A stretch of DNA of 64,000 nucleotides from Treponema sp. (GTDB lineage: Bacteria; Spirochaetota; Spirochaetia; Treponematales; Breznakiellaceae). The stretch covers positions 1-64,000 of the forward strand of contig WQXG01000005.1 in the NCBI GenBank assembly GCA_009784975.1. The letters are read 5' to 3'. The notes below the pieces were generated by a model. That model was not told the DNA's origin and made no database searches. It saw only the letters and a program-made list of their open reading frames with translations. The first letter of the stretch is position 1. Each line of letters begins with the position of its first letter. A program made the position numbers and the translations under genes. Below, piece by piece: positions 1 to 64,000 of the stretch.

Positions 1-46
1 GAATCTTTATTTTCTCTTCGGCAGTATACCTTTTTCTTTTGCCCAT
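1..46 (-). CDS. Transposase N-terminus, IS3 OrfA-like (partial)
   Basis: On the minus strand an ATG at 46-44 is preceded four bases upstream by AGGAGGG. It opens 15 codons reading MGKRKRYTAEEKIKI before the window ends. The basic start followed by an aromatic-T-x-E-x-K motif is how many IS3-type OrfA helix-turn-helix proteins begin. Only 15 residues are visible, so the family is a guess from the motif and the IS-like context. Whether the element is intact cannot be seen. Confidence 0.5.
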   Translation of the reverse strand, partial: MGKRKRYTAEEKIKI

Positions 47-107
47 CTTTCCCTCCTGAGCATTGGTAATACCACCTTATAAGCTTTGGTCTAATTCGGC
101 AAGTTCA
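1..107 (-). mobile_element. End of an IS3-like insertion sequence (runs off the window)
   Basis: The complementary strand begins an element at about base 107 with TGAACTTGCCGAATTAG, a TG-starting terminus of the kind seen in IS3-family elements. A Shine-Dalgarno AGGAGGG (about 50-56) and the first codons of a transposase-like protein follow. The receiver gene to the right loses its natural end exactly here, and its stop codon (91-93) lies in this element. The family is inferred from the start of the protein and the end sequence only. The other end, the inverted repeat partner and the target duplication are outside the window. Confidence 0.6.
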
Positions 108-477
108 GCGTGGGCACAACAATTGGATAGCGCAGGTTTTCGATTTCCCGTTCAACTGATTCTTTCATTACCGGTTTTAAGATGTATCCGCTTGGGTGGA
201 GTTTTAACGCTTCGATTGCGTATTGGGAATGGGCTGTTACAAATATTATATTGATTTTTGGGTTAAGGTCTTTTAGTTGTTTTGCTACTTCCAGTCCGTT
301 CATTCCGCCCATTTGTATATCCAAAAAGGCTATGTCGCAGGGTGTTTTTTGCGCGAATACTATGAGTTCCATGGGTTTTGTAAAGGAGAAAACTTGAGCC
401 TGGGGCTGTGCTTCGGCGATAGAATTGGTTAAAAGTACAAGGGCTCTTCTACTGTCATCTATGGCTAATATTTTCAT
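91..477 (-). CDS. Response-regulator receiver protein, C-terminus cut off by an insertion sequence
   Basis: This is a CheY-like receiver domain of 128 residues. The acidic pair is D7/D8, the phospho-acceptor is D53 in FLDIQM, the conserved Thr is in FVTAHS near 81, and the Lys is in YILKPV near 103. The last residues (LNLPN) and the stop codon come from the adjoining IS end, so the original protein was longer. Receivers with this sequence style often carry a C-terminal DNA-binding or transcriptional activator domain, which would now be missing (inference). Upstream, TATATA lies five bases before the ATG and there is no Shine-Dalgarno. The receiver could still fold, but any output function is probably lost. 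Confidence 0.75.
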   Translation of the reverse strand: MKILAIDDSRRALVLLTNSIAEAQPQAQVFSFTKPMELIVFAQKTPCDIAFLDIQMGGMNGLEVAKQLKDLNPKINIIFVTAHSQYAIEALKLHPSGYILKPVMKESVEREIENLRYPIVVPTLNLPN

Positions 478-617
478 CTGGTTATATAAAAATATACTAA
501 ATTTACCTGCTGTTTACAAGGAACTACTAACAGCAAAGGTATCAAAGAATTTTTACCACGAACAGAGGCGAACGGGAGAAAGATGGAAAAATCGAGCTCC
601 CCCCCTTGCTATTTATT

Positions 618-652
618 TATAATCTTGTTATCGTTAACGAACGGTCGTTAAC
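618..652 (+). promoter_or_regulatory. Promoter -10 and palindromic operator of the efflux operon
   Basis: TATAAT lies at 618-623. The near-perfect palindrome GTTAACGAACGGTCGTTAAC occupies 633-652, with 8-base arms and one mismatched pair near the centre. It ends directly against the ATG at 653. A dyad of this length is typical of TetR-family operators, and it stands before a TetR-type gene, so autoregulation of the whole efflux operon is likely (inference). Transcription would start near 630, so the operator forms nearly all of the 5' leader and there is no Shine-Dalgarno. I see nothing else in 478-617. Confidence 0.7.
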
Positions 653-1843
653 ATGACAAAAATAGAAATTGTAGACGCGGCGTTCCGGGTATGGGGCCGC
701 AACCTTTACAGAAAAACCAGCCTCTCACAGCTTGCCGGGGAATTGGGGGTTAGCAAACCTGCCCTTTACCGGCATTACAGGAATAAACAGGCGCTAATTG
801 ATGCCATGACCGAGCGGTTTCTTGAGGATTTTTCCGGTTCCACCCGGGCGGATTTTGAAAAAGCACAAAAAACAGAGGATGCGGATGAAGGGATCTCTGC
901 CATAATAAAGAGTATTTCCGGGTTCTTTGCCAGAAATGTATATGCCCTTGTATTCTCTTTGATAAATTTGTATGACCGTAATCTGGACGGTAAAGCAATA
1001 GCACAGCGGCTGAAATCCTATGGGGTAGATATTGCCGTATTGCAGCAAATTATCGAAAAAAAATATGAAAGCGAGCCTAAAATGGTACGGCTTGTATTTG
1101 CTACCCTTACTTTTTTAATGTCGAATTTTCACAGAACAAAAAAATCCATGTTAAATCCGCCTGCAGAGGAAGACATTCAAACTATTTTAAATACCATTTA
1201 TAATACGATAGCCTTTGGGCTTAGGTTTTCTTCTAAAAAAACCGCGTTAGATTTTGAAGTTATGGAAAAACAGGTTTATGAAATGCCGCTTAACGCGAAG
1301 CCGGAGCCTTTTTTTAAAGCTGTAGCGGAAGCTGTCGCGGAAGCGGGACCCTGGGATGTATCCATGGAAATGGTTGCAAAACGTCTGGGGCTTTCCAAAA
1401 GCAGTCTTTACGGTCATTTTAAAAACAGAAAAGATATGCTGCGCCGCCTTTTTGTTACCGAGTTTAAACGTATTATAGAATTTGCAAGACAGGGAATCGG
1501 TTTGTCTTCCGATACCGAAGGGCAATTATACCGCGGGATTTTTTCAATTGCGGTTTATCTTCGTTCACGCCCCGAAATACTTGTCGCTATGGACTGGATT
1601 CGTACACGCAAACTGGATTTCGGCAAACATGATAAAAATATTGAAATTTACAGGCTCTTTGAAGATGTAGATATTAAAGCGCTGCATAATTCCACAGAAG
1701 AGGACAGACAGCGCATTTCTCACTGGATTTTGTTTTTACTAATAAATATTTTACTGCATCCGAATCAGGAAAAGACGCAAAATAACGATATTCGTCTTTT
1801 ATATAATTTTATCACTTTGGGTTTAGGAGGTTTTGTCCGATGA
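653..1843 (+). CDS. Tandem TetR-family transcriptional regulator (two TetR units in one chain)
   Basis: This is a probable repressor of the efflux genes that follow. The 396-residue chain is twice the usual TetR length and has two TetR-type helix-turn-helix domains. The first is at about 1-60 (LAGELGVSKPALYRHYRNK). The second is at about 215-275 (VAKRLGLSKSSLYGHFKNR). Each is followed by an all-helical region resembling a ligand/dimer domain. Such a chain may bind the single palindrome at 633-652 as an intramolecular pseudo-dimer (inference). The start codon abuts that operator and has no Shine-Dalgarno. The stop overlaps the next ATG by 4 bases, so regulator and pump are one operon. The inducer is unknown. 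Confidence 0.85.
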   Translation: MTKIEIVDAAFRVWGRNLYRKTSLSQLAGELGVSKPALYRHYRNKQALIDAMTERFLEDFSGSTRADFEKAQKTEDADEGISAIIKSISGFFARNVYALVFSLINLYDRNLDGKAIAQRLKSYGVDIAVLQQIIEKKYESEPKMVRLVFATLTFLMSNFHRTKKSMLNPPAEEDIQTILNTIYNTIAFGLRFSSKKTALDFEVMEKQVYEMPLNAKPEPFFKAVAEAVAEAGPWDVSMEMVAKRLGLSKSSLYGHFKNRKDMLRRLFVTEFKRIIEFARQGIGLSSDTEGQLYRGIFSIAVYLRSRPEILVAMDWIRTRKLDFGKHDKNIEIYRLFEDVDIKALHNSTEEDRQRISHWILFLLINILLHPNQEKTQNNDIRLLYNFITLGLGGFVR

Positions 1844-3315
1844 AAAATAAATATTACGGAATAACATTCTGTCTTGCAATGATTGTGTTATCTGCAAATT
1901 TACAGGCGCAGGAAATAATGCGTTTAAGCCCCGCTCAGGCTGTAGACCTTGCAATTAAAAACAATTTGGGGCTTGAATCTTCCAGAGCAAATCTTGCGGC
2001 AAGAAAACGCGCTTCTGATTTATCATGGAATCAATTTATACCCAATGTTTCTGTTGCGGGAATTCTTAACAGGGATAATCAGCCGAACACGCTTACAGGA
2101 TTAGCGCATGTACCATGGGATGATCGTTTTGCTTTGATGGGTTTGAACCAAGGTCAGTTTGAACTCTCTGTACCAACTATAGGAACTTTTTATAATTACG
2201 TCATGCCTTATTCTATTGAACTGCCACAGTGGCGTGTTGCAGGTAACATTCAGGCTTCGCTTAATATCAGCATTGCAATGTTTGAAAATATAAAAAGGCT
2301 CCGCCTTGATTATGAAACGGGGCTTTTAAGTTATGATAAAGCAAAACGTCAGCTTGAACGTGATGTCCGCAAAGCGTATCACAATATGCTTTTGCTGCAG
2401 GAAAATATCGCTCTTTTACACAGCAGTTTCGCGAATCTGGAAAGGCAGGTGCAAATGGCGCAGGCAAATTACAATGCGGGGCTCGCGCCGGAACTGGTTT
2501 TACTGCAGGTGCGCGTTGCAAGAGAAAATATGCGCCCCATAATTGATCAGGCGGAAAACGGAATGAAACTTTCCATGGCGCAGTTTGCCATGTTCCTTGG
2601 GCTTGATTTTAATACTCAATTTGAGCTAATCCCGATAGCGGGAAATGTTATACAGGGTGATTTTATTCCCATTGATGTAACAGAAATGATTAAACAGGCA
2701 GCATCAAAAAAACCTGATATTCAGGAATTAAGATCTACAATTATGATGCTGCAAAGCGCGCGTAAAATGTCAATTTATTCGCTTGCTCCTGTTTTAAATT
2801 TAAGCTGGAATAATACATCCGCTTTTATTAAAGATCCCTGGAAAGACAACTGGTTTTCAAGCGCTGATGACTGGCGGCATTCAGGTTCTTTTTCAATTAC
2901 ATTCGCTCTTCGCCTTCATAGTCTGATTCCTTTTAGTACGGATTTTCAGGGTATCAGAAATCTGGATGATCAGATAAAAACCGCGACTATCGGTCTTGCG
3001 CAGCTTGTTTACGGAACAGAAATAGAAGTTTACAATAGCGTGCTTGCGCTGGAAAGAACGCGCATTAACACAGAAGCGCTTTCTCAGACAGTAGGTTTGG
3101 CGCAGCAATCATACCGCCTTACGGAGCAGGCTTACCAAGCGGGCTTACAGGATTATTTTCAGGTTCAAAACGCGGAACAATCTTTACGTCAGGCAAGAGT
3201 TCAATTGCTGGAACAGCAGTTCAATTACCTTAACGGTTTAATAGATTTAGAATATTCAATCGGCGTTCCATTCGGAACACTAAGTAACATGGCTGTAAAC
3301 AGCCGGGAGAATTAA
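1840..3315 (+). CDS. TolC-like outer membrane efflux protein
   Basis: This is the outer-membrane channel component of a tripartite RND exporter. The 491-residue protein begins with a signal peptide (hydrophobic to about residue 20, cleavage likely after ANLQAQ). It contains the two alpha-helical, coiled-coil-rich outer membrane efflux repeats (about 25-250 and 280-480), with typical segments such as LLQENIALL and QSLRQARVQLLEQQ. The Shine-Dalgarno TAGGAGG lies inside the end of the regulator gene, and the ATG overlaps its stop by 4 bases. The fusion-protein gene follows 2 bases after the stop. Confidence 0.88.
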   Translation: MKNKYYGITFCLAMIVLSANLQAQEIMRLSPAQAVDLAIKNNLGLESSRANLAARKRASDLSWNQFIPNVSVAGILNRDNQPNTLTGLAHVPWDDRFALMGLNQGQFELSVPTIGTFYNYVMPYSIELPQWRVAGNIQASLNISIAMFENIKRLRLDYETGLLSYDKAKRQLERDVRKAYHNMLLLQENIALLHSSFANLERQVQMAQANYNAGLAPELVLLQVRVARENMRPIIDQAENGMKLSMAQFAMFLGLDFNTQFELIPIAGNVIQGDFIPIDVTEMIKQAASKKPDIQELRSTIMMLQSARKMSIYSLAPVLNLSWNNTSAFIKDPWKDNWFSSADDWRHSGSFSITFALRLHSLIPFSTDFQGIRNLDDQIKTATIGLAQLVYGTEIEVYNSVLALERTRINTEALSQTVGLAQQSYRLTEQAYQAGLQDYFQVQNAEQSLRQARVQLLEQQFNYLNGLIDLEYSIGVPFGTLSNMAVNSREN

Positions 3316-3317
3316 AA

Positions 3318-4235
3318 ATGAAAAATCTTTTTTCAATATTGTTATCAATAATTGTTATCTTTTCCGGATGCTCGCGGGATAAAAAAGACGCTGTAGCAGA
3401 TGTGCCTGTGTTTGCTGTTAATACCACTTTGGCGGCAGAAGGGCAGATTCAGGATTATATCACGCTTACAGGTGATATTATTGCAGGTTCCACAGTGGAT
3501 GTTTTTTCTGATGCGGCAGGAAGAATTACAGAACTATTTGTTTCTGTAGGAACCAGGGTAAACAGGGGCAGCCCGATTGCGTCTGTTGATCCGTCCCGTC
3601 CCGGAATGACATTCCGGCAGAGCATCGTAACGGCGCCGATAAGCGGAACCATTGTCATGATGCCGGCGCAGGTTGGCATGACAATCAGTCAGGCGGTGCC
3701 GCTTGCGCGCATTGCGGGAGGCGGAGGTCTTGAAATACGGCTTAACGCGGCGGAAAGATTTATCTCCAGAATGGCAATGAATCTGTCCTGCGAAATTACT
3801 GTTGACGCATGGCCGGGTGATGTTTTTTACGGAAGCGTAACGGAAGTATCGCCTACTGTAGATGTTATTTCCAGAACCATGGAAGTGCGCGTTAATGCAA
3901 GGGATTCAGGCGCTAAATTAAAACCGGGGATGTTTGCCAAAGTGCGTGTTATCACAGAGCGGAAAAACAATATAGTAAAAATTCCGGCTTCTGCAGTTAT
4001 AAACAGATTCGGAGAGCAATATGTTTATGTATTGGCAAAAGACGAAGAAAACCCGGAAATAGATATAGTAAGAAAAAGAATTATCACACCGGGAATTTTA
4101 ATTGACGGGGTTATGGAAATTCAGAACGGACTGTCTCCCGATGAGGAAATTGTTGTAAGGGGGCACACTCTGCTTGATGACGGATCAAGAGTAAATATAA
4201 TTGAACGTATTTCTCCTTTAAGGGAGCAGTTATGA
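3318..4235 (+). CDS. RND efflux periplasmic adaptor (membrane fusion) lipoprotein
   Basis: This is the adaptor that links the inner-membrane pump to the TolC-like channel. The 305-residue protein starts with a lipoprotein signal peptide, lipobox FSGC with Cys18. It has the usual HlyD/AcrA-type order: a split biotinyl/lipoyl-like barrel half (GRITELFVSVGTRVNRGSPI and SGTIVMMPAQVGMTI), a beta-barrel (about 130-205), and a membrane-proximal domain with VVRGHTLLDDGSRVNI near the end. The helical hairpin is very short, so the two lipoyl halves are nearly contiguous and the chain is shorter than AcrA. The stop overlaps the pump ATG by 4 bases. Confidence 0.87.
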   Translation: MKNLFSILLSIIVIFSGCSRDKKDAVADVPVFAVNTTLAAEGQIQDYITLTGDIIAGSTVDVFSDAAGRITELFVSVGTRVNRGSPIASVDPSRPGMTFRQSIVTAPISGTIVMMPAQVGMTISQAVPLARIAGGGGLEIRLNAAERFISRMAMNLSCEITVDAWPGDVFYGSVTEVSPTVDVISRTMEVRVNARDSGAKLKPGMFAKVRVITERKNNIVKIPASAVINRFGEQYVYVLAKDEENPEIDIVRKRIITPGILIDGVMEIQNGLSPDEEIVVRGHTLLDDGSRVNIIERISPLREQL

Positions 4236-7200
4236 GCATGGTTAAAACGGTCGTTTCACGGCCAACAACAATCTTAATAATTTTTGCCCTGCTTATCGGG
4301 CTTGGATTATTCGCGATGGTAAACCTGCCGATAGACCTTTATCCGGAAATAAATCTGCCTATTTTAGCAGTGTATACTTCGTACAGCGGAGCCGGACCCG
4401 AAGAAGTAGAACGATCCGTTACGCGCCTTCTGGAGGCAATATTGTCCAGTGTCTCGGGGCTGGAAAATATAACATCCATGTCCAGCAAGGGATTAAGCCT
4501 TATAATTATGGAGTTTACCTACGGAACAAATATATCCGAAGCATCCAACTCCATCCGCGACTCGCTTGAACGTGTCAGAAATTATATGCCGGCAGGCGCG
4601 CAAGCTCCAATTATTTTTAAAGCGGATCCTTCCATGATACCTATCATGACGCTCATGGTAACATCTGACAGGCGTACTTCGGAAGAGTTACGCGAAATCG
4701 CGGAAGACACAATTATTCCAAGGATAGAACAGACACCGGGTATTTCTACAGCTTCTGTAAACGGAGGCAGGGAAAAAATTATCAGGGTGGAAATTCCGCA
4801 AAGCCGCCTTGAAGCCTACAATTTAACCATTACTCAGATACAGCAGATGCTTGCTGTACAAAATATGCAAACATCCGCCGGAACCATCACTGATGGGGGA
4901 ATGTCGTACATTTTAACTACAATGGGCGAGTTTACATCACTGGATGATATAAGAAATACTGTTGTTTCCTACAGGGGCGGAGGCCTTGTAGGAGGACAGG
5001 TTGTGCCGCCTCGCCAGATTTTTTTACGCGACCTTGCCGATGTATTTGAAGGCTATAGGGATGAAACCAGCATAGTTTATGTTAACGGGCAGCCTGCTGT
5101 TACAATGGCTGTACAAAAACAAAGCGGAAAAAATTCCGTGCAGACAGCAAAAGAATTACGCGCAAGACTGGAAAGAATGAAAAGAGGGCTTCCGTCTGAT
5201 ATCGTTATAACAGAACTTTTTAACAGCACCGATATCGTGGAAAATTCCCTTAATCAGGTAACATCTACCGCGTTTATGGGTGCCATCCTTGCCATATTAA
5301 CGCTCTTTTTATTCCTTCGTTCCGCAAAACCTACAATAATAATAGGTATTAGTATACCCGTATCAGTAATTATCACCATAATGTTTATGTATTTTGCAGG
5401 TCTTACCCTAAACCTTATGACAATGGCAGGACTTGTACTTGGAATAGGAATGCTGATTGACAATTCAATTGTCATTCTGGAAAATATTTACCAATACCGG
5501 GAAAAAGGCGCAAAACTAAAAACAGCATCCATACTGGGTACTTCAGAAATGATAGTAGCCATCACTGCTTCCACCCTTACAACAATCTGCGTATTCGCTC
5601 CAATGATAATGTTTCAGGGTCTTCTTGAAATGGCAGGTGAATTATTTTCCGGGCTCGCCTTTACCGTTGTTATATCGCTTGGGATTTCGCTTTTAACCGC
5701 AATTTTCCTCGTTCCGGTTCTTTGCAGCCACTACCTTCCGATTGTTACGCGAAAACAAGTGCCCCTTAAAGGCAAGCTTGCCGCAATTGACGCAAAATTT
5801 GACAAGTTTTTCGTTTGGCTGGATACCAAATATAAAAACGCGGTAACAAGAATACTAAAGCGTAAACTTGCAGTTATTCTTGTATTGCTTGGTTTACTTA
5901 TTGTAAGCGTTATACTAATTCCCGTTATTGGCTGGGAATTCATGCCTCAGCAGGAAGATGATAATGTTAACATAACGGCAACTCTTCCTATGGGAACTAC
6001 GCTTCAGGAAACTGAAGCTGTATTAAGGCAGCTCCAGCTTATTGTAGAAAGGGAAATTGTAGGGTATCAGAGGCTTGTTATCCGCGCCGGAGGCGGCGGT
6101 ATTATGACGCTTGGAATGAGTAATACAAATTCCGGATCTCTTCGCATAAACCTGCCGGAATATTCACAAAGAATAGAAAGCGCTAATGAAATAAAAGATA
6201 TTCTGGAACCCTATCTTGATCAATTCCCGGGAGTTATTTTTTCATACGGCGGCGGCATGGGAATGAACATGATGGGCGGCAGTAATGTAGATATTATTTT
6301 ACGCACAGATAATCTTGTAAAAGGCAAAGCTATGGGAGAAAGGATCGCATCCTTGCTTAAAGAAAGGCTTTCGGATTATATAACAGAACCTCAGGTTGAT
6401 TTAAAAGACGGACTGCCTCAATATGAAATCGTTCTGGATCGCGATAAAATGTACGCTCTTGGACTTAACACATTTACCGTAGGCAATGAAATAAAAGCCG
6501 CTGTTGACGGCGTAACCGCGACAAGATACAAAACAGGCGGTAAAGATTACGATGTTATTTTAATTCTCGCAGAAGCAGATCGCAGCACATTACCTTCACT
6601 TGATCATATTTTTATAAACAGCCAGCTTGCGGGCAGGGTGCCTCTTTCCAGCTTTGTTCAGTATCAGGAAGGAACAGGACCTTTAACAATTACCCGCGAG
6701 AATCAAAGCCGTGTTATTCATGTAACTGCAAGAGCAAGACCCGGAGTTAGAACAAATCATTTGCAGGATCTTGTAGAAAATCTTATAAGAACAGAAATTC
6801 CTGTAGAAGACGATGTTATAATTGAGTACGGCGGCGCAAACGCGCAGATGGTAAAAATATTCGGAAGGTTTATATTCATTTGTGTTGTGGCAATCCTTTT
6901 GGTCTTTGGCATTATGGCAAGTTTATTTGAATCGTTCCGTTCTCCGTTTATAATTATTCTTACTATTCCTCTTTCTGTAATCGGGATTGTCGCTATTTAT
7001 CTTATTACAAATACTATCTTTAACGTATTAACCGCTGTTGGACTTTTGGTATTGATTGGAATTATAACCAACAACGGAATTATTCTAGTTGATTACACAA
7101 ACCTTCTTCGCAAACGCGGCTATCCGCTGAATGACGCGATTATCGAAGCTGCCCGCAGCCGTCTTCGCCCTATTTTAATGACAACTGTCACCACGATACT

Positions 7201-7438
7201 TGGGCTTGTACCCATGGCATTCTTCCCCGGCGAAGGCACTGAACTTGTCGCTCCAATCGGAAAGACTGTTCTTGGCGGATTATCATTCGGCACGCTTATG
7301 ACTCTATTCCTGATGCCTGTTGTTTACGCTATAATTAATAAACATTCAGACAAGCGTCTTGCCAAAGCGCAGGAAAAGCGCGAAAAGATCGCCGCGGGCG
7401 AAGGCCGTTCAAAATTTAAAATGGAGGAACATCAATAA
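4232..7438 (+). CDS. RND family efflux transporter permease (AcrB/HAE1-like)
   Basis: This is an inner-membrane proton-driven export pump. Its 1068 residues are the usual RND length, with an N-terminal helix followed by RPTTILIIFALLIGLGLFAM. There are two large periplasmic loops (about 40-335 and 560-860) and two blocks of membrane helices. TM4 carries GIGMLIDNSIVILENI, so the aspartate pair of AcrB (D407/D408) is D-N here. TM10 has TNNGIILVDY, with Asn at the place of the AcrB Lys. This combination is common in one RND subfamily, so the proton relay differs in detail from AcrB. The C-terminus is a charged tail. The substrate is unknown, and the regulator suggests toxic compounds. TAATG couples it to the next gene. 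Confidence 0.9.
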   Translation: MSMVKTVVSRPTTILIIFALLIGLGLFAMVNLPIDLYPEINLPILAVYTSYSGAGPEEVERSVTRLLEAILSSVSGLENITSMSSKGLSLIIMEFTYGTNISEASNSIRDSLERVRNYMPAGAQAPIIFKADPSMIPIMTLMVTSDRRTSEELREIAEDTIIPRIEQTPGISTASVNGGREKIIRVEIPQSRLEAYNLTITQIQQMLAVQNMQTSAGTITDGGMSYILTTMGEFTSLDDIRNTVVSYRGGGLVGGQVVPPRQIFLRDLADVFEGYRDETSIVYVNGQPAVTMAVQKQSGKNSVQTAKELRARLERMKRGLPSDIVITELFNSTDIVENSLNQVTSTAFMGAILAILTLFLFLRSAKPTIIIGISIPVSVIITIMFMYFAGLTLNLMTMAGLVLGIGMLIDNSIVILENIYQYREKGAKLKTASILGTSEMIVAITASTLTTICVFAPMIMFQGLLEMAGELFSGLAFTVVISLGISLLTAIFLVPVLCSHYLPIVTRKQVPLKGKLAAIDAKFDKFFVWLDTKYKNAVTRILKRKLAVILVLLGLLIVSVILIPVIGWEFMPQQEDDNVNITATLPMGTTLQETEAVLRQLQLIVEREIVGYQRLVIRAGGGGIMTLGMSNTNSGSLRINLPEYSQRIESANEIKDILEPYLDQFPGVIFSYGGGMGMNMMGGSNVDIILRTDNLVKGKAMGERIASLLKERLSDYITEPQVDLKDGLPQYEIVLDRDKMYALGLNTFTVGNEIKAAVDGVTATRYKTGGKDYDVILILAEADRSTLPSLDHIFINSQLAGRVPLSSFVQYQEGTGPLTITRENQSRVIHVTARARPGVRTNHLQDLVENLIRTEIPVEDDVIIEYGGANAQMVKIFGRFIFICVVAILLVFGIMASLFESFRSPFIIILTIPLSVIGIVAIYLITNTIFNVLTAVGLLVLIGIITNNGIILVDYTNLLRKRGYPLNDAIIEAARSRLRPILMTTVTTILGLVPMAFFPGEGTELVAPIGKTVLGGLSFGTLMTLFLMPVVYAIINKHSDKRLAKAQEKREKIAAGEGRSKFKMEEHQ

Positions 7439-7710
7439 TGAAAAGGATAGAAATAATAGCCAATCGTTCAGTAGAAGAAAACATTCTTGAAGCGCTTGCC
7501 AAAGAGCAGGTTGGAAAATACTACACAATGATTCCCAATGTTTTTGGAGTAGGCGCCTGCGGTCCCCGCATGGGAACCGCAGTATGGCCGGAAGAAAATT
7601 TTTCGATTGTGATATGGTGCGAAGAAGAGGAAGCCCAGGGTATCCAAAAAGCAATTGCGGCAGTAAAGGAAAAATTCCCGGGAGAAGGAATAAAACTGTT
7701 CGGGATCTAG
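7438..7710 (+). CDS. Small P-II-like, RND-transporter-associated protein (PG0541-like)
   Basis: This 90-residue protein resembles the small P-II-fold proteins encoded after RND pumps in Bacteroidetes and spirochaetes (the family named after PG0541). Its start (MKRIEIIANRSVEENILEAL) and end (AIAAVKEKFPGEGIKLFGI) fit a ferredoxin-like beta-alpha-beta fold. It lacks a signal peptide, so it should act in the cytoplasm, perhaps on the pump (inference). The ATG overlaps the pump stop by one base. The gene is three bases from the convergent PilZ gene, and no terminator is visible between them. Confidence 0.72.
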   Translation: MKRIEIIANRSVEENILEALAKEQVGKYYTMIPNVFGVGACGPRMGTAVWPEENFSIVIWCEEEEAQGIQKAIAAVKEKFPGEGIKLFGI

Positions 7711-7713
7711 TTC

Positions 7714-8487
7714 TTAATTTATTTCCATGTCCATTTTATTCTGCAGGTTTTGCTGGATATATTTTCGTATTTTTACGCGGACTTCCGGGTCAATTTTCTG
7801 GGTAAAAAGCAGCACATAAATTTTCTCGCCGTAGGCTTCACGGGATCCAAATACAACAGTTTCTGCCTTAATCAGCATGGAATGAAGTTTAATCTGGATA
7901 TCCTTAATAATTGCATTTTTGGATAAAGCGGGATCATGATTAAAAACACAGGAAATACCCACCACGCTTATATCCTTGATAACAGCATTTACAAATTCCC
8001 CGCCCAAAGGCATGTTAAGGGTTACGTTTGTTTCACGTTCTACGGAAGCTCGCAAATATTTCCGCCGCCCCTTAACATCCAGAATATTCAGCATTTCAAG
8101 AATTACAGTATAAGCTTTGCTCATATCATTTTTTAAACTTAAAAAACCGCAGGATATACGATTGCTTTTAATAAATTTTTCCTTGAATTGCTCATCGTTG
8201 TTTACGGAAAAAACTCCAAGTTTGATATTCGGAAATAATTTTCCAATACCGTTTATCCATCTTTCCCATTCCTGAATAGACATCTTTTCATCGATATTGG
8301 CAAAAATTATGGCGTCTGGATATTTTTTTAACACTTTTTCCAGACGCGTATGATTTTTCGCCGCATATACTTCAAATTCATGCTGTGCAAGTTCTGTAAT
8401 TACCTGATTCACCATTGAATTTGTTGGATAGAGAAAAAATACTTTTTTTCCTGTAAATTCAGCAACGCTTGAATTTTCATTATCCAT
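7714..8487 (-). CDS. PilZ-domain protein (probable cyclic-di-GMP effector)
   Basis: This 257-residue cytoplasmic protein has two parts. Residues 1-135 look like a degenerate receiver-like alpha/beta domain (KKVFFLYPTN at the start) without the phospho-acceptor set. Residues about 140-250 form a PilZ domain. They show the two c-di-GMP-binding signatures: RRKYLR at 141-146, and D-I-S-V-V-G at 172-177. PilZ proteins relay c-di-GMP to motility or secretion. The gene follows the immunophilin gene by 8 bases on the same strand with its own AGGA. The partner is unknown. Confidence 0.78.
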   Translation of the reverse strand: MDNENSSVAEFTGKKVFFLYPTNSMVNQVITELAQHEFEVYAAKNHTRLEKVLKKYPDAIIFANIDEKMSIQEWERWINGIGKLFPNIKLGVFSVNNDEQFKEKFIKSNRISCGFLSLKNDMSKAYTVILEMLNILDVKGRRKYLRASVERETNVTLNMPLGGEFVNAVIKDISVVGISCVFNHDPALSKNAIIKDIQIKLHSMLIKAETVVFGSREAYGEKIYVLLFTQKIDPEVRVKIRKYIQQNLQNKMDMEIN

Positions 8488-8495
8488 TTCAATTC

Positions 8496-9545
8496 CTATC
8501 TAAAACTTACAAGTTCCATTTCAAATACTAAAAAGCTGTTGGCAGGAATAATACCGCCCACTTCCCTGTCTCCGTAAGCAAGTTCCGGCGGGATAACAAC
8601 AAGGCGTTTTTCTCCAAGCCTCATATCCATAACAGTTTCGTCCCAACCTTCTATTACTCTTCCGGTTCCAACCGCGAATTCAATAGGCTGTCCCCTTAAA
8701 CTGGAATCATCAAAAACTGTGCCGTTAAGAAGACGTCCGACATAATTAACCCTGACAGTTCTGCCTGCCGCAGGTTTGTCGCCTGACCCTTGTCTTTGTA
8801 TAATGTAGCGAATCCCGGAAGAGGTCATTTGCGCATTCGGATAATCGGCATTTATTTTGGCAATAATTTCCTGACGCTGAGCCTGAAATCTGTTTTGGTT
8901 TGCCTGGCTTATCTGACCCAGCAATCTGTCAAAATTTTCCTGATCTGCTTTAAATGCGCTTGCATTCTGCCCGTTACGGATAATTGTAATCCTTTCTATT
9001 TTATCGCCCTGCATGGTTGTATTTACTATATTTTGCCCCTGAACTACATGTCCAAAAACAGTATGCCGCCCGTCCAAATGAGGAGTAGGAACAATAGTTA
9101 TAAAAAACTGACTGCCGTTTGTGCCGGGCCCCGCATTTGCCATTGAAAGTATGCCGGGTTTGTCATGTTTTAAGGAAGGATCGATTTCGTCCGGAAAACG
9201 ATAGCCCGGTCCGCCCATGCCGTTTCCCTGCGGACAGCCGCCCTGGATCATAAAATCTGAACCATCACCGTTCGCTCTGGAAATAACACGGTGAAAATTA
9301 AGCCCGTCGTAATAGCGCTTTCCCCTGGAAGCGTTCATATTACCTTCTGCCAATGCAACAAAGTTGCATACCGTAAGAGGTGTTTTTTCATATTCAAGAC
9401 GTACAACTATCTCTCCGCGATTGGTTGTAATTCGGGCAAAAAGCCCTTCCCCGAGATTCTGATTTTGAGCATCAGCTTTACAGACAGCGCACATAATTAA
9501 TACCACCCCAACTAAAATACAAATTGATAATTTATTGTTTTTCAT
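8496..9545 (-). CDS. Exported dual immunophilin: cyclophilin plus FKBP peptidyl-prolyl isomerase
   Basis: This protein combines two unrelated prolyl isomerase folds. Residues 1-27 are a signal peptide. About 35-195 is a cyclophilin domain with FHRVI, DFMIQGG and [18 protein letters not shown] has His where human cyclophilin A has the cyclosporin-contacting Trp. About 245-349 is an FKBP domain ([39 protein letters not shown]). A charged, Gln-rich linker joins them. I chose the ATG at 9545 because the signal peptide begins there; a start at 9581 would add a polar extension in front. Upstream, TATGAT lies 12 bases before the ATG with no clear Shine-Dalgarno. It likely folds exported proteins. 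Confidence 0.88.
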
Positions 9546-9612
9546 GGCTTTTATTGTATCATACCTCGAAAACCCTGGCAAGAGTGAAAAATGAAAGATC
9601 GCAGGTCTTTTC

Positions 9613-11835
9613 CTATCTTTCCACAGTAAAGGTTACGGCTTCTTCTTCATCGCCGTTTCTAACATTTAATGTGTTAAGACCCGTTTTACGGGAAAGAAAA
9701 AATACAAAAGGGCGGCCTGTAATGAATGTTTCGCCGTTATGCGTTACGTGTAATACATCATCATTTCCGCCGATTACTTCCACAGGAATATCATACATTC
9801 CGGCATTTGAAATATACACAAATCCGTCGCGGGGATTTATGATTTCCAGAGAGCGGGAGCCGTAATCAAGCGAACCCTGCCTGAAAGAAAATGCAAACCA
9901 GCTTTGATACTCTGCAGGATACACGGTTTCGCTTCTTCCGTTTATAATCATGTGCCAGGTGCATGTTTTTCTTTCTTCATCGTTATGTATATATTCGTTT
10001 ATTACAGAAAGGCAGCCCGGGGACGGCTGCATTCCGGAGACCGAGCATATTCTTTTTAACTGCAAGTCATCCGGGACGCTGAAATTATGAATAATATTGG
10101 AACCTGTTCCGTGCAGCGCGTTAAGCGTATCACGTACAATTGCGGCGGGAACGGAGCTTCCTGTTTTATCCAAAACAGTTTCTCCCGTAAAATTTCCCAT
10201 CCAGACCCCCGCAGTATATTTCATTGTCGCTCCAAGCGCTACGATACTTTGATATTGATTTGCCGTTCCTGTTTTAAAAATAGCGGGAAATGATGTCCTG
10301 AAACTCCTTCCCGCTCCAAAAGCCAGTACCCTTGCGCTGGAATCCGATAAAAACGAACAGATCAACCTCGCCGTATCAGCGGAAAAAACTCTTTGCCCGC
10401 TGCCCTTCTGTCCGTTTTTCTCCCATGTTACGGGCAGCAAAATACCATCACGCGGGAAAACACTGAATGCTCTTGTCAATTCCAAAAGACTTACAGGAGC
10501 GTTTCCCAATGCTAAACCCAATCCGGCAACCTGCGCAGAATTTATGATGGAATCAAATCCAAGCTCCAAAAGTTTATTAGTATAATTTTTTACACCAAGC
10601 CTGTATAACAAATAAACTGCCGGAATATTTAAACTTGAAGCAAGAGATGAACGCAGCAGCATAGGTCCGTTAAATCTATTATTAAAATTCTGCGGAATGT
10701 AAATCTCACTTTCACCAAAAGTCATTGGTATATCCGCAATCACATCCGATGGATTAAATCCCGCTTCCAGAGCCATTGCATACAGGAAAGGTTTCATGCT
10801 GCTTCCCGGCTGATTCAACGCAAGCACACCGTCAATCTGCCCCGCTGCTTCATTGTTAAAAAAATCCGCGCTTCCTGCCCATGCAAGAATTTCCGCCGTT
10901 TCATTGTCAATTACAACCGCGGAACCGTTGGTAAGGCGCGAAGAATAATACATTGTTACATTACCTGCTATTTTATCTTCAAGATAATGCTGAAGCGCAA
11001 GGTCTACAGAAAGATAAACTTGCGAATCTTTGGAATTTATATAACGTATAAGGTGGGGAACTTCAAATGGATACCTAAAACGCCGCGCAGATGAAATTGT
11101 ATATTCAAAATCAAGCGCTTCAATTTGAGCAAGCAGCGGCCATTTACGCGCCAGTCTTTTGTTATCTGCAAATCTTGCCTGCAGTTCAGATGCCGCAGAC
11201 AGGCAAATATCCGGATTTTCCAGAGGATTATAAAGGCTTGGGCGGCGCGGAATGACTGCAAGGCAGAAAATTTCTGAAGGAGACAGCATTGATATTTCGT
11301 TTGCAAAAAAAGTGCGCGCGGCAGATGTTACCCCTTCCGTACTAAAACCGAAAGGCAGGGAGTTTATATACAATTCTATTATTTCTTTTTTGGAAAGCCG
11401 CGTCTCCAGGCGCAGAGCATTTATCATTTCCGCAATTTTCCTGCTCCACCCTGTGCCAGTACTGCCGGAAATTATGCGAGATAGCTGCATGGTGATGGTT
11501 GACGCTCCGCTTACCCTCCTGCCCTTTGAAACATTTTGAAACAAGGCGCGCATAATTGCCAATCCATCAACTCCGGGATGCCGGTAAAAACGCCTGTCTT
11601 CAGAAAATACAAATACATCCTTTAGCGCTTCAGGTATTTCCTGAGGTTTCTCCCTGCGCAAACCTTCTGCAAGAGGTGTTATCTGCAACAACATTCCATA
11701 GCGGTCATAGTAGCGTACACTGTAAGGTCTTTGCAAAAACTGTTTTAGCTGCGGATACGGAGAAAACCGCAAAACAAGCCATACAAACGCAAACGCAGCC
11801 AAAATAAATACCGGTATAAATAATTTTTTATTCAT
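9613..11835 (-). CDS. pbpC: Penicillin-binding protein 1C (peptidoglycan glycosyltransferase/transpeptidase-like)
   Basis: This is a bifunctional, inner-membrane-anchored peptidoglycan synthase of the PBP1C class, 740 residues. In order it has an N-terminal membrane anchor, and a GT51 glycosyltransferase domain with [13 protein letters not shown] and the STITMQLSR motif. A penicillin-binding domain follows with the SMKP active-site Ser motif, the SLN motif and KTGTA. It ends with the small C-terminal domain characteristic of PBP1C ([15 protein letters not shown] onward). The ATG overlaps the stop of the alpha-2-macroglobulin gene by one base (TAATG). The pbpC/A2M pair is widespread in Gram-negative bacteria and suggests combined wall repair and protease trapping. 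Confidence 0.93.
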
Positions 11836-14800
11836 TATTCAATTGTATATATTAACCCCTGGCTTCTGCCGAAAATTTCCGGTTCGTACATACACTCTGC
11901 CTGAACAGGCGGCGTGGGATACACTCCCCTTCTTGCAGTGCGGAAAAGGAAGCTTACCATTGTCTCTCCCCTGTAAAACCTGTCCCAGAAATATTGAATC
12001 TCGTTATCCATTATTGCCTGATGGCTTAACCAGTTGCCGGCAAACTGTTCATCATTATTTGTATCTTCATAGGAGGCAGTTGTTACAAAAGCCATGTCGA
12101 GAATTTCAGCGCCGGAAGGCACTGGAACACGAACCGCAAGATAATTGCGATCCCGCGATGAGGATACCCTAACCCTTGCGCGGTACGTTTTTCCGCTTTG
12201 TAAAGCAGAGCCTCTTATTTCCTCACCTGTGTTTACATCATAAATGGAAAGAAATACTCCGATACCTTCATCGCGGAAAGACTGCAGCTCCGCAGGTATC
12301 GCGTAACGAAGGGATGCAGTATAGTAAAGATTTCCGGTTCCGCTGCGCGTAAAATCAAGCTGGTGCATACTGTCCCTTGAAAGGTTTTTAATAACAGAAT
12401 CGCCAAAATCAAATGTGCGCGTAACAGGTTTTGCTCCAAGCCCCCTGAATGTGCCCTCCAGAATTTCCGCAGAAGCAAGTTTTACATTTCCCCTTACGTC
12501 AATATTGGCAAGATTTTCCGCTCTTATAAGAGTATCTACCGCGCTTAAAACACGCACTGTTACTGCCGTGTTGGACCAATATCCTTTTTGGGAACGCTGA
12601 TTTTCAAGCAGCGAATAAAGGAGCCTGGTATTTATTTCGTCGCCGGGAAACTGATGCGCAAAAAACTGCAATGTAAGCGCCAATTGTTCTGTCATTCCGC
12701 CGTAAAAACTATTCCGCTGTCTTTCCAAAGGATCTGTAATATCCGCGCCGCGGGCTGTCATGCGAACCAGATTACGCAGGCGTAAAGCTGTATTTTCCGC
12801 TTCATTTGCGCGGTTTATAGCCCGATAAGTCATTCCTACAAACGCAAGCACAGACGGATCAACATTATCACGGCTTAATATTTCCGCAAGACGCGACGGA
12901 TCTACATTCTGCCCCAGCAGAGCCGTAACGTATAACATATAGGACTGTAAATATGATTGATAAACATAGTTATAAGAATCGGATCTCCATCTTTGCAAAG
13001 ATTGATATTCGCGGTTCAGATAGTCTCTGAGAGCCGGTACGTTCAGCGAAGAGGGAATGCTTATCCTCTTGCTTCGCGCGATAGCGATAATATGCGCGAT
13101 TCTAAGGCTGACATAAAAATCCGCTCTTGTGCCGGAGGGCCAATACGGAAATCCTCCGTTGGATAGCTGAATATTTGCCCAGTTTCTCAGTTCATTTTCC
13201 ACTACACGGGCAGGGTTTGCAATTTCAGTATTTATGCTAAGAGCGTCCAGATATTCGCCGAAAACAACAAGAGGCATAACAACAGCGCTTCGCTGTTCAA
13301 GACAGCCGTAAGGATATTTAAAAAGGTAGGAAACAGCGGAATCCAGCAGGCTTAAACGCGTTGCGTCTAGCGAGACAGAAAGGCTTCCAACACCGTTATC
13401 TGCAAATGAAGGAATAATTAAACCTTCTGAACGGGAACTGCCTGTAACAGTACCCGTTGTAGTAACGGTTTCCATTATGTATGGGTGCTCTATTATCATT
13501 TCACGTACAAGCTTTTCGTTAAGAATATCAGAATTAATTGTAAAATTGAGGGTAACATTCCCCTGCCTTACCGCCGCAACATCAAAATAAACAACGGCAT
13601 TTTCGCCGCTTCTTACAGTTACGCGCCGCTGCGCAGTTCCGTCAACAAAAGCCTGCCCCGGATTTTTTGAAAAACCTGTTGCGGCATCGTTTGCAAGAGG
13701 CTCTCCTATATCAAGCCTGACTGTCACAGTATGCGATGAAGAATCAAGATTTGTAATCAGTACGCCGGTTTCTGCCGTATCCCGTTCACGCAGGCGCCTT
13801 GGCACAAGTTCGCGTACATTGATCCTGTTCTGGGCTGCAATTTCACTTTCTTTAAGCGCAAAAAGATCTCCTCTAACTCCAAAAACAGTTACACGGTATA
13901 TAGTAAGGTTATCCGGAAGTTTAAATTTGCACGTAACTTTGCCGTTTTCATCTGTAATTAACATTGGCTCAAAAACAGCTGTTGGATTAAAATCCTTGCG
14001 CTCTTCTATTTTGCTCTCCTCTGCGTCGCCTCCCATGCGGTCTCTGACATTATATGTTACAGGATCCATCAGCATAGACCGCGAATCTCCTCCGCTTACA
14101 AAGAGCGGGAAACGATAATTTGAATAAAAATGATTTATAGGGTCGGGCACACGGTAATTGATAAGATCCAAAACACCCCTGTCTACTGCCATAAGGGTAA
14201 GTTCAGAGCCCGGCAGAGGTCTTCCGTCCCTTGTCGCTGTCAGCGTCATTGTTACTTCTTCTCCGGGACGGTAAGTTTTTTTATCTGTTTGAATGCTTAC
14301 GGAAAATGCCTTTGTGCGCGGATTTATATTCAGCCGCGTAACGCCGAAATATTCCTTTGGTTTATCCAAATCCGGGGTGCCGTATTCGTGAGTTGGAGGT
14401 CCTGATCGCACAGAATAGGAAGAAACAGCGACATATACAACTGGCACATAGTTACGTGCAATTGGAATATCAATTACAGAAACAGATTCTGTAAAATGAC
14501 GCACTTCTTCAGTAAAAATGCCGTCTCTTTCTACGGTTATAAGATAGCGTCCGGAAGGAAGAGAACTTTGCAGCAATACTTTTGCAGTGTCTCCGGGTTC
14601 ATACATATCCTGATCCGGAACAAGACGCAGTTCTGCCGGATCGTTCATGTTCCAGTAACCGCCGGATCCTGTAACATAAAAATACATTTCCGTAAGAGCG
14701 GTTCTGCCTTCCCTGTCTTTGGAAGAAACACGAAGAATATGAGAGCCTGCGGAAGACGGCGTCACCCTAATCGTATTATTCTGGATATTGATTATCTGAA

Positions 14801-17800
14801 CACTGTCTGTCACCTGCTGGTGAATGTATTCATCATTTATATAACCGCTTACCCCGCGCTGCTGGACACGCTTCCATTCTTCGCGTATCAGCTCAACTTT
14901 AATCTGCCTTGCTCCTTCTCCGGTTTGCAGGAAAAGACTGTTACCGGAAGTTTTAACGCCCTGGGTATTCACTGTAATAAAATTGCAGGTAAACTCCTGC
15001 CCTGCGCGGACAAAACCGCCGGCAGTGCGGTTTAATCCTATGTAAAAACTTGCAGGATGCGCCGTCACCGAGCGGTATGCCGTAACCATTTGATTGCCGA
15101 TATCAGTTACTCTCGCTTCCGCCTGGTAAACATAAGGCGCGCCAGTTACTTTGCTGCCTCCTGTTTTCTGAGTAATAGACGCTGTCCCCTGTCCGCTTAA
15201 AACTCCGTTTTCAGAAGCAATATGACGCATGCTGTCCCAGCCGCGGCGAGGTCCAAAAACAAAACCTTTTGTTTCCGCGCCTTGCGGCCTAAATACCGAC
15301 ATTTCCTCGTACCAAGCGCTTTCCCAGGTTGCGCCGGAAAGGCTTCCGCCGGAAAGATAATTTGCCCTTAAGGTAAGATTAATATCGTCACCTAATATAA
15401 CAGCTTCCGGCGGAGAGGACAGAACTGCCTGAAACCTTAATCTTTCAAAAAACGCAACCGTTATGGGAATATTGGCAACAATTTCATTTATTTCCTGCGT
15501 TCCTGCGGCAGATGAAGCAACACGCCTGTATACAAGTCTGTAGGAACCGGGCAGAATATCTTCAGGTAAAGTTATCTGTCCGTAAAAACTGCCGGATTCG
15601 GTTGTTTCAGCCTCGATAGATGCAATCCTTGACGGTCTGTAGGAATTTTCTTCCAGTACAATTGAATAATTTCCGTTATAGAGAGTATACATCCCCAGGA
15701 CCCTTGAACGATCTACTCCGCGGAATGTTATTGTCTCTCCGGGTTTGTAAAGACCGCGATCCGAAAACATAAAAGCAACAGGAACAATTTCTTCTGCACT
15801 TTGCGGAGAATCAAAATGAATACCGGCTCTCCACATGTTATGCGAAGAAGGACTGAATATTGCTTTATCTCCGTCTTTTTCTGCCAATACAAAAGGTGTG
15901 CGCCATACATTGCCAAAAATTGTACTGTTCCTTAAATCAAGAGCGTTCATGTTGATCACTGCAAGCCCGTTACTGTCTGTCGTTGCTTGGGCGAAGCTTT
16001 CAACAGAGGATAAATCATCGCTGTCATTAACCGCTGAATACGCAAGCAGTTTAACGCTTGCGCCCTGTACAGGGTTTCCGGTAGAAAGGCTTGTAACAAG
16101 GACGGTTGCCCTGTTAAAACCATAACGAACGGTTAAACCTAAATCTGTTACCTGTATACTAAAAGTATTTGCCTGCCTTCTTGTTCCCCTGAGAAAAGAA
16201 TTATCATTTTGCCAGTTTACAGTTAACAATTCTATATTCGAATGAAACGCAATAAATCCTCTGCCCTGTTCATTCAAGAATCTGGAAAGATTTATATTTT
16301 CAAAATATTTGGTATTAACAGAATCGCCGGACAAATTAATACGGGGAACATTATTCCAGTTTCTTTCACGAGGTCTGTTATGAAAACTGTCGCCGCTGTA
16401 TAAAAACGGATTTTTATCCGCGGCTATACTGTAATAGGAATTCCTTGTTATATTCTGATATTCAAAAAGATAACGCGGCGCAAATTGAGCTTCCAGCATA
16501 ACCCGCGATCTGTAATCCAAAAAACTCACATTCCCTTCAGGCGGCGGTTCATCCGGCATAATAATATCTCCGATATACTGGGAGCTTAATTTCCTGCCGT
16601 ATATATCTTCGACACCGGTGCCTACTAAAAGAAGAAAACGATCTCCAAAATCTACAGGAATATTGGAAATCCTTAATACATTTGAGAATACTTCAATGTC
16701 TTTGCTGTCTATTGTCATTGGCGGATCTGTTCTGATTGCGCCGCGAACTGAATTTTCATTTAAAGCATGGCTGAATCTTATCTCTACAATATTGCTGTAT
16801 CTTCCGTAACCTGCTCTTCTGTAATGTTCTATTACATTAAAACGGCCCGGTGTTCCAAAACTATATGTCCTGTCCGTTTCTGTTCCGCGGCTTCCTGCCC
16901 GCGATTTTGCGCCGGCTTTTAAAGTAATCCTTACCTGTGATTCAAAATCAACAGGATCCTGTAATTCTGCGATAATTTTATATTCATCTGCCTGTTTTAG
17001 CGTAAATCTTTTTCTTTCTCCGGCAGCAGATCCCCTCTGCGCTGTTATTTCCAAAAATTGAGTTATATCAGATGCAAGCACCGGATAATTAAAAAGCAAA
17101 CTGATGTTTTTTGCTGCCTCCGGGGGCACATTATTATTGTCAAAACGTAAATTTGTCCTTGCTCTCCATTCTTCACCGGGAACAACGCTTCTTATACCCA
17201 GCGTTTCCGTAACAAAAGTAAAAACCCTATCACCCGTAATTCTTTTTCCGCATAGAGATACCGCGTTATCTGCAACCGTAATTGTATAAATCTGCTGGCT
17301 CTGACACGGTTCTTCTCCTTCAAAACTTAAAAAACCTGTTCCATACCAGCGAAAAGATCCCTTTAAAGGAGGGCTAATCGTTACAAAAGGCGATGAAGCG
17401 CTTTTTTCGCCAAGACTTGCGATAGGCACCATCGGCTGCGAAAATATCACATATATGGACGGACGCTGTATAGCGGATGAATATTCTCCGCGCGGCCCCC
17501 AATCAATTACTGCAAGAGGTTCGTTATTATCACTTTGCACCTGGGTAAGGCGTTCACGCAATGAAGCTTCCTGCGCAATGCGAATTTCCTGAATCCTCTT
17601 CGCTTCTTTTACAGGGTCAAAATAAACGGTTTGGTAATCCGATAACCTGCGAAGTCCGCCGCCAGTAACGCTGCCCTGAGACGAACCTACGCCCGATAAA
17701 TCAGACGCGCTTAAAGTTTCGGCTTCGCTTGCCGGTTCTGCTTTTAACGGACGGTAATCGAGGGTAAACGCCGCCTCTACAGCCGCATCATTTGTTAAGG

Positions 17801-17951
17801 ATCTTTGCGCATTTCTGGAGTTTTCCGGCTCAGCAGAAGTAAATGTTTGCGCATTAACGGGCATATCGGGTATATCGCCTGTTACATTGCTTTTACACCC
17901 AAAGTATAAACATAAAACAATTATTGATATAAATACGGCTGTCTTTTTCAT
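11835..17951 (-). CDS. Bacterial alpha-2-macroglobulin family lipoprotein with intact thioester
   Basis: This is a very large (2038-residue) exported protease trap. It starts with a lipoprotein-type signal ending YFGC, a loose lipobox with Cys at about 19. A low-complexity linker and a long series of beta-sandwich macroglobulin domains follow. The thioester motif GCLEQ is at 1549-1553 (coding bases about 13293-13307), so covalent capture is predicted. An alpha/alpha toroid (thioester domain) follows, then a receptor-binding-like C-terminal region. A Shine-Dalgarno GGGGGAG precedes the ATG. In E. coli the homologue (YfhM) sits in the periplasm with PBP1C, as here. It diverges from murA. Confidence 0.93.
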   Translation of the reverse strand: MKKTAVFISIIVLCLYFGCKSNVTGDIPDMPVNAQTFTSAEPENSRNAQRSLTNDAAVEAAFTLDYRPLKAEPASEAETLSASDLSGVGSSQGSVTGGGLRRLSDYQTVYFDPVKEAKRIQEIRIAQEASLRERLTQVQSDNNEPLAVIDWGPRGEYSSAIQRPSIYVIFSQPMVPIASLGEKSASSPFVTISPPLKGSFRWYGTGFLSFEGEEPCQSQQIYTITVADNAVSLCGKRITGDRVFTFVTETLGIRSVVPGEEWRARTNLRFDNNNVPPEAAKNISLLFNYPVLASDITQFLEITAQRGSAAGERKRFTLKQADEYKIIAELQDPVDFESQVRITLKAGAKSRAGSRGTETDRTYSFGTPGRFNVIEHYRRAGYGRYSNIVEIRFSHALNENSVRGAIRTDPPMTIDSKDIEVFSNVLRISNIPVDFGDRFLLLVGTGVEDIYGRKLSSQYIGDIIMPDEPPPEGNVSFLDYRSRVMLEAQFAPRYLFEYQNITRNSYYSIAADKNPFLYSGDSFHNRPRERNWNNVPRINLSGDSVNTKYFENINLSRFLNEQGRGFIAFHSNIELLTVNWQNDNSFLRGTRRQANTFSIQVTDLGLTVRYGFNRATVLVTSLSTGNPVQGASVKLLAYSAVNDSDDLSSVESFAQATTDSNGLAVINMNALDLRNSTIFGNVWRTPFVLAEKDGDKAIFSPSSHNMWRAGIHFDSPQSAEEIVPVAFMFSDRGLYKPGETITFRGVDRSRVLGMYTLYNGNYSIVLEENSYRPSRIASIEAETTESGSFYGQITLPEDILPGSYRLVYRRVASSAAGTQEINEIVANIPITVAFFERLRFQAVLSSPPEAVILGDDINLTLRANYLSGGSLSGATWESAWYEEMSVFRPQGAETKGFVFGPRRGWDSMRHIASENGVLSGQGTASITQKTGGSKVTGAPYVYQAEARVTDIGNQMVTAYRSVTAHPASFYIGLNRTAGGFVRAGQEFTCNFITVNTQGVKTSGNSLFLQTGEGARQIKVELIREEWKRVQQRGVSGYINDEYIHQQVTDSVQIINIQNNTIRVTPSSAGSHILRVSSKDREGRTALTEMYFYVTGSGGYWNMNDPAELRLVPDQDMYEPGDTAKVLLQSSLPSGRYLITVERDGIFTEEVRHFTESVSVIDIPIARNYVPVVYVAVSSYSVRSGPPTHEYGTPDLDKPKEYFGVTRLNINPRTKAFSVSIQTDKKTYRPGEEVTMTLTATRDGRPLPGSELTLMAVDRGVLDLINYRVPDPINHFYSNYRFPLFVSGGDSRSMLMDPVTYNVRDRMGGDAEESKIEERKDFNPTAVFEPMLITDENGKVTCKFKLPDNLTIYRVTVFGVRGDLFALKESEIAAQNRINVRELVPRRLRERDTAETGVLITNLDSSSHTVTVRLDIGEPLANDAATGFSKNPGQAFVDGTAQRRVTVRSGENAVVYFDVAAVRQGNVTLNFTINSDILNEKLVREMIIEHPYIMETVTTTGTVTGSSRSEGLIIPSFADNGVGSLSVSLDATRLSLLDSAVSYLFKYPYGCLEQRSAVVMPLVVFGEYLDALSINTEIANPARVVENELRNWANIQLSNGGFPYWPSGTRADFYVSLRIAHIIAIARSKRISIPSSLNVPALRDYLNREYQSLQRWRSDSYNYVYQSYLQSYMLYVTALLGQNVDPSRLAEILSRDNVDPSVLAFVGMTYRAINRANEAENTALRLRNLVRMTARGADITDPLERQRNSFYGGMTEQLALTLQFFAHQFPGDEINTRLLYSLLENQRSQKGYWSNTAVTVRVLSAVDTLIRAENLANIDVRGNVKLASAEILEGTFRGLGAKPVTRTFDFGDSVIKNLSRDSMHQLDFTRSGTGNLYYTASLRYAIPAELQSFRDEGIGVFLSIYDVNTGEEIRGSALQSGKTYRARVRVSSSRDRNYLAVRVPVPSGAEILDMAFVTTASYEDTNNDEQFAGNWLSHQAIMDNEIQYFWDRFYRGETMVSFLFRTARRGVYPTPPVQAECMYEPEIFGRSQGLIYTIE

Positions 17952-18005
17952 GACTCCCCCATTAATAGATTATCCCATGACAGCACATTCTTCGCAAGTG
18001 GATAG

Positions 18006-18034
18006 TTGACAGTTATATAGATAAACTATTACAT
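18006..18034 (+). promoter_or_regulatory. murA promoter giving a near-leaderless transcript
   Basis: A consensus TTGACA is at 18006-18011. TTACAT follows at 18029-18034 with 17 bases between them. The murA ATG is at 18042, 7 bases after the -10, so transcription would begin at or next to the start codon. No Shine-Dalgarno is present. Confidence 0.6.
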
Positions 18035-18041
18035 TAAACAC

Positions 18042-19319
18042 ATGAGTGAGTACTTGATAAACGGGGGAGTTCCCTTAAATGGAACAATTAAAGTCAGCGG
18101 GAATAAAAACGCTGCTCTGCCCTGCATAGCCGCGGCGCTTTTAACCGATGAGCCGGTCATTTTACGCAATATTCCCGACATAGAAGATGTCCGGGTTATG
18201 CTGGATGTGTTTATTTCCCTTGGAGGGAAAGTAGAAAAGCCGGAACCTAATGTTATAAAGCTGCAATTACAGGATATAAAATCTTCTGAAATACCAAGGG
18301 AACAAGCAAAAAAAATAAGGGCATCGATACTTTTTGCAGGTCCGCTTTTGGCGCGGACAGGAAAGGTTATACTTCCGCCTCCCGGAGGAGACGTAATCGG
18401 AAGAAGAAGGCTGGATACTCACTTTTTGGTGCTTACGGAGTTAGGATCAAAAGTAAAGGTGAGCGATACATTTACTTTTACCGCAAAGTCCCTCATTGGA
18501 GCTGATATTTTTCTTGACGAAGCGTCTGTTACAGCGACAGAAAACGCAATTATGGCGGCGGCTCTTGCCGAGGGAAAAACCATTTTAACAAATGCAGCAA
18601 GCGAACCTCATGTGCAGGATCTTTGCAGGATGCTTGTAGAAATGGGCGTAAAAATCGAAGGGATAGGCTCCAATATACTTACAATTACCGGAGCAAAAAA
18701 ACTTTCCGGCTGTGATTTTGAAATTGGCGCCGATTTCATGGAAGTTGGCTCCTTTATAGGACTTGCCGCAGTTACAGGCGGAGATCTTCATATACACGGA
18801 GCGCGCGCTCATGATATGCGCCCTGCTAAAATAGCATTTGGTAAATTGGGAATTGTCTGGGCTCATGAAGGAACTGTTATCCATGTGCCAAAAAACCAAA
18901 GCATGGAAGTAGATCATGATTTGGGAGGCATGATCCCCAAAATAGACGATGCTCCATGGCCGGGATTCCCGCCGGATCTTGTAAGCATTATAATCGTTGT
19001 TGCCACTCAGGTAAAAGGAACAGTTTTAATTCACGAAAAAATGTATGAATCCAGAATGTTCTTTGTAGATAAGCTCATTGGAATGGGAGCAAGAATTGTA
19101 TTATGCGACCCGCACCGCGCCGTTATTTCCGGTCCAGCAAAACTGCACGGATCAGAATTGATAAGCCCGGATGTGCGCGCGGGAATGGCAATGCTTATCG
19201 CAGCCATGTGCGCCGAAGGAAAAAGCGTTATTCGCAATGTATACCAGATTGAACGCGGATACGAACATTTGGCGGACAGGCTCTCCTCGCTTGGAGCGCA
19301 GATACAGCGGATAGAATAA
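18042..19319 (+). CDS. murA: UDP-N-acetylglucosamine 1-carboxyvinyltransferase with Asp in place of the active-site Cys
   Basis: This enzyme adds enolpyruvate from PEP to UDP-GlcNAc, the first committed step of peptidoglycan synthesis, in the cytoplasm. It has 425 residues, normal for the family, and begins with the expected GTIKVSGNKNAALP motif (Lys and Asn contact substrate). The active-site loop reads LPPPGGDVIGRRRLD. Position 117, equivalent to E. coli Cys115, is Asp (codon 18390-18392). The Cys-to-Asp change is known to preserve activity and give intrinsic fosfomycin resistance, as in mycobacteria and chlamydiae. The other MurA motifs are intact. It shares a transcript with the downstream NAD(P)HX repair gene. 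Confidence 0.95.
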   Translation: MSEYLINGGVPLNGTIKVSGNKNAALPCIAAALLTDEPVILRNIPDIEDVRVMLDVFISLGGKVEKPEPNVIKLQLQDIKSSEIPREQAKKIRASILFAGPLLARTGKVILPPPGGDVIGRRRLDTHFLVLTELGSKVKVSDTFTFTAKSLIGADIFLDEASVTATENAIMAAALAEGKTILTNAASEPHVQDLCRMLVEMGVKIEGIGSNILTITGAKKLSGCDFEIGADFMEVGSFIGLAAVTGGDLHIHGARAHDMRPAKIAFGKLGIVWAHEGTVIHVPKNQSMEVDHDLGGMIPKIDDAPWPGFPPDLVSIIIVVATQVKGTVLIHEKMYESRMFFVDKLIGMGARIVLCDPHRAVISGPAKLHGSELISPDVRAGMAMLIAAMCAEGKSVIRNVYQIERGYEHLADRLSSLGAQIQRIE

Positions 19320-19320
19320 A

Positions 19321-20841
19321 GTGAAACTTGTTACAAGCGCGCAAATGCAGAAAATTGAACGGCTCGCGATAGAAGAGCTTGAAATCCCTTCTATCCTGCT
19401 CATGGAAAATGCCGCGATAGGACTTGTTAAACATTGCTTTAAGGCGCTAGGGGAATTAAAAAAACCAAAGGTATCAGTTGTTTGCGGACCCGGCAATAAC
19501 GGAGGAGACGGGATGGCGCTTGCCCGTCTTCTGCATGTAAAAGGAATAGAAACAAATATAATACTTGCCGCAGATGTAAATGAAAAAGGCGACGCTGCCG
19601 TAAATTACGGGATAATCAAAAAACTAAAAATCCCTGTTGTTTCTCATGAACATATACAATCCGCGCTTGCTGCAAGCGACTTAACGGTAGATGCCGTATT
19701 CGGCACCGGATTGTCCAGAAATGCGCAAGGTTTTTTTAAAGACCTTATAGAAATGATTAACCGTTATGCGAAATATGTTATTTCTGTTGATATACCTTCC
19801 GGAGTTAACTCTGATACAGGACGTATCATGGGATGCGCTGTAAAAGCGGCGCAGACTGTAACATTTGGCTTTGCAAAAACAGGGCTTTACCTGTATCCCG
19901 GAGCCGAATACGCGGGAGAAATTCATATTGAAGATATTTCAATACCAAGCCAATTGCTTGACAGAGTAAAAACAAATGCGCAATTTCTTACAGACAGTGA
20001 AGCAAAAGAGCTGCTTCCGCCGCGAAAGCAGCGTTCCAATAAAGGCAGTTTCGGCAAAGCGGCAATTTTTGCAGGCTCAAATGAAATGCCCGGAGCCGCG
20101 GCTCTTGCCTGCAGCGCGGCATACGTGACAGGAGCAGGTCTTGTTTGCGCGTACGCTGTTTCTCATGCCGCATCTGTTGTGCATAAATGGCAGCGGGAAG
20201 TTATAACCCGCATTGTTCCTGATAAAGACGGAATGTTTTGCAGAGACGGCATAGCGCAGCTTGCAGAAGAGATTAACTCATCCGGCGTAATTGTTATTGG
20301 TCCTGGAATTGGACGTTGTCCCGATGTTACGGAGTTTGTTTTTGAACTTGTTAAAATTGCAAAAGCGCCTTTGGTATTGGATGCCGACGCGCTCTATGCC
20401 GTATCAGAAAATGTTAATATCCTAAAGACGCTTAAAGTTCCGTGCGTGATAACGCCTCATCCCGGAGAAATGAGCAGGCTGACAGGGCTTTCGGTATCCG
20501 ATATCCTGGACAATGCAGCGGATACTGCCCTTAATTTTTCCAAAGAGTTTAATGTAATAACTTTGTTAAAGGATGCGCATACCATAATCGCAAATCCACA
20601 AGGCTCTTATAACATCAATACAACAGGCAGCAATGCGCTATCCAAAGCCGGAACCGGCGATGTACTAACAGGTATGATAGCGGGGTTTATCGCGCAGGGC
20701 GCTGATGTTTTTACAGCAAGTATACTTGGCGCGTATTATCACGGCAAATCAGGCGAAGCCGCCGCTTTGAGCAAATCAAATTACAGCGTCAGCGCCTCCT
20801 GCCTTCTTGATCATATCCCGGCTCTTTTGCGCTTGTCTTAA
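19321..20841 (+). CDS. nnr: Bifunctional NAD(P)H-hydrate epimerase / ADP-dependent dehydratase
   Basis: This enzyme repairs damaged NAD(P)HX in the cytoplasm. The 506 residues hold a YjeF_N epimerase domain (about 1-210; GPGNNGGDGMALARLL and VDIPSGVNSDTG). A ribokinase-like YjeF_C dehydratase domain follows (about 220-506; ITPHPGEMSRLTG and SKAGTGDVLTGMIAG). The start is GTG at 19321: the residues after it (KLVTSAQMQKIERLAIE) match the normal start of the family, and the next Met would remove them. The gene begins one base after the murA stop. It ends 8 bases from the convergent helicase gene with no terminator. Confidence 0.93.
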   Translation: MKLVTSAQMQKIERLAIEELEIPSILLMENAAIGLVKHCFKALGELKKPKVSVVCGPGNNGGDGMALARLLHVKGIETNIILAADVNEKGDAAVNYGIIKKLKIPVVSHEHIQSALAASDLTVDAVFGTGLSRNAQGFFKDLIEMINRYAKYVISVDIPSGVNSDTGRIMGCAVKAAQTVTFGFAKTGLYLYPGAEYAGEIHIEDISIPSQLLDRVKTNAQFLTDSEAKELLPPRKQRSNKGSFGKAAIFAGSNEMPGAAALACSAAYVTGAGLVCAYAVSHAASVVHKWQREVITRIVPDKDGMFCRDGIAQLAEEINSSGVIVIGPGIGRCPDVTEFVFELVKIAKAPLVLDADALYAVSENVNILKTLKVPCVITPHPGEMSRLTGLSVSDILDNAADTALNFSKEFNVITLLKDAHTIIANPQGSYNINTTGSNALSKAGTGDVLTGMIAGFIAQGADVFTASILGAYYHGKSGEAAALSKSNYSVSASCLLDHIPALLRLS

Positions 20842-20849
20842 GGCAGACA

Positions 20850-23800
20850 CTAGTTATCAAAACCAAGTTTTATTTTAGTATCACTAAAATATAATTCGAT
20901 TTTTTCGCTGTTTTTAAATAAAACAGGAGTGTCTTTTATATGCTGATACACTTCTCCGTTAACATTTTCCTCTTCTACTGTATAATCATCGCTTGTGTAT
21001 TTACCTTGCTGAACACAGATAATCTTTCCATCTGCGCTATTTGTAATATTCAGCCGTTTTTTCTCTGAATAATAAACAAATTTAAATCCGCTCATCTCAA
21101 ATTCTTTGTTAACCGGCACTTCGTCATCTGCTGCCGCTTTTTCAATTTTTGGCTTTTTGCCGCTGATTTTAATAACCGCCTTGTCGGGTTTAGGCGGTTT
21201 TTCACTTGTTTCAAATTTAATAACAAGTTTATACAAATCATGCCATTCAGAAAGAGTTTCAAATTCAGCAAATTCTTTATCTTCCGGTATCATGTTCAGT
21301 CTTCTTTTATTAATTGCAAGCTGCATTTTATCTTCTTTGTTTTTCTTGTCTTCCCCGCTTGCTTCTGCCTGTTTTTCTTTATTTTTTATCCAGCGTTCTG
21401 TGCATTTTATTTTTAATTCTTCATTTTTTACATTTGTTTCCGCAAATTTATAATATTCCAGCGCATCCCTTCTGTGTCCTGCTATTTCTATGGCAGTCCC
21501 TATATCAATAATTAATTCTTCAGGAATAACCAATGTCCTGTAAACGGCATATTTTTTTATTATCTCTTCCCTTAAATATTCCCATATATCTTCATTTTCT
21601 ACCGGCAGATCCCATGTTTTTATTCTTGAAAGAGCCGCTGCAATGTATAATATCATCCATGAATCATTTTTATCTTTGGCATTTCTCTCATCACGCATCA
21701 GATTCCAGATATCATCCCAATCTACTTCCCTTATTTTGCTTAATTTTTTTAAAACAAGAAATATATTGGAATATTTTTTATCACATAACAGAGACAGCTG
21801 CTGATAATAAGCAGGAGAGGAAAACATAGCAGAGAGCTCCAGCGCTTTATCTGCATCTTTTTGCATAATGAATGCTTCCGCAACCATAAACATTTGTTCT
21901 TCCGATAATTTAAAACCGGCATTTTTATTGTACTCATCTGTTATAACATTGTACTTTTTTATGGGTTTAAACAAAGAAATATTATCGGGATATTTTGTAC
22001 AATATGCCCTGGATATGTTATATTTTTCATTGTTTTTATTTTCTTCCGGTTTTCCCCAATACTCAATTGCGGTTTCATAATCATTTAACGCATAGGCAAC
22101 TTCTGCAATTTCTGCCGGTTCAACTTTCATCCCCTGATTATGAATATCTATTATTCTTCTAAGAATTATATGATCCGTATTTGCCGCTATCATTGTTTTT
22201 ACTTTCTTTATAATAACATTTATAGCATCCTGCAATACTTTATGCATTTCATAGTCCGGAAATATTTCATCGCCCTTTATTGCATTGTATAATTCATTTC
22301 TTTTTGTCGCAGCAGTTGTGATCGCGTTAACTATTATCTCTTTTTTATCGCTAATTATCGCGGAAGAAGTTTCATTGAATATTTTATACGTATCATTTTT
22401 TTCTGTTATTTTTTCTATTTCCCTAAAACCTTCCTTGCAATTCGCAAGCCAGAATGATTTTACCGATTGGTCAATCCAGCCGGATTCAATGGACATTTTC
22501 CCCGCTTCAAGATACTTTCTGTCAAATATATACGCAATGGCTTCACATTTAGACGCTTCTGTATTCTGCTTAAGCCCCTTATAGCAGTTTGCAGCCTGCC
22601 TTAGCATAAATGAATTTCTGGATGAAATGCCGTTTTGCCTGAACTGAGAAGCAATCTCTTCCATATTTACATCGCTGTTTTCCAAAAATGAATGATACCC
22701 CTGAGTTAAAAGAAAAAGATCGTCGTTTAAAGACCAATGTTTTATATTACCGGAATTAATTTTATCCAAATTGCTGTTTATAATATTATTGTTTTTTGTA
22801 ACATCCCATAATTTTTTCATGCCGTCTTCTGAATCAATAATTATCAATTGTTTTTTTGCCCTGCTTATCGCAACATAGGTTTTATTAATATAATATTCAA
22901 GAGGCAGCGTAACAGAAGTATCTTCGTTATCAGAGCCGTTAATCATTTTTTCTGAACATGTTTTTCCGAACCCGTATACAACAACACGGTTAAATTCCAG
23001 TCCTTTTGCAAGATTCGCGCTTAATACAATGTTTTTTGGAACGTCATTTTCTATAACAATATGTTTGCTTAATTCCGGGTCTTTCTTTATCCATTCAACT
23101 TCCTGCCCTTCTTCGCATGGAATAATAAAAACAGCGTCCGTTATTTTAAGTATATTTTCCCAAAAAACAGCATCGTTAGACGGAAAATAAACTACAGGTA
23201 TATTTGACGGAATATTCCATGGTTTTTGCGGACGTAAACCTGTAATATTAAACCTTACAGCCCTGAATAATTGAAGCGTATTGCAAAATCTTACAATTGA
23301 CGGAAGAGAACGGTAATTGTTTTCCAGCTCGCAGTAATTTAAATTTGTCTGTATAGGTTCTTTTGACGCCGCGGACAATGATAAGATAAATTTCTGCGTA
23401 AACCCGGCTTTTAACGCTTCCCATCTGAATCCTGTAGGATTTAATGTCTGCAATTCATCACCTGCAAAAGCAAACGGTATTGTGGAAATATCCTGTTTCT
23501 GCAAATCCCTGTCTGAATATATAGAAAGCCTGAAAAACAATTCCATGTCTACGCGCGTAAAATCCTGCGCTTCATCGCAGAAGATCCCCGGAAACACAGG
23601 TTTTGCAAGATTGTTCTCTATAATGTACCTTGCTAAATCCTGATCATCCCACAGCCTGTTTTTCTGTTTTACATCATTATACCATATCCAGACTTTATCG
23701 TAAATATATTTATAATCGTCTCTGCTTACAGTTTTTTGTTTTTCTTCAAGTTCTTCATAATCATCCGGATCAAGATAGCCGTCTGCATCCATTCCCTGAA

Positions 23801-25133
23801 TATAAGTGCGGATAACATGCCAGCTAATATCAGGAGAATAATTTCTCATAACATTTTTGTCTGTTTTAAATTTATCCGTCCATAGGTCATGAAACCTGGT
23901 AAAGGTAATATAATTCATTTTATTAAACTTTTCCCGGTCTGCATCCGGAACAATAGATAATAAATATACTTTTAATTCCTTAAATGAATTTTTAAGCCTT
24001 TCCAGTATATTGTTATCCTGCTGCTGAACCTGTTCGCGCACCTTTTCATCAAAAGCGGTATTGCATTTAATAAGCCCTTTTACAAAGTTTTGCGCGCGCT
24101 GCAGCAATTCAGAATTATATGTAAAATATACAGGAGGATAATTTATTGTCTCCTTATATGAAATATACCTGGAAAAATAATCTGCAAATAAATACTGCAG
24201 CATGGTGGATTTACCGCTGCCAGCGCGTCCGTTAATAAACATGGGAAAAGCGCTTTTTTGGGTAAATGCCTTAAGAACGCTTATCTCTTCTTTGGACAAT
24301 GTAAAATTACTCTGCGGATCTTTTTCTATATCCATCCAAAGAGAATCATCCGCTAATATATACTGCGGATAAGCCCTTTTTATTATGCTGATATTATCTT
24401 TAATATCCTGCTTCCAGTCTTCTACAACGCTTGCCGCGTTAATCGCATCCAAATTTTCTTCTTTAACAAGGTCTATAAGAGAAATACGTTTTTCTTCATT
24501 GTCTAAATCAAATATAATTTTTTCTCTTCTCTTGGAAATTTGCAGCTCATTAACATCATTTATATTTTTTTCGTAAATATCCTTGACAGTATCGTATATC
24601 CTCGGCAATATTGTAGAGAAAGGAGCCTGATTAATTGCTTTTACCCATTGATCAGATTCGCATATCAATGCTTCATTATCCAAATCATAATTGGTAGCGG
24701 CTGCGCTGTACAAATATGCCCTTTCGCTGTCTGACAGCGAAGGCTTATTGACAGGAGGTTCTTCTGCAACTGCTTTTTCCAGATATTCCTTTAAACTTTT
24801 CTGATCAATTTTGCCGTATAAATTTTCTCCGAATGTATTTGGATCACGCTGAAAATATACATAATCATTATCTCCCCTAATCATAATCGTTAAAAATATA
24901 ATAACGGTATGGTCTTTTCCCGCAATGGTCCTGGGCTCTTCATAGGAAATTAACCTGCCCTGCTTGCTCCCGAATTTTTTCTTTACAGAATAATTGGTCG
25001 AGCCAAATCTTTCCAGTTTTGCTATATTTTGATCCCTTTCTATTGCATTCTTTAAACGCTGCAAATCCTGATCTAAAGTGTACTTCTTTGCTTCCTTTTG
25101 ACAATACTCCGTAATATAAACGATATAAGCCAT
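20850..25133 (-). CDS. Giant UvrD-like SF1 helicase with a possible RelE/ParE-type N-terminus and a helical-repeat tail
   Basis: This is a 1427-residue cytoplasmic protein. Residues 1-100 look like a small toxin-like fold: a helical start, then RLISYEEP and IIFLTIMIRGDNDYVYF. That resembles RelE/ParE proteins, but weakly. The helicase core shows Walker A GRAGSGKST at 302-310, FCDEAQD at 518-524, GDELQTLNP at 558-566, NYRS near 606, LAKGLEF near 708 and TYVAISRAKKQ near 752. About 800-1290 is a helical, TPR-like solenoid. About 1330-1427 is a beta-rich, Lys-rich tail. It resembles the UvrD/TRANK1-like group, and its biological role is unknown. A GGAG lies before the ATG, which overlaps the CorC-like stop by one base. 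Confidence 0.85.
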   Translation of the reverse strand: MAYIVYITEYCQKEAKKYTLDQDLQRLKNAIERDQNIAKLERFGSTNYSVKKKFGSKQGRLISYEEPRTIAGKDHTVIIFLTIMIRGDNDYVYFQRDPNTFGENLYGKIDQKSLKEYLEKAVAEEPPVNKPSLSDSERAYLYSAAATNYDLDNEALICESDQWVKAINQAPFSTILPRIYDTVKDIYEKNINDVNELQISKRREKIIFDLDNEEKRISLIDLVKEENLDAINAASVVEDWKQDIKDNISIIKRAYPQYILADDSLWMDIEKDPQSNFTLSKEEISVLKAFTQKSAFPMFINGRAGSGKSTMLQYLFADYFSRYISYKETINYPPVYFTYNSELLQRAQNFVKGLIKCNTAFDEKVREQVQQQDNNILERLKNSFKELKVYLLSIVPDADREKFNKMNYITFTRFHDLWTDKFKTDKNVMRNYSPDISWHVIRTYIQGMDADGYLDPDDYEELEEKQKTVSRDDYKYIYDKVWIWYNDVKQKNRLWDDQDLARYIIENNLAKPVFPGIFCDEAQDFTRVDMELFFRLSIYSDRDLQKQDISTIPFAFAGDELQTLNPTGFRWEALKAGFTQKFILSLSAASKEPIQTNLNYCELENNYRSLPSIVRFCNTLQLFRAVRFNITGLRPQKPWNIPSNIPVVYFPSNDAVFWENILKITDAVFIIPCEEGQEVEWIKKDPELSKHIVIENDVPKNIVLSANLAKGLEFNRVVVYGFGKTCSEKMINGSDNEDTSVTLPLEYYINKTYVAISRAKKQLIIIDSEDGMKKLWDVTKNNNIINSNLDKINSGNIKHWSLNDDLFLLTQGYHSFLENSDVNMEEIASQFRQNGISSRNSFMLRQAANCYKGLKQNTEASKCEAIAYIFDRKYLEAGKMSIESGWIDQSVKSFWLANCKEGFREIEKITEKNDTYKIFNETSSAIISDKKEIIVNAITTAATKRNELYNAIKGDEIFPDYEMHKVLQDAINVIIKKVKTMIAANTDHIILRRIIDIHNQGMKVEPAEIAEVAYALNDYETAIEYWGKPEENKNNEKYNISRAYCTKYPDNISLFKPIKKYNVITDEYNKNAGFKLSEEQMFMVAEAFIMQKDADKALELSAMFSSPAYYQQLSLLCDKKYSNIFLVLKKLSKIREVDWDDIWNLMRDERNAKDKNDSWMILYIAAALSRIKTWDLPVENEDIWEYLREEIIKKYAVYRTLVIPEELIIDIGTAIEIAGHRRDALEYYKFAETNVKNEELKIKCTERWIKNKEKQAEASGEDKKNKEDKMQLAINKRRLNMIPEDKEFAEFETLSEWHDLYKLVIKFETSEKPPKPDKAVIKISGKKPKIEKAAADDEVPVNKEFEMSGFKFVYYSEKKRLNITNSADGKIICVQQGKYTSDDYTVEEENVNGEVYQHIKDTPVLFKNSEKIELYFSDTKIKLGFDN

Positions 25134-26407
25134 TATTCACTCTCCTTTAATTTATCCGGGTTTATGGTTACTCTTACTTCCATTACCCTTTGTTTAATTA
25201 CCCTTAATACCTTTATGGATATATTTTCCCAGTTTAACACTTCCGCGCTGCGGGGCAGCCTGCCAAGGTTTTCCATAATCCAGTTTGCTACAGTTGTATC
25301 CGGAATTTCTTCGCCTGGAATAAAATCAGGACAGACAGCTTTAAGCATATCTTCAAAACTTAAACTGCCAAGCACAACCCAGCCGCCTTCGTCTTTTTTT
25401 ACAGGTTCAATTATCTCATCGTGCTCATCCCAGATTTCACCAACCAGCTCCTCTACTATATCCTCAATCGTAACAATTCCAAGGGTGCCGCCATGCTCGT
25501 CCACTACTACAGCCATGTGCGATTGTTTTTTCTGCAATGTACGCAGGAGTTTTCCTATTTTAATGGTTTTAGTAATAAACACAACAGGTTTTTCTATCTC
25601 GCACAGGGTTTTTAAACCCTTCATTACTTCATGATAAAAATCCTTTAATAAAATAATGCCTGTTATATTATCAATTGTATCCTGAAAAACCGGCAGGCGG
25701 GAAAAGCCTGTTTCCATAAATTTTTTATCTATTTCTTCGATTGTGCTTGTTTTGGAAACTGCCTCTACATCAATTCGCGGAGTAAAAATACCGGAAACTT
25801 TAATATCATCAAATTCAATAACCTGACGAATCATCTGCTCTTCCTGAATATTTATGACTCCTTCCTGACGGACTTCTTCCACATATGTAAGAAGTTCATC
25901 TTCTGTTGTGCTGCGATCAACTTTAACAGGAAATATTTTCATAAGTAATTTTTTCCATGCGACAGTTAAATAATTAACAGGAGTAAGAATAAAAACAAAA
26001 AAACGCAAAAGCGGCGCAGAACGCAGAGCTGTCAATTCAGGAGTTTCCTTGGCAAGCGTTTTTGGAGAAATATCGCCAAAAACCAAAAGAAGGACAGTCA
26101 TAACAAGGGTTGCTATACTTACGCCTTTTGACCCGAACAGGCTGATAAAAAGCGCGGTTGCAAGCGCAGAGGAAGCGATATTTACAACATTATTTCCTAT
26201 CAGTACGGTGGAAAGGATTTTATCATAAGCTTCCAGCATTTTAAGAGCAAGACGGGCGCGCTTGCTCTTTGCGGCAAGATTTTTTAATTTTATCCGGTTA
26301 AGCGACGAAAAAGCCATTTCGCACGCGGAAAAAAACGCGGAAAAACACAATAACACAAACAGGGAAACAATCAGAGGCAGATAGTAAGAATTTGCCGAAT
26401 CTTCCAT
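25133..26407 (-). CDS. CNNM/CorC (HlyC/CorC) family membrane protein with CBS domains
   Basis: This 424-residue protein is implicated in divalent-cation (Mg/Co) handling in this family. Order: a DUF21/CNNM membrane domain with about four hydrophobic segments (1-190), a linker and a CBS pair (about 205-330; GIFTPRIDVEAVSKTSTIEEI and HMAVVVDEHGGTLGIVTIEDIVEELVG split by a loop), and a CorC_HlyC transporter-associated domain (345-424). The ATG lies six bases after the 3' end of tRNA-Cys on the same strand. It has no Shine-Dalgarno, so tRNA processing should expose a nearly leaderless mRNA. Its stop overlaps the helicase ATG. Confidence 0.9.
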   Translation of the reverse strand: MEDSANSYYLPLIVSLFVLLCFSAFFSACEMAFSSLNRIKLKNLAAKSKRARLALKMLEAYDKILSTVLIGNNVVNIASSALATALFISLFGSKGVSIATLVMTVLLLVFGDISPKTLAKETPELTALRSAPLLRFFVFILTPVNYLTVAWKKLLMKIFPVKVDRSTTEDELLTYVEEVRQEGVINIQEEQMIRQVIEFDDIKVSGIFTPRIDVEAVSKTSTIEEIDKKFMETGFSRLPVFQDTIDNITGIILLKDFYHEVMKGLKTLCEIEKPVVFITKTIKIGKLLRTLQKKQSHMAVVVDEHGGTLGIVTIEDIVEELVGEIWDEHDEIIEPVKKDEGGWVVLGSLSFEDMLKAVCPDFIPGEEIPDTTVANWIMENLGRLPRSAEVLNWENISIKVLRVIKQRVMEVRVTINPDKLKESE

Positions 26408-26413
26408 ACTGTA

Positions 26414-26485
26414 AGGCGCCGATCGGAATCGAACCGATGCATAACGGTTTTGCAGACCGCTCCCTTACCGCTTGGGTACGGCGCC
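26414..26485 (-). tRNA. tRNA-Cys (anticodon GCA)
   Basis: The complementary strand folds as a cloverleaf: acceptor GGCGCCG paired with CGGCGCC, D-arm, and anticodon loop TCTGCAAAA with GCA. The T-arm contains TTCGATT. The discriminator base is U73, the Cys identity base. CCA is not encoded; after the discriminator comes TACAGT and then the ATG of the CorC-type gene. It therefore appears to be the first element of a tRNA-mRNA transcript. Confidence 0.95.
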
Positions 26486-26495
26486 TGATACCATT

Positions 26496-26524
26496 AAAAT
26501 AATGTAAAATGAAATAAAAGTCAA
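26496..26524 (-). promoter_or_regulatory. Promoter of the tRNA-Cys / CorC / helicase unit
   Basis: On the minus strand TTGACT (bases 26519-26524) is separated by exactly 17 bases from TATTTT (26496-26501). The tRNA 5' end follows 10 bases later. No other promoter is visible between the tRNA and the CorC-type gene, where there is no room for one. Confidence 0.6.
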
Positions 26525-26551
26525 CCCCGTATATGGCACATTTTTGTGTTC

Positions 26552-26568
26552 TATAATAATATAATATA
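26552..26568 (+). promoter_or_regulatory. -10 region of the Mbeg1-like/MATE operon
   Basis: TATAAT occurs at 26552-26557 and again at 26560-26565, directly before the ATG at 26569. There is no Shine-Dalgarno in the intervening AT-only bases and no convincing -35. A leaderless transcript is likely. Confidence 0.4.
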
Positions 26569-27681
26569 ATGGCTAATTTATTTGATTATTTAAACTGGAG
26601 AGGCGACCTGGATTTTAAAGCATCGCCTCTCAATCCTGTTGATAATATCATCTTTTCCCAGCTTTCATACCTAACGCTTGATGGTATAGTCCCCGGTTTT
26701 GAAGACAAGGAAGGCATATCCATTGAACTTGCGATGAAAATTTTTAATGAAAAGCTGATTGGCAGTGACGGCATGAAACTAACATCCATTTTTAAGGATG
26801 ATCCCAAATTGATCTATGTATTGGGAAATTCCAAACGGTTTGGAAATTGCCATCTTTTCGGGTTTGTTAACCATGTAGATACAAATCGTGAAATTCAATT
26901 TTCCGCGCTCGGCGTTCATACCAATGACGGCGGATGTTTTATCGCTTTTCGCGGAACAGATTCATCCATTATAGGCTGGAAAGAAAATTTTAATATGAGC
27001 TTTAAGGAGATAATTCCGTCTCAGATAGAAGCGGTAGCCTATCTTGAAAAAATTGCTTCCATGATAAAGGGACCTCTTCGTATAGGAGGGCACTCCAAAG
27101 GAGGGAACCCTGCCATTTACGCCGCTTCCCATTGCAGCAAAAAGATACAAAAGCGTATAACCGTAATTTACAGCAACGATTCGCCGGGTTTCCATGACAA
27201 GGTAATTTCCAGCGCGGGTTTTGCGGCAATTAAAGACCGGATTCGTTCCTATGTACCGCAAGCATCCGTTATAGGCATGGTTTTAAAACAAGGGTATGAT
27301 AACACGGTAATAAGAAGTTCTCAAAGCGGTCTTTTACAGCACGATCTTTATTCCTGGGATGTTACATATAATGATTTGATTCACCTGAATAAATCAACCA
27401 TAGGCAGCCGGTTTATAAATAAAACATTGCGCGAGTGGATGGAAAATCTTGATACCGAACGCAGCGAGCAATTTATCGAAGCCATGTACCACATTTTCAG
27501 CTCCGCGGATTTTAAATCAATTTATGAACTGGAAGTATCATGGTTTGCGACAGCCAGCCGTATTATTAAATCCTTAAGTCATATAGACTTGCCAACAAGA
27601 AGGCTTATCAGAAAAATTTTGATTGAACTTTTTCGTTCTGCGGGACGTAATATTGATACACTGTTAACCAATGAAAAATAA
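26569..27681 (+). CDS. Mbeg1-like (DUF2974) alpha/beta-hydrolase-fold protein
   Basis: This 370-residue protein resembles the Mbeg1-like group of lipase-class-3-related proteins. A strand-turn block ACFIAFRGTD-like (GGCFIAFRGTD, about 121-131) precedes the nucleophile elbow GHSKGG with Ser176. It is followed by IVYSNDSPGF-type sequence (ITVIYSNDSPGF) containing the likely acidic residue. No signal peptide is present. A lipid or ester substrate is possible, but the function of this family is not established. The 3' end overlaps the MATE gene by 11 bases in another frame, so the two are translated from one message. Confidence 0.8.
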   Translation: MANLFDYLNWRGDLDFKASPLNPVDNIIFSQLSYLTLDGIVPGFEDKEGISIELAMKIFNEKLIGSDGMKLTSIFKDDPKLIYVLGNSKRFGNCHLFGFVNHVDTNREIQFSALGVHTNDGGCFIAFRGTDSSIIGWKENFNMSFKEIIPSQIEAVAYLEKIASMIKGPLRIGGHSKGGNPAIYAASHCSKKIQKRITVIYSNDSPGFHDKVISSAGFAAIKDRIRSYVPQASVIGMVLKQGYDNTVIRSSQSGLLQHDLYSWDVTYNDLIHLNKSTIGSRFINKTLREWMENLDTERSEQFIEAMYHIFSSADFKSIYELEVSWFATASRIIKSLSHIDLPTRRLIRKILIELFRSAGRNIDTLLTNEK

Positions 27682-29092
27682 AAACGAGAATGGAAGCTTT
27701 GCGCTGGAAGTTCCTGCAGTACGCAGTTCTCCGCTGGATACGCCTGTTACACTCACCCCTGTAGACTGGAATAACAAACGTCTCTTTACACTGTTTTGGC
27801 CGTTAATAATTGAGCAGCTCCTTGTTGTTATGATAGGAATCGTAGACATGGTGATGGTAAGCTCTGTAGGCGAACATGCCGTTTCCGGCATATCACTTGT
27901 AGAAACGATAAATTTTTTAATAATTAACGCGTTTACCGCTATTGCAACAGGCGGCTCTGTAGTAGCAAGCCAGTATCTGGGACGCAAAGAGCAAAAGAAC
28001 GCCTGTATTTCCGCAAGGCAGCTTGTTTATATAGCTGTATGTATTTCCCTAATAATGATGATCATTACCATCTTTACGCGCAGCCTGATGCTTAAAGCCA
28101 TCTTTGGCAATATAGCAGATGATGTAATGCAATCTGCCAATATTTATTTTTTATTTATCGCGCTTTCGTATCCTTTTCTTGCGCTGTACACAGCCTCTGC
28201 GGCAATGTTCAGGAGCATGGGCAATTCAAAAGTCCCGATGCGGACGGTTGTACTTTTAAATATTTTTAACATTGGAGCAAACGCCCTCTTTATTTACGCC
28301 CTTAAACTGGGCGTAGCGGGAGCCGCTATATCAACATTTATAGGACGCGTTATAACTGCGTCTATATTAATTTATCTTTTAATGCGGGATAAAACACGCG
28401 TTATAAACCTTTCGGGTCTTTTTAAAATTAAACTGGAACCAGAGATGATAAAGCGTATTTTAAACATCGGCATTCCAAGCGGCCTTGAAGCTTCCATGTT
28501 TCAGATTGGCAAAATACTTGTAACAAGAATTTTTACCGTATTCGGAACCGCGGCAATTGCAGCCAATGCTGTCGGGGCGACAATCAATTCCATCGCGTTT
28601 ATGCCCGGAAATGGTTTTGGAATAGGGCTTTTAATTGTCGCAAGCCAATGTATAGGAGCGGGTGATTTTGCTGCGGCAAAACGATATACAAAAAAGATAA
28701 TGATTCTTTCGTATCTAACATATCTTTTTATTAACTTAAATATATTTATTTTTATGAAGCCTATTGTAGGTTTTTTTAACCTTTCCGCAGAAGCGACAGA
28801 ATGGTGTTTATTATTTTTAAAAATACACTGTATAACATCAACATTATTCTGGTGTCCGTCTTTCGTACTTCCAAACGCGCTTAAAGCCGCGGGAGACGCG
28901 CGTTATGTCATGATCACTGCCTCCTGCACCATGTGGTTTATAAGGGTATGTCTGGCTTTTATCCTTGCCTTCCCTCTAGGACTTGGCCCTGCTGCCGTTT
29001 ATTTAGCCATGGGAGCCGACTTCCTTTTTAGGGGAATATTTTTTGTTAAACGATGGTTAAGCAACAGGTGGATTGAAAAGAAGGTTTTATGA
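27671..29092 (+). CDS. MATE family efflux transporter
   Basis: This 473-residue integral membrane protein has a polar N-terminal tail of about 35 residues and then about 12 hydrophobic segments in two homologous halves. FWPLIIEQLLVVMIGIVDMVMVSSVG is the typical MATE first helix (shown only by its start FWPLIIEQLL). GGSVVASQYLGRKE follows in the loop after TM2. MATE proteins export cationic drugs or metabolites by Na+ or H+ antiport; the substrate is unknown here. It starts inside the end of the upstream gene. The -10 of the exonuclease gene lies just after its stop. Confidence 0.9.
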   Translation: MKNKNENGSFALEVPAVRSSPLDTPVTLTPVDWNNKRLFTLFWPLIIEQLLVVMIGIVDMVMVSSVGEHAVSGISLVETINFLIINAFTAIATGGSVVASQYLGRKEQKNACISARQLVYIAVCISLIMMIITIFTRSLMLKAIFGNIADDVMQSANIYFLFIALSYPFLALYTASAAMFRSMGNSKVPMRTVVLLNIFNIGANALFIYALKLGVAGAAISTFIGRVITASILIYLLMRDKTRVINLSGLFKIKLEPEMIKRILNIGIPSGLEASMFQIGKILVTRIFTVFGTAAIAANAVGATINSIAFMPGNGFGIGLLIVASQCIGAGDFAAAKRYTKKIMILSYLTYLFINLNIFIFMKPIVGFFNLSAEATEWCLLFLKIHCITSTLFWCPSFVLPNALKAAGDARYVMITASCTMWFIRVCLAFILAFPLGLGPAAVYLAMGADFLFRGIFFVKRWLSNRWIEKKVL

Positions 29093-29104
29093 TATAATAT
29101 CTCC
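29093..29104 (+). promoter_or_regulatory. -10 element immediately before exonuclease III
   Basis: TATAAT at 29093-29098 is followed by six bases and the ATG at 29105. A transcript from this element would start at the start codon itself. No Shine-Dalgarno is present between the MATE stop (29092) and the ATG. Confidence 0.45.
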
Positions 29105-29881
29105 ATGCGAATTGTTTCCTGGAATGTAAACGGAATCCGCGCAATAGAAAAGCGGGGGTTCTTTGACTGGCTAAGAAAAGACGACCCTGACATATTGTGC
29201 CTTAATGAAACAAAGGCAGAACCCGGGCAGCTCTCTCCTCTTTTTATTAACCCGGAAGGAACAAAATATTCATCTTTTTGGGCAAGCGCTAAAAAAAGAG
29301 GATATTCCGGCGTCGCGATATACACAAAAGAACAGCCGCAAAATGTGAATTTTATGGGCAAGCCTGAATTTGACGATGAAGGCCGCGTGCTTATAGCGGA
29401 ATACAAAAAATTTTCCCTTATTGCGGCATACTTTCCAAATTCGCAGGATGAACGCAAAAGGCTTGATTACAAACTTGCATTTAATGACGCAATGCTTAAA
29501 CTTTGCAATTCAATTGTAAAAAAGGGGCAGAATTTAATCCTGTGCGGAGATTACAATGTAGCGCATACCCCTATCGATCTTGCCCGTCCCAAAGCAAATG
29601 AAAACAGCGCGGGATATCTTCCGGAAGAACGCGCATGGATGGACAAGTTTTTAAAAGCCGGATTTATTGATACCTTCCGTCTTCTTCATCCGGCACAAAC
29701 CGGCTGCTATACATGGTGGTCTTATATGGGGCAGGCTCGCGAAAAAAACGTCGGCTGGAGGATAGATTACCATTGCGTAAATGAAAACTTCATGCCCAAT
29801 GTAAAATCTTCAATTATAAGACCCGATGTAACAGGATCGGATCATTGTCCTGTGGAAATACAAATAGGAAATTTAAAATGA
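29105..29881 (+). CDS. xth: Exodeoxyribonuclease III / AP endonuclease
   Basis: This base-excision-repair nuclease cleaves at abasic sites and degrades 3' ends in duplex DNA. At 258 residues it is of usual ExoIII length. Motifs: MRIVSWNVNGIRA at the start, CLNETKAE carrying the metal-binding Glu, GDYNVAHTPIDL, and the terminal GSDHCPVEIQI with catalytic Asp-His. Its TGA overlaps the rhomboid ATG (ATGA), and it heads a run of four coupled genes through RNase HII. Confidence 0.93.
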   Translation: MRIVSWNVNGIRAIEKRGFFDWLRKDDPDILCLNETKAEPGQLSPLFINPEGTKYSSFWASAKKRGYSGVAIYTKEQPQNVNFMGKPEFDDEGRVLIAEYKKFSLIAAYFPNSQDERKRLDYKLAFNDAMLKLCNSIVKKGQNLILCGDYNVAHTPIDLARPKANENSAGYLPEERAWMDKFLKAGFIDTFRLLHPAQTGCYTWWSYMGQAREKNVGWRIDYHCVNENFMPNVKSSIIRPDVTGSDHCPVEIQIGNLK

Positions 29882-30456
29882 GAATTAAATATAACGCGCC
29901 TACAGTTTTAACTTTCACATTGATATGCGCCGTAATACTGCTATTGTCGCAGACGCTTATTCCTAAACTGTCAATGCTTTGGTTTATGGTACCGGGGAAA
30001 AATCATTTCAGCATAACAAATATCAGAAACATAATAACATTATTCACTCATGTTTGCGGGCACGCCGACTGGCAGCATTTAATCAGCAATTTTACCCTTA
30101 TACTGCTGATAGGTCCCATGCTGGAAGAAAATTACGGTTCGCGGCAGCTTCTATTAATGATTGTTATTACAGCGCTTGCAACCGGCATCTTAAACGTTCT
30201 GCTGTTTACAAGCGCGCTAATGGGGGCATCCGGCGTGGTATTTATGATGATTCTTTTATCCTCGTTTACCAATTTTTCCAAAGGAGAAATTCCCCTTACA
30301 TTTATACTGGTATTAATTCTATATATGGGAGTCCAGCTCCTTGAATCTTTTAAATCTGAAAACAGCAATATTTCGCATTTTGCGCATATTATAGGCGGGT
30401 TGTGCGGAAGCTTCTTCGGCTTCTTCCGTCCGCCAAAAAGAGGTAAAAGTATATGA
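29878..30456 (+). CDS. Rhomboid family intramembrane serine protease
   Basis: This 192-residue inner-membrane protein has about six hydrophobic helices. Rhomboid hallmarks: H-A-D-W-Q-H-L-I-S-N around 62-71 (the HxxxxHxxxN motif), the nucleophile Ser118 in GASG, and a general-base His170 in AHIIGG. All residues for catalysis are present, and the substrate is unknown. I chose the ATG at 29878, which overlaps the exonuclease stop by 4 bases and begins with a short basic tail before the first helix. A start at 29845 lies inside the upstream gene and adds polar residues. The 3' end overlaps the next ATG by 4. Confidence 0.88.
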   Translation: MRIKYNAPTVLTFTLICAVILLLSQTLIPKLSMLWFMVPGKNHFSITNIRNIITLFTHVCGHADWQHLISNFTLILLIGPMLEENYGSRQLLLMIVITALATGILNVLLFTSALMGASGVVFMMILLSSFTNFSKGEIPLTFILVLILYMGVQLLESFKSENSNISHFAHIIGGLCGSFFGFFRPPKRGKSI

Positions 30457-31061
30457 AAAAAGAATTTTTGCAGTTTGATCTGGTACGGGACAATTCGCTG
30501 AAACTTGCTCACCGCATATACAGCGAAGGATTTATTCCCGATGTAATTTATGTATCGCTGCGGGGCGGCGCGTATGTCGGCAACATAATAAGCGAGTACT
30601 TTAAAATTGTCCACAAGGGACAGCGCCCCGTGTACTATGCGGCAGTAGTGGCGCGCTCCTACACTGATGTCGCAAAAGCAGACAAAATAAAAGTAGACGG
30701 CTGGACGTATTCGCCTGAACACCTTCGTGTTGGAGACAGGGTGCTTTTAATAGACGACATTTTTGATTCAGGAAGAACCATTAACCATCTTGCTCAAATA
30801 ATTATCGACAAGGGAATACCGCGCAAAGATTTAAAAATAGCGGTTCATGATTATAAATATTTTACAGATAAAGAAAAGCAGCTTCCTTTTCAGCCCGACT
30901 ATTGGTGCCGAAAGCACGATGTATCTGTTCACGATGAGGGATACTGGATACATTACATGAGCCATGAACTTATGGGACTTACACAGTCAGAACTGGAAGA
31001 AAACTATTACAGCCGCGATCCTCAATTGCGTCCTGTCCTTGATGTAATACTTAAACCATGA
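30453..31061 (+). CDS. Phosphoribosyltransferase family protein
   Basis: This 202-residue cytoplasmic enzyme of the type I PRTase fold has the PRPP-binding loop LLIDDIFDSGRT at 98-109 and the LRGGAYVGN loop near 37-44, which usually contacts pyrophosphate. The family moves ribose-5-phosphate from PRPP onto a purine or other base. The C-terminal hood (DYWCRKHDVSVHDEGYWIHY onward) resembles xanthine/guanine-type enzymes, but the substrate cannot be fixed from sequence. GAGG stands before the ATG, which overlaps the rhomboid stop. The stop overlaps rnhB by 4 bases. Confidence 0.82.
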   Translation: MKKEFLQFDLVRDNSLKLAHRIYSEGFIPDVIYVSLRGGAYVGNIISEYFKIVHKGQRPVYYAAVVARSYTDVAKADKIKVDGWTYSPEHLRVGDRVLLIDDIFDSGRTINHLAQIIIDKGIPRKDLKIAVHDYKYFTDKEKQLPFQPDYWCRKHDVSVHDEGYWIHYMSHELMGLTQSELEENYYSRDPQLRPVLDVILKP

Positions 31062-31645
31062 TTTGCGGCATTGACGAAGCGGGACGGGGGCCTTTAGCGG
31101 GACCTGTCTGCGCGGCAGCAGTAATTTTAAAAACTGATTTTAATTGCGCTATTTTAAATGATTCAAAAAAACTTTCTGCTTCAAGGCGCGAAGAATTACG
31201 GCAGCAAATTTATAAAGGCGCTCTTGCCTGGGGCATAGGCTGGGCGGAACATTCAGAGATAGACAGTATCAACATTTTACAGGCAAGCCTTTTGGCAATG
31301 AAAAGGGCATTTAATGACATGATGAGCAAATTTAATTTTCTTTCAGATGAAAATATAAATGCAATTGCGGACGGCACTTTTGTTCCTGATATCGGTTTTC
31401 CATGCACTGCAATGGTAAAAGCGGATGCGCAGGTTCCGCAGGTTATGGCTGCGTCAATCCTTGCCAAAACAGAAAGAGACATTTATATGCGCGAAATGGC
31501 AAAACTTTACCCGCAATACGGCTATGAAAAACACAAAGGCTACCCGACAAAAGCGCACCGCGAAGCAGTATTAAAATACGGACCTTCCCCTATTCAAAGA
31601 ATAAGTTTTAAGGTTATGTTAAATAATGGCGCAGCTTTGCTATAA
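31058..31645 (+). CDS. rnhB: Ribonuclease HII
   Basis: This enzyme removes ribonucleotides misincorporated in DNA and RNA in RNA-DNA hybrids. It has 195 residues, usual for RNase HII. It starts with the catalytic motif GIDEAGRGPLAGPV (Asp6, Glu7). LNDSKKLSASRREEL and a second acidic cluster (AIADGTFVPD) follow, and HKGYPTKAHREAV closes the domain. The last 32 bases overlap the 3' end of the convergent histidine-kinase gene, so the two transcripts must be antisense to each other there. RNase HI is also encoded nearby (35588-36058). Confidence 0.93.
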   Translation: MICGIDEAGRGPLAGPVCAAAVILKTDFNCAILNDSKKLSASRREELRQQIYKGALAWGIGWAEHSEIDSINILQASLLAMKRAFNDMMSKFNFLSDENINAIADGTFVPDIGFPCTAMVKADAQVPQVMAASILAKTERDIYMREMAKLYPQYGYEKHKGYPTKAHREAVLKYGPSPIQRISFKVMLNNGAALL

Positions 31646-34121
31646 CATCCGAAAAATCCAGCGGTTTTCCAAGATGGTTATTCATTCCGGCTTCCAGACA
31701 CCTTTCTATATCTTCACGGAACACGTTAGCCGTCATGGCAACTATGCGGATATTCTGCGCCTGAGGTATTTTTAGGGCTCTTATTCTGCGTGTCGCTTCA
31801 TAACCGTCCATTTCCGGCATTTGAATATCCATAAAAATAATATCGTACTTGTCCGGCGCTTCAGAAAACATCCTCACAGCCTCTTTGCCGTTTTCTGCCC
31901 AGTCAATTTCAATTTCTGTAGGACTTAAAAGTTCCATTACAATATCGCGGTTAATATCAACATCTTCTGCCAAAAGGATTTTGCGCCCCTTAAACATTCC
32001 TTCTATATTGCATTTCTCTTCTTCAATTTTTTTTCTGTCAATACCAAGCGCTTCATTCAGGATATCGGCAATATGCGAAGGAAACAGCGGCTTGGACAGG
32101 AATTTATCAACACCTGCCGCTCTTGCCGTTTTTTCTACATTTGTCCATTCAGCGGCAGTTATCATTATAACAATTGATTCTGATGAATCGTAATGCGCCT
32201 TTAATTCAGAAGCAAGCTGTATTCCATCCATCCCCGGCATCTTCCAGTCAATAAAATAAATATGGTATTTACCCTTTTCTTTTATAAGTTTTATTGCCTC
32301 TTCTCCGCTGATTGCGGTATCACAGTTAACCTTAAACTCATGGGAAATCTCCGCGAAATAATCCAGAATATCCCTGTCATCATCTACTACCATGATTCGT
32401 ACATTATTTAAATTTACATCCGCGGATAAAAGCCCCTGATGAATTTGAACGCCCCGTTTTAAAGGAATAACAAAAGAAAAAGTTGAACCCTTGTTAATTT
32501 CTGATACCATCCAAATTCTGCCGTCCATTAGCTCAACTATATTTTTGGAAATAGTAAGCCCCAATCCTGTTCCGCCGTATTTGCGCGTCGTGCTTATTTC
32601 CGCCTGTTCAAAAGAGCTGAATATCCTCTCCTGCTGCTCTGCGCTTATGCCAATCCCGGTATCTGTGATGGAAAATTGTATTTTGCATAAACCGTCAACT
32701 TCATTTATATTACGCGCATCCAGAACAATGGAACCGTGCGGCGGTGTAAATTTAATGGCGTTTCCAAGCAGATTTGTAATTACCTGCGCTATCCTTTGTT
32801 CATCGCCAATCAGTGATTTTGGAATATTCGGATCAATGAATACGGTGAAATTCTGATGTTTTTCATCTACGCGGAAGTTTACAACATTAACAACCCTTTG
32901 CAGCATTCTTTCAAAAATAAATTCATGCACAGAAAGTTCAAATTTATTGGCTTCTATTTTAGACATATCCAAAATGTCATTAATTACACCTAACAAATGA
33001 TTGGAAGCATCTTCTATTTTGGAAAAACAATGATCTTTGCGGCTAATATCCGGATTGGATTTTCCAATTGTTGTCATGCCGATAATGGCATTCATGGGAG
33101 TGCGGATTTCGTGGCTCATATTGGCAAGAAACGCGCTTTTATGCCTGCTCTCCCTGTCAGATTTGGATCTTGCGGCATCAACGCGGATTAAAATAACAAC
33201 AAGCGCCGCGGCAAAAATAATTCCCAGCATAGTAAGTGTAAAAGCCATATTTGTAAGGCTTTCATAAAAAGGGCGCTCCGGAGTTAATAGCCCAAGATAC
33301 CATCCATTTGAAAGTTTTCTGAAGAATGCAACAGTGGCTTCTCCTTTCCAGTTTACCATGGAGCGTTCAATAACATCATTTCCCTTTTCAAAATCGTCCA
33401 TAAAAACAGAAAGCGGCATATCCGGATCCATTACATACAAATTTATAAATTCCGGATTTGCGTGCGCAATTACAGTTAAATCCTGACTGATAAGCATTCC
33501 GTATCCGCCCTGCTCTACCGCAATATTTACAACATTAGTGCCGATATCCCCGATATTGACTTCCAGAGCCACAACGCCTATACGGCGGCCATCATCATCT
33601 GTAATGCATTGGGAATATGTAACTACGCTATTTCCTGTTAAAAGACTTTCATACGGAGGCGTTTCTATAAGTTCGCCGCAATTTGCATCTGCCAGCAAAA
33701 ACCAGGGACGTGTTACAGGATCATAATTAATCGGCATAACTCCCTTATTAAAAAGAAAAACAGGTTCTTTATCCGGAAGATAAAAATATCCCAGCATAAC
33801 TACAGAACTCATAATACGTGAGCCGCTTGAATGAAAATAATCTGTAATATCATCAATGTAATTTTTAATAACTTCTGCAGATTCGCCGCGCATTATTATA
33901 CCGCGTGCTGACTGGGAAAAACTCATAAAAACCATCTTTGGTTCCAAAAGGTCTGCTTCCAGCTGAGTTTGAGCGAAACTAAACACACTCTGAGCATTAC
34001 GCACCAGGTTATGATGTACAGTTTCCCGCATATAAAAAAAACTTAAAAAAACCATTGCCGCGAAAGCAAGAATCGTAAAAATCACCTGTATATACAACGG
34101 ACGTCTGGGCAGTATTTTCAT
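31614..34121 (-). CDS. Hybrid sensor histidine kinase with dCache sensor and two receiver domains
   Basis: This is an inner-membrane signalling protein of 835 residues. TM1 is at about 12-32. An extracytoplasmic dCache-type sensor follows (35-285, with YDPVTRPWF typical of these domains), then TM2 (about 293-314). A HisKA domain comes next (His about 337 in MSHEIRTPMN). The ATPase domain has N-box LLGNAIKF and GTGLGLTIS. Receiver 1 has Asp in FIDWKMPGMDG and receiver 2 has Asp in FMDIQMPEMDG. No HPt domain follows, so a separate phosphotransfer protein is expected. I chose ATG 34121 with GAGAGG eight bases upstream; a TTG lies one codon earlier. The ligand is unknown. Confidence 0.9.
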   Translation of the reverse strand: MKILPRRPLYIQVIFTILAFAAMVFLSFFYMRETVHHNLVRNAQSVFSFAQTQLEADLLEPKMVFMSFSQSARGIIMRGESAEVIKNYIDDITDYFHSSGSRIMSSVVMLGYFYLPDKEPVFLFNKGVMPINYDPVTRPWFLLADANCGELIETPPYESLLTGNSVVTYSQCITDDDGRRIGVVALEVNIGDIGTNVVNIAVEQGGYGMLISQDLTVIAHANPEFINLYVMDPDMPLSVFMDDFEKGNDVIERSMVNWKGEATVAFFRKLSNGWYLGLLTPERPFYESLTNMAFTLTMLGIIFAAALVVILIRVDAARSKSDRESRHKSAFLANMSHEIRTPMNAIIGMTTIGKSNPDISRKDHCFSKIEDASNHLLGVINDILDMSKIEANKFELSVHEFIFERMLQRVVNVVNFRVDEKHQNFTVFIDPNIPKSLIGDEQRIAQVITNLLGNAIKFTPPHGSIVLDARNINEVDGLCKIQFSITDTGIGISAEQQERIFSSFEQAEISTTRKYGGTGLGLTISKNIVELMDGRIWMVSEINKGSTFSFVIPLKRGVQIHQGLLSADVNLNNVRIMVVDDDRDILDYFAEISHEFKVNCDTAISGEEAIKLIKEKGKYHIYFIDWKMPGMDGIQLASELKAHYDSSESIVIMITAAEWTNVEKTARAAGVDKFLSKPLFPSHIADILNEALGIDRKKIEEEKCNIEGMFKGRKILLAEDVDINRDIVMELLSPTEIEIDWAENGKEAVRMFSEAPDKYDIIFMDIQMPEMDGYEATRRIRALKIPQAQNIRIVAMTANVFREDIERCLEAGMNNHLGKPLDFSDVIAKLRHYLT

Positions 34122-34161
34122 CAAATTGTCCTCTCTCGTATACTTTTAATATCTTCTACAT

Positions 34162-34235
34162 TATACTATAATATAAAATATTTGTCGGCTCCAAAAAACA
34201 AAATGTTGGAGTTTTTTTAGTCTTGGAGGTATATT
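34162..34235 (+). promoter_or_regulatory. argF promoter and leader with competing hairpins
   Basis: TATACT (34162-34167) and TATAAT (34167-34172) precede a leader of about 55 bases. CTCCAA at 34189-34194 can pair with TTGGAG at 34206-34211, forming the terminator listed separately. It can also pair with TTGGAG at 34223-34228, which is the argF Shine-Dalgarno region (TTGGAGG, 34223-34229). The same arm can therefore either end transcription or mask the ribosome site. Function as an attenuator is inference. Confidence 0.5.
34189..34218 (+). terminator. Intrinsic terminator (possible attenuator) in the argF leader
   Basis: A six-pair stem CTCCAA/TTGGAG with an 11-base loop is followed by seven T residues (34212-34218). 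It points toward argF and stands before its Shine-Dalgarno. No plus-strand gene lies immediately upstream (the neighbour is a divergent kinase), so it would act on the argF message itself. Confidence 0.55.
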
Positions 34236-35180
34236 ATGTCACTGTCACTAAAAGGACGATCTTTGCTTACATTGCTGGATTTTTCACCGCAAGAAATTGA
34301 GTTTTTATTAAAACTGTCAAAAGAAGTTAAAAACGAGAATAAAAAAGGCTTGGTTTTCCGCCGTTTTGAAGGCAAAACCCTTGCCCTGCTCTTCGAAAAA
34401 CGTTCTACCCGCACCAGATGCGCCTTTGAAACTGCATTCGGCGAAGAGGGCGGGCACCCGGTCTTTCTTTCAACCGCAGATATCCAGCTGGGCGCCAAGG
34501 AATCCATCGAGGACACAGCTCGCGTACTCGGCAGAATGTTCAGCGCGATACAGTACCGCGGCTTTAAGCAGGAAACCGCCGAAGCGCTTGCGAAATATTC
34601 AAATGTCCCGGTTTATAACGGGCTGACCGATCTTTATCACCCCACCCAGGCTCTGGCGGATTTTATGACACTGGAAGAAAGTTTCGGCTCTGTTAAAGGA
34701 AGAAAACTTTGCTTTGTGGGCGACGGCCGCAATAATGTAGCAAGATCCCTCATGGTAATAAGCGCAAAATTGGGAACGCATTTTACAGTTATAACGCCGG
34801 ATGAACTAAATCCGGACGATGTGCTGCGTAAAAAATGCGCAGATCTTGCGGAAAAATCAGGAGCAGTTATTACTGTTACTCCCGATATAAACGCGGTAAA
34901 AGGCGCAGATGCAGTCTATACCGATGTATGGATTTCCATGGGTGAAGAAGATAAACGCGAAGAGAGGGTTAGTCTTTTAACTCCGTATCAGGTGAACCAA
35001 AAGCTGATGGATTTAACAGGCAGTAAAAACAGCATTTTCCTCCATTGTCTGCCGGCAGTAAAAGGCGAAGAAGTAACTGCCGATGTAATTGACGGCGCGC
35101 AAAGCAAAGCATGGGATCAGGCAGAAAACCGCAAGCATACAATTAAGGCTGTAATGCTTGCAACTTTAACAAAATTATAA
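34236..35180 (+). CDS. argF: Ornithine carbamoyltransferase
   Basis: This enzyme transfers the carbamoyl group from carbamoyl phosphate to ornithine to make citrulline. The 314 residues show the carbamoyl-phosphate loop STRTR at 57-61, HPTQALADF, the domain-2 DVWISMGEE segment and the ornithine-binding HCLPA near 268. The Shine-Dalgarno TTGGAGG is seven bases before the ATG. Sequence alone does not separate the anabolic (argF) from the catabolic (arcB) role, and no other arginine gene is adjacent. A small J-domain gene starts at the next base after the stop. Confidence 0.92.
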   Translation: MSLSLKGRSLLTLLDFSPQEIEFLLKLSKEVKNENKKGLVFRRFEGKTLALLFEKRSTRTRCAFETAFGEEGGHPVFLSTADIQLGAKESIEDTARVLGRMFSAIQYRGFKQETAEALAKYSNVPVYNGLTDLYHPTQALADFMTLEESFGSVKGRKLCFVGDGRNNVARSLMVISAKLGTHFTVITPDELNPDDVLRKKCADLAEKSGAVITVTPDINAVKGADAVYTDVWISMGEEDKREERVSLLTPYQVNQKLMDLTGSKNSIFLHCLPAVKGEEVTADVIDGAQSKAWDQAENRKHTIKAVMLATLTKL

Positions 35181-35588
35181 ATGGGAATTTTCAGCCGGCT
35201 TGGCACAATAATTAACAGTTACCTCAATGACTTTGGAGTGCAAACTTCAAGGGGTTACAAACCGTCAGGGGATCCGGATTATGACGCAGCCTATGATGAA
35301 CTAAATGATTTTTTAAACGGCAATGAAAAAAGACGGGAACCTTTTGGCAAAACCAATACCGATGTTAAACTGCCTCCGCAAGAATTACGCGATGATTTTG
35401 AAAAACTGGGAGTTCCTTTCGGAGCAGATGAAGAAACATGCAAAACAGCATACAAGAAACTGCTTAAAGTGCACCATCCCGACCGTCATGCCGGGCATGA
35501 AGGCAATTATAAAAAAGCAACAGAAAGAGCAGCCAGAATAAACGCCTCATGGCAGAGGATCGCCAAATGGCATCAGGGAGGAAAATAA
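35181..35588 (+). CDS. Small J-domain (DnaJ-like) protein
   Basis: This 135-residue protein has a C-terminal J domain (about 70-135). LGVPFGADEETCKTAYKKL is followed by HHPDRH with the His-Pro-Asp tripeptide at 99-101 that stimulates Hsp70 ATPase. The N-terminal 65 residues are polar and carry no recognisable domain. It lacks the G/F and zinc-finger regions of DnaJ, so it is a specialised co-chaperone with unknown client. The ATG follows the argF stop directly with no Shine-Dalgarno, so translation likely depends on coupling. Its stop overlaps rnhA by one base. Confidence 0.85.
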   Translation: MGIFSRLGTIINSYLNDFGVQTSRGYKPSGDPDYDAAYDELNDFLNGNEKRREPFGKTNTDVKLPPQELRDDFEKLGVPFGADEETCKTAYKKLLKVHHPDRHAGHEGNYKKATERAARINASWQRIAKWHQGGK

Positions 35589-36058
35589 TGGAACAACATT
35601 CATTAAAAATATTTACAGACGGCGGGTGTTCGGGGAACCCTGGTCCCGGCGGATGGGCATATGTTTTTGTTATGCAAACTTTTCAGGGGGAGCAGGTAAT
35701 AGCCCAAAATATGGGATCAGAAAAAGAAACTACCAATAACAGAATGGAGCTGACTGCCGTAATCGAAGCGTTACGCGCATTTAAAACCATGCTGGATATA
35801 CCACGCACAGCAGTTGTGTACACAGATTCACAGTATGTGCAAAAAGGCATTACAGAATGGATACGCGCATGGAAACGCAATTCATGGAGAACCAGCGATA
35901 AAAAACCTGTAAAAAATCAGGATCTTTGGACAATACTTGACGCGCTTGCAGGCGAATTGCCCGTAAAATGGGAATGGGTACAGGGCCATGCTGGGAATGA
36001 GTTTAATGAACTATGCGATGCCATGACACAGGAAGCAATTGCAATCAGCAAATATTAA
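35588..36058 (+). CDS. rnhA: Ribonuclease HI
   Basis: This enzyme cleaves the RNA strand of RNA-DNA hybrids. Its 156 residues match E. coli RNase HI length. The catalytic set is visible: Asp11 in FTDGGCSGNPGPGGW, Glu in NNRMELTAVIEAL, Asp in YTDSQYVQKGI, and a final Asp in NELCDAMTQEA. I chose ATG 35588 because it has GGAGG seven bases upstream and overlaps the J-domain stop (TAATG); an earlier in-frame ATG lies inside the previous gene. Its last four bases overlap the convergent gene at 36055. Confidence 0.94.
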   Translation: MEQHSLKIFTDGGCSGNPGPGGWAYVFVMQTFQGEQVIAQNMGSEKETTNNRMELTAVIEALRAFKTMLDIPRTAVVYTDSQYVQKGITEWIRAWKRNSWRTSDKKPVKNQDLWTILDALAGELPVKWEWVQGHAGNEFNELCDAMTQEAIAISKY

Positions 36059-36384
36059 TGAATCTTTATTATTTTAATGTTTTTTAATTCACGGCGGATA
36101 CCGGCAGGCATACCGTTGGCAAACCGCAATTCTATAATAGTTTCTTCAGCCTCTACGGTTACAGTTTGATGCTGAAGATCGTGCAGCTTATCCATTTCCT
36201 CTTTTACCGCATGCCATTCCGTTTCCGCCCCGGAAATTACAATTTCAGGAAACAGAGAAGTGCCCACAAGCCTTACAATCCCTGTTACCTGAATAGTTGG
36301 CGCCGCTTTTTCCCTGCTGCCGAATGCAAATAACATCGTAAAAGAAAAAACAAGTAAAACAAAAAATAAAATCTTTTTAATCAT
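36055..36384 (-). CDS. Small exported protein of unknown function
   Basis: This 109-residue protein has a strong hydrophobic N-terminal segment (IKKILFFVLLVFSFTMLFAFGS). It is read as a signal peptide, or possibly a membrane anchor. The mature part (about 85 residues) is probably a small beta domain: IQVTGIVRLVGTSLFPEIVI resembles OB-fold or NfeD-like beta strands, then VTVEAEETIIELRF. I do not recognise a family. It overlaps the end of the M30-like peptidase gene by 8 bases and is the last gene of the secA operon. Confidence 0.65.
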   Translation of the reverse strand: MIKKILFFVLLVFSFTMLFAFGSREKAAPTIQVTGIVRLVGTSLFPEIVISGAETEWHAVKEEMDKLHDLQHQTVTVEAEETIIELRFANGMPAGIRRELKNIKIIKIH

Positions 36385-37846
36385 TAAAATTATTCCGCCT
36401 CATATAATCTCCGGCATCAATGCGGTACAGGAAACCTTCACGAACGGCAGAACGCCCTGATTCAACATAATAAGAAGCGCTTGCGGGAATGGGAACACCG
36501 GTTGTTGTCCCTGTTTCCGGTCTTCCTTTTTCAAATGTTCTTGGATTAAATTCATCATTTATATTATATGTAAGCAAAATACGATCAGGGGCAACCAATG
36601 TATCATGGACAGGAGTGCCGGTTTTGGATAAACTGGCGTATCTGATACTTGTTAACGATGGATCTACAGCAGGCATTGCGGTAAAACTTTCTGTCATTAA
36701 ACTGTAAACACCTTCTCCGGGAGCAAGCGTAATACTGCTGGAAGTAAAAGAAGACATAGTCGGGGCTTTTATTTTTGATAATTCAGGATCGTTTTTATAG
36801 CCGTATTTTCCTGTTTCTTCATTCAGGTAATTCGCGGCAAGCCATGTTTTAAGCAATACATCCCAATTTGAATAACCTTCGCCGGGAATGAGCGTATTTA
36901 ATACGGAGGTTACCGCACTATGATCCGTATGCGACGAAGCGCTTATTTTTTGGTAAATGCCGGCGGAATTACCTGCCTGTAATCTTAGCCACTGGAAAAA
37001 AAGATAAACCGTCGCGTAATCATCCATAACCGCATACGGGTTTTCATTTGAACGATTTCCCCACACGAAAAAATTATTACCTTTATCTATTAAACCGAAA
37101 GCAAGCCTCATGCCGCCTTTTTCTACTCTGCCGTTATCGTTATACCAATCTACTCTCATATCCAAATGTTCCTGTTTATAAACCCATTCGGCAGCAGAAG
37201 AAAGTCCTTCGTCTATCCACGTATCCATTGAATAAATAGTATTGCCAACCCTTCTTATTACTACACTATTAACAAAATTAATAAGATGCTGCATTTCATG
37301 CGCAAGGGTTGCCAGAGTATCTTCTACTTGCTGCTCCTCCATTCCCGGATATGTATCGATATAGATCATATCTCTCTGATTTGATCCAAAGGTAAATCTT
37401 GAACCTAAAACCAAATCTCCGTTCCAGAAATAACCCGCGACAAAAGCTCTGTTACTTATTTCGTTAAAATTATCCCTTATATCCAAAAGAAGAATGCAGA
37501 GTTTTCCGTCATTGTCTCCAAGCCAATCGGCTAATTCCATAGAATCCGAAAAGTTTCTTCCTGAATAATTAAAATCAGTCATTCCGAATTCATCCCGTAT
37601 CTGTTCATGTATTAAATAATCATATTCAATTCCGACAAGCTCCGCTTTTTCTGTTCCTTGCAGGGTATTTTTTTCTACCCAAACATTGCAATAATTGCCT
37701 TCATAAAGAAGTTCGGCTGTCAGTCTGTAATGCCTGTCTCTGCTAAAATCATACGCCCAAAAATTACCGGACTGTTCCGGAAGCTCCGGCTCACACGACA
37801 GGAAAAACGAACAAATAATAAAAATTAAAAAAAGTGTTTTTTTCAT
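36377..37846 (-). CDS. Lipoprotein metalloprotease, peptidase M30-like
   Basis: This is an exported zinc peptidase of 489 residues. The signal peptide ends in a spirochaete-style lipobox (FLSC, Cys18). The zinc motif HEMQH is at 183-187. It is followed about 25 residues later by WIDEGLSSAAEWVY, whose Glu is the likely third ligand; this arrangement fits M30 (hyicolysin-like) peptidases. The substrate is unknown. I chose the ATG at 37846, which overlaps the secA stop (TGATG pattern) and begins MKKTLFLIF; an upstream Met adds a few polar residues. Proximity to secA may only reflect the operon. Confidence 0.82.
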   Translation of the reverse strand: MKKTLFLIFIICSFFLSCEPELPEQSGNFWAYDFSRDRHYRLTAELLYEGNYCNVWVEKNTLQGTEKAELVGIEYDYLIHEQIRDEFGMTDFNYSGRNFSDSMELADWLGDNDGKLCILLLDIRDNFNEISNRAFVAGYFWNGDLVLGSRFTFGSNQRDMIYIDTYPGMEEQQVEDTLATLAHEMQHLINFVNSVVIRRVGNTIYSMDTWIDEGLSSAAEWVYKQEHLDMRVDWYNDNGRVEKGGMRLAFGLIDKGNNFFVWGNRSNENPYAVMDDYATVYLFFQWLRLQAGNSAGIYQKISASSHTDHSAVTSVLNTLIPGEGYSNWDVLLKTWLAANYLNEETGKYGYKNDPELSKIKAPTMSSFTSSSITLAPGEGVYSLMTESFTAMPAVDPSLTSIRYASLSKTGTPVHDTLVAPDRILLTYNINDEFNPRTFEKGRPETGTTTGVPIPASASYYVESGRSAVREGFLYRIDAGDYMRRNNFND

Positions 37847-40596
37847 CAGCGTCCATGACAATGTTTATATTTCTTCCCGCTTCCGCACGGGCAGGAATCA
37901 TTACGCCCAACTTTTGGCTGGCTGCGCACTACGGTTGCTCCTTCCGGACGGCTTGCTCTTTCCATCGGCGAAGGACCTGTTTTTGTCTGGCTTCCTAAAG
38001 ACTGGCTTCCAAAAGAAGCCATACTGCTATGACTTGCAGACTGATTAACACCGATGGAACGGCTTTTTCGCGGTCCATCTGTTACCTGAATACGAATAAG
38101 GTGCAGACGCGAAGCAATCTCCTGCCTTATTTCATCGATCATTGTGTCAAATATTCTGTATCCTTCAAGCTTATATTCTGTAAGCGGATTTTTTTGCGCA
38201 TAATGGCGCAGGTATACGGCTTCCCTCAGAGCTTCCATGTTTTCAAGATGATCCAGCCACTTGCGATCCACAGCATGAAGATAATTATCACGTATTATTA
38301 AACTTAAATAATCATGTCCAATAAGAGCTTCCTTATCGTCCATATCTTTTTCCAGATCAGAGATTATCTGTTTTTCCAGAATTTCGGGGTTTTTAAAATC
38401 ACTGCCGGCTAGTATATAGCCGAATTTGGTACGCAGGTTTTCCGCCAAATCCTTAATTGCCGCATTCACATCGCCTCTGGAAGCTGAATTGTATCCGTCT
38501 ATCATATCCGCAACCATTGCCGCGGTTGCATTGTTTACACGCTGCTTTAGCTCCCTGTCCTGCAATATCGCGTCACGCTGTTCATAAATATATTTTCTCT
38601 GCTGATTAAGCACATCGTCATATTCAAGAAGGTGCTTGCGGATTTCAAAGTTGCGCTCCTCTACTTTTTTCTGCGCGTTTTCTATGCTTTTGTTTAACAT
38701 TGGATGATTTATCGGGTCTCCGCCTTCCATGCCAATCCTTGACATGATGCTCTTCATCCTCTCTCCGCCGAAAAGACGCATAAGCTCATCGTCCATAGAG
38801 ATGAAAAACCTGCTCTTCCCCGGATCTCCCTGTCTTCCAGAACGGCCTCTCAGCTGATTATCGATACGGCGGCTTTCATGCCTTTCCGTTCCTATAACAT
38901 AAAGTCCTCCAAGAGCTTTTACTTCTTCATAATCTTTTTTCCATTTTTCGTATTCTTCGCGCAAAATAACATCTAACTGTTCCTGTGTCGCATTTGTTCC
39001 CGCGCGGCGGCGGGCGCGGTGTTCCGGGTTGCCTCCAAGCTTAATATCTGTTCCGCGTCCTGCCATGTTAGTTGCAATTGTAACAGAACCTTTTGCGCCC
39101 GCTTCCGCGATAATAAGCGCCTCGCGCGCGTGATTTTTTGCGTTTAATACTTCGTGACGAACGCCGCGGCGCGAAAGAAGAGCGGAAACTTTTTCTGACT
39201 TTTCGATAGAAACCGTACCGACAAGCATGGGCTGTCCCTTTTTATTCGCTTCCGCTATTTCGTCACATAACGCTTTGAATTTATCCGCTTCGTTTAAATA
39301 AACCAAATCATCTTCGTCTGCGCGGGCAACGGGCAGGTTTGTAGGAATTACTACAACTTCAAGTTTATATATTTTCGCAAACTCAACTGCTTCCGTATCC
39401 GCGGTTCCTGTCATGCCGGAAATTTTATTGTACAGCCTGAAATAATTCTGAAAAGTAATGGTCGCAAGCGTTCTGTTGCGCTGCGCTATTTTTATTCTTT
39501 GCTTTGCTTCGATTGCCTGATGAAGCCCGTCTGAATAACGCCTGCCGTGCAGGATACGTCCCGTAAATTCATCGACAATCTGAACCTGGCCGTCTTCCAC
39601 AACATAGTCAACATCAATATGAAAAAGCTTGTGCGCCCTTAGAGCCTGTGTAAAATAGTGAATAAATTCAAAGTTTTCTTCGTCTACAATCGCGCCCTGA
39701 ATAAGGTTTCGTTTTTTAAGTATTTCTTCGATATTGGCAAGCCCCTGGTTGCTGAAAGATATACTTTTGTTTTTTTCGTTTATCTTGTAATCGCCGATTA
39801 CTTCCTCGCCTCTTGTTTCATCCGGATACTCGCCGTTTTCTTTTTTTTGTATTTCGCGAAGAGACCCCAAAAGCTTATCCACTTCCGCGAATTTAAAAGT
39901 ATCATCTTCTGCCGCTCCGGAAATTATCAGCGGGGTGCGCGCTTCGTCAATTAAAATAGAATCGATTTCATCTACGATACAAAAATTATGAGAACGCTGA
40001 ACGCGGACTTCTATATTGCTGTGCATATTGTCACGCAGATAATCAAAGCCAAACTCGTTATTTGTGCCGTAGGTAATATCGCAGGCATAATTTTCCTTGC
40101 GCAGCGCATTATCCATGTTTGAAAGAATCGTGCCAACCGTTAACCCAAGATAGCTGAAGATCGGCCTCATCCAGTCCGCATCGCGGCTTGCAAGATAGTC
40201 GTTAACAGTAACAACATGGATACCCTTGCCCGGAATGGCATTAAGGTAAGCCGCGGCAACAGACATCAATGTCTTGCCTTCGCCGGTTTTCATTTCTACG
40301 ATTTTTCCCTGATGCAAAACAATGGAGCCGAGCACCTGAACATCATATGGACGCTCGCCGAGATTACGCCGCGCGGCTTCCCTTGCCAAAGCAAAAGCTT
40401 GAGGCAAAATACTGTCAAGGCTTTCGCCGTTTTTGTGCCGTTCGCGGAAATGCTCTGTTTGACGCGGAAATTCTTCTGCCGCAAGAGAGACAGCCCAGGC
40501 TTCCTTTTCATTAACTTTATGCAGTATCGGAAGAAGGGCTTTCAGATCCCTCTCATGCTGGGAACCAAAAAGCGCCTTTATTAATTTATCAAACAT
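37846..40596 (-). CDS. secA: Preprotein translocase ATPase SecA
   Basis: This motor drives unfolded precursors through SecYEG. Its 916 residues show Walker A in MKTGEGKTLMS near 106, and VDEIDSILIDEARTPLIISG (Walker B with the DEAD-like VDEID). Then come the preprotein crosslinking domain, the second nucleotide domain with TNMAGRGTDIKLGG, and the helical scaffold. The C-terminal zinc motif CPCGSGKKYKHCH ends the chain, and a Ser/Gln-rich linker precedes it. The promoter at 40603-40631 puts the ATG six bases after the -10. It is coupled to the M30-like lipoprotein gene. Confidence 0.96.
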   Translation of the reverse strand: MFDKLIKALFGSQHERDLKALLPILHKVNEKEAWAVSLAAEEFPRQTEHFRERHKNGESLDSILPQAFALAREAARRNLGERPYDVQVLGSIVLHQGKIVEMKTGEGKTLMSVAAAYLNAIPGKGIHVVTVNDYLASRDADWMRPIFSYLGLTVGTILSNMDNALRKENYACDITYGTNNEFGFDYLRDNMHSNIEVRVQRSHNFCIVDEIDSILIDEARTPLIISGAAEDDTFKFAEVDKLLGSLREIQKKENGEYPDETRGEEVIGDYKINEKNKSISFSNQGLANIEEILKKRNLIQGAIVDEENFEFIHYFTQALRAHKLFHIDVDYVVEDGQVQIVDEFTGRILHGRRYSDGLHQAIEAKQRIKIAQRNRTLATITFQNYFRLYNKISGMTGTADTEAVEFAKIYKLEVVVIPTNLPVARADEDDLVYLNEADKFKALCDEIAEANKKGQPMLVGTVSIEKSEKVSALLSRRGVRHEVLNAKNHAREALIIAEAGAKGSVTIATNMAGRGTDIKLGGNPEHRARRRAGTNATQEQLDVILREEYEKWKKDYEEVKALGGLYVIGTERHESRRIDNQLRGRSGRQGDPGKSRFFISMDDELMRLFGGERMKSIMSRIGMEGGDPINHPMLNKSIENAQKKVEERNFEIRKHLLEYDDVLNQQRKYIYEQRDAILQDRELKQRVNNATAAMVADMIDGYNSASRGDVNAAIKDLAENLRTKFGYILAGSDFKNPEILEKQIISDLEKDMDDKEALIGHDYLSLIIRDNYLHAVDRKWLDHLENMEALREAVYLRHYAQKNPLTEYKLEGYRIFDTMIDEIRQEIASRLHLIRIQVTDGPRKSRSIGVNQSASHSSMASFGSQSLGSQTKTGPSPMERASRPEGATVVRSQPKVGRNDSCPCGSGKKYKHCHGR

Positions 40597-40602
40597 AAAT
40601 AC

Positions 40603-40631
40603 AGTTTATCAAATAATTAAAATAAAAACAA
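40603..40631 (-). promoter_or_regulatory. secA promoter giving a leaderless transcript
   Basis: On the minus strand TTGTTT (40626-40631) and TAAACT (40603-40608) are 17 bases apart. The secA ATG follows the -10 by six bases (40597-40602). The -35 region overlaps the 3' end of the site-2 protease gene. No Shine-Dalgarno is present. Confidence 0.6.
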
Positions 40632-41231
40632 CCTCATAAGGGCATTTATAATAATACCTATCGGAATAATCGTTATATTAAAATGATTTTGCACTATTAA
40701 AATAACAAATAAAACCGGCAACCCCAGTTTTCTTACTTTTATTTCGGTTTCATAGCTTATATTAAGCCCGGAAAAAATAATATGACTGCCGTCCAGCGGA
40801 GGAATTGGAAGCAGATTAAAAACAAATAAACCAAAATTGATGGAAGCGGCAGCATATAAAACAAGGTAAAGATTACTGATAAAATCAGTAAATTGAAAAG
40901 AGCGGATCATAAAACTTAAGAACAGGCACAATAATATACCAATAATCAGATTTGAAAGAGGACCAGCGGCGGCAATAAGCGCTTTATCCCGGCGGAGATT
41001 ACGCAGGTTTTCGGGATTAAACTGCACAGGTTTTGCCCAGCCGAAACCTGCAAAAATAATAAACAATAAACCAATAATATCGATATGCTTTACCGGGTTT
41101 AAAGTGAGTCTGCCCTGATCTCGAGCAGTGCTGTCTCCCAATTTATAGGCGCAAAGAGCATGACAATACTCATGAACAGTAAGCCCCAAAATAATACCGG
41201 GAAGAAAATATACAATTCTTTGCCAATCCAT
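40617..41231 (-). CDS. Site-2 protease (M50) family membrane metalloprotease
   Basis: This 204-residue integral membrane zinc protease has HEYCH at 20-24 (His20, Glu21, His24) and the third ligand Asp in NLLPIPPLDGSHI near 145. It has about five to six hydrophobic segments and no PDZ domain, so it belongs to the short S2P group that acts on membrane-bound substrates. I chose ATG 41231: the family begins a few residues before the HExxH helix, while an upstream Met would add a Cys-rich non-family stretch. TATAAT stands nine bases before the ATG. It runs into secA. Confidence 0.87.
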   Translation of the reverse strand: MDWQRIVYFLPGIILGLTVHEYCHALCAYKLGDSTARDQGRLTLNPVKHIDIIGLLFIIFAGFGWAKPVQFNPENLRNLRRDKALIAAAGPLSNLIIGILLCLFLSFMIRSFQFTDFISNLYLVLYAAASINFGLFVFNLLPIPPLDGSHIIFSGLNISYETEIKVRKLGLPVLFVILIVQNHFNITIIPIGIIINALMRLFLF

Positions 41232-41240
41232 AACTTTTAG

Positions 41241-41246
41241 ATTATA
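41241..41246 (-). promoter_or_regulatory. -10 element of the site-2 protease gene
   Basis: TATAAT on the minus strand is nine bases from the ATG at 41231, with no Shine-Dalgarno in between. It lies in the 39-base gap shared with the divergent coaE gene. I found no convincing -35. Confidence 0.45.
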
Positions 41247-41270
41247 GCACAAACACCCGATTAAGTAAGT

Positions 41271-41858
41271 ATGATAATTGGACTTACAGGAGCATATTGC
41301 GCGGGAAAAAACCATGTCGCGTCAATACTGGAAAAACGCGGATTTCCCGTCCTGGATGCGGATAAACTTGGGCATGAGGTTCTGGAAAATGAAAAAGAGG
41401 CTGTTTTTGCGCGGTTCGGATATGACCTGAAAAAACCGGATAATTCCCTTAACAGGCGGCTTTTGGGGCAGCGGGTTTTTGGAAAACCCGAAGAACTTGC
41501 CGCGCTGGAAGCCATCATTCATCCAAAGGTAAACAATCTTGTCAAAGAATGGCTGGCTTCTCAAAGCGGACACTGTGTAATAAACGCGGCGCTTCTTCAC
41601 AAATCGGCTATTTTTGAAAAACTGGAAAAAATTATCCTTGTAACTGCCCCATTTTTAACCCGGCTTTTAAGAGCCCTAAAACGCGATCGGCTTTCTTTAC
41701 AGGAGGCTCTGAAGCGTTTTGCCAGCCAAAAAAACATATACGCACGATATTTATCTATCAATGCTAACCCTTTTTATGCCGAAACTTATAGAGTAGAGAA
41801 CCCAGGATTTAGGAAACTGGAAAGAAGTATAGAAAAAATCATAGAGAGGATGAGTTAA
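41271..41858 (+). CDS. coaE: Dephospho-CoA kinase with an atypical P-loop
   Basis: This enzyme catalyses the last step of coenzyme A synthesis, ATP-dependent phosphorylation of dephospho-CoA. Its 195 residues are typical. The P-loop reads G-A-Y-C-A-G-K-N at 7-14: the Lys is present but Asn14 replaces the usual Ser/Thr. DADKLGHEVL (the Asp that binds the acceptor) and IIHPKV match the family. The C-terminal lid region is present (RDRLSLQEALKRFASQ). A SPOR-domain gene follows after one base. Confidence 0.87.
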   Translation: MIIGLTGAYCAGKNHVASILEKRGFPVLDADKLGHEVLENEKEAVFARFGYDLKKPDNSLNRRLLGQRVFGKPEELAALEAIIHPKVNNLVKEWLASQSGHCVINAALLHKSAIFEKLEKIILVTAPFLTRLLRALKRDRLSLQEALKRFASQKNIYARYLSINANPFYAETYRVENPGFRKLERSIEKIIERMS

Positions 41859-41859
41859 T

Positions 41860-42567
41860 ATGGACAAAGAAATGAAAAAATTACTGTTGGTTGCGGTCTC
41901 TGTAGGTGTATTTTTACTCGTAACCATCACCGTTTCATTAATAATTTTAACACCCAAAGCGCAAACACGGGATACCGCGTTTTCCTCATCAGCTCCTTAT
42001 ACCAATGCAAGGCCAATTCCCGACATTATGAGCAATATGCCGGTGCAGCCTCTGGAAGAAGAAAGACAGGAAGCCGTAATCGCGATTGACAGATACGACG
42101 AGGACAGCGTAACAGTTCATATCCCCAGCCCCATAGCAGCAGCAATCCCTGAAGCGCCTGTTACAAGACCTGCAAATACAACCACTGTAAGAACAACCGA
42201 ACCTGCCGTAAGAACAACACAGCCTGCCGCAAGAACAACTCAACCTGCAGCAAGAACGACACAGCCCGCCGCAAGAACAACACAGCCTGCCGCGAGAACA
42301 ACGCCGGCATCTTCAAGAGCGGCAAATGATTTCTGGATTCAAACCGGAGCCTATCCTTCGATGGTCGGCGCGGAAGACGTCCGCGAGCGCCTTGCCTCCA
42401 ACGGTCTTGTAGCCATTGTATCGGTATTTGAAGACGGCAGAACCTGGTACCGTGTACGGCTTGGTCCATATACATCTGAAAGGGAAGCCAACCATTGGCT
42501 GACCATAGTAAAATCCATAGACGGCTTCAGCGCAAGCCAGATAAGGCAAACAATCAGGCAGCAATAG
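41860..42567 (+). CDS. SPOR-domain cell-envelope protein with a Pro/Thr/Arg repeat linker
   Basis: This 235-residue protein is anchored by one membrane helix (about 6-29). It has a long low-complexity periplasmic linker and a C-terminal SPOR domain (about 150-230; FWIQTGAYPSMVGAEDVRERL and WYRVRLGPYTSEREA). SPOR domains bind denuded peptidoglycan glycans at division sites. The linker contains six seven-residue repeats (RTTQPAA type). GAGGA stands ten bases before the ATG. The coupling to coaE has no obvious functional meaning. Confidence 0.87.
   Translation: MDKEMKKLLLVAVSVGVFLLVTITVSLIILTPKAQTRDTAFSSSAPYTNARPIPDIMSNMPVQPLEEERQEAVIAIDRYDEDSVTVHIPSPIAAAIPEAPVTRPANTTTVRTTEPAVRTTQPAARTTQPAARTTQPAARTTQPAARTTPASSRAANDFWIQTGAYPSMVGAEDVRERLASNGLVAIVSVFEDGRTWYRVRLGPYTSEREANHWLTIVKSIDGFSASQIRQTIRQQ
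42190..42315 (+). repeat. Six 21-bp in-frame tandem repeats
   Basis: Units begin at 42190, 42211, 42232, 42253, 42274 and 42295. They encode RTTEPAV, four copies of RTTQPAA, and RTTPASS. The middle copies are nearly identical in DNA, so the copy number may vary by slippage. They form the flexible linker of the SPOR protein. Confidence 0.85.
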
Positions 42568-42620
42568 CAGCGCTCCGGTTCGAATCCCTCATTTTTTTTA
42601 CTTACAATAATTTTATTGTA
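42568..42620. other. Intergenic remnant: tRNA T-arm-like fragment and an AT hairpin
   Basis: GGTTCGAATCCCTC at 42577-42590 on the plus strand equals the T-arm 3' part of the neighbouring tRNA-Ser genes, but in the opposite orientation and with no other tRNA parts. Eight T residues follow (42592-42599). Then comes the inverted repeat TACAATAA/TTATTGTA (about 42603-42620). No clear terminator for either strand can be assembled from these. Confidence 0.4.
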
Positions 42621-42651
42621 GTGATTGGATACTTGCGTTTTTTTAATTTAC

Positions 42652-42738
42652 CGGAGAGAGAGGGATTCGAACCCTCGGAGCCCTTGCGGGCTCAACGGTT
42701 TTCGAGACCGCCCGATTCAACCGCTCTCGCATCTCTCC
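42652..42738 (-). tRNA. tRNA-Ser (anticodon CGA)
   Basis: The complementary strand forms an 87-base class II tRNA: acceptor GGAGAGA/TCTCTCC, and anticodon loop TCTCGAAAA with CGA. It has a long variable arm (GAGCCC/GGGCTC with a loop) and TTCGAAT in the T-loop. The discriminator is G. CCA is not encoded. It is the last gene of the four-tRNA cluster. Confidence 0.95.
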
Positions 42739-42752
42739 TGTTGTAATATTTA

Positions 42753-42826
42753 TGAAGCTGACACGATTCGAACGTGCGACCTCCAGATCCGCAATCTGAA
42801 ACTCTATCCAGCTGAGCTACAGCTTC
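42753..42826 (-). tRNA. tRNA-Arg (anticodon GCG)
   Basis: This is a 74-base tRNA with acceptor GAAGCTG/CAGCTTC and discriminator A. The anticodon stem is TCAGA/TCTGG and the seven-base loop TTGCGGA gives anticodon GCG, reading CGC/CGU. Most bacteria use ACG (deaminated to ICG) for this box, so the first base deserves attention. CCA is not encoded. Confidence 0.92.
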
Positions 42827-42837
42827 ATTTAACCATA

Positions 42838-42925
42838 CGGAGCAGGAGGGATTCGAACCCTCGGTACCCTTGCGGGGCACAACTCCTTAGCAGGGAGCCC
42901 GATTCGGCCTCTCTCGCACCGCTCC
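42838..42925 (-). tRNA. tRNA-Ser (anticodon GCU)
   Basis: This is an 88-base class II tRNA. Acceptor GGAGCGG pairs with CTGCTCC, including one G-U pair. The anticodon stem is GCTCC/GGAGT with loop CTGCTAA, anticodon GCT. A long variable arm and discriminator G are present. CCA is not encoded. Confidence 0.95.
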
Positions 42926-42942
42926 AAGTAGGACAATATTAA

Positions 42943-43027
42943 CGGAGCAGGGGGGATTCGAACCCCCGGAACCTTGCGGCTCAACGGTTTTCAAGACCGC
43001 CTCCTTCAACCACTCGGACACCGCTCC
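42943..43027 (-). tRNA. tRNA-Ser (anticodon UGA)
   Basis: This is an 85-base class II tRNA with acceptor GGAGCGG/CTGCTCC and anticodon loop TCTTGAAAA containing TGA. It has a variable arm GAGCCGCAAGGTTC and discriminator G. It is the first gene of the cluster. Confidence 0.95.
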
Positions 43028-43037
43028 AATACTGCAA

Positions 43038-43043
43038 ATTATA
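43038..43043 (-). promoter_or_regulatory. -10 element of the four-tRNA cluster
   Basis: TATAAT on the minus strand lies ten bases before the first tRNA-Ser 5' end. A TTGACA occurs further upstream, but at 27 bases it is too far to be the partner -35. The rest of 43044-43105 shows nothing I can name. Confidence 0.45.
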
Positions 43044-43105
43044 TAAAAAAACAGTGCCCCTTGTCCAGTATGTCAATCTTAGCGGATATCAGAAAATGGG
43101 TCAAG

Positions 43106-43120
43106 TGAGGAGACTCCTCA
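43106..43120. repeat. Perfect 7-bp-arm palindrome at the end of the FlhB-like gene
   Basis: TGAGGAG, one base, CTCCTCA. The right arm covers the stop codon of the FlhB-like gene. With a one-base centre it cannot form a useful hairpin at full length and has no T-run, so it is not a terminator. It could be a protein-binding dyad or chance. Confidence 0.4.
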
Positions 43121-43387
43121 TTTCCTGCGTTTTTTATCCTCTGTTTTCATTACAAAGGTTAGCACTTTTGCTGCCGCTTCCCAGCACCAGGGCGGGATAA
43201 AGTCGCCGGGTTTTGCGCTTGTTTCTAGCAGGGTAGCCAATGCCGCATCCTGTACTACAGCGATTCCGGCTTCTTCGGCTATGGCAATTATCCGTTCTGC
43301 TTCCCTGCCCTTTCCCGATGCCAGCAGTTCAGGAGCAGGATCGCCGGATGTATAACCAATGGCAGATGCAATCTTCTTTTTTCTCAT
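43118..43387 (-). CDS. Stand-alone FlhB C-terminal-domain protein
   Basis: This 89-residue protein equals the cytoplasmic part of FlhB that follows the autocleavage site. It has AIGYTSGDPAPELLASGKG, then AERIIAIAEEAGIAVVQDAALATLL and GDFIPPWCWEAAAKVLTFV. The full FlhB membrane domain and the NPTH cleavage motif are absent. In other bacteria such short FlhB-like proteins can substitute for the FlhB fragment in flagellar export. The gene follows the FliK-like gene after one base, which supports a role in hook-length/export switching (inference). Confidence 0.82.
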   Translation of the reverse strand: MRKKKIASAIGYTSGDPAPELLASGKGREAERIIAIAEEAGIAVVQDAALATLLETSAKPGDFIPPWCWEAAAKVLTFVMKTEDKKRRK

Positions 43388-43388
43388 C

Positions 43389-44267
43389 CTACATTACCTC
43401 GTCAATTGAGGATGACTGTTCTGCTTCGCATGGGAAATATTCTTCCGGTTCTGTTTTAACAAAAACACTTTCCGGCGGAATTTCCAGAGCCTCTGCCAAT
43501 TCCTTTTTAAACTGCGCCTCTTTAAAACCTTTTTTGTCAAAGTGAACGGAAACTTTCATTGGTTTTTCCGCGGCAGTTTCAACTATAAATAACAGCTTTT
43601 CTTTTGATATTTCATTTTCAATTGATATATCCAGCGCCATGCAAATAGCGCGGTTGTCGTTTTCCAGCAATATTCTCATGGAAACAGCATATTCCCTGTC
43701 TTTGTCAAAAAAATTAAAGGGCAGCACAATCCATCTTCTGCCGTTTTTTCCGGGCAATTTGTTAAGAAGATCAAGCAATTTAACATTGCCGCTGTATTCA
43801 TTCGCCATTTTTTTTAATTCAGCGGCGGTAATATCTTCGTCCTTTTGAATGTTTTTTTCTTCTTGATTGTTTTTTTCCCTGTTTTGCCGCCGGCGTTTTT
43901 GCAAATCAGGATCAATTGCCTGAGCATAAGCCTCAAGTCCTTTAACAGACAGTTCCGTTCCCTTGCTTTCCGCAGCAGCAGCGGCAAGTGAAAGCGCCTG
44001 CCGTAATTTGGAAATATCATCCCCCTTTGGCAGACTGACAGCGGAAAATGCCTGACGGCGAATCAAAGAGAGTGTTTCCTGTTTTAACGGCAAAGAAAAA
44101 AAACGCGCAAACGAGACAATAGATGATGAAAGTCTGTCACCTGCCGCTGCCGCTTTAACCGGAACAGATGCAAGGATATTGGATTTTATTATTTTAACAG
44201 CCTTTGAACCGGATACGGTTTTTATATTATCTGATAAATTTTTTTGTAAATTTATCTTTTCTATCAT
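43389..44267 (-). CDS. FliK-like flagellar hook-length control protein (probable)
   Basis: This 292-residue protein has no signal peptide, a helical N-terminal half rich in Ala/Ser/Lys, and a charged segment (about 118-145, RRRQNREKNN onward). Its C-terminal half, about 165-270, matches the pattern of FliK C-terminal domains (WIVLPFNF, then YAVSMRILL, then LFIVETA and KPMKVSVHF). I call it FliK-like from this pattern and from its position one base before an FlhB-like gene; similarity is weak. GGAG precedes the ATG by five bases. Confidence 0.6.
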   Translation of the reverse strand: MIEKINLQKNLSDNIKTVSGSKAVKIIKSNILASVPVKAAAAGDRLSSSIVSFARFFSLPLKQETLSLIRRQAFSAVSLPKGDDISKLRQALSLAAAAAESKGTELSVKGLEAYAQAIDPDLQKRRRQNREKNNQEEKNIQKDEDITAAELKKMANEYSGNVKLLDLLNKLPGKNGRRWIVLPFNFFDKDREYAVSMRILLENDNRAICMALDISIENEISKEKLLFIVETAAEKPMKVSVHFDKKGFKEAQFKKELAEALEIPPESVFVKTEPEEYFPCEAEQSSSIDEVM

Positions 44268-44268
44268 T

Positions 44269-44805
44269 TTAGCTCCGTATTTTTTCTGCTTCTTTTATAA
44301 TCATATTTGTTATCTGCTGCGGTGTAAGATTATCTGTATCTATAATTAAATCCGCAAAATTATAATCATTTGTATCAATGCCGTAAATACGAAAATATCT
44401 TCCATGATCCTGCTTGTCTCGTTCTGCTGTAAAATCTGCTACTTCATTTAAATCGCCGCCTTCTCTGTTTACGATACGCTTAGCTCTTGTTTGCGCGCTT
44501 GCATCAAGGTATATTTTTAAATCAGCCTCTTTGAGCATCCAAATGGCAAGGCGTGAACCGAGCACGCATCCGCCGCTCTCCTGCGCCAGTTTTACCTGAC
44601 GGGTATCTACTTCCCTGTCCCAGCTATCATCTTTTGCGGCAAGTTCAAGCACGGTTTTTAAATCCAGTCCCCTCTCTTCTGCAAGAGAACGAAATGTAAA
44701 ATTAATAAAATGCAAACCAAGAGCATCGGAAGTCATTCTGCTGATAGTAGTGTTTCCGCATCCGCTTCTTCCGGAAATTGCAATTTTAATATTCTTTTTC
44801 ATCAT
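44269..44805 (-). CDS. cmk: Cytidylate kinase-like NMP kinase with Asn in the P-loop
   Basis: This is a 178-residue P-loop kinase that probably phosphorylates CMP/dCMP. The P-loop reads G-R-S-G-C-G-N-T-T at 12-20, so the usual Lys is Asn18. The short length and absence of the large insert match the compact archaeal/spirochaete-type cytidylate kinases. Other pieces: GSRLAIWMLKEADLKIYLDAS and the Arg-rich lid (RAKRIVNREGG). The start could be the first or second Met, and GAGG precedes both. It lies between yicC and the FliK-like gene. Confidence 0.75.
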   Translation of the reverse strand: MMKKNIKIAISGRSGCGNTTISRMTSDALGLHFINFTFRSLAEERGLDLKTVLELAAKDDSWDREVDTRQVKLAQESGGCVLGSRLAIWMLKEADLKIYLDASAQTRAKRIVNREGGDLNEVADFTAERDKQDHGRYFRIYGIDTNDYNFADLIIDTDNLTPQQITNMIIKEAEKIRS

Positions 44806-44816
44806 TTCCCTCTGTA

Positions 44817-45698
44817 TTATTCAATATTTCTCAACTGCTCCCTTATATTTTCCAATGCTTCTTTCATTGTTACAACTTCGCTGCTTACTTCTATGATTGC
44901 GCTCTTGGAACCGATAGTATTTATTTCTCTGTTTATTTCCTGACTTAGAAAATCCAGTTTTTTCCCCGGACGTTTGTTTTTTTCTGTCTCGTTTCTGAAT
45001 TCCTTTAAATGAGCAGTTAAACGGGAAATTTCTTCAGAAATGGTATATTTTAACAAAAGCGAAGCTGTTTCTGCAAGTATTCTGCTTTCATCTATCTTGT
45101 TTCCCAGCAATTCCTCAAAGCGCGTTTTTATATTGTCTTTTAATGTTTTTTCTGTCGCTGGAACAAAGACCAGGATATTTTTTAAAGATGTTTCAATTTT
45201 TCCAAGATTGATCAGTATATCCTCTTCTGTATGTTTTCCTTCCCTTTCGCGTTCAAATACAAATGCTTCCATCGCTTCGATTAACAGAGGCTTTATATTA
45301 TCCCAGTATCGTTCTTCATCACGGTTTTTTTCAATTTCAAAAATACTGCTGGAAAGCAGAGTTTCCATCTTTAGAATAGATGAAATGCCCGGCTTCTCAT
45401 CTAAATTCAGTTCCGCAGCAAGTTCTTTTATTGCGGTATAATAGGAATTTGCCGCGTTTTTATTTACGCTGATGTTTATTGGCAAATTATATTCGCGTAT
45501 TCTTATAAAAACATCAATTTTTCCCCTGCCGCAGCATGAAGCTATAATTTCCCTAATTCTGGTTTCCAGCGCAGACAGCCAGGAAGGAAGATTTATCTGT
45601 ACTTCCAGGTAGCGGTTGTTACAGCCTTTAATTTCTATAGATAAAGATAAATCCTGAGCGGTTTTTTCGCGATAGGCGTATCCTGTCATGCTAATCAT
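44817..45698 (-). CDS. yicC: YicC family protein
   Basis: The 293-residue protein has both parts of the family: an N-terminal domain (MISMTGYAYREK; GCNNRYLEVQINLP; LETRIREIIASCCGRGKIDV), and the C-terminal DUF1732 (ETASLLLKYTISEEISRLTAHL; GKKLDFLSQEINREINTIGSK). YicC of E. coli has been linked to RNA decay. I chose the ATG at 45698, giving the canonical MISMTG start with GGAG six bases upstream. It overlaps the murC 3' end by 8 bases. Confidence 0.9.
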   Translation of the reverse strand: MISMTGYAYREKTAQDLSLSIEIKGCNNRYLEVQINLPSWLSALETRIREIIASCCGRGKIDVFIRIREYNLPINISVNKNAANSYYTAIKELAAELNLDEKPGISSILKMETLLSSSIFEIEKNRDEERYWDNIKPLLIEAMEAFVFEREREGKHTEEDILINLGKIETSLKNILVFVPATEKTLKDNIKTRFEELLGNKIDESRILAETASLLLKYTISEEISRLTAHLKEFRNETEKNKRPGKKLDFLSQEINREINTIGSKSAIIEVSSEVVTMKEALENIREQLRNIE

Positions 45699-47133
45699 AA
45701 CAATCTCCAAAATGATTAAATAATTTTTTTCCAAGCGGCCAGTTGTTTCCGGCTCCAAGCGTTAAAAATATATCTGTTGGCTTTAATATTTTGCATAAAA
45801 AATCAAAAGCTTCGTCATATTCTTCATAGTAGTATGTTTCTCCATCTCTTGCTTCAGATGCTTTTTCAAAAAGCGTTTGTCCGTTAACTCCGCCTATATA
45901 GTTTTCTCTTGCAGACGCGTATATCTTATGAAAAAAAACAATATCCGCATCGTTAAAACAGGAAGCAAATTCTTCCAGCAGATGCGAAGTACGCGTATAT
46001 GTATGCGACATAAAACTTACAATTAATCTGCGGTCCGGATAGAATGACTTAATTCCTTCCAGAGTTGTTTTTATTGCGGTAGGATGATGCCCGTAATCAT
46101 CCATGAACATTATTCCGGCTGCCTCTCCTATTATTTCACTGCGCCGCTTTGAACTGCTGAAATTTTTAAGGGCGGTTTTTATTGATTGCATTTTCCCGTC
46201 TATTGATACATTTTCTTTTTTTGCCAATATTTCAGTTAAAGCCAAAGCGGCTGCGGCATTTAAAACCTCATGACGTCCTGGAATGCTTAATTCAAATTCG
46301 CACTTTATTCCCGCAAGAGAAAAAAAAGTTTTTTTATCTTTAACTTCAAAGGAAACAACACGGTAGTCTCCTTCTGCGGTAAAGCCATAGGGAATAAGCT
46401 CTATTTTACGTTTATCGTTTTTTATAATATCAGCTACTTCACTTGCGCCTGCGTCATCTGCGCAGTAGATTAACTGACCGCCCTGCGGAAGCAAACGGCA
46501 GTATTCAACAAAAGCATCACGTATGGAAATATAATTGGGGAAAAAATCCTGATGGTCACATTCTACAGAAGTTAATATTATCCGCCTGGGATGGAATGAT
46601 AAAAAATGATTCCTGTATTCGCAGGTTTCTGCGATAAAATATTTGTCTCCAAGCGTTAATGTTGACATTTCGCCGAAATCCATTACAGCGCTTCCAACAA
46701 GTATTTGCGCAGGAAGAGAGGCAGCGCGCATCAGTACGCCGCACATTGCGGTTGTGGTAGTTTTTCCGTGTACGCCGCTTACACCGGCTGCGTCAAATTT
46801 TTTTGACCATAAGCCAAGCGCATCACTATATTTTAGCGCTGGGATAGCAAGTTCTTTCGCTCTTGCAAGTTCGGGATTCGTATCCGCGCTGTATGCGGCG
46901 GAATGAATAACCATATCAATATCTTTGGTAATTCTGGATGGATCAAAATTCTCATAATAGGGAATGTTCATTTTTTTTAGAATTTTATCTGTATAAAATT
47001 CTTCCGGAATATCACTGCCGCAAACCTTTAACCCGGATGCCTGCAGCAGCTCAGCGAGAGGACAAACGCCCGTACCCTTAATCCCGACAAAATAAACCGA
47101 AGAAAACGGTTTAAATACATCTTCTGTCAACAT
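45691..47133 (-). CDS. murC: UDP-N-acetylmuramate--L-alanine ligase (Mur ligase)
   Basis: This enzyme adds L-Ala to UDP-MurNAc in the cytoplasm. The 480 residues hold the Rossmann substrate domain (VYFVGIKGTGVCPLAELL), the ATP domain with GVHGKTTTT (Lys124), SVECDHQDFF, and the C-terminal domain with DDYGHHPTAIKTTLEG and SHTYTRT. A Mpl-type ligase cannot be excluded, but its size and place among cell-wall genes favour MurC. I chose ATG 47133 at the start of the domain; upstream in-frame codons lie in the promoter region. TAGAAT ends five bases before it. Confidence 0.9.
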   Translation of the reverse strand: MLTEDVFKPFSSVYFVGIKGTGVCPLAELLQASGLKVCGSDIPEEFYTDKILKKMNIPYYENFDPSRITKDIDMVIHSAAYSADTNPELARAKELAIPALKYSDALGLWSKKFDAAGVSGVHGKTTTTAMCGVLMRAASLPAQILVGSAVMDFGEMSTLTLGDKYFIAETCEYRNHFLSFHPRRIILTSVECDHQDFFPNYISIRDAFVEYCRLLPQGGQLIYCADDAGASEVADIIKNDKRKIELIPYGFTAEGDYRVVSFEVKDKKTFFSLAGIKCEFELSIPGRHEVLNAAAALALTEILAKKENVSIDGKMQSIKTALKNFSSSKRRSEIIGEAAGIMFMDDYGHHPTAIKTTLEGIKSFYPDRRLIVSFMSHTYTRTSHLLEEFASCFNDADIVFFHKIYASARENYIGGVNGQTLFEKASEARDGETYYYEEYDEAFDFLCKILKPTDIFLTLGAGNNWPLGKKLFNHFGDCYD

Positions 47134-47138
47134 AATAT

Positions 47139-47168
47139 ATTCTACCCTGCTAGTTGACAAAATATCAA
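47139..47168 (-). promoter_or_regulatory. murC promoter giving a leaderless transcript
   Basis: On the minus strand TTGATA (47163-47168) and TAGAAT (47139-47144) are 18 bases apart. The ATG at 47133 is five bases downstream of the -10 and has no Shine-Dalgarno. The element overlaps the divergent tatD promoter. Confidence 0.5.
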
Positions 47169-47181
47169 TATTTATTAGAAT
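47154..47181 (+). promoter_or_regulatory. tatD promoter
   Basis: TTGACA (47154-47159) and TAGAAT (47176-47181) are 16 bases apart on the plus strand. A second TATAAT is at 47215-47220, 18 bases before the ATG. The two could give long and short leaders. Neither leader has a good Shine-Dalgarno. Confidence 0.5.
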
Positions 47182-47238
47182 AAAATCGGGGTTTTTAATG
47201 ATAATTAATGCCGTTATAATGAAATTCCTGAGACTATA

Positions 47239-48021
47239 ATGCTTACAGATGCCCATTGCCATCCTTATGACCTTTCCAAAATCTCTCTGGAAAGCGCCCA
47301 GGAACAAAGGCTTTCCGGAGTGCTGGCGGCTGCAAGCGCCTGCAGCGAAGAGGAATTTCTCTATAACGAAGAATTATCGCGTAACACACCTCTTATTTTG
47401 TGTTTTGGCATTCATCCACAGCTGCCTTCTTTAAGACAGCCGGATGACAAATTGCCGGAAATGCTTGAATTACTGGCATCAGAAAAACGGATAGCCGCAA
47501 TAGGTGAATGCGGGTTTGATCTTTACAATTCCCAATTTAAGGAGACGGAATTGCTGCAGGAGCATTTATTTTCCTTTCATCTGGAAATTGCTCTGCGTTA
47601 TGACCTGCCTGTCGTTCTGCATGTCCGCCGCGCGATGCACAAAATATTCTCCTTAACAAAAACTTTGTCAAAATGCAAAACCGTTGTTTTTCATTCATGG
47701 CCAGGCACTTTAGAAGAAGCAAACGCTCTTTTAAAACAGGGAGTAAACGCTTATTTTTCATTCGGCAATATTATCATGCTTAATCATAAACGCGCAATGC
47801 GCTGCTGCGCCATGCTTCCTTTGCAAAGGCTTTTAACAGAGACAGATGCTCCGTATCAGATGCGAAAAGGACAATTATTTTCACATTGGCAGGATTTACA
47901 TCTTATTCTGGAATCTGCGGCAGCCCTCCGCCGGGAAGCAGGAAATAATATTAATACAAAAGCGCTTGAAATTCAGATAGAAGATAATTTTAAAAAAGCG
48001 TATTTATTAAATTATTCCTGA
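47239..48021 (+). CDS. tatD: TatD family metal-dependent hydrolase (DNase-like)
   Basis: This 260-residue TIM-barrel hydrolase carries the metal site motifs DAHCHPYD at the start, GECGFD with the bridging Glu, HVRR (His), FHSWPG (His) and the late Asp in TETDAPYQM. TatD proteins have 3'-5' exonuclease activity and are linked to DNA repair. The gene is alone on its strand between two minus-strand operons. Its last 10 bases overlap the 3' end of the NtrC-type gene. Confidence 0.88.
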   Translation: MLTDAHCHPYDLSKISLESAQEQRLSGVLAAASACSEEEFLYNEELSRNTPLILCFGIHPQLPSLRQPDDKLPEMLELLASEKRIAAIGECGFDLYNSQFKETELLQEHLFSFHLEIALRYDLPVVLHVRRAMHKIFSLTKTLSKCKTVVFHSWPGTLEEANALLKQGVNAYFSFGNIIMLNHKRAMRCCAMLPLQRLLTETDAPYQMRKGQLFSHWQDLHLILESAAALRREAGNNINTKALEIQIEDNFKKAYLLNYS

Positions 48022-49367
48022 CCTTCAAGATCGTACTCTGCAAGTTTACGCAGCAAAGTTTTTCTTCCTATTTCCAGCACATCTGCGGCTTTGCTTTTAT
48101 TTCCCTGACAATGAGAAAGCGTTTCGCGTATAATGCTTTTTTCACAATCTGCCATGTTTGAGCCAAGTTTTATATTTATCCATCCGTCTTCTGAAACCGA
48201 ACGGAAAGCGGGAGGCAAATCGTCTACAGTAATAATATTTGATTGACACATAACAACTGCGCTTTCTATGCAATTGCGTAATTCGCGGATATTTCCCGGC
48301 CAATCATAGGCATAAAGGCGTGAACGGGCTTTTTCATGTATAGCATCAATTTTTTTTGCGTTTTCCTGCGCGAATTCCTTTAAAAAAGAAGCCGCCAAAA
48401 GCGGAATATCGTCTTTTCTTTCACGTAACGAAGGTACATGAATATTTACCACATTCAGGCGGAAGTAAAGATCTTCGCGGAAGTTTCCTTTTTCTATTTC
48501 TGTTTTTAAATCTTTATTTGTAGCGGCAATAATTCTTACATCTACTTCTACAGTTTTTTCTCCGCCCACCCTTTCAAATTTCTTTTCCTGCAAAACACGC
48601 AGCAATTTTATCTGAATATTCTGATCAATCTCTCCAATTTCATCCAGAAACAGGGTGCCTCCCGATGCCAGCTCAAACCTTCCTCTCCTTTGCGTTAATG
48701 CTCCCGTAAACGCTCCTTTTTCGTGTCCAAAAAGTTCGCTCTCCAAAAGCGTAGAAGAAAGCGCGGCGCAATGCACCTTAATAAGAGGCTTGTCTTTTCT
48801 TCCAGACAGCTCATGGATAGCATTTGCAACCAGCTCCTTTCCAACCCCTGATTCGCCTGTAATCATAATTGACGCTTTGGTAGATGACACCTTGTTTATG
48901 GTATCGAATATCTCCCGTATATTGCGCGAATTGCCTATAATCGATTTGAATTGTTTTTTTCGTTCAAGTTCTTCTTCCATCCTGCGATGCTGAAAAACAA
49001 GCTCGCGGTTATCAAGAGCGCGTTTTATTTTTAGGGAAAGATGATCCAAATCAACAGGTTTTGTAAGAAAATCCCAGGCGCCGTCCCTCATTGAAGCAAC
49101 TGCGTTTTCTACAGTGCCGTGTCCTGTTAAAACAATTATTGGAAACGCCGGAACCTGCGATAGAATACGCTTCATTAGCTCTTCTCCGCCAAGACCCGGC
49201 ATTTTTAAATCTGTTATTATTAAATCGATATCAACACTGTTAAAAAAACTCCATCCTTCCTCGCCGTTTTCCGCGCAGATAACTTCATAGCCATCATCGC
49301 GCAAATGTTCCGCAAGACCTTCGCGAATATTTTTTTCATCATCAATTACAAGAAGTCTGAATTTCAA
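48012..49367 (-). CDS. Sigma-54-dependent response regulator (NtrC family), TTG start
   Basis: This is an enhancer-binding regulator of 451 residues. It has a receiver domain with Asp53 in ITDLKMPG, and an AAA+ domain with GESGVGKE and the sigma-54 contact loop GAFTGA (in GHEKGAFTGALTQRRG). A Fis-type HTH follows (GNKSKAADVLEIGRKTLLRKL). I chose a TTG start at 49367-49365 because AGGAG lies seven bases upstream and the protein then begins KFRLLVIDDE; the more upstream ATG lies inside the kinase gene. It is the partner of the kinase just upstream. The target genes are not visible. Confidence 0.93.
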   Translation of the reverse strand: MKFRLLVIDDEKNIREGLAEHLRDDGYEVICAENGEEGWSFFNSVDIDLIITDLKMPGLGGEELMKRILSQVPAFPIIVLTGHGTVENAVASMRDGAWDFLTKPVDLDHLSLKIKRALDNRELVFQHRRMEEELERKKQFKSIIGNSRNIREIFDTINKVSSTKASIMITGESGVGKELVANAIHELSGRKDKPLIKVHCAALSSTLLESELFGHEKGAFTGALTQRRGRFELASGGTLFLDEIGEIDQNIQIKLLRVLQEKKFERVGGEKTVEVDVRIIAATNKDLKTEIEKGNFREDLYFRLNVVNIHVPSLRERKDDIPLLAASFLKEFAQENAKKIDAIHEKARSRLYAYDWPGNIRELRNCIESAVVMCQSNIITVDDLPPAFRSVSEDGWINIKLGSNMADCEKSIIRETLSHCQGNKSKAADVLEIGRKTLLRKLAEYDLEGQE

Positions 49368-49377
49368 TTTTATCTCC

Positions 49378-50556
49378 TTATTGTTTTTCGTTATATGCAA
49401 TTAGCCTCATTTCTTTTTGCGGTGTAGGCAGAATTATTCTAAAATCTGTTCCTGTACCCGGCTCGGAATCTACTGTTATCTCCCCTTGATGCTCTTTTAT
49501 TATTTTATAAACCTGGGTAAGCCCCAGCCCTGTTCCTGTTTCTTTTGTAGAAAAATACGGTTCAAATATTTTTTCCAGATAATCCCTGCTTATCCCAACA
49601 CCTGTATCACATATTGATATCCTTATCTCATTATCAATATAATTTGTCGCTATTGTTAAAACTCCGCCGTCCTGCATTGCAGATTTTGCATTTGTTACAA
49701 GATTAAGCAATGCTTGTTTAATATATCTTTCATCCAAAAGTATATCCGGTATATCCTCATCAAGTTCCAAAAGACACAGAATATTTGACTGCTCCAGTTC
49801 CAGGCGGACAAATTCTATTAATTGGCTGATTAATGTATTTATATTCGCATTCCGCAATTCCAAATTCATAGGTCTTACCGCAAAAAGAAAATCTACAACA
49901 ATATGATTTAATCTTTCCACTTCTTCTTTTAAAACATCAAAATATCTGTCTATTTTATTGTCACTACAGGTTGAATTCTGCTTTGCCAGCGTTTTTTGCA
50001 TCAACTGAAGATGAATGGAAATTGACCCCAATGGATTTTTAATTTCATGCGCGACGCCTGCAGCCAATGTTGTAAGACTTGCAAGATTTTCTGCCCTTCT
50101 GTGCCGGGATTCTTCTTTTCTCTTTTCTGTAATATCTTCTATATAAATTAAAGTGCCTGTAACAAGGCGTTCCTGAACAAGCGGAACAACATTTATGGAT
50201 AAAAGTCTTGATGCAGCCGCGTTTGCACGTCCCTTGTGAACGATATCGAATTCCTTGTCTATTGCCTTATCACTGCTTAAAATAATTTCTTTTAAATATT
50301 CCACCAAAAGCTCGTCCATAATTGCAGACCAAATTTGCACGCCTTCGCTGTAATTAATCGGAATAAGCCTTTGAGCGCATTTATTTACCAAAACAAGGTT
50401 GTGGTTTTCGTCACAGACAAGAATTCCTACATCTATGGAATCGGATACTGTTTCAAGAAGGCTAATTTGTTCTACTGCGGAAATTAAAAGGTTACGATGC
50501 TGTTCTATATCGAGTTTATCAAGTTTTTTTAAAGCCCGCCGGAAAAAATTAACCAT
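49378..50556 (-). CDS. PAS-containing sensor histidine kinase (NtrB-like)
   Basis: This cytoplasmic kinase of 392 residues has a PAS-like domain (about 35-145; VSDSIDVGILVCDENHNLVLVNKCA split across the fold). HisKA follows with His170 in GVAHEIKNPLGSIS, then an ATPase domain with N-box LVTNAKSAM, DTGVGIS and GTGLGLTQV. No membrane segment is present, so it senses an internal signal. Its stop (TAA in TAAGGAG) also forms the Shine-Dalgarno of the NtrC-type regulator. It starts with GAGGGG before the ATG and overlaps the delta-prime gene by 8 bases. Confidence 0.9.
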   Translation of the reverse strand: MVNFFRRALKKLDKLDIEQHRNLLISAVEQISLLETVSDSIDVGILVCDENHNLVLVNKCAQRLIPINYSEGVQIWSAIMDELLVEYLKEIILSSDKAIDKEFDIVHKGRANAAASRLLSINVVPLVQERLVTGTLIYIEDITEKRKEESRHRRAENLASLTTLAAGVAHEIKNPLGSISIHLQLMQKTLAKQNSTCSDNKIDRYFDVLKEEVERLNHIVVDFLFAVRPMNLELRNANINTLISQLIEFVRLELEQSNILCLLELDEDIPDILLDERYIKQALLNLVTNAKSAMQDGGVLTIATNYIDNEIRISICDTGVGISRDYLEKIFEPYFSTKETGTGLGLTQVYKIIKEHQGEITVDSEPGTGTDFRIILPTPQKEMRLIAYNEKQ

Positions 50557-51826
50557 TTTTCCCCTCTTTAATGTTTTTTTTAAGATTATACAAAAACTCT
50601 TCCAGTGCGACAGTTTTATTAATATTTATAACATCTACAGCCATAACTGCCTCGTTTATATATTTTTTAAACATATCACAATAAACAATAAACTGAGGAT
50701 TTTCTGCAGTTCGTAAAAATGAACCTATCATATCAAGGCAAATTTTCATAAAACGGGAAAATGAACCATCTTCAAAATTTTCTGATTGTTCGGCAATTAC
50801 TTTAATTACATCCGAACTTCTGGCTGCGCGCGGAAGTTTAAGAGCTTCTGCAGAGTGCGCATAATATTCTTCTAGCTTACTAAAACATATTTTACCTGCG
50901 CCGGCTAAACGCGCAATGGAAACTATAAACCATGCTGCAAGCGGATATAATTTTTCCGCGCTTTGCGGCATAAAAGATTCCAGATACGCGCTTAATGATT
51001 TATCCGCGGTATCCAAAAATATCCTGCGGATAACTTCTTTTTCGCTTTCAATACTCCTTTTTAAAAAACGATAAGGGCGCAGCCGGGACAAAATAGTCGC
51101 CAGAATTTTTTCACGTCTTTGGGCTGTCAGCACAATGTTAACAGAAGCAGGCGGTTCTTCCAGCAGCTTTAACAGGGAATTGGCGGACTCTTCCCTCATA
51201 TTTTCTGCGTTTTCAATAATAAACGTTTTTCGTTTACCGGTAGGCGCAAGATTACACCATTTTGACGCGCTCCTTATATGATCGATTGGAATTGTACCGC
51301 TTAATTTTCCTTCTTTTATCAGTGTAAGCGAATCGTTTACAAGAGAGCTGCAAAGTTTTTCAAGGGCTGATTTTTCGTGTTTTTCCGCGTCTATTGACAG
51401 GAACTCCCTTAATTTTTCGTCAAAAGACTGGAGAAGGGAGACGAGTTTTCTTAAATCATTGTCATCTTCCATGATAACAGGAGAAAAGCGCATCTGTAAT
51501 TTACGGAGCGAACGGTAAAAAAGCAATTTTGCGCCTGTATTACGCAGAAAAGAAGAATGACATGCTGCAATTTCTGCGGAAAAAGAACGGTTGCCCAGTA
51601 TTAAAAGATCGTCATGCTGAAGATAACGATGCCGTTCACAGCAGAGGCATGAACATTTCCAAGCACCTTTTTCTTCGCATGAAAGAACACGAGCAAGTTC
51701 AAGCGCGGCGCTTCCTTTTCCTGATTCGCCTGGTCCAAAAAACAGCAGGGAAGGAGCCAAACTACAGTTAATTATATTATCTCTTAATTGAAGGACAGCG
51801 CCCTGCTCTATTATATTTTCAAACAT
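50549..51826 (-). CDS. holB: DNA polymerase III delta-prime-like clamp-loader subunit
   Basis: This AAA+-like protein of 425 residues is probably the delta-prime subunit of the clamp loader. Visible parts are a P-loop remnant GPGESGKGS near 31, and a zinc-binding cluster of Cys (CSCLCCERH near 58). The RIENAENM-like sensor strand (FIIENAENMREESANSLLK) and SRLRPY follow. The Gly after the P-loop Lys suggests weak or no ATP hydrolysis, as in most delta-prime proteins. An insertion makes it longer than E. coli HolB. It overlaps cvpA by 8 bases. Confidence 0.77.
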   Translation of the reverse strand: MFENIIEQGAVLQLRDNIINCSLAPSLLFFGPGESGKGSAALELARVLSCEEKGAWKCSCLCCERHRYLQHDDLLILGNRSFSAEIAACHSSFLRNTGAKLLFYRSLRKLQMRFSPVIMEDDNDLRKLVSLLQSFDEKLREFLSIDAEKHEKSALEKLCSSLVNDSLTLIKEGKLSGTIPIDHIRSASKWCNLAPTGKRKTFIIENAENMREESANSLLKLLEEPPASVNIVLTAQRREKILATILSRLRPYRFLKRSIESEKEVIRRIFLDTADKSLSAYLESFMPQSAEKLYPLAAWFIVSIARLAGAGKICFSKLEEYYAHSAEALKLPRAARSSDVIKVIAEQSENFEDGSFSRFMKICLDMIGSFLRTAENPQFIVYCDMFKKYINEAVMAVDVININKTVALEEFLYNLKKNIKEGKNG

Positions 51827-52298
51827 TTGTTAAACTCTCAGTCCCTGTTATTAAAGGCAAAAGCATTTTTGCAAAAAAACTGCCCTCTAAAATAGCAGAT
51901 GCATCAAATAACGGCTGAATCCGCAAAACAAACAAAATAAGGCTAACCACAGCTATTCCCTCTGCAAAACCAAAAATTATCCCTAAAAATTTATCTGCTC
52001 CGCCAAGTTTAATTCCATTAATAATTCCTTTAAGTATAATCTCCAGTATTTTTACAATTATAAAAACAATTAAAAACAGCGCAACAAAAGCAATTACTTC
52101 CGGAATTGTGCTTAAACCCGGCCAAAAAGTTTCTCTTAAAAACTCAGCGCCGTTTTTATAGAAAAACAATGATGCAAGAAGCCCGAGTATAAAAGCTGCC
52201 ATTGTTAAAAGTTCGCTTATAAAACCTTTTATAAAACAGCGAATCACAAATAGAATAATCAGCAATATAAAAACAACATCCAGTACACTTACACTCAT
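51819..52298 (-). CDS. CvpA family inner-membrane protein
   Basis: This 159-residue protein has four hydrophobic segments (about 6-24, 28-48, 63-90 and 103-125), matching CvpA. The family is named for colicin V production and is linked to envelope stress and purine metabolism in E. coli; its mechanism is unclear. Segments include VFILLIILFVIRCFIKGFIS and GLLASLFFYKNG. AAGGA precedes the ATG, which follows murG closely. Its stop lies inside the start of the delta-prime gene. Confidence 0.82.
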   Translation of the reverse strand: MSVSVLDVVFILLIILFVIRCFIKGFISELLTMAAFILGLLASLFFYKNGAEFLRETFWPGLSTIPEVIAFVALFLIVFIIVKILEIILKGIINGIKLGGADKFLGIIFGFAEGIAVVSLILFVLRIQPLFDASAILEGSFFAKMLLPLITGTESLTNV

Positions 52299-52299
52299 T

Positions 52300-53421
52300 T
52301 TATCCTTCTTTACATTTTTTTATTTCTTCTGCCAAAATTTCCGCAATTTGCTTTGCCCCGCCGCAAGTTCCAATTTTTAACGAGGCTGCGGCATAACTTT
52401 CTCTTTTTGCAGAATCCCGCGCAAAAGAATTAATGTCATCCAAAAGAAGTTTCACGTCAACAGCATGATTACCGCAAGAAAAAAACACATGCGCCGCGTC
52501 CGCATCCCTAAAATACCGCGCGTTTTCTACCTGATCTCCCCTTGTACCGGAACCTCTTAAAGGAATAAGCAGCATGGGTTTTCCCAAAAATGCCCACTCC
52601 CAAATTCCGGCGCCGCTTCTGCCCATTACTAGTTCTGCCGCAGCCATTATATGAGGCATTTCCTCCCTGATATACGCAAAAGGTTTATATCTTTGAGAAG
52701 CGGGAATATCCCATTTTTGACCGGGACCTGTTTGATGCACCACAACATAGGTTTCCGTAAGATATAAAAGCGCATCACGGACAAGATCATTTATTTCCTT
52801 TGCTCCCTGACTTCCGCCAAGCACTAAAAGGATCCTGGAATTTTCATCATTTTCCAATCCCAAAAAAGCCCTGCCTTTTGCCGCATCTGCACTATTAAAA
52901 ATACCGCGCACAGGGTTTCCGCTTACCGTTATGAACTCACGAACTTTTTTATTAAAAAACTTTTTTGTATCTTCGTAAGCGGTAAAAATCCTGCCGCCTG
53001 TGCGTAATACAAAACGGGCATTTATTTTTGTCGCAAGTCCCGGGCTATAATCCGACTCATGAGTAAAAACAGGGATTTTAAGTGAAGCTGCCGCCGCGCA
53101 GGGAGGCACGCTAACAAATCCGCCCTTGGAAAAAAGCAGTACGGCTTTTTGTTTTTTTAGAATTTTTCTTGCCGTAAAAAAACCGGCTGTTACCCTGAAA
53201 ATATCAAATATATTTTTAAAAGAAAAATAACGCCTTAGTTTCCCGGACGGCACACCGAAGAATTCTATCCCTTCTTCTTCCACAAGAGAGCGATCCATGC
53301 CGGAAGATGAACCAATCCAGAATAATCTTACATTAATAAGGCTTTTTAACTGCGCGGCAACAGCCAATCCCGGGTAAATATGCCCTCCTGTTCCCCCGCC
53401 TGTAAACGCAATGTTTATCAT
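52300..53421 (-). CDS. murG: UDP-GlcNAc:undecaprenyl-PP-MurNAc-pentapeptide GlcNAc transferase
   Basis: This enzyme makes lipid II at the inner face of the cytoplasmic membrane. The 373 residues show FTGGGTGGHIYPGLAVA at the start, HESDYSPGLATKI, SGNPVRG, LVLGGSQGAKEIND and GRSGAGIWEWAFLGKP, all typical of MurG. The last two form the UDP-GlcNAc site. TATAAT at 53428-53433 ends six bases before the ATG and there is no Shine-Dalgarno. It heads the murG-cvpA-holB-kinase-regulator run. Confidence 0.94.
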   Translation of the reverse strand: MINIAFTGGGTGGHIYPGLAVAAQLKSLINVRLFWIGSSSGMDRSLVEEEGIEFFGVPSGKLRRYFSFKNIFDIFRVTAGFFTARKILKKQKAVLLFSKGGFVSVPPCAAAASLKIPVFTHESDYSPGLATKINARFVLRTGGRIFTAYEDTKKFFNKKVREFITVSGNPVRGIFNSADAAKGRAFLGLENDENSRILLVLGGSQGAKEINDLVRDALLYLTETYVVVHQTGPGQKWDIPASQRYKPFAYIREEMPHIMAAAELVMGRSGAGIWEWAFLGKPMLLIPLRGSGTRGDQVENARYFRDADAAHVFFSCGNHAVDVKLLLDDINSFARDSAKRESYAAASLKIGTCGGAKQIAEILAEEIKKCKEG

Positions 53422-53427
53422 ACAGGT

Positions 53428-53433
53428 ATTATA
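53428..53433 (-). promoter_or_regulatory. -10 element of murG
   Basis: TATAAT on the minus strand is six bases from the murG ATG (53421) and would give a leaderless message. It lies between the SPFH stop (53460) and murG. I see no convincing -35. Confidence 0.45.
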
Positions 53434-53459
53434 TCAAACAGAAGGGTTTTTCTCCAGTA

Positions 53460-54377
53460 TTATTTTCTCGCTATCTCTGTAATACCTGTAACAAGACCTG
53501 CAAGATTTTGTATTTCTGACGGAATAATAATCTTTGTGGCTTGTCCGTCAGCGACTTTTTGCAGCGTTTCCAGGCTTTTTAATTTAATTAAGGGCTCATC
53601 GGCATTTACGCTTTTTAGCATATTAAGACCGTCTGCGGTTGCTTTCTGAACATTTAGAATTGCCTGTGCTTCACCTTCGGCTTCACGGATAGCGGCTTCT
53701 TTTGCGGCTTCCGCCTGCAGGATAACGGCTGCTTTTTCTGCTTCGGCTTTAAGGATAGCCGATGCCTTTTGACCTTCCGCGACAAGAATGGCAGATTGTT
53801 TTTCACCTTCGGCTTTAAGAATCGATTCGCGTCTTTCGCGCTCGGCTCTCATTTGTTTTTCCATCGCTTCCTGTATGCTTTTGGGCGGCGTAATATTTCT
53901 TACTTCTACACGGTTAACTTTAATACCCCAGGGGTCTGTCGCCTCGTCAAGAACCAAACGCATGCGATTGTTTATCATGTCACGGCTTGTCAGCGTTTCA
54001 TCAAGTTCCAGTTCACCTATGATGTTTCTTAAAGTTGTTGTCGCAAGATTTTCTATCGCGTTAAAGGGATTTATAACGCCGTAAGTATAAAGTTTAGGAT
54101 CTGTAATTTGCAGAAAAATTACGGTGTCAATCATCATTGTTACGTTATCCTTTGTAATAACAGGCTGGGGAGCAAAATCCGCAACTTGCTCTTTAAGGGT
54201 TACGCGGGCTGCAATCCTGTCAAGGAACGGCAGCTTGATATGGATACCTGTTCCCCATGTTGAACTGTATGCGCCGATTCTTTCGATTACGCAGGCATTT
54301 GACTGGGAAACAATTCTTACATTGGTAATAAGAACGAGCATAATAAAAGCAACCAAAACAATAAATACGGTTATCAT
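53460..54377 (-). CDS. SPFH/band 7 (stomatin-like) membrane protein
   Basis: This 305-residue protein has an N-terminal membrane hairpin (about 1-20) and a band-7 domain (about 20-170; NACVIERIGAYSSTWGTGIH). A long Ala/Glu-rich coiled coil follows (180-250, many LKAEAEKAA-type repeats). Such proteins oligomerise into large membrane scaffolds and regulate membrane proteases and fluidity. The upstream NfeD gene overlaps it by 4 bases, the classic SPFH-NfeD pair. Confidence 0.9.
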   Translation of the reverse strand: MITVFIVLVAFIMLVLITNVRIVSQSNACVIERIGAYSSTWGTGIHIKLPFLDRIAARVTLKEQVADFAPQPVITKDNVTMMIDTVIFLQITDPKLYTYGVINPFNAIENLATTTLRNIIGELELDETLTSRDMINNRMRLVLDEATDPWGIKVNRVEVRNITPPKSIQEAMEKQMRAERERRESILKAEGEKQSAILVAEGQKASAILKAEAEKAAVILQAEAAKEAAIREAEGEAQAILNVQKATADGLNMLKSVNADEPLIKLKSLETLQKVADGQATKIIIPSEIQNLAGLVTGITEIARK

Positions 54378-54865
54378 AAATCACCTCTTTGATTATTTTC
54401 GATAGTATTGAGCGGGCAAACAATTGCCTGCACTCCTTCAATGCGTACTATCTCGCATTTGGTTCCTTCTGTTAAAGTTAATGAAGACCCGTCTTCCAGC
54501 CTTGCAGACCAAATTTGCCCGCTTACTTTTACTTCGCCCCTGTCAAATTCCGTAATTTGTTTTACAACAAGTGCTGTTTTTCCGACAAAACTGTCTACAT
54601 TGGTTTTAACATTTCCTGTTTTGAATTTTTTTAACGCAAGCGGACGGGTAAAGAAAAGTAAAACAGCGGAAATTGCAAGAAAAATTAAAATTTGAAATTC
54701 AAACGGAATTGGCAGAAAAGAGATAAAAATTAAAACAAATGCTCCCAGCGCTAACCAGATTGTCGTAAGACCAAAGGTAATAGCTTCGATAATGGCAAAT
54801 ATAATTGTTAAACCAAGCCAAATCCAGTGAGGAGAAAGACCGCCGAAATCGAATAATAGGTACAT
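54374..54865 (-). CDS. NfeD family membrane protein
   Basis: This 163-residue protein has two or three membrane segments (about 15-32, 38-55 and 57-72), followed by a C-terminal OB-fold domain (about 90-150; VGKTALVVKQITEFDRGEVKVSG). NfeD proteins form complexes with SPFH proteins; its partner is encoded next and overlaps by 4 bases. The promoter TTGACA-N17-TAAATT ends six bases before the ATG. Confidence 0.87.
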   Translation of the reverse strand: MYLLFDFGGLSPHWIWLGLTIIFAIIEAITFGLTTIWLALGAFVLIFISFLPIPFEFQILIFLAISAVLLFFTRPLALKKFKTGNVKTNVDSFVGKTALVVKQITEFDRGEVKVSGQIWSARLEDGSSLTLTEGTKCEIVRIEGVQAIVCPLNTIENNQRGDL

Positions 54866-54871
54866 ACAGGC

Positions 54872-54900
54872 AATTTATAGTCTGGCAGGAAAAGTGTCAA
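54872..54900 (-). promoter_or_regulatory. nfeD promoter giving a leaderless transcript
   Basis: On the minus strand TTGACA (54895-54900) is followed by TAAATT (54872-54877) at 17 bases, or TATAAA (54874-54879) at 15. The ATG at 54865 lies six bases after the first -10. No Shine-Dalgarno is present. Confidence 0.6.
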
Positions 54901-54929
54901 GAGGGTAAATTCGATCACACAAATACAAA

Positions 54930-56114
54930 TTACTTGTTTTTATTACGTTTTTTTCCAAGGAAGGCTCTTGCGGAAATACCGATTAGTTTTACCCACCAGG
55001 GTTCCATTTTTTTACTTACGGTTTTTAAATCTTTAATTATGGGAATTTTCTGGGGGCACAGAGGTTCGCATTTGCCGCATTGTGTACAAATAGAAGGGCT
55101 TGTGCTTTTTACCTGCGTAAGACCTGTGCTCGTCGCATATTGTTTCATTCCTTCCATAAAACCCATTGAATAAATCGCGTTATATGCGGAAAAAGAACCC
55201 GGAATGTTTACGCCTATAGGACATGGCATACAGTAATTACAGCCTGTACACCTAATTTTACAGGCACGTTTTAATGATTTAAGAACAGCGCTGTAAACAG
55301 ATTTATCGGCTTCATTTAACATTCCTGTTTTGCAAACTTGCGCAAGAGAGATATTTTCTTCCAGCTGATCCATTGTGTTCATGCCGGAAAGAACTGATGT
55401 CACTTCCGCCTGATCCCACAGCCAATTAAGAGCCCAGCCTGCGGGCGACAGGTTTTTATCCGCATTTTTAAAAATTTTAACAGCCTCATTTGGCAAACCC
55501 GCAGCAAGCCTGCCTCCAAGCAGCGGTTCCATAACCACAACCGGCATTTTTTTGGACGCAGCCCGCAATCCTCTAACGCCTGCCTGAAAATTTTCGTCAA
55601 AATAATTATATTGAATCATTGCCATTTCCCAGTCATAAGCGTCAATAACTTCTAAAAAATCGCTTCCCGACCCGTGAAAAGAAAAACCAATCTGCCTTAT
55701 AGCGCCCGATTTTTTCTTTTTTTGTATCCAGTCTTCTATTCCCCAATTTTTCAGCCTGCTCCATTGCTCCATATCGGATACCATGTGCAGCAGGTAGTAA
55801 TCAATATAATTTGTTTTAAGCCTTTCCAGGGATTGGGCAAAATATTTATCAAAATCTACTGTCCTGCTTTCGCTTTTAAACAGTATAAGAGGCAGCTTGG
55901 TTGCGATAAAAACTTTTTCGCGGACATTGTTTTTTGCCAGAATAGAGCCAAGTGTTTCTTCGTTACCGGGATAAATCCATGCCGTATCAAAATAATTTAC
56001 GCCCTTTTCTATTGAACGCATAACTATTTCTTCTGCTCTGCCGGCAAAACGCATACATCCAAAACTTAGAGCAGACAGCTTGTTGCCTGTCAATTTATCA
56101 ATGCGGTACTGCAA
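54930..56114 (-). CDS. Aldo/keto reductase with C-terminal 4Fe-4S ferredoxin domain, TTG start
   Basis: This 394-residue protein has an aldo/keto reductase barrel (about 1-285; catalytic pattern YFDTAWIYPGNE, ATKLP, YYLLHMV). An iron-sulfur domain follows with CIRCTGC-type cysteines (CKIRCTGCNYCMPCP) and CTQCGKCEPLCPQ near 350. Reductase-ferredoxin fusions are common in anaerobes and may couple to electron carriers (inference). The start is TTG (56114-56112) with GAGG five bases upstream, and the protein then begins QYRIDKLTGNKLS as expected. It follows rpoC by 12 bases. The substrate is unknown. Confidence 0.85.
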   Translation of the reverse strand: MQYRIDKLTGNKLSALSFGCMRFAGRAEEIVMRSIEKGVNYFDTAWIYPGNEETLGSILAKNNVREKVFIATKLPLILFKSESRTVDFDKYFAQSLERLKTNYIDYYLLHMVSDMEQWSRLKNWGIEDWIQKKKKSGAIRQIGFSFHGSGSDFLEVIDAYDWEMAMIQYNYFDENFQAGVRGLRAASKKMPVVVMEPLLGGRLAAGLPNEAVKIFKNADKNLSPAGWALNWLWDQAEVTSVLSGMNTMDQLEENISLAQVCKTGMLNEADKSVYSAVLKSLKRACKIRCTGCNYCMPCPIGVNIPGSFSAYNAIYSMGFMEGMKQYATSTGLTQVKSTSPSICTQCGKCEPLCPQKIPIIKDLKTVSKKMEPWWVKLIGISARAFLGKKRNKNK

Positions 56115-56126
56115 ATCAGCCTCGAA

Positions 56127-59100
56127 TTAATCGTCGGTATCTTCTACAGTATATTCTTCCTGGACAACATTGGCGGCTTCCGCAATGGCTTCGGCTTCCT
56201 GTTTACGCCTGTCAAGAATTTCCTGCATATACTCATCCAAATTCTGTCCGTCTTCATCGAACAGCTTGATGTTACGGTAACGTTTCATTCCTGTGCCTGC
56301 CGGAATCGGATGACCTATAATGATGTTTTCTTTTAAGCCGCGAAGATAATCCGTTGAACCTGCGATTGCTGCATTTGTAAGCACCCTTGTTGTTTCCTGG
56401 AAACTTGCCGCAGAAAGGAAAGAGTCAATGTTAAGTGATGCTTTTGTAATGCCCTGGAACATCGGCTGAGCAATTGCAGGCTGTCCGCCTTCTGCCATTA
56501 CACGCGCATTTTCTTCATGGAAACGGTATTTGTCAACAGAAGAGCCGTAAATAAATTTGGTATCTCCTACTTTCCATATAACAACCTTGCGCATCATCTG
56601 TCTTATTATAACGCCTATGTGCTTGTCGTTTATTGATACACCCTGCAGACGGTAAACATACTGTATTTCATCCATCAGATAACGCTGAAGTTTTCCTTCG
56701 CCCAGTATATAAAGCACATCATGCGGATTGATTGAACCCTGACAGAGGAGCTCTCCCGCTTCTACTGTATCCCCGTCACGTACCAAAAGTCTTTTGTTCA
56801 TCGGGATAAGATGCGAAAATTCCCTGCCAAAATTATCAACTACGGTTACTTTCCGCTTGCCTTTTACAGGATCTTTAAATAACACTGTTCCGGAAACCTG
56901 CGCAAGAACCGCAGGGTTCTTGGGTTTACGCGCTTCAAAAAGCTCACTAACACGCGGAAGACCGGCTGTTATATCCATCGCTTTTGCGGATTCTTTTAAA
57001 GTTTTTGCAATAGTGCGTCCTTTACTGATCCTCTCGCCTTCATCAACCTGGATATAAGCGCCCGATGGCAGGAAGTAGGTAGCAACAGTATTATCATTGT
57101 CATCGGCTATGATGATACGCGGCTGTTTGCTTTCATGCTGGAATTCTGTTATGCGTTTTTCTGTATTGCCAAAATCATCTATTTCCTCTTTAAGGGTGGA
57201 ATTAAGAATAATATCTTCGTATTTTACAGTTCCGCTTACTTCGGCAATAATAGGATCGCTAAAGGGATCGAATGTTGCTATCTTTTTATCCGCTTCTACA
57301 ACCGAACCTTTTTTAACTTCAAAATCAGAACCGTTTCTGATTTCTATTTTTTGATCCCTGCCGATAAGATACAAAGTCTCTTCTTTATCATTCTTAATAA
57401 CAAGAGCATATGATATTTCCGGAGAAGTAATATTTTCTGTACCTCTCTTTATAAGCACATCGCCGTGATCGATCCTTTTTCCGTCCTGAACCATCAATTT
57501 ATCGCCGCGCTCCAGCTTATATTCCCTCATTACTTTGTTAACAATGGCATGACCTTTTCTGGTAAACAGCAAATGACCGTTATCAAGTTCTATTTTAGTA
57601 CCCACAACATCTTTAATATACACAGGATATTTAAGCGTTATATTGTTATCTTCGCTGATCTTTGTAGCAACACCGCCGATATGGAAGGTCCTCATGGTAA
57701 GCTGGGTGCCCGGCTGCCCGATTGACTGCGCAGCAATGGTTCCAACTGCCTCTCCGATATCAACAGCGCGGTTTGTAGCAAGATTGCGCCCGTAACATTT
57801 ACGGCAAACTCCGTATTTTGCTTCACAGGTAAGAACAGTTCTGATATATACAGTTTCAACTTTCGCATCAACAATCGCCTGGGCGAGCTCTTCTGTGATT
57901 TCCTCATTTACGTCCATAATCTGCTCGCCGGACATCGAATGCTTAACCCGTTCAAGGGTATATCTTCCGATAATACGATCTTTTAACGGTTCAATAATTT
58001 CTTCGCCCTGTTTTACAGCGGAATAGGTAATACCGTTAATTGTTCCGCAATCGTCTTCGTTTACAACCATATCCTGTGCAATATCAACAAGACGGCGTGT
58101 AAGATAACCGGCTTCCGCTGTTTTAAGAGCGGTATCTGCAAGACCTTTGCGCGCGCCGTTGGTTGAGATAAAGAATTCGATAACAGAAAGACCTTCCTTA
58201 AAGTTGGAACGGATTGGAAGTTCTATAATGTCTCCGGACGGCTTTGCCATAAGACCGCGCATACCTGCAAGCTGTCTTATCTGATTACGGCTTCCGCGCG
58301 CGCCGGAGTTCGCCATCATGTAGATGGAGTTAAATCCGTCTTTATCCGCTTTAAGGGTTTTCATTGTTATATCTGTCAGTTTTTCATTGGTTTTTGTCCA
58401 AACCTGAACAACCTGATTATAACGTTCTTCCGGTGTAATATCGCCGTTTATCCATTGCTGCTGAATAGACTCTACTTCCTTGTTTGCATTGTCTATCATT
58501 TCCGCTTTTTCTTTGGGGATAATTATATCATCCACGCCGATAGTAGCGCCGAATATTGTCGCATAACGATAGCCTGTTGATTTTATTGCATCCAGCATCT
58601 GCACGGTAGTCCATGAACCTTTATCATTAAATACAAATTCAATAAGAGCTCTAAGTTCTTTATCTTTAAGTTCATAATTTATAAACGGAAGATCGGAAGG
58701 AAGCTCTTCGTTAAACACAAGCCTGCCCGCAGATGTAATAATTGTACCGTCCGGGGAAATTTCCTCAATTTTGCCAAGGCTGTCCCGCGGATCTTGCAGC
58801 ACCAAAACAGGAAGCTTGGGAGGTTTAAGGCGGATAGCGGCTTCCAAATCCAGCACCTTTCTGTCTACTGCCATAAGAACTTCTTCTGCGGATGAATAGT
58901 AAGGGATATTGTCCTTTGTTTCAGGTTTATTTGAACCTTTGCGTTTTGCTCCCTGTTTAATTCTTGTAAGGAAGTTTATGCCCAATACCATATCCTGAGA
59001 CGGGAATACAATTGTTTTTCCGTTGGCAGGATTTAAAAGGTTGCGCGCGGAAAGCATCAGTGTCCAGCATTCCATTTGCGCGGCTTGCGTCAGCGGAACG

Positions 59101-60470
59101 TGCACTGCCATCTGATCGCCGTCAAAGTCTGCGTTAAAAGCATGACACACAAGCGGATGGAGCTTAATCGCTTTTCCTTCCACCAGCACCGGTTCAAATG
59201 CCTGAATACCGAGCCTGTGCAGAGTCGGAGCGCGGTTAAGAAGCACGGGATGTTCTTTTACAACCTCATCAAGAATTGCAAATACTTCCGGCGTTTCCTG
59301 CTCTACAAGCATTTTTGCTTTTTTAATATTAAAAACAACATCTTTATCTACAAGTTTTTTCATGATAAAGGGCTTGAATAATTCAAGCGCCATCTTTGTA
59401 GGAATACCGCACTGCCACATTCTAAGATCAGGACCTACTGTAATAACTGAACGTCCTGAATAGTCAACGCGCTTTCCAAGCGAATTCTGGCGGAAACGCC
59501 CCTGTTTTCCCTTGAGCATATCACTAATTGATTTAAGAGGCCGGTTTGCAGAACCCTTTACAACTTTCTTTTTCTTTGAATTGTCGAATAACGCATCAAC
59601 TGCTTCCTGCAGCATACGTTTTTCGTTGCGGATAATGATATCGGGAGCCGTAAGACTTTGCAGCCTTTTAAGGCGGTTGTTCCGGTTTATTACCCTGCGG
59701 TATAAATCATTAAGATCGCTTGTAGCAAAACGCCCGCCGTCAAGCTGAACCATGGGACGCAGTTCCGGAGGAATTACAGGTATCACATTGAGGATCATCC
59801 ATTGCGGTTTATTGTTGGAGCCGCGGAAATTTTCTACGATTTCGATCCGTTTAAGAAGACGCTTGTCGCTTTTGGTTCCCTTATCGATCATTTTCTGGCG
59901 CAGCTCTGCTGCCATTTGATCAAGATCCAGGTTTTCCAAAAGAACGCTGATTGCTTCCGCGCCCATACCGGCGGTAAAACCGCCGCCCAAACGTTCCTGC
60001 GCATAATATTCTTCTTCGGTAAGAAGCTGTCCTTTTTTTAAGCCGGTATCGCCGGAGTCTATTACAATATATTTTTCGTAGTAAAGAACAGATCTTAACT
60101 GACTTGTGGGAAGATCAAGGAGAAGCCCCATTCTGCTGGGTACCGAACGATAATACCATATATGAGATACGGGAGCTGCCAGTTCAATATGCCCCATCCT
60201 TTCGCGGCGGACTTTAAAGTGAGTAACTTCTACGCCGCACCGGTCGCAGATTACTCCCTTGTAACGGATAGATTTAAATTTTCCGCAGTAACATTCCCAT
60301 TCTTTGGTTGTACCGAAGATTCGTTCGCAGAAAAGACCTTCTTTCTCCGGTCTCAGAGTCCGGTAATTGATAGTTTCCGGCTTTTTTACTTCGCCATAAG
60401 ACCACGACCGGATTATTTCCGGAGAGGCCAACCGTATCATTATAGAATCAAAATCCTGAATATCCCGCAT
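56127..60470 (-). CDS. rpoC: DNA-directed RNA polymerase beta-prime subunit
   Basis: This is the catalytic subunit of RNA polymerase, 1447 residues. Its N-terminal zinc finger has [19 protein letters not shown]. The active-site motif [12 protein letters not shown] holds three Mg-binding Asp (bases about 59113-59136). The bridge helix/trigger region has [17 protein letters not shown], and the second zinc site has [13 protein letters not shown]. Its length is typical of spirochaete RpoC, with the usual C-terminal region [14 protein letters not shown]. It starts 23 bases after rpoB and is followed closely by the aldo/keto reductase gene. Confidence 0.97.
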
Positions 60471-60493
60471 TCTTCCCGTCCCCTATAAAATAA

Positions 60494-63400
60494 TTAAAAA
60501 CTTCCAGACTTAGTAATAAGCTCTTCGTCTTTTTCTGTAAGTGGTATTTGTTTTCCCTTTATATCGTATATTGACAGATCCAGCGCAAGACCGCGCAATT
60601 CCTGAACAAGTACGTTAAACGACTCCGGAACACCCGCTGCCGTAGAAGGTTCGCCCTTTACGATAGATTCGTAAATTTTAGAACGTCCTGTCATATCATC
60701 GGACTTGATTGTTAAAAGTTCCTGCAGTGTGTTGGCAGCGCCGTAAGCTTCAAGCGCCCACACTTCCATTTCGCCCAACCTTTGTCCGCCGAACTGCGCT
60801 TTTCCGCCCAATGGCTGCTGTGTAACAAGCGAATACGGACCTGTGGAACGCGCATGCATCTTGTCATCAACAAGATGGTGCAGTTTAAGGAAGTAAATGA
60901 TTCCGCAGAAAATAGGATTAACAAATTCTTCGCCGGTTTTACCGTCTCGTAAAACAGCCTTACTGGTAACTGGCAAGCCTGCTTCTTTAAGTTTTTCTTC
61001 TATTTGATCAGACGACGGCGACTGGAAAACAGGCGTAGAATACCATTCATCCAGAGTGGAACCTGCCCAGCCCAGTTCTGTTTCAAGAAGCTGTCCGATA
61101 TTCATACGCGAAGGAACGCCAAGGGGTGTCAGACAAATATCAAGAGGGGTGCCGTCTTCCATGAAAGGCATATCTTCTTCGGGGAGAATTCTGGCTACAA
61201 CGCCCTTGTTGCCGTGCCGCCCTGCCATCTTGTCCCCTTCGCGGAGTTTACGCTTGGTTGCGATTAAAACTTTAACAACCTCATCAACACCGGGGCTTAA
61301 GCTGTCCTGTTCTGTCCGTTTAAGCCGCTGGATATCTATAATTGTTCCGTCTATGCCATGAGGTACTTTAAGAGAAGTATCGCGCACTTCTTTTGCTTTT
61401 TCGCCAAAGATTGAATTAAGCAGTTTAAATTCCGGCGTAGTTTCTGTTTCGCTCTTTGGAGTAACCTTACCAACCAGAATATCGCCGGAACGGACTTTTG
61501 CGCCTACGCGGATAATGCCTTCACCGTCAAGATTATCAAGGCTTTTGTCGGATGTATTGGGAATATCACGCGTTATTTTTTCCGGTCCAAGTTTTGTTTC
61601 CCTTACCTCTACAATAAATTCTTTTATATGAATAGAAGTAAACATATCATCCTTAACTACTTTTTGGGAAATAAGGATTGAATCTTCATAGTTGTAACCG
61701 TTCCAGGGCATAAAGCCTACGAGAATATTGCGTCCAAGCGCAAGTTCTCCGTTCTGCGTAGCAGGTCCGTCAGCGATAACCTGTCCTGTTGATATTTTTT
61801 CGCCTATTTTAACAATAGGCCGCTGATTGTAGCATGTATCCTGATTGGTTCTCTGGAATTTAATAAGCTCATAAACATCATTTCCGTTTTCGTCGATAGA
61901 AACCTGCGTTGCGGGTTTGACCGCGCCTGCCCTATCCGGCTTTACAACAATTTCCTGTGCTGTTACGCGAAGAACAGTTCCGTTGCGGCGCGCTTTAACA
62001 AGCACTCCGGAATCGTAAGCGCATTTTCCTTCCATTCCCGTTCCTACGCGCGGCGCTTCCGGGAAAACCAAAGGCACAGCCTGACGCTGCATGTTTGATC
62101 CCATCAACGCGCGGTTTGCGTCATCATGTTCAAGGAAAGGAATAAGAGAGGCAGAAACAGAAATAATCTGTTTGGGAGAAACATCCATGTATTGAATATT
62201 TTCCGGAGAGCGGGTTATATAATCACCCTGACGGCGGCAGGAAATCTGATCATCTGCAAAAGAGCCGTTAGTATTTACTTTTGCGGAAGCCTGTGCAATG
62301 TAGTAACGGTCTTCATCCATTGCGGAAAGATATTCGATATCCTTTGTCGCAATACCCTTTACAACTTTACGATACGGCGTTTCCAAAAATCCGTATTCAT
62401 TAACGCGCGTATAATTGGCAAGAGAAACAATAAGCCCGATGTTCGGACCTTCCGGCGTTTCAATGGGGCACATTCTGCCGTAATGTGTATAGTGAATTTC
62501 ACGCACTTCAAAACCTGCCCTGTCGCGGGAAAGACCGCCGGGACCAAGCGCGTTAAGCCTTCTTTTGTGCGTAAGTTCCGCAAGCGGGTTTACCTGATCC
62601 ATAAATTGAGACAACTGGCTCGACCCGAAAAATTCTTTAACGGCGGCAACAATCGGCTTTATGGAAATTAAATCCTGCGGCTTGATTGTATCGGTTTCTT
62701 TAAGGCTCATTCTTTCTTTCGCGATTCTTTCCATGCGGCTAAATGCAGTCTTCATTGCATTCGCCATCAATTCGCCTACTGAACGAATACGCCTGTTTCC
62801 AAGATGATCAATATCGTCGCTGTTTTCGTCGCCGACATATACCTTGATAAGGTGCTTCATGGTGGCAATAATATCATCATTGCAAAGAGTAAACTTATCC
62901 TTGGGAAGATCAAGATTGAATTTTTTATTTAGCTTATAACGGCCTACCTTGCCAAGATCGTAACGGCGTTCTGTAAAGAACATTCCCATAAGATCTTTTT
63001 CCGCCTGATCCACTGTAAAGGATTCGCCCGGCATAAGCGCGGAATATACATGCATTAAAGATTCTTCTTTTGTAGGTTCGCTTCCCGCTTCTTTTACAAA
63101 TTTTATTTCTTCACGTTCAAAACAATTAAGAAGTATATCAGAATTAAGGGAATCTTCGGCGGTAAAATCAATGTAATTTACGGATTTAATATTAAATTTA
63201 ATCAGCATATCAACATTGTGCGGATGAAGTTTATCTCCTGCCCTGAAAAGCACTTTTTCTTCGCCGGAACTTTCGTCTTTAATAAAAATTGACTGCGCAA
63301 GAACTTTGCCGGTAATTTTTTCTTTTGTTTCCCTGTCATCCTTAATTTTAAGAGCCGCGTCTTTATAAAAAACACTGATAATTTCTTCTCTTGTGCTGAA

Positions 63401-64000
63401 TCCAAGCGTGCGCAGAAAGATGGTTCCCAATATGCGTTTTTTTCTGTCTATTTTTGCGTATATAAGTTCGCGTTTCTGGTCGATTTCAAACTCCAGCCAG
63501 GAACCGCGGTAGGGAATAATGCGTGAAGAAAAAACGCCTTTTTCATGACTGAAAATAACGCCGGGAGAACGGTGTATCTGCGATACTACAACTCTCTCCG
63601 CTCCGTTAATGATGAATGTGCCTCTTTCTGTTATGAGCGGCATATCACCCATATAGATATCTTTCTGGCGGTATTCGCCGGTTTGTGTAAAATACAGATT
63701 GATCCTTGCTTTAAGCGGAACAGAATATGTAAGGCCTTTTTGCTTACATTCCAGTTCCGTTACTTTTATATTATCCTCGTCAAAGGTGTAATATTCATAA
63801 AAAAGCTTCATATCCTCATTGGGGCTTTTAATAGGGAATGTGGTTTCAAATACTTCCTGCAGCCCCTGAGAAGCAGGTTTTTCGCCTTTACTGATTTTTT
63901 CTCTTTGTAAAAAACGCTCATAGGAATTGAGCTGGATATCAATAAGATCCGGCAGATCCATGACATTTTGAATATCTTTTCCAATATATTGGCGCTTATC
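60494..64000 (-). CDS. rpoB: DNA-directed RNA polymerase beta subunit (5' end outside the window)
   Basis: This is the RNA polymerase beta subunit. The reading frame is open to base 64000: thirteen codons ([13 protein letters not shown]) precede the Met at 63961 without a stop, and they match the usual RpoB N-terminus, so the true start lies outside. 1168 residues are visible. Rifampicin cluster I reads [18 protein letters not shown], then [11 protein letters not shown]: Asn (codon 62552-62554) takes the place of E. coli Ser531. Other landmarks are [19 protein letters not shown] and [24 protein letters not shown]. The substitution is a known basis of natural rifampicin resistance in spirochaetes. 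Confidence 0.97.

Follow-up and report, generated by a model that had tools for sequence, protein, structure and literature searches.

A new class-wide group of double TetR proteins in spirochaetes, and its proposed role as a single-chain repressor of an RND efflux operon

In the 64,000-nucleotide stretch of Treponema sp. DNA analysed here (the window), one open frame codes for a protein of 396 residues that contains two TetR units, and this gene stands first in an operon for an RND efflux pump. The protein is probably a local, self-regulating repressor of that operon, which would act as a single-chain pseudo-dimer on a 20-bp quasi-palindrome and be released by a ligand. Double TetR repressors are known already, with Mce3R as the example, and the spirochaete proteins are a new, class-wide group of that kind. 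Compared with Mce3R, the phylum is another one, the operator is near-palindromic and the operon behind it is that of an RND pump. Literature searches brought up no paper on double TetRs of spirochaetes, which is no proof of absence, and one solved structure of a double TetR was found.

Organization of the locus

The following features were assigned to the repressor gene, its upstream region and the genes behind it.

606..611, plus strand: putative -35 hexamer TTGCTA, a weak assignment from the best-scoring pair (spacing to the putative -10, 17 bp)
626..634, plus strand: putative extended -10, TGT-TATCGT, whose hexamer (629-634) shares its last two bases with the start of the operator
633..652, plus strand: operator GTTAACGAACGGTCGTTAAC, an 18-of-20 dyad, whose last base adjoins the ATG
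653..1843, plus strand: double TetR repressor gene, 396 aa (open frame, domain matches, structure model)
668..808, plus strand: TetR_N domain 1, head 1 (PF00440, 50.0 bits)
1325..1447, plus strand: TetR_N domain 2, head 2 (PF00440, 37.6 bits)
1840..3315, plus strand: TolC-type outer membrane efflux protein (PF02321, 132 bits)
3318..4235, plus strand: RND periplasmic adaptor (TIGR01730, above cut-off)
4232..7438, plus strand: RND efflux permease (PF00873, 777 bits)
7438..7710, plus strand: PG0541-family PII-like transporter-associated protein (NF045581, 88 bits, cut-off 45)

The gene order is double TetR, TolC, RND adaptor, RND permease and PII-like protein, and the ATG of the TolC-type gene overlaps the TGA of the double TetR gene. 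A same-strand TolC gene was found downstream of the double TetR gene in 113 of the 120 family loci whose sequence reached far enough beyond that gene. With these proteins, the likely control of the RND pump in many spirochaetes can now be named. Among 80 of 168 loci encoding a relative, the closest relatives with a record title were MAGs named Treponema sp., which we take to originate from termite gut. The last gene of the RND operon in the window is that of the PG0541-family PII-like protein. Divergent to the repressor gene lies a stand-alone response-regulator receiver gene (91-477, minus strand; 128 aa, PF00072). This gene was considered as a second target of the repressor and was rejected, as a similar gene was present in one of 130 loci, namely the window's own.

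Two unlike DNA-binding domains in one chain

It had been predicted from the DNA that two TetR helix-turn-helix domains lie within one 396-residue chain, and this was confirmed, as both TetR_N (PF00440) stretches encoded in the frame 653-1843 scored above the 24-bit cut-off. Two TetR units in one open frame are unlike the one-unit chains of ordinary homodimeric TetR repressors. The spirochaete protein shares with MtrR, AcrR, TtgR and TetR the HTH type, a palindromic operator over the promoter and, as proposed here, control of the neighbouring pump; however, those proteins have one unit per chain and work as symmetric homodimers, whereas the spirochaete chain contains two unlike-headed units. 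Most relatives are full-length, two-unit proteins. The window's genome has four TetR_N matches, of which two are within the double TetR protein.

The N and C halves of the protein share 22% identity (BLASTP E 1e-6). In the list of solved structures, the N half was nearest to MtrR-like chains and the C half to FadR-like chains. The double TetR may have originated either by an old duplication or by a fusion of two TetRs. An engineered single-chain TetR, in which two TetR units are joined, acts on one operator; it is man-made, whereas the spirochaete protein is natural and its halves have diverged to the extent given above.

The recognition helices of the two heads were located as follows.

Around residues 35-42: head 1 recognition helix, KPALYRHY, conserved in relatives
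Around residues 249-256: head 2 recognition helix, KSSLYGHF, conserved in relatives

In head 1 (n=188), K35 was present in all 188 sequences and A37 in 187, and position 40 was occupied by R in 178, K in 6 and H in 4. In head 2 (n=188), S250 and Y253 were both invariant (188/188); at 254, the counterpart of position 40, the usual residues were A, S, G and F, and neither R nor K was among those listed. The mean column entropy was 1.13 bits for head 1 (residues 6-52) and 1.11 bits for head 2 (219-268), as against 2.59 and 2.20 bits for the two ligand-side parts. As judged from the alignment, both heads are intact, equally conserved and consistently unlike each other. By this conservation test, there is no sign that the second domain lacks a functional recognition helix, which would have refuted the original prediction. 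Separate matches for the two TetR halves were obtained at three places (G459:C18:52163-53348, G090:C190:2490-3691 and G118:C37:14207-15217), which are either frame errors of draft genomes or split genes, whose products might form a heterodimer.

Predicted structure and comparison with Mce3R

The AlphaFold2 model of the double TetR (74 rows) had a pLDDT of 91.7 and a pTM of 0.90, and it matched many solved TetR chains with the all-helical TetR fold. The best Foldseek match was Mce3R (9b7y; E 3.9e-5). By VIA-align, residues 1-390 of the model were superimposed on 9b7y over 336 residues (Z 21.3, rmsd 4.5), and the next entry gave a Z of 13.4 and covered one unit. The identity in the structural alignment with Mce3R was 14%. 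Mce3R (Rv1963c) from M. tuberculosis is described as a double TetR solved on DNA, in which one chain places both unlike heads on one site; the heads of one chain, about 32 A apart, fit into adjacent major grooves, and a chain by itself acts like a typical TetR dimer (PMC11667970). The same paper cites 204 predicted double TetR cases in actinomycetes (PMC11667970).

The pairing of the two TetR units inside one chain as a pseudo-dimer is well supported by prediction, with the caveat that the known TetR dimer arrangement may be copied by AlphaFold. One chain would fold as an internal TetR 'dimer', in which the N half and the C half form a shared core with a head on each side. Because one Mce3R chain fills one site, one spirochaete chain should by analogy fill one operator, and its two unlike recognition helices would sit on the two halves of the 20-bp quasi-palindrome. 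An intramolecular pseudo-dimer with two different heads was the central proposal of the original prediction, and, at the level of prediction, it is upheld by the pTM, the end-to-end match to 9b7y, the unlike conserved helices and the mostly unequal operator halves described below.

The spirochaete protein and Mce3R have in common a chain of about 400 residues, two TetR units and the predicted overall fold. Mce3R is an autoregulated local repressor, and the same role is proposed for the spirochaete double TetR. In a sequence profile, positions 3-63 of the double TetR matched Mce3R 16-76 (offset 13), that is, the N-terminal head only. From this alignment, R40 of head 1 stands at the place of Arg53, a residue essential in Mce3R, where its change to alanine abolished binding (PMC11667970). 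Head 2, in contrast, has no Arg at the place that matches Mce3R Arg257 by motif spacing. The operators also differ: Mce3R binds close to an operon for lipid transport, at two sites of 25 bp that are not palindromes, whereas the spirochaete protein has one 20-bp near-palindrome before the RND pump operon, in the window the 18-of-20 dyad.

The operator and its relation to the promoter

The near-perfect 20-base palindrome that had been predicted to adjoin the ATG is indeed present, since nine of the ten positions of the dyad at 633-652 pair (18 of 20 bases) and its last base directly precedes the start codon. Its halves, GTTAACGAAC and GTTAACGACC, are unequal at position 9 alone, and position 5 is A/A. 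With up to 3 mismatches allowed, the window has no second match to this operator, and 100 shuffled sequences gave none at all. Across the 2.6-Mb genome, the family operator pattern was matched once when up to 2 mismatches were allowed; its reversed control was matched nowhere. Of the order's 390 genomes, 158 contained the pattern GTTAMCGANNNNTCGKTAAC, with values of 0 in the control columns that were listed.

Matches to the double TetR were obtained in 143 of the 195 genomes of the window's family (E <= 1e-15), and with a 37-row profile (E <= 1e-20) the order gave 199 matching genomes out of 390 and the class 69 out of 297. The 188 loci examined comprise 129 from the family, a further 19 taken at the order level, among them two family genomes, and 40 from the class level. 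The family loci are near-full-length matches from a longer match list, most partial matches being left out, and the class-level sample covers 39 of the 69 matching genomes. Using thresholds of 17/20 for the family loci and 16/20 for the remaining loci, the operator was found upstream of the double TetR in 185 of the 188 relatives. Five of the 129 family loci were below 18/20 and were left out of the counts with n=124 and of the family tree tests; two of them, at 17/20, re-enter the 185, and the other three, at 11 or 12, do not.

In the relatives, TG-N-TATANT is found immediately 5' of the operator, and conserved columns occur about 29-32 and 10 bases 5' of it. The best -10 began 9 or 10 bases 5' of the operator in 73 of 123 loci, as compared with 12 of 123 for the shuffled upstream stretch. 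In the window, a consensus scan listed no promoter at this place. With the operator lying over the region from the -10 to the transcription start, the simplest mechanism is that RNA polymerase would be shut out by the bound repressor. Release by a ligand, which is presumably a substrate of the pump, would turn on the repressor and the pump genes together.

Inequality of the operator halves

Perfect palindromes made up 15 of the 185 operators. The commonest operators were GTTAACGACCGGTCGGTAAC, counted 45 times over its two orientations, and GTTAACGACCGTTCGGTAAC, counted 25 times; in either of them a GTTAACGA half is paired with a GTTACCGA half, and such mixed operators are what two unlike heads would predict. 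The same 20-mer occurred in both orientations within one genus in five cases from four genera (two of them in g1).

At position 5, the halves were unequal in 91 of the 124 family loci. For this position, the family tree favoured linked change (p = 0.001, 4 df), and change out of the mixed state had about half the rate (p = 0.017, 1 df); the values for position 9 were p = 0.017 and 0.16. With one row per genus and operator, position 5 was unequal in 64 of 110 rows (shuffle mean 54.6, p = 0.037) and, within the window's family, in 45 of 68 (p = 0.007). Outside the window's family, it was unequal in 19 of 42 rows versus 18.6 expected (p = 0.53), and among the distinct operator sequences in 28 of 59 (p = 0.80). 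The all-loci tree gave p = 0.00024 (4 df) and 0.54 (1 df) for position 5, and 0.051 and 0.033 for position 9. All trees were built by quick methods, the one of all loci (LG+G4) carries long-branch warnings, and relatedness within genera remains; in the all-loci analysis, rare letters were handled by one pyrimidine/purine recoding. Another TetR of the same genome, L130, has no strong dyad upstream, and the asymmetry statistics therefore stand without an ordinary-TetR negative control.

Outside the main family set, A/C operators were found in a single orientation (24 vs 0). The order-level operators were C/C at position 5 in 12 of 19. When co-variation was used to assign head 1 or head 2 to a given half-site, the evidence was divided: rows at the order level deviate from the family in head 2 as well as in the A-type half, but in a clade of five rows, whose operators start CTTAACGAATGG, the A-type half is changed and head 1 has His at position 40 in four of the five.

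Taken as sequence statistics, these data lend moderate support to a selected asymmetry from unlike heads in the window's family, and such support is absent outside it. Our suggestion that the two diverged heads of single-chain, class-wide pseudo-dimers have left their imprint in the small recurring GTTAACGA/GTTACCGA asymmetry, which one genus can show in either orientation, and that this is a step between the symmetric operators of TetR and the wholly asymmetric operator of Mce3R, is a tentative one, for which we would put the chances at somewhat under even. The 185 pairs of protein and operator vary naturally in the two heads and the two half-sites, and they may serve to follow how a symmetric operator turns asymmetric once it is read by a single chain.

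The operator could instead be bound by two double-TetR chains in the manner of a homodimer, with the same head on each half and the second unit used for ligand sensing or for a second site. The near-symmetric operator of the window would also suit an ordinary two-chain dimer, and the perfect palindromes and the mixed outcome of the asymmetry tests agree with this as well. However, Mce3R-like intramolecular pairing is predicted, both heads are under equal constraint and unequal halves are in excess in the window's family; moreover, with one operator in the window's genome the other head would be left without a second target. We regard binding by two chains as unlikely, and the single-chain pseudo-dimer is preferred.

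Additional operator copies

In four order-level relatives (L241, L244, L248 and L251), two operator-like copies lie in tandem upstream of the repressor gene. In four family genomes, a second copy is located just 3' of the repressor gene, at the following positions.

G075:C116:8535-8554
G077:C91:8596-8615
G081:C1:15930-15949
G100:C104:16942-16961

From the place of the latter copies, the pump genes of these four genomes may have a controlled promoter to themselves. Both kinds of copies would be of use if the two heads bound two separate sites, looping or bridging the DNA, but the window's genome has one operator, and since the operator is a dyad of two halves, the whole site suits a pair of heads; we hold looping to be very improbable beside the pseudo-dimer on one site.

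Position of the operator relative to the start codon

The original prediction called for a comparison of the operator's place in other tandem TetR proteins. The operator itself recurs in nearly all of the relatives examined, as counted above, but its place relative to the start codon varies: among the family loci with at least 18/20, the distance from the operator end to the start codon ranged from 0 to 147 nt. A fixed place beside the start codon, which would mark a translational autoregulator acting in the leader, was not seen; the operator abutted the start codon in 13 of 124 of these loci, and in none of the 59 loci outside the main family set. By itself, the 20-nt dyad forms an 8-bp RNA hairpin of -7 kcal/mol, but with 30 nt of context its folding was no better than that of shuffles (z -0.82). 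As the weakly predicted transcript start of the window falls inside the operator, the complete hairpin would stay untranscribed. TetR proteins are DNA binders.

That the dyad acts in the message at the start codon, as a hairpin or a protein target, and sets translation of the repressor, an idea raised by the original prediction and favoured by the isolated hairpin and by the lack of a Shine-Dalgarno-like 4-mer in all 36 family loci in which 0-4 nt separate the operator and the start, is the least credible of the explanations and was rejected, because the distance to the start codon varies while the spacing to the promoter is held, and because folding in context is weak. The absence of a Shine-Dalgarno sequence before the ATG of the window was itself correctly noted, the window's locus being one of the 36. 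Where the operator was further from the start, such a 4-mer was present in 42 of 88 loci, and its absence looks like a by-product of the operator position.
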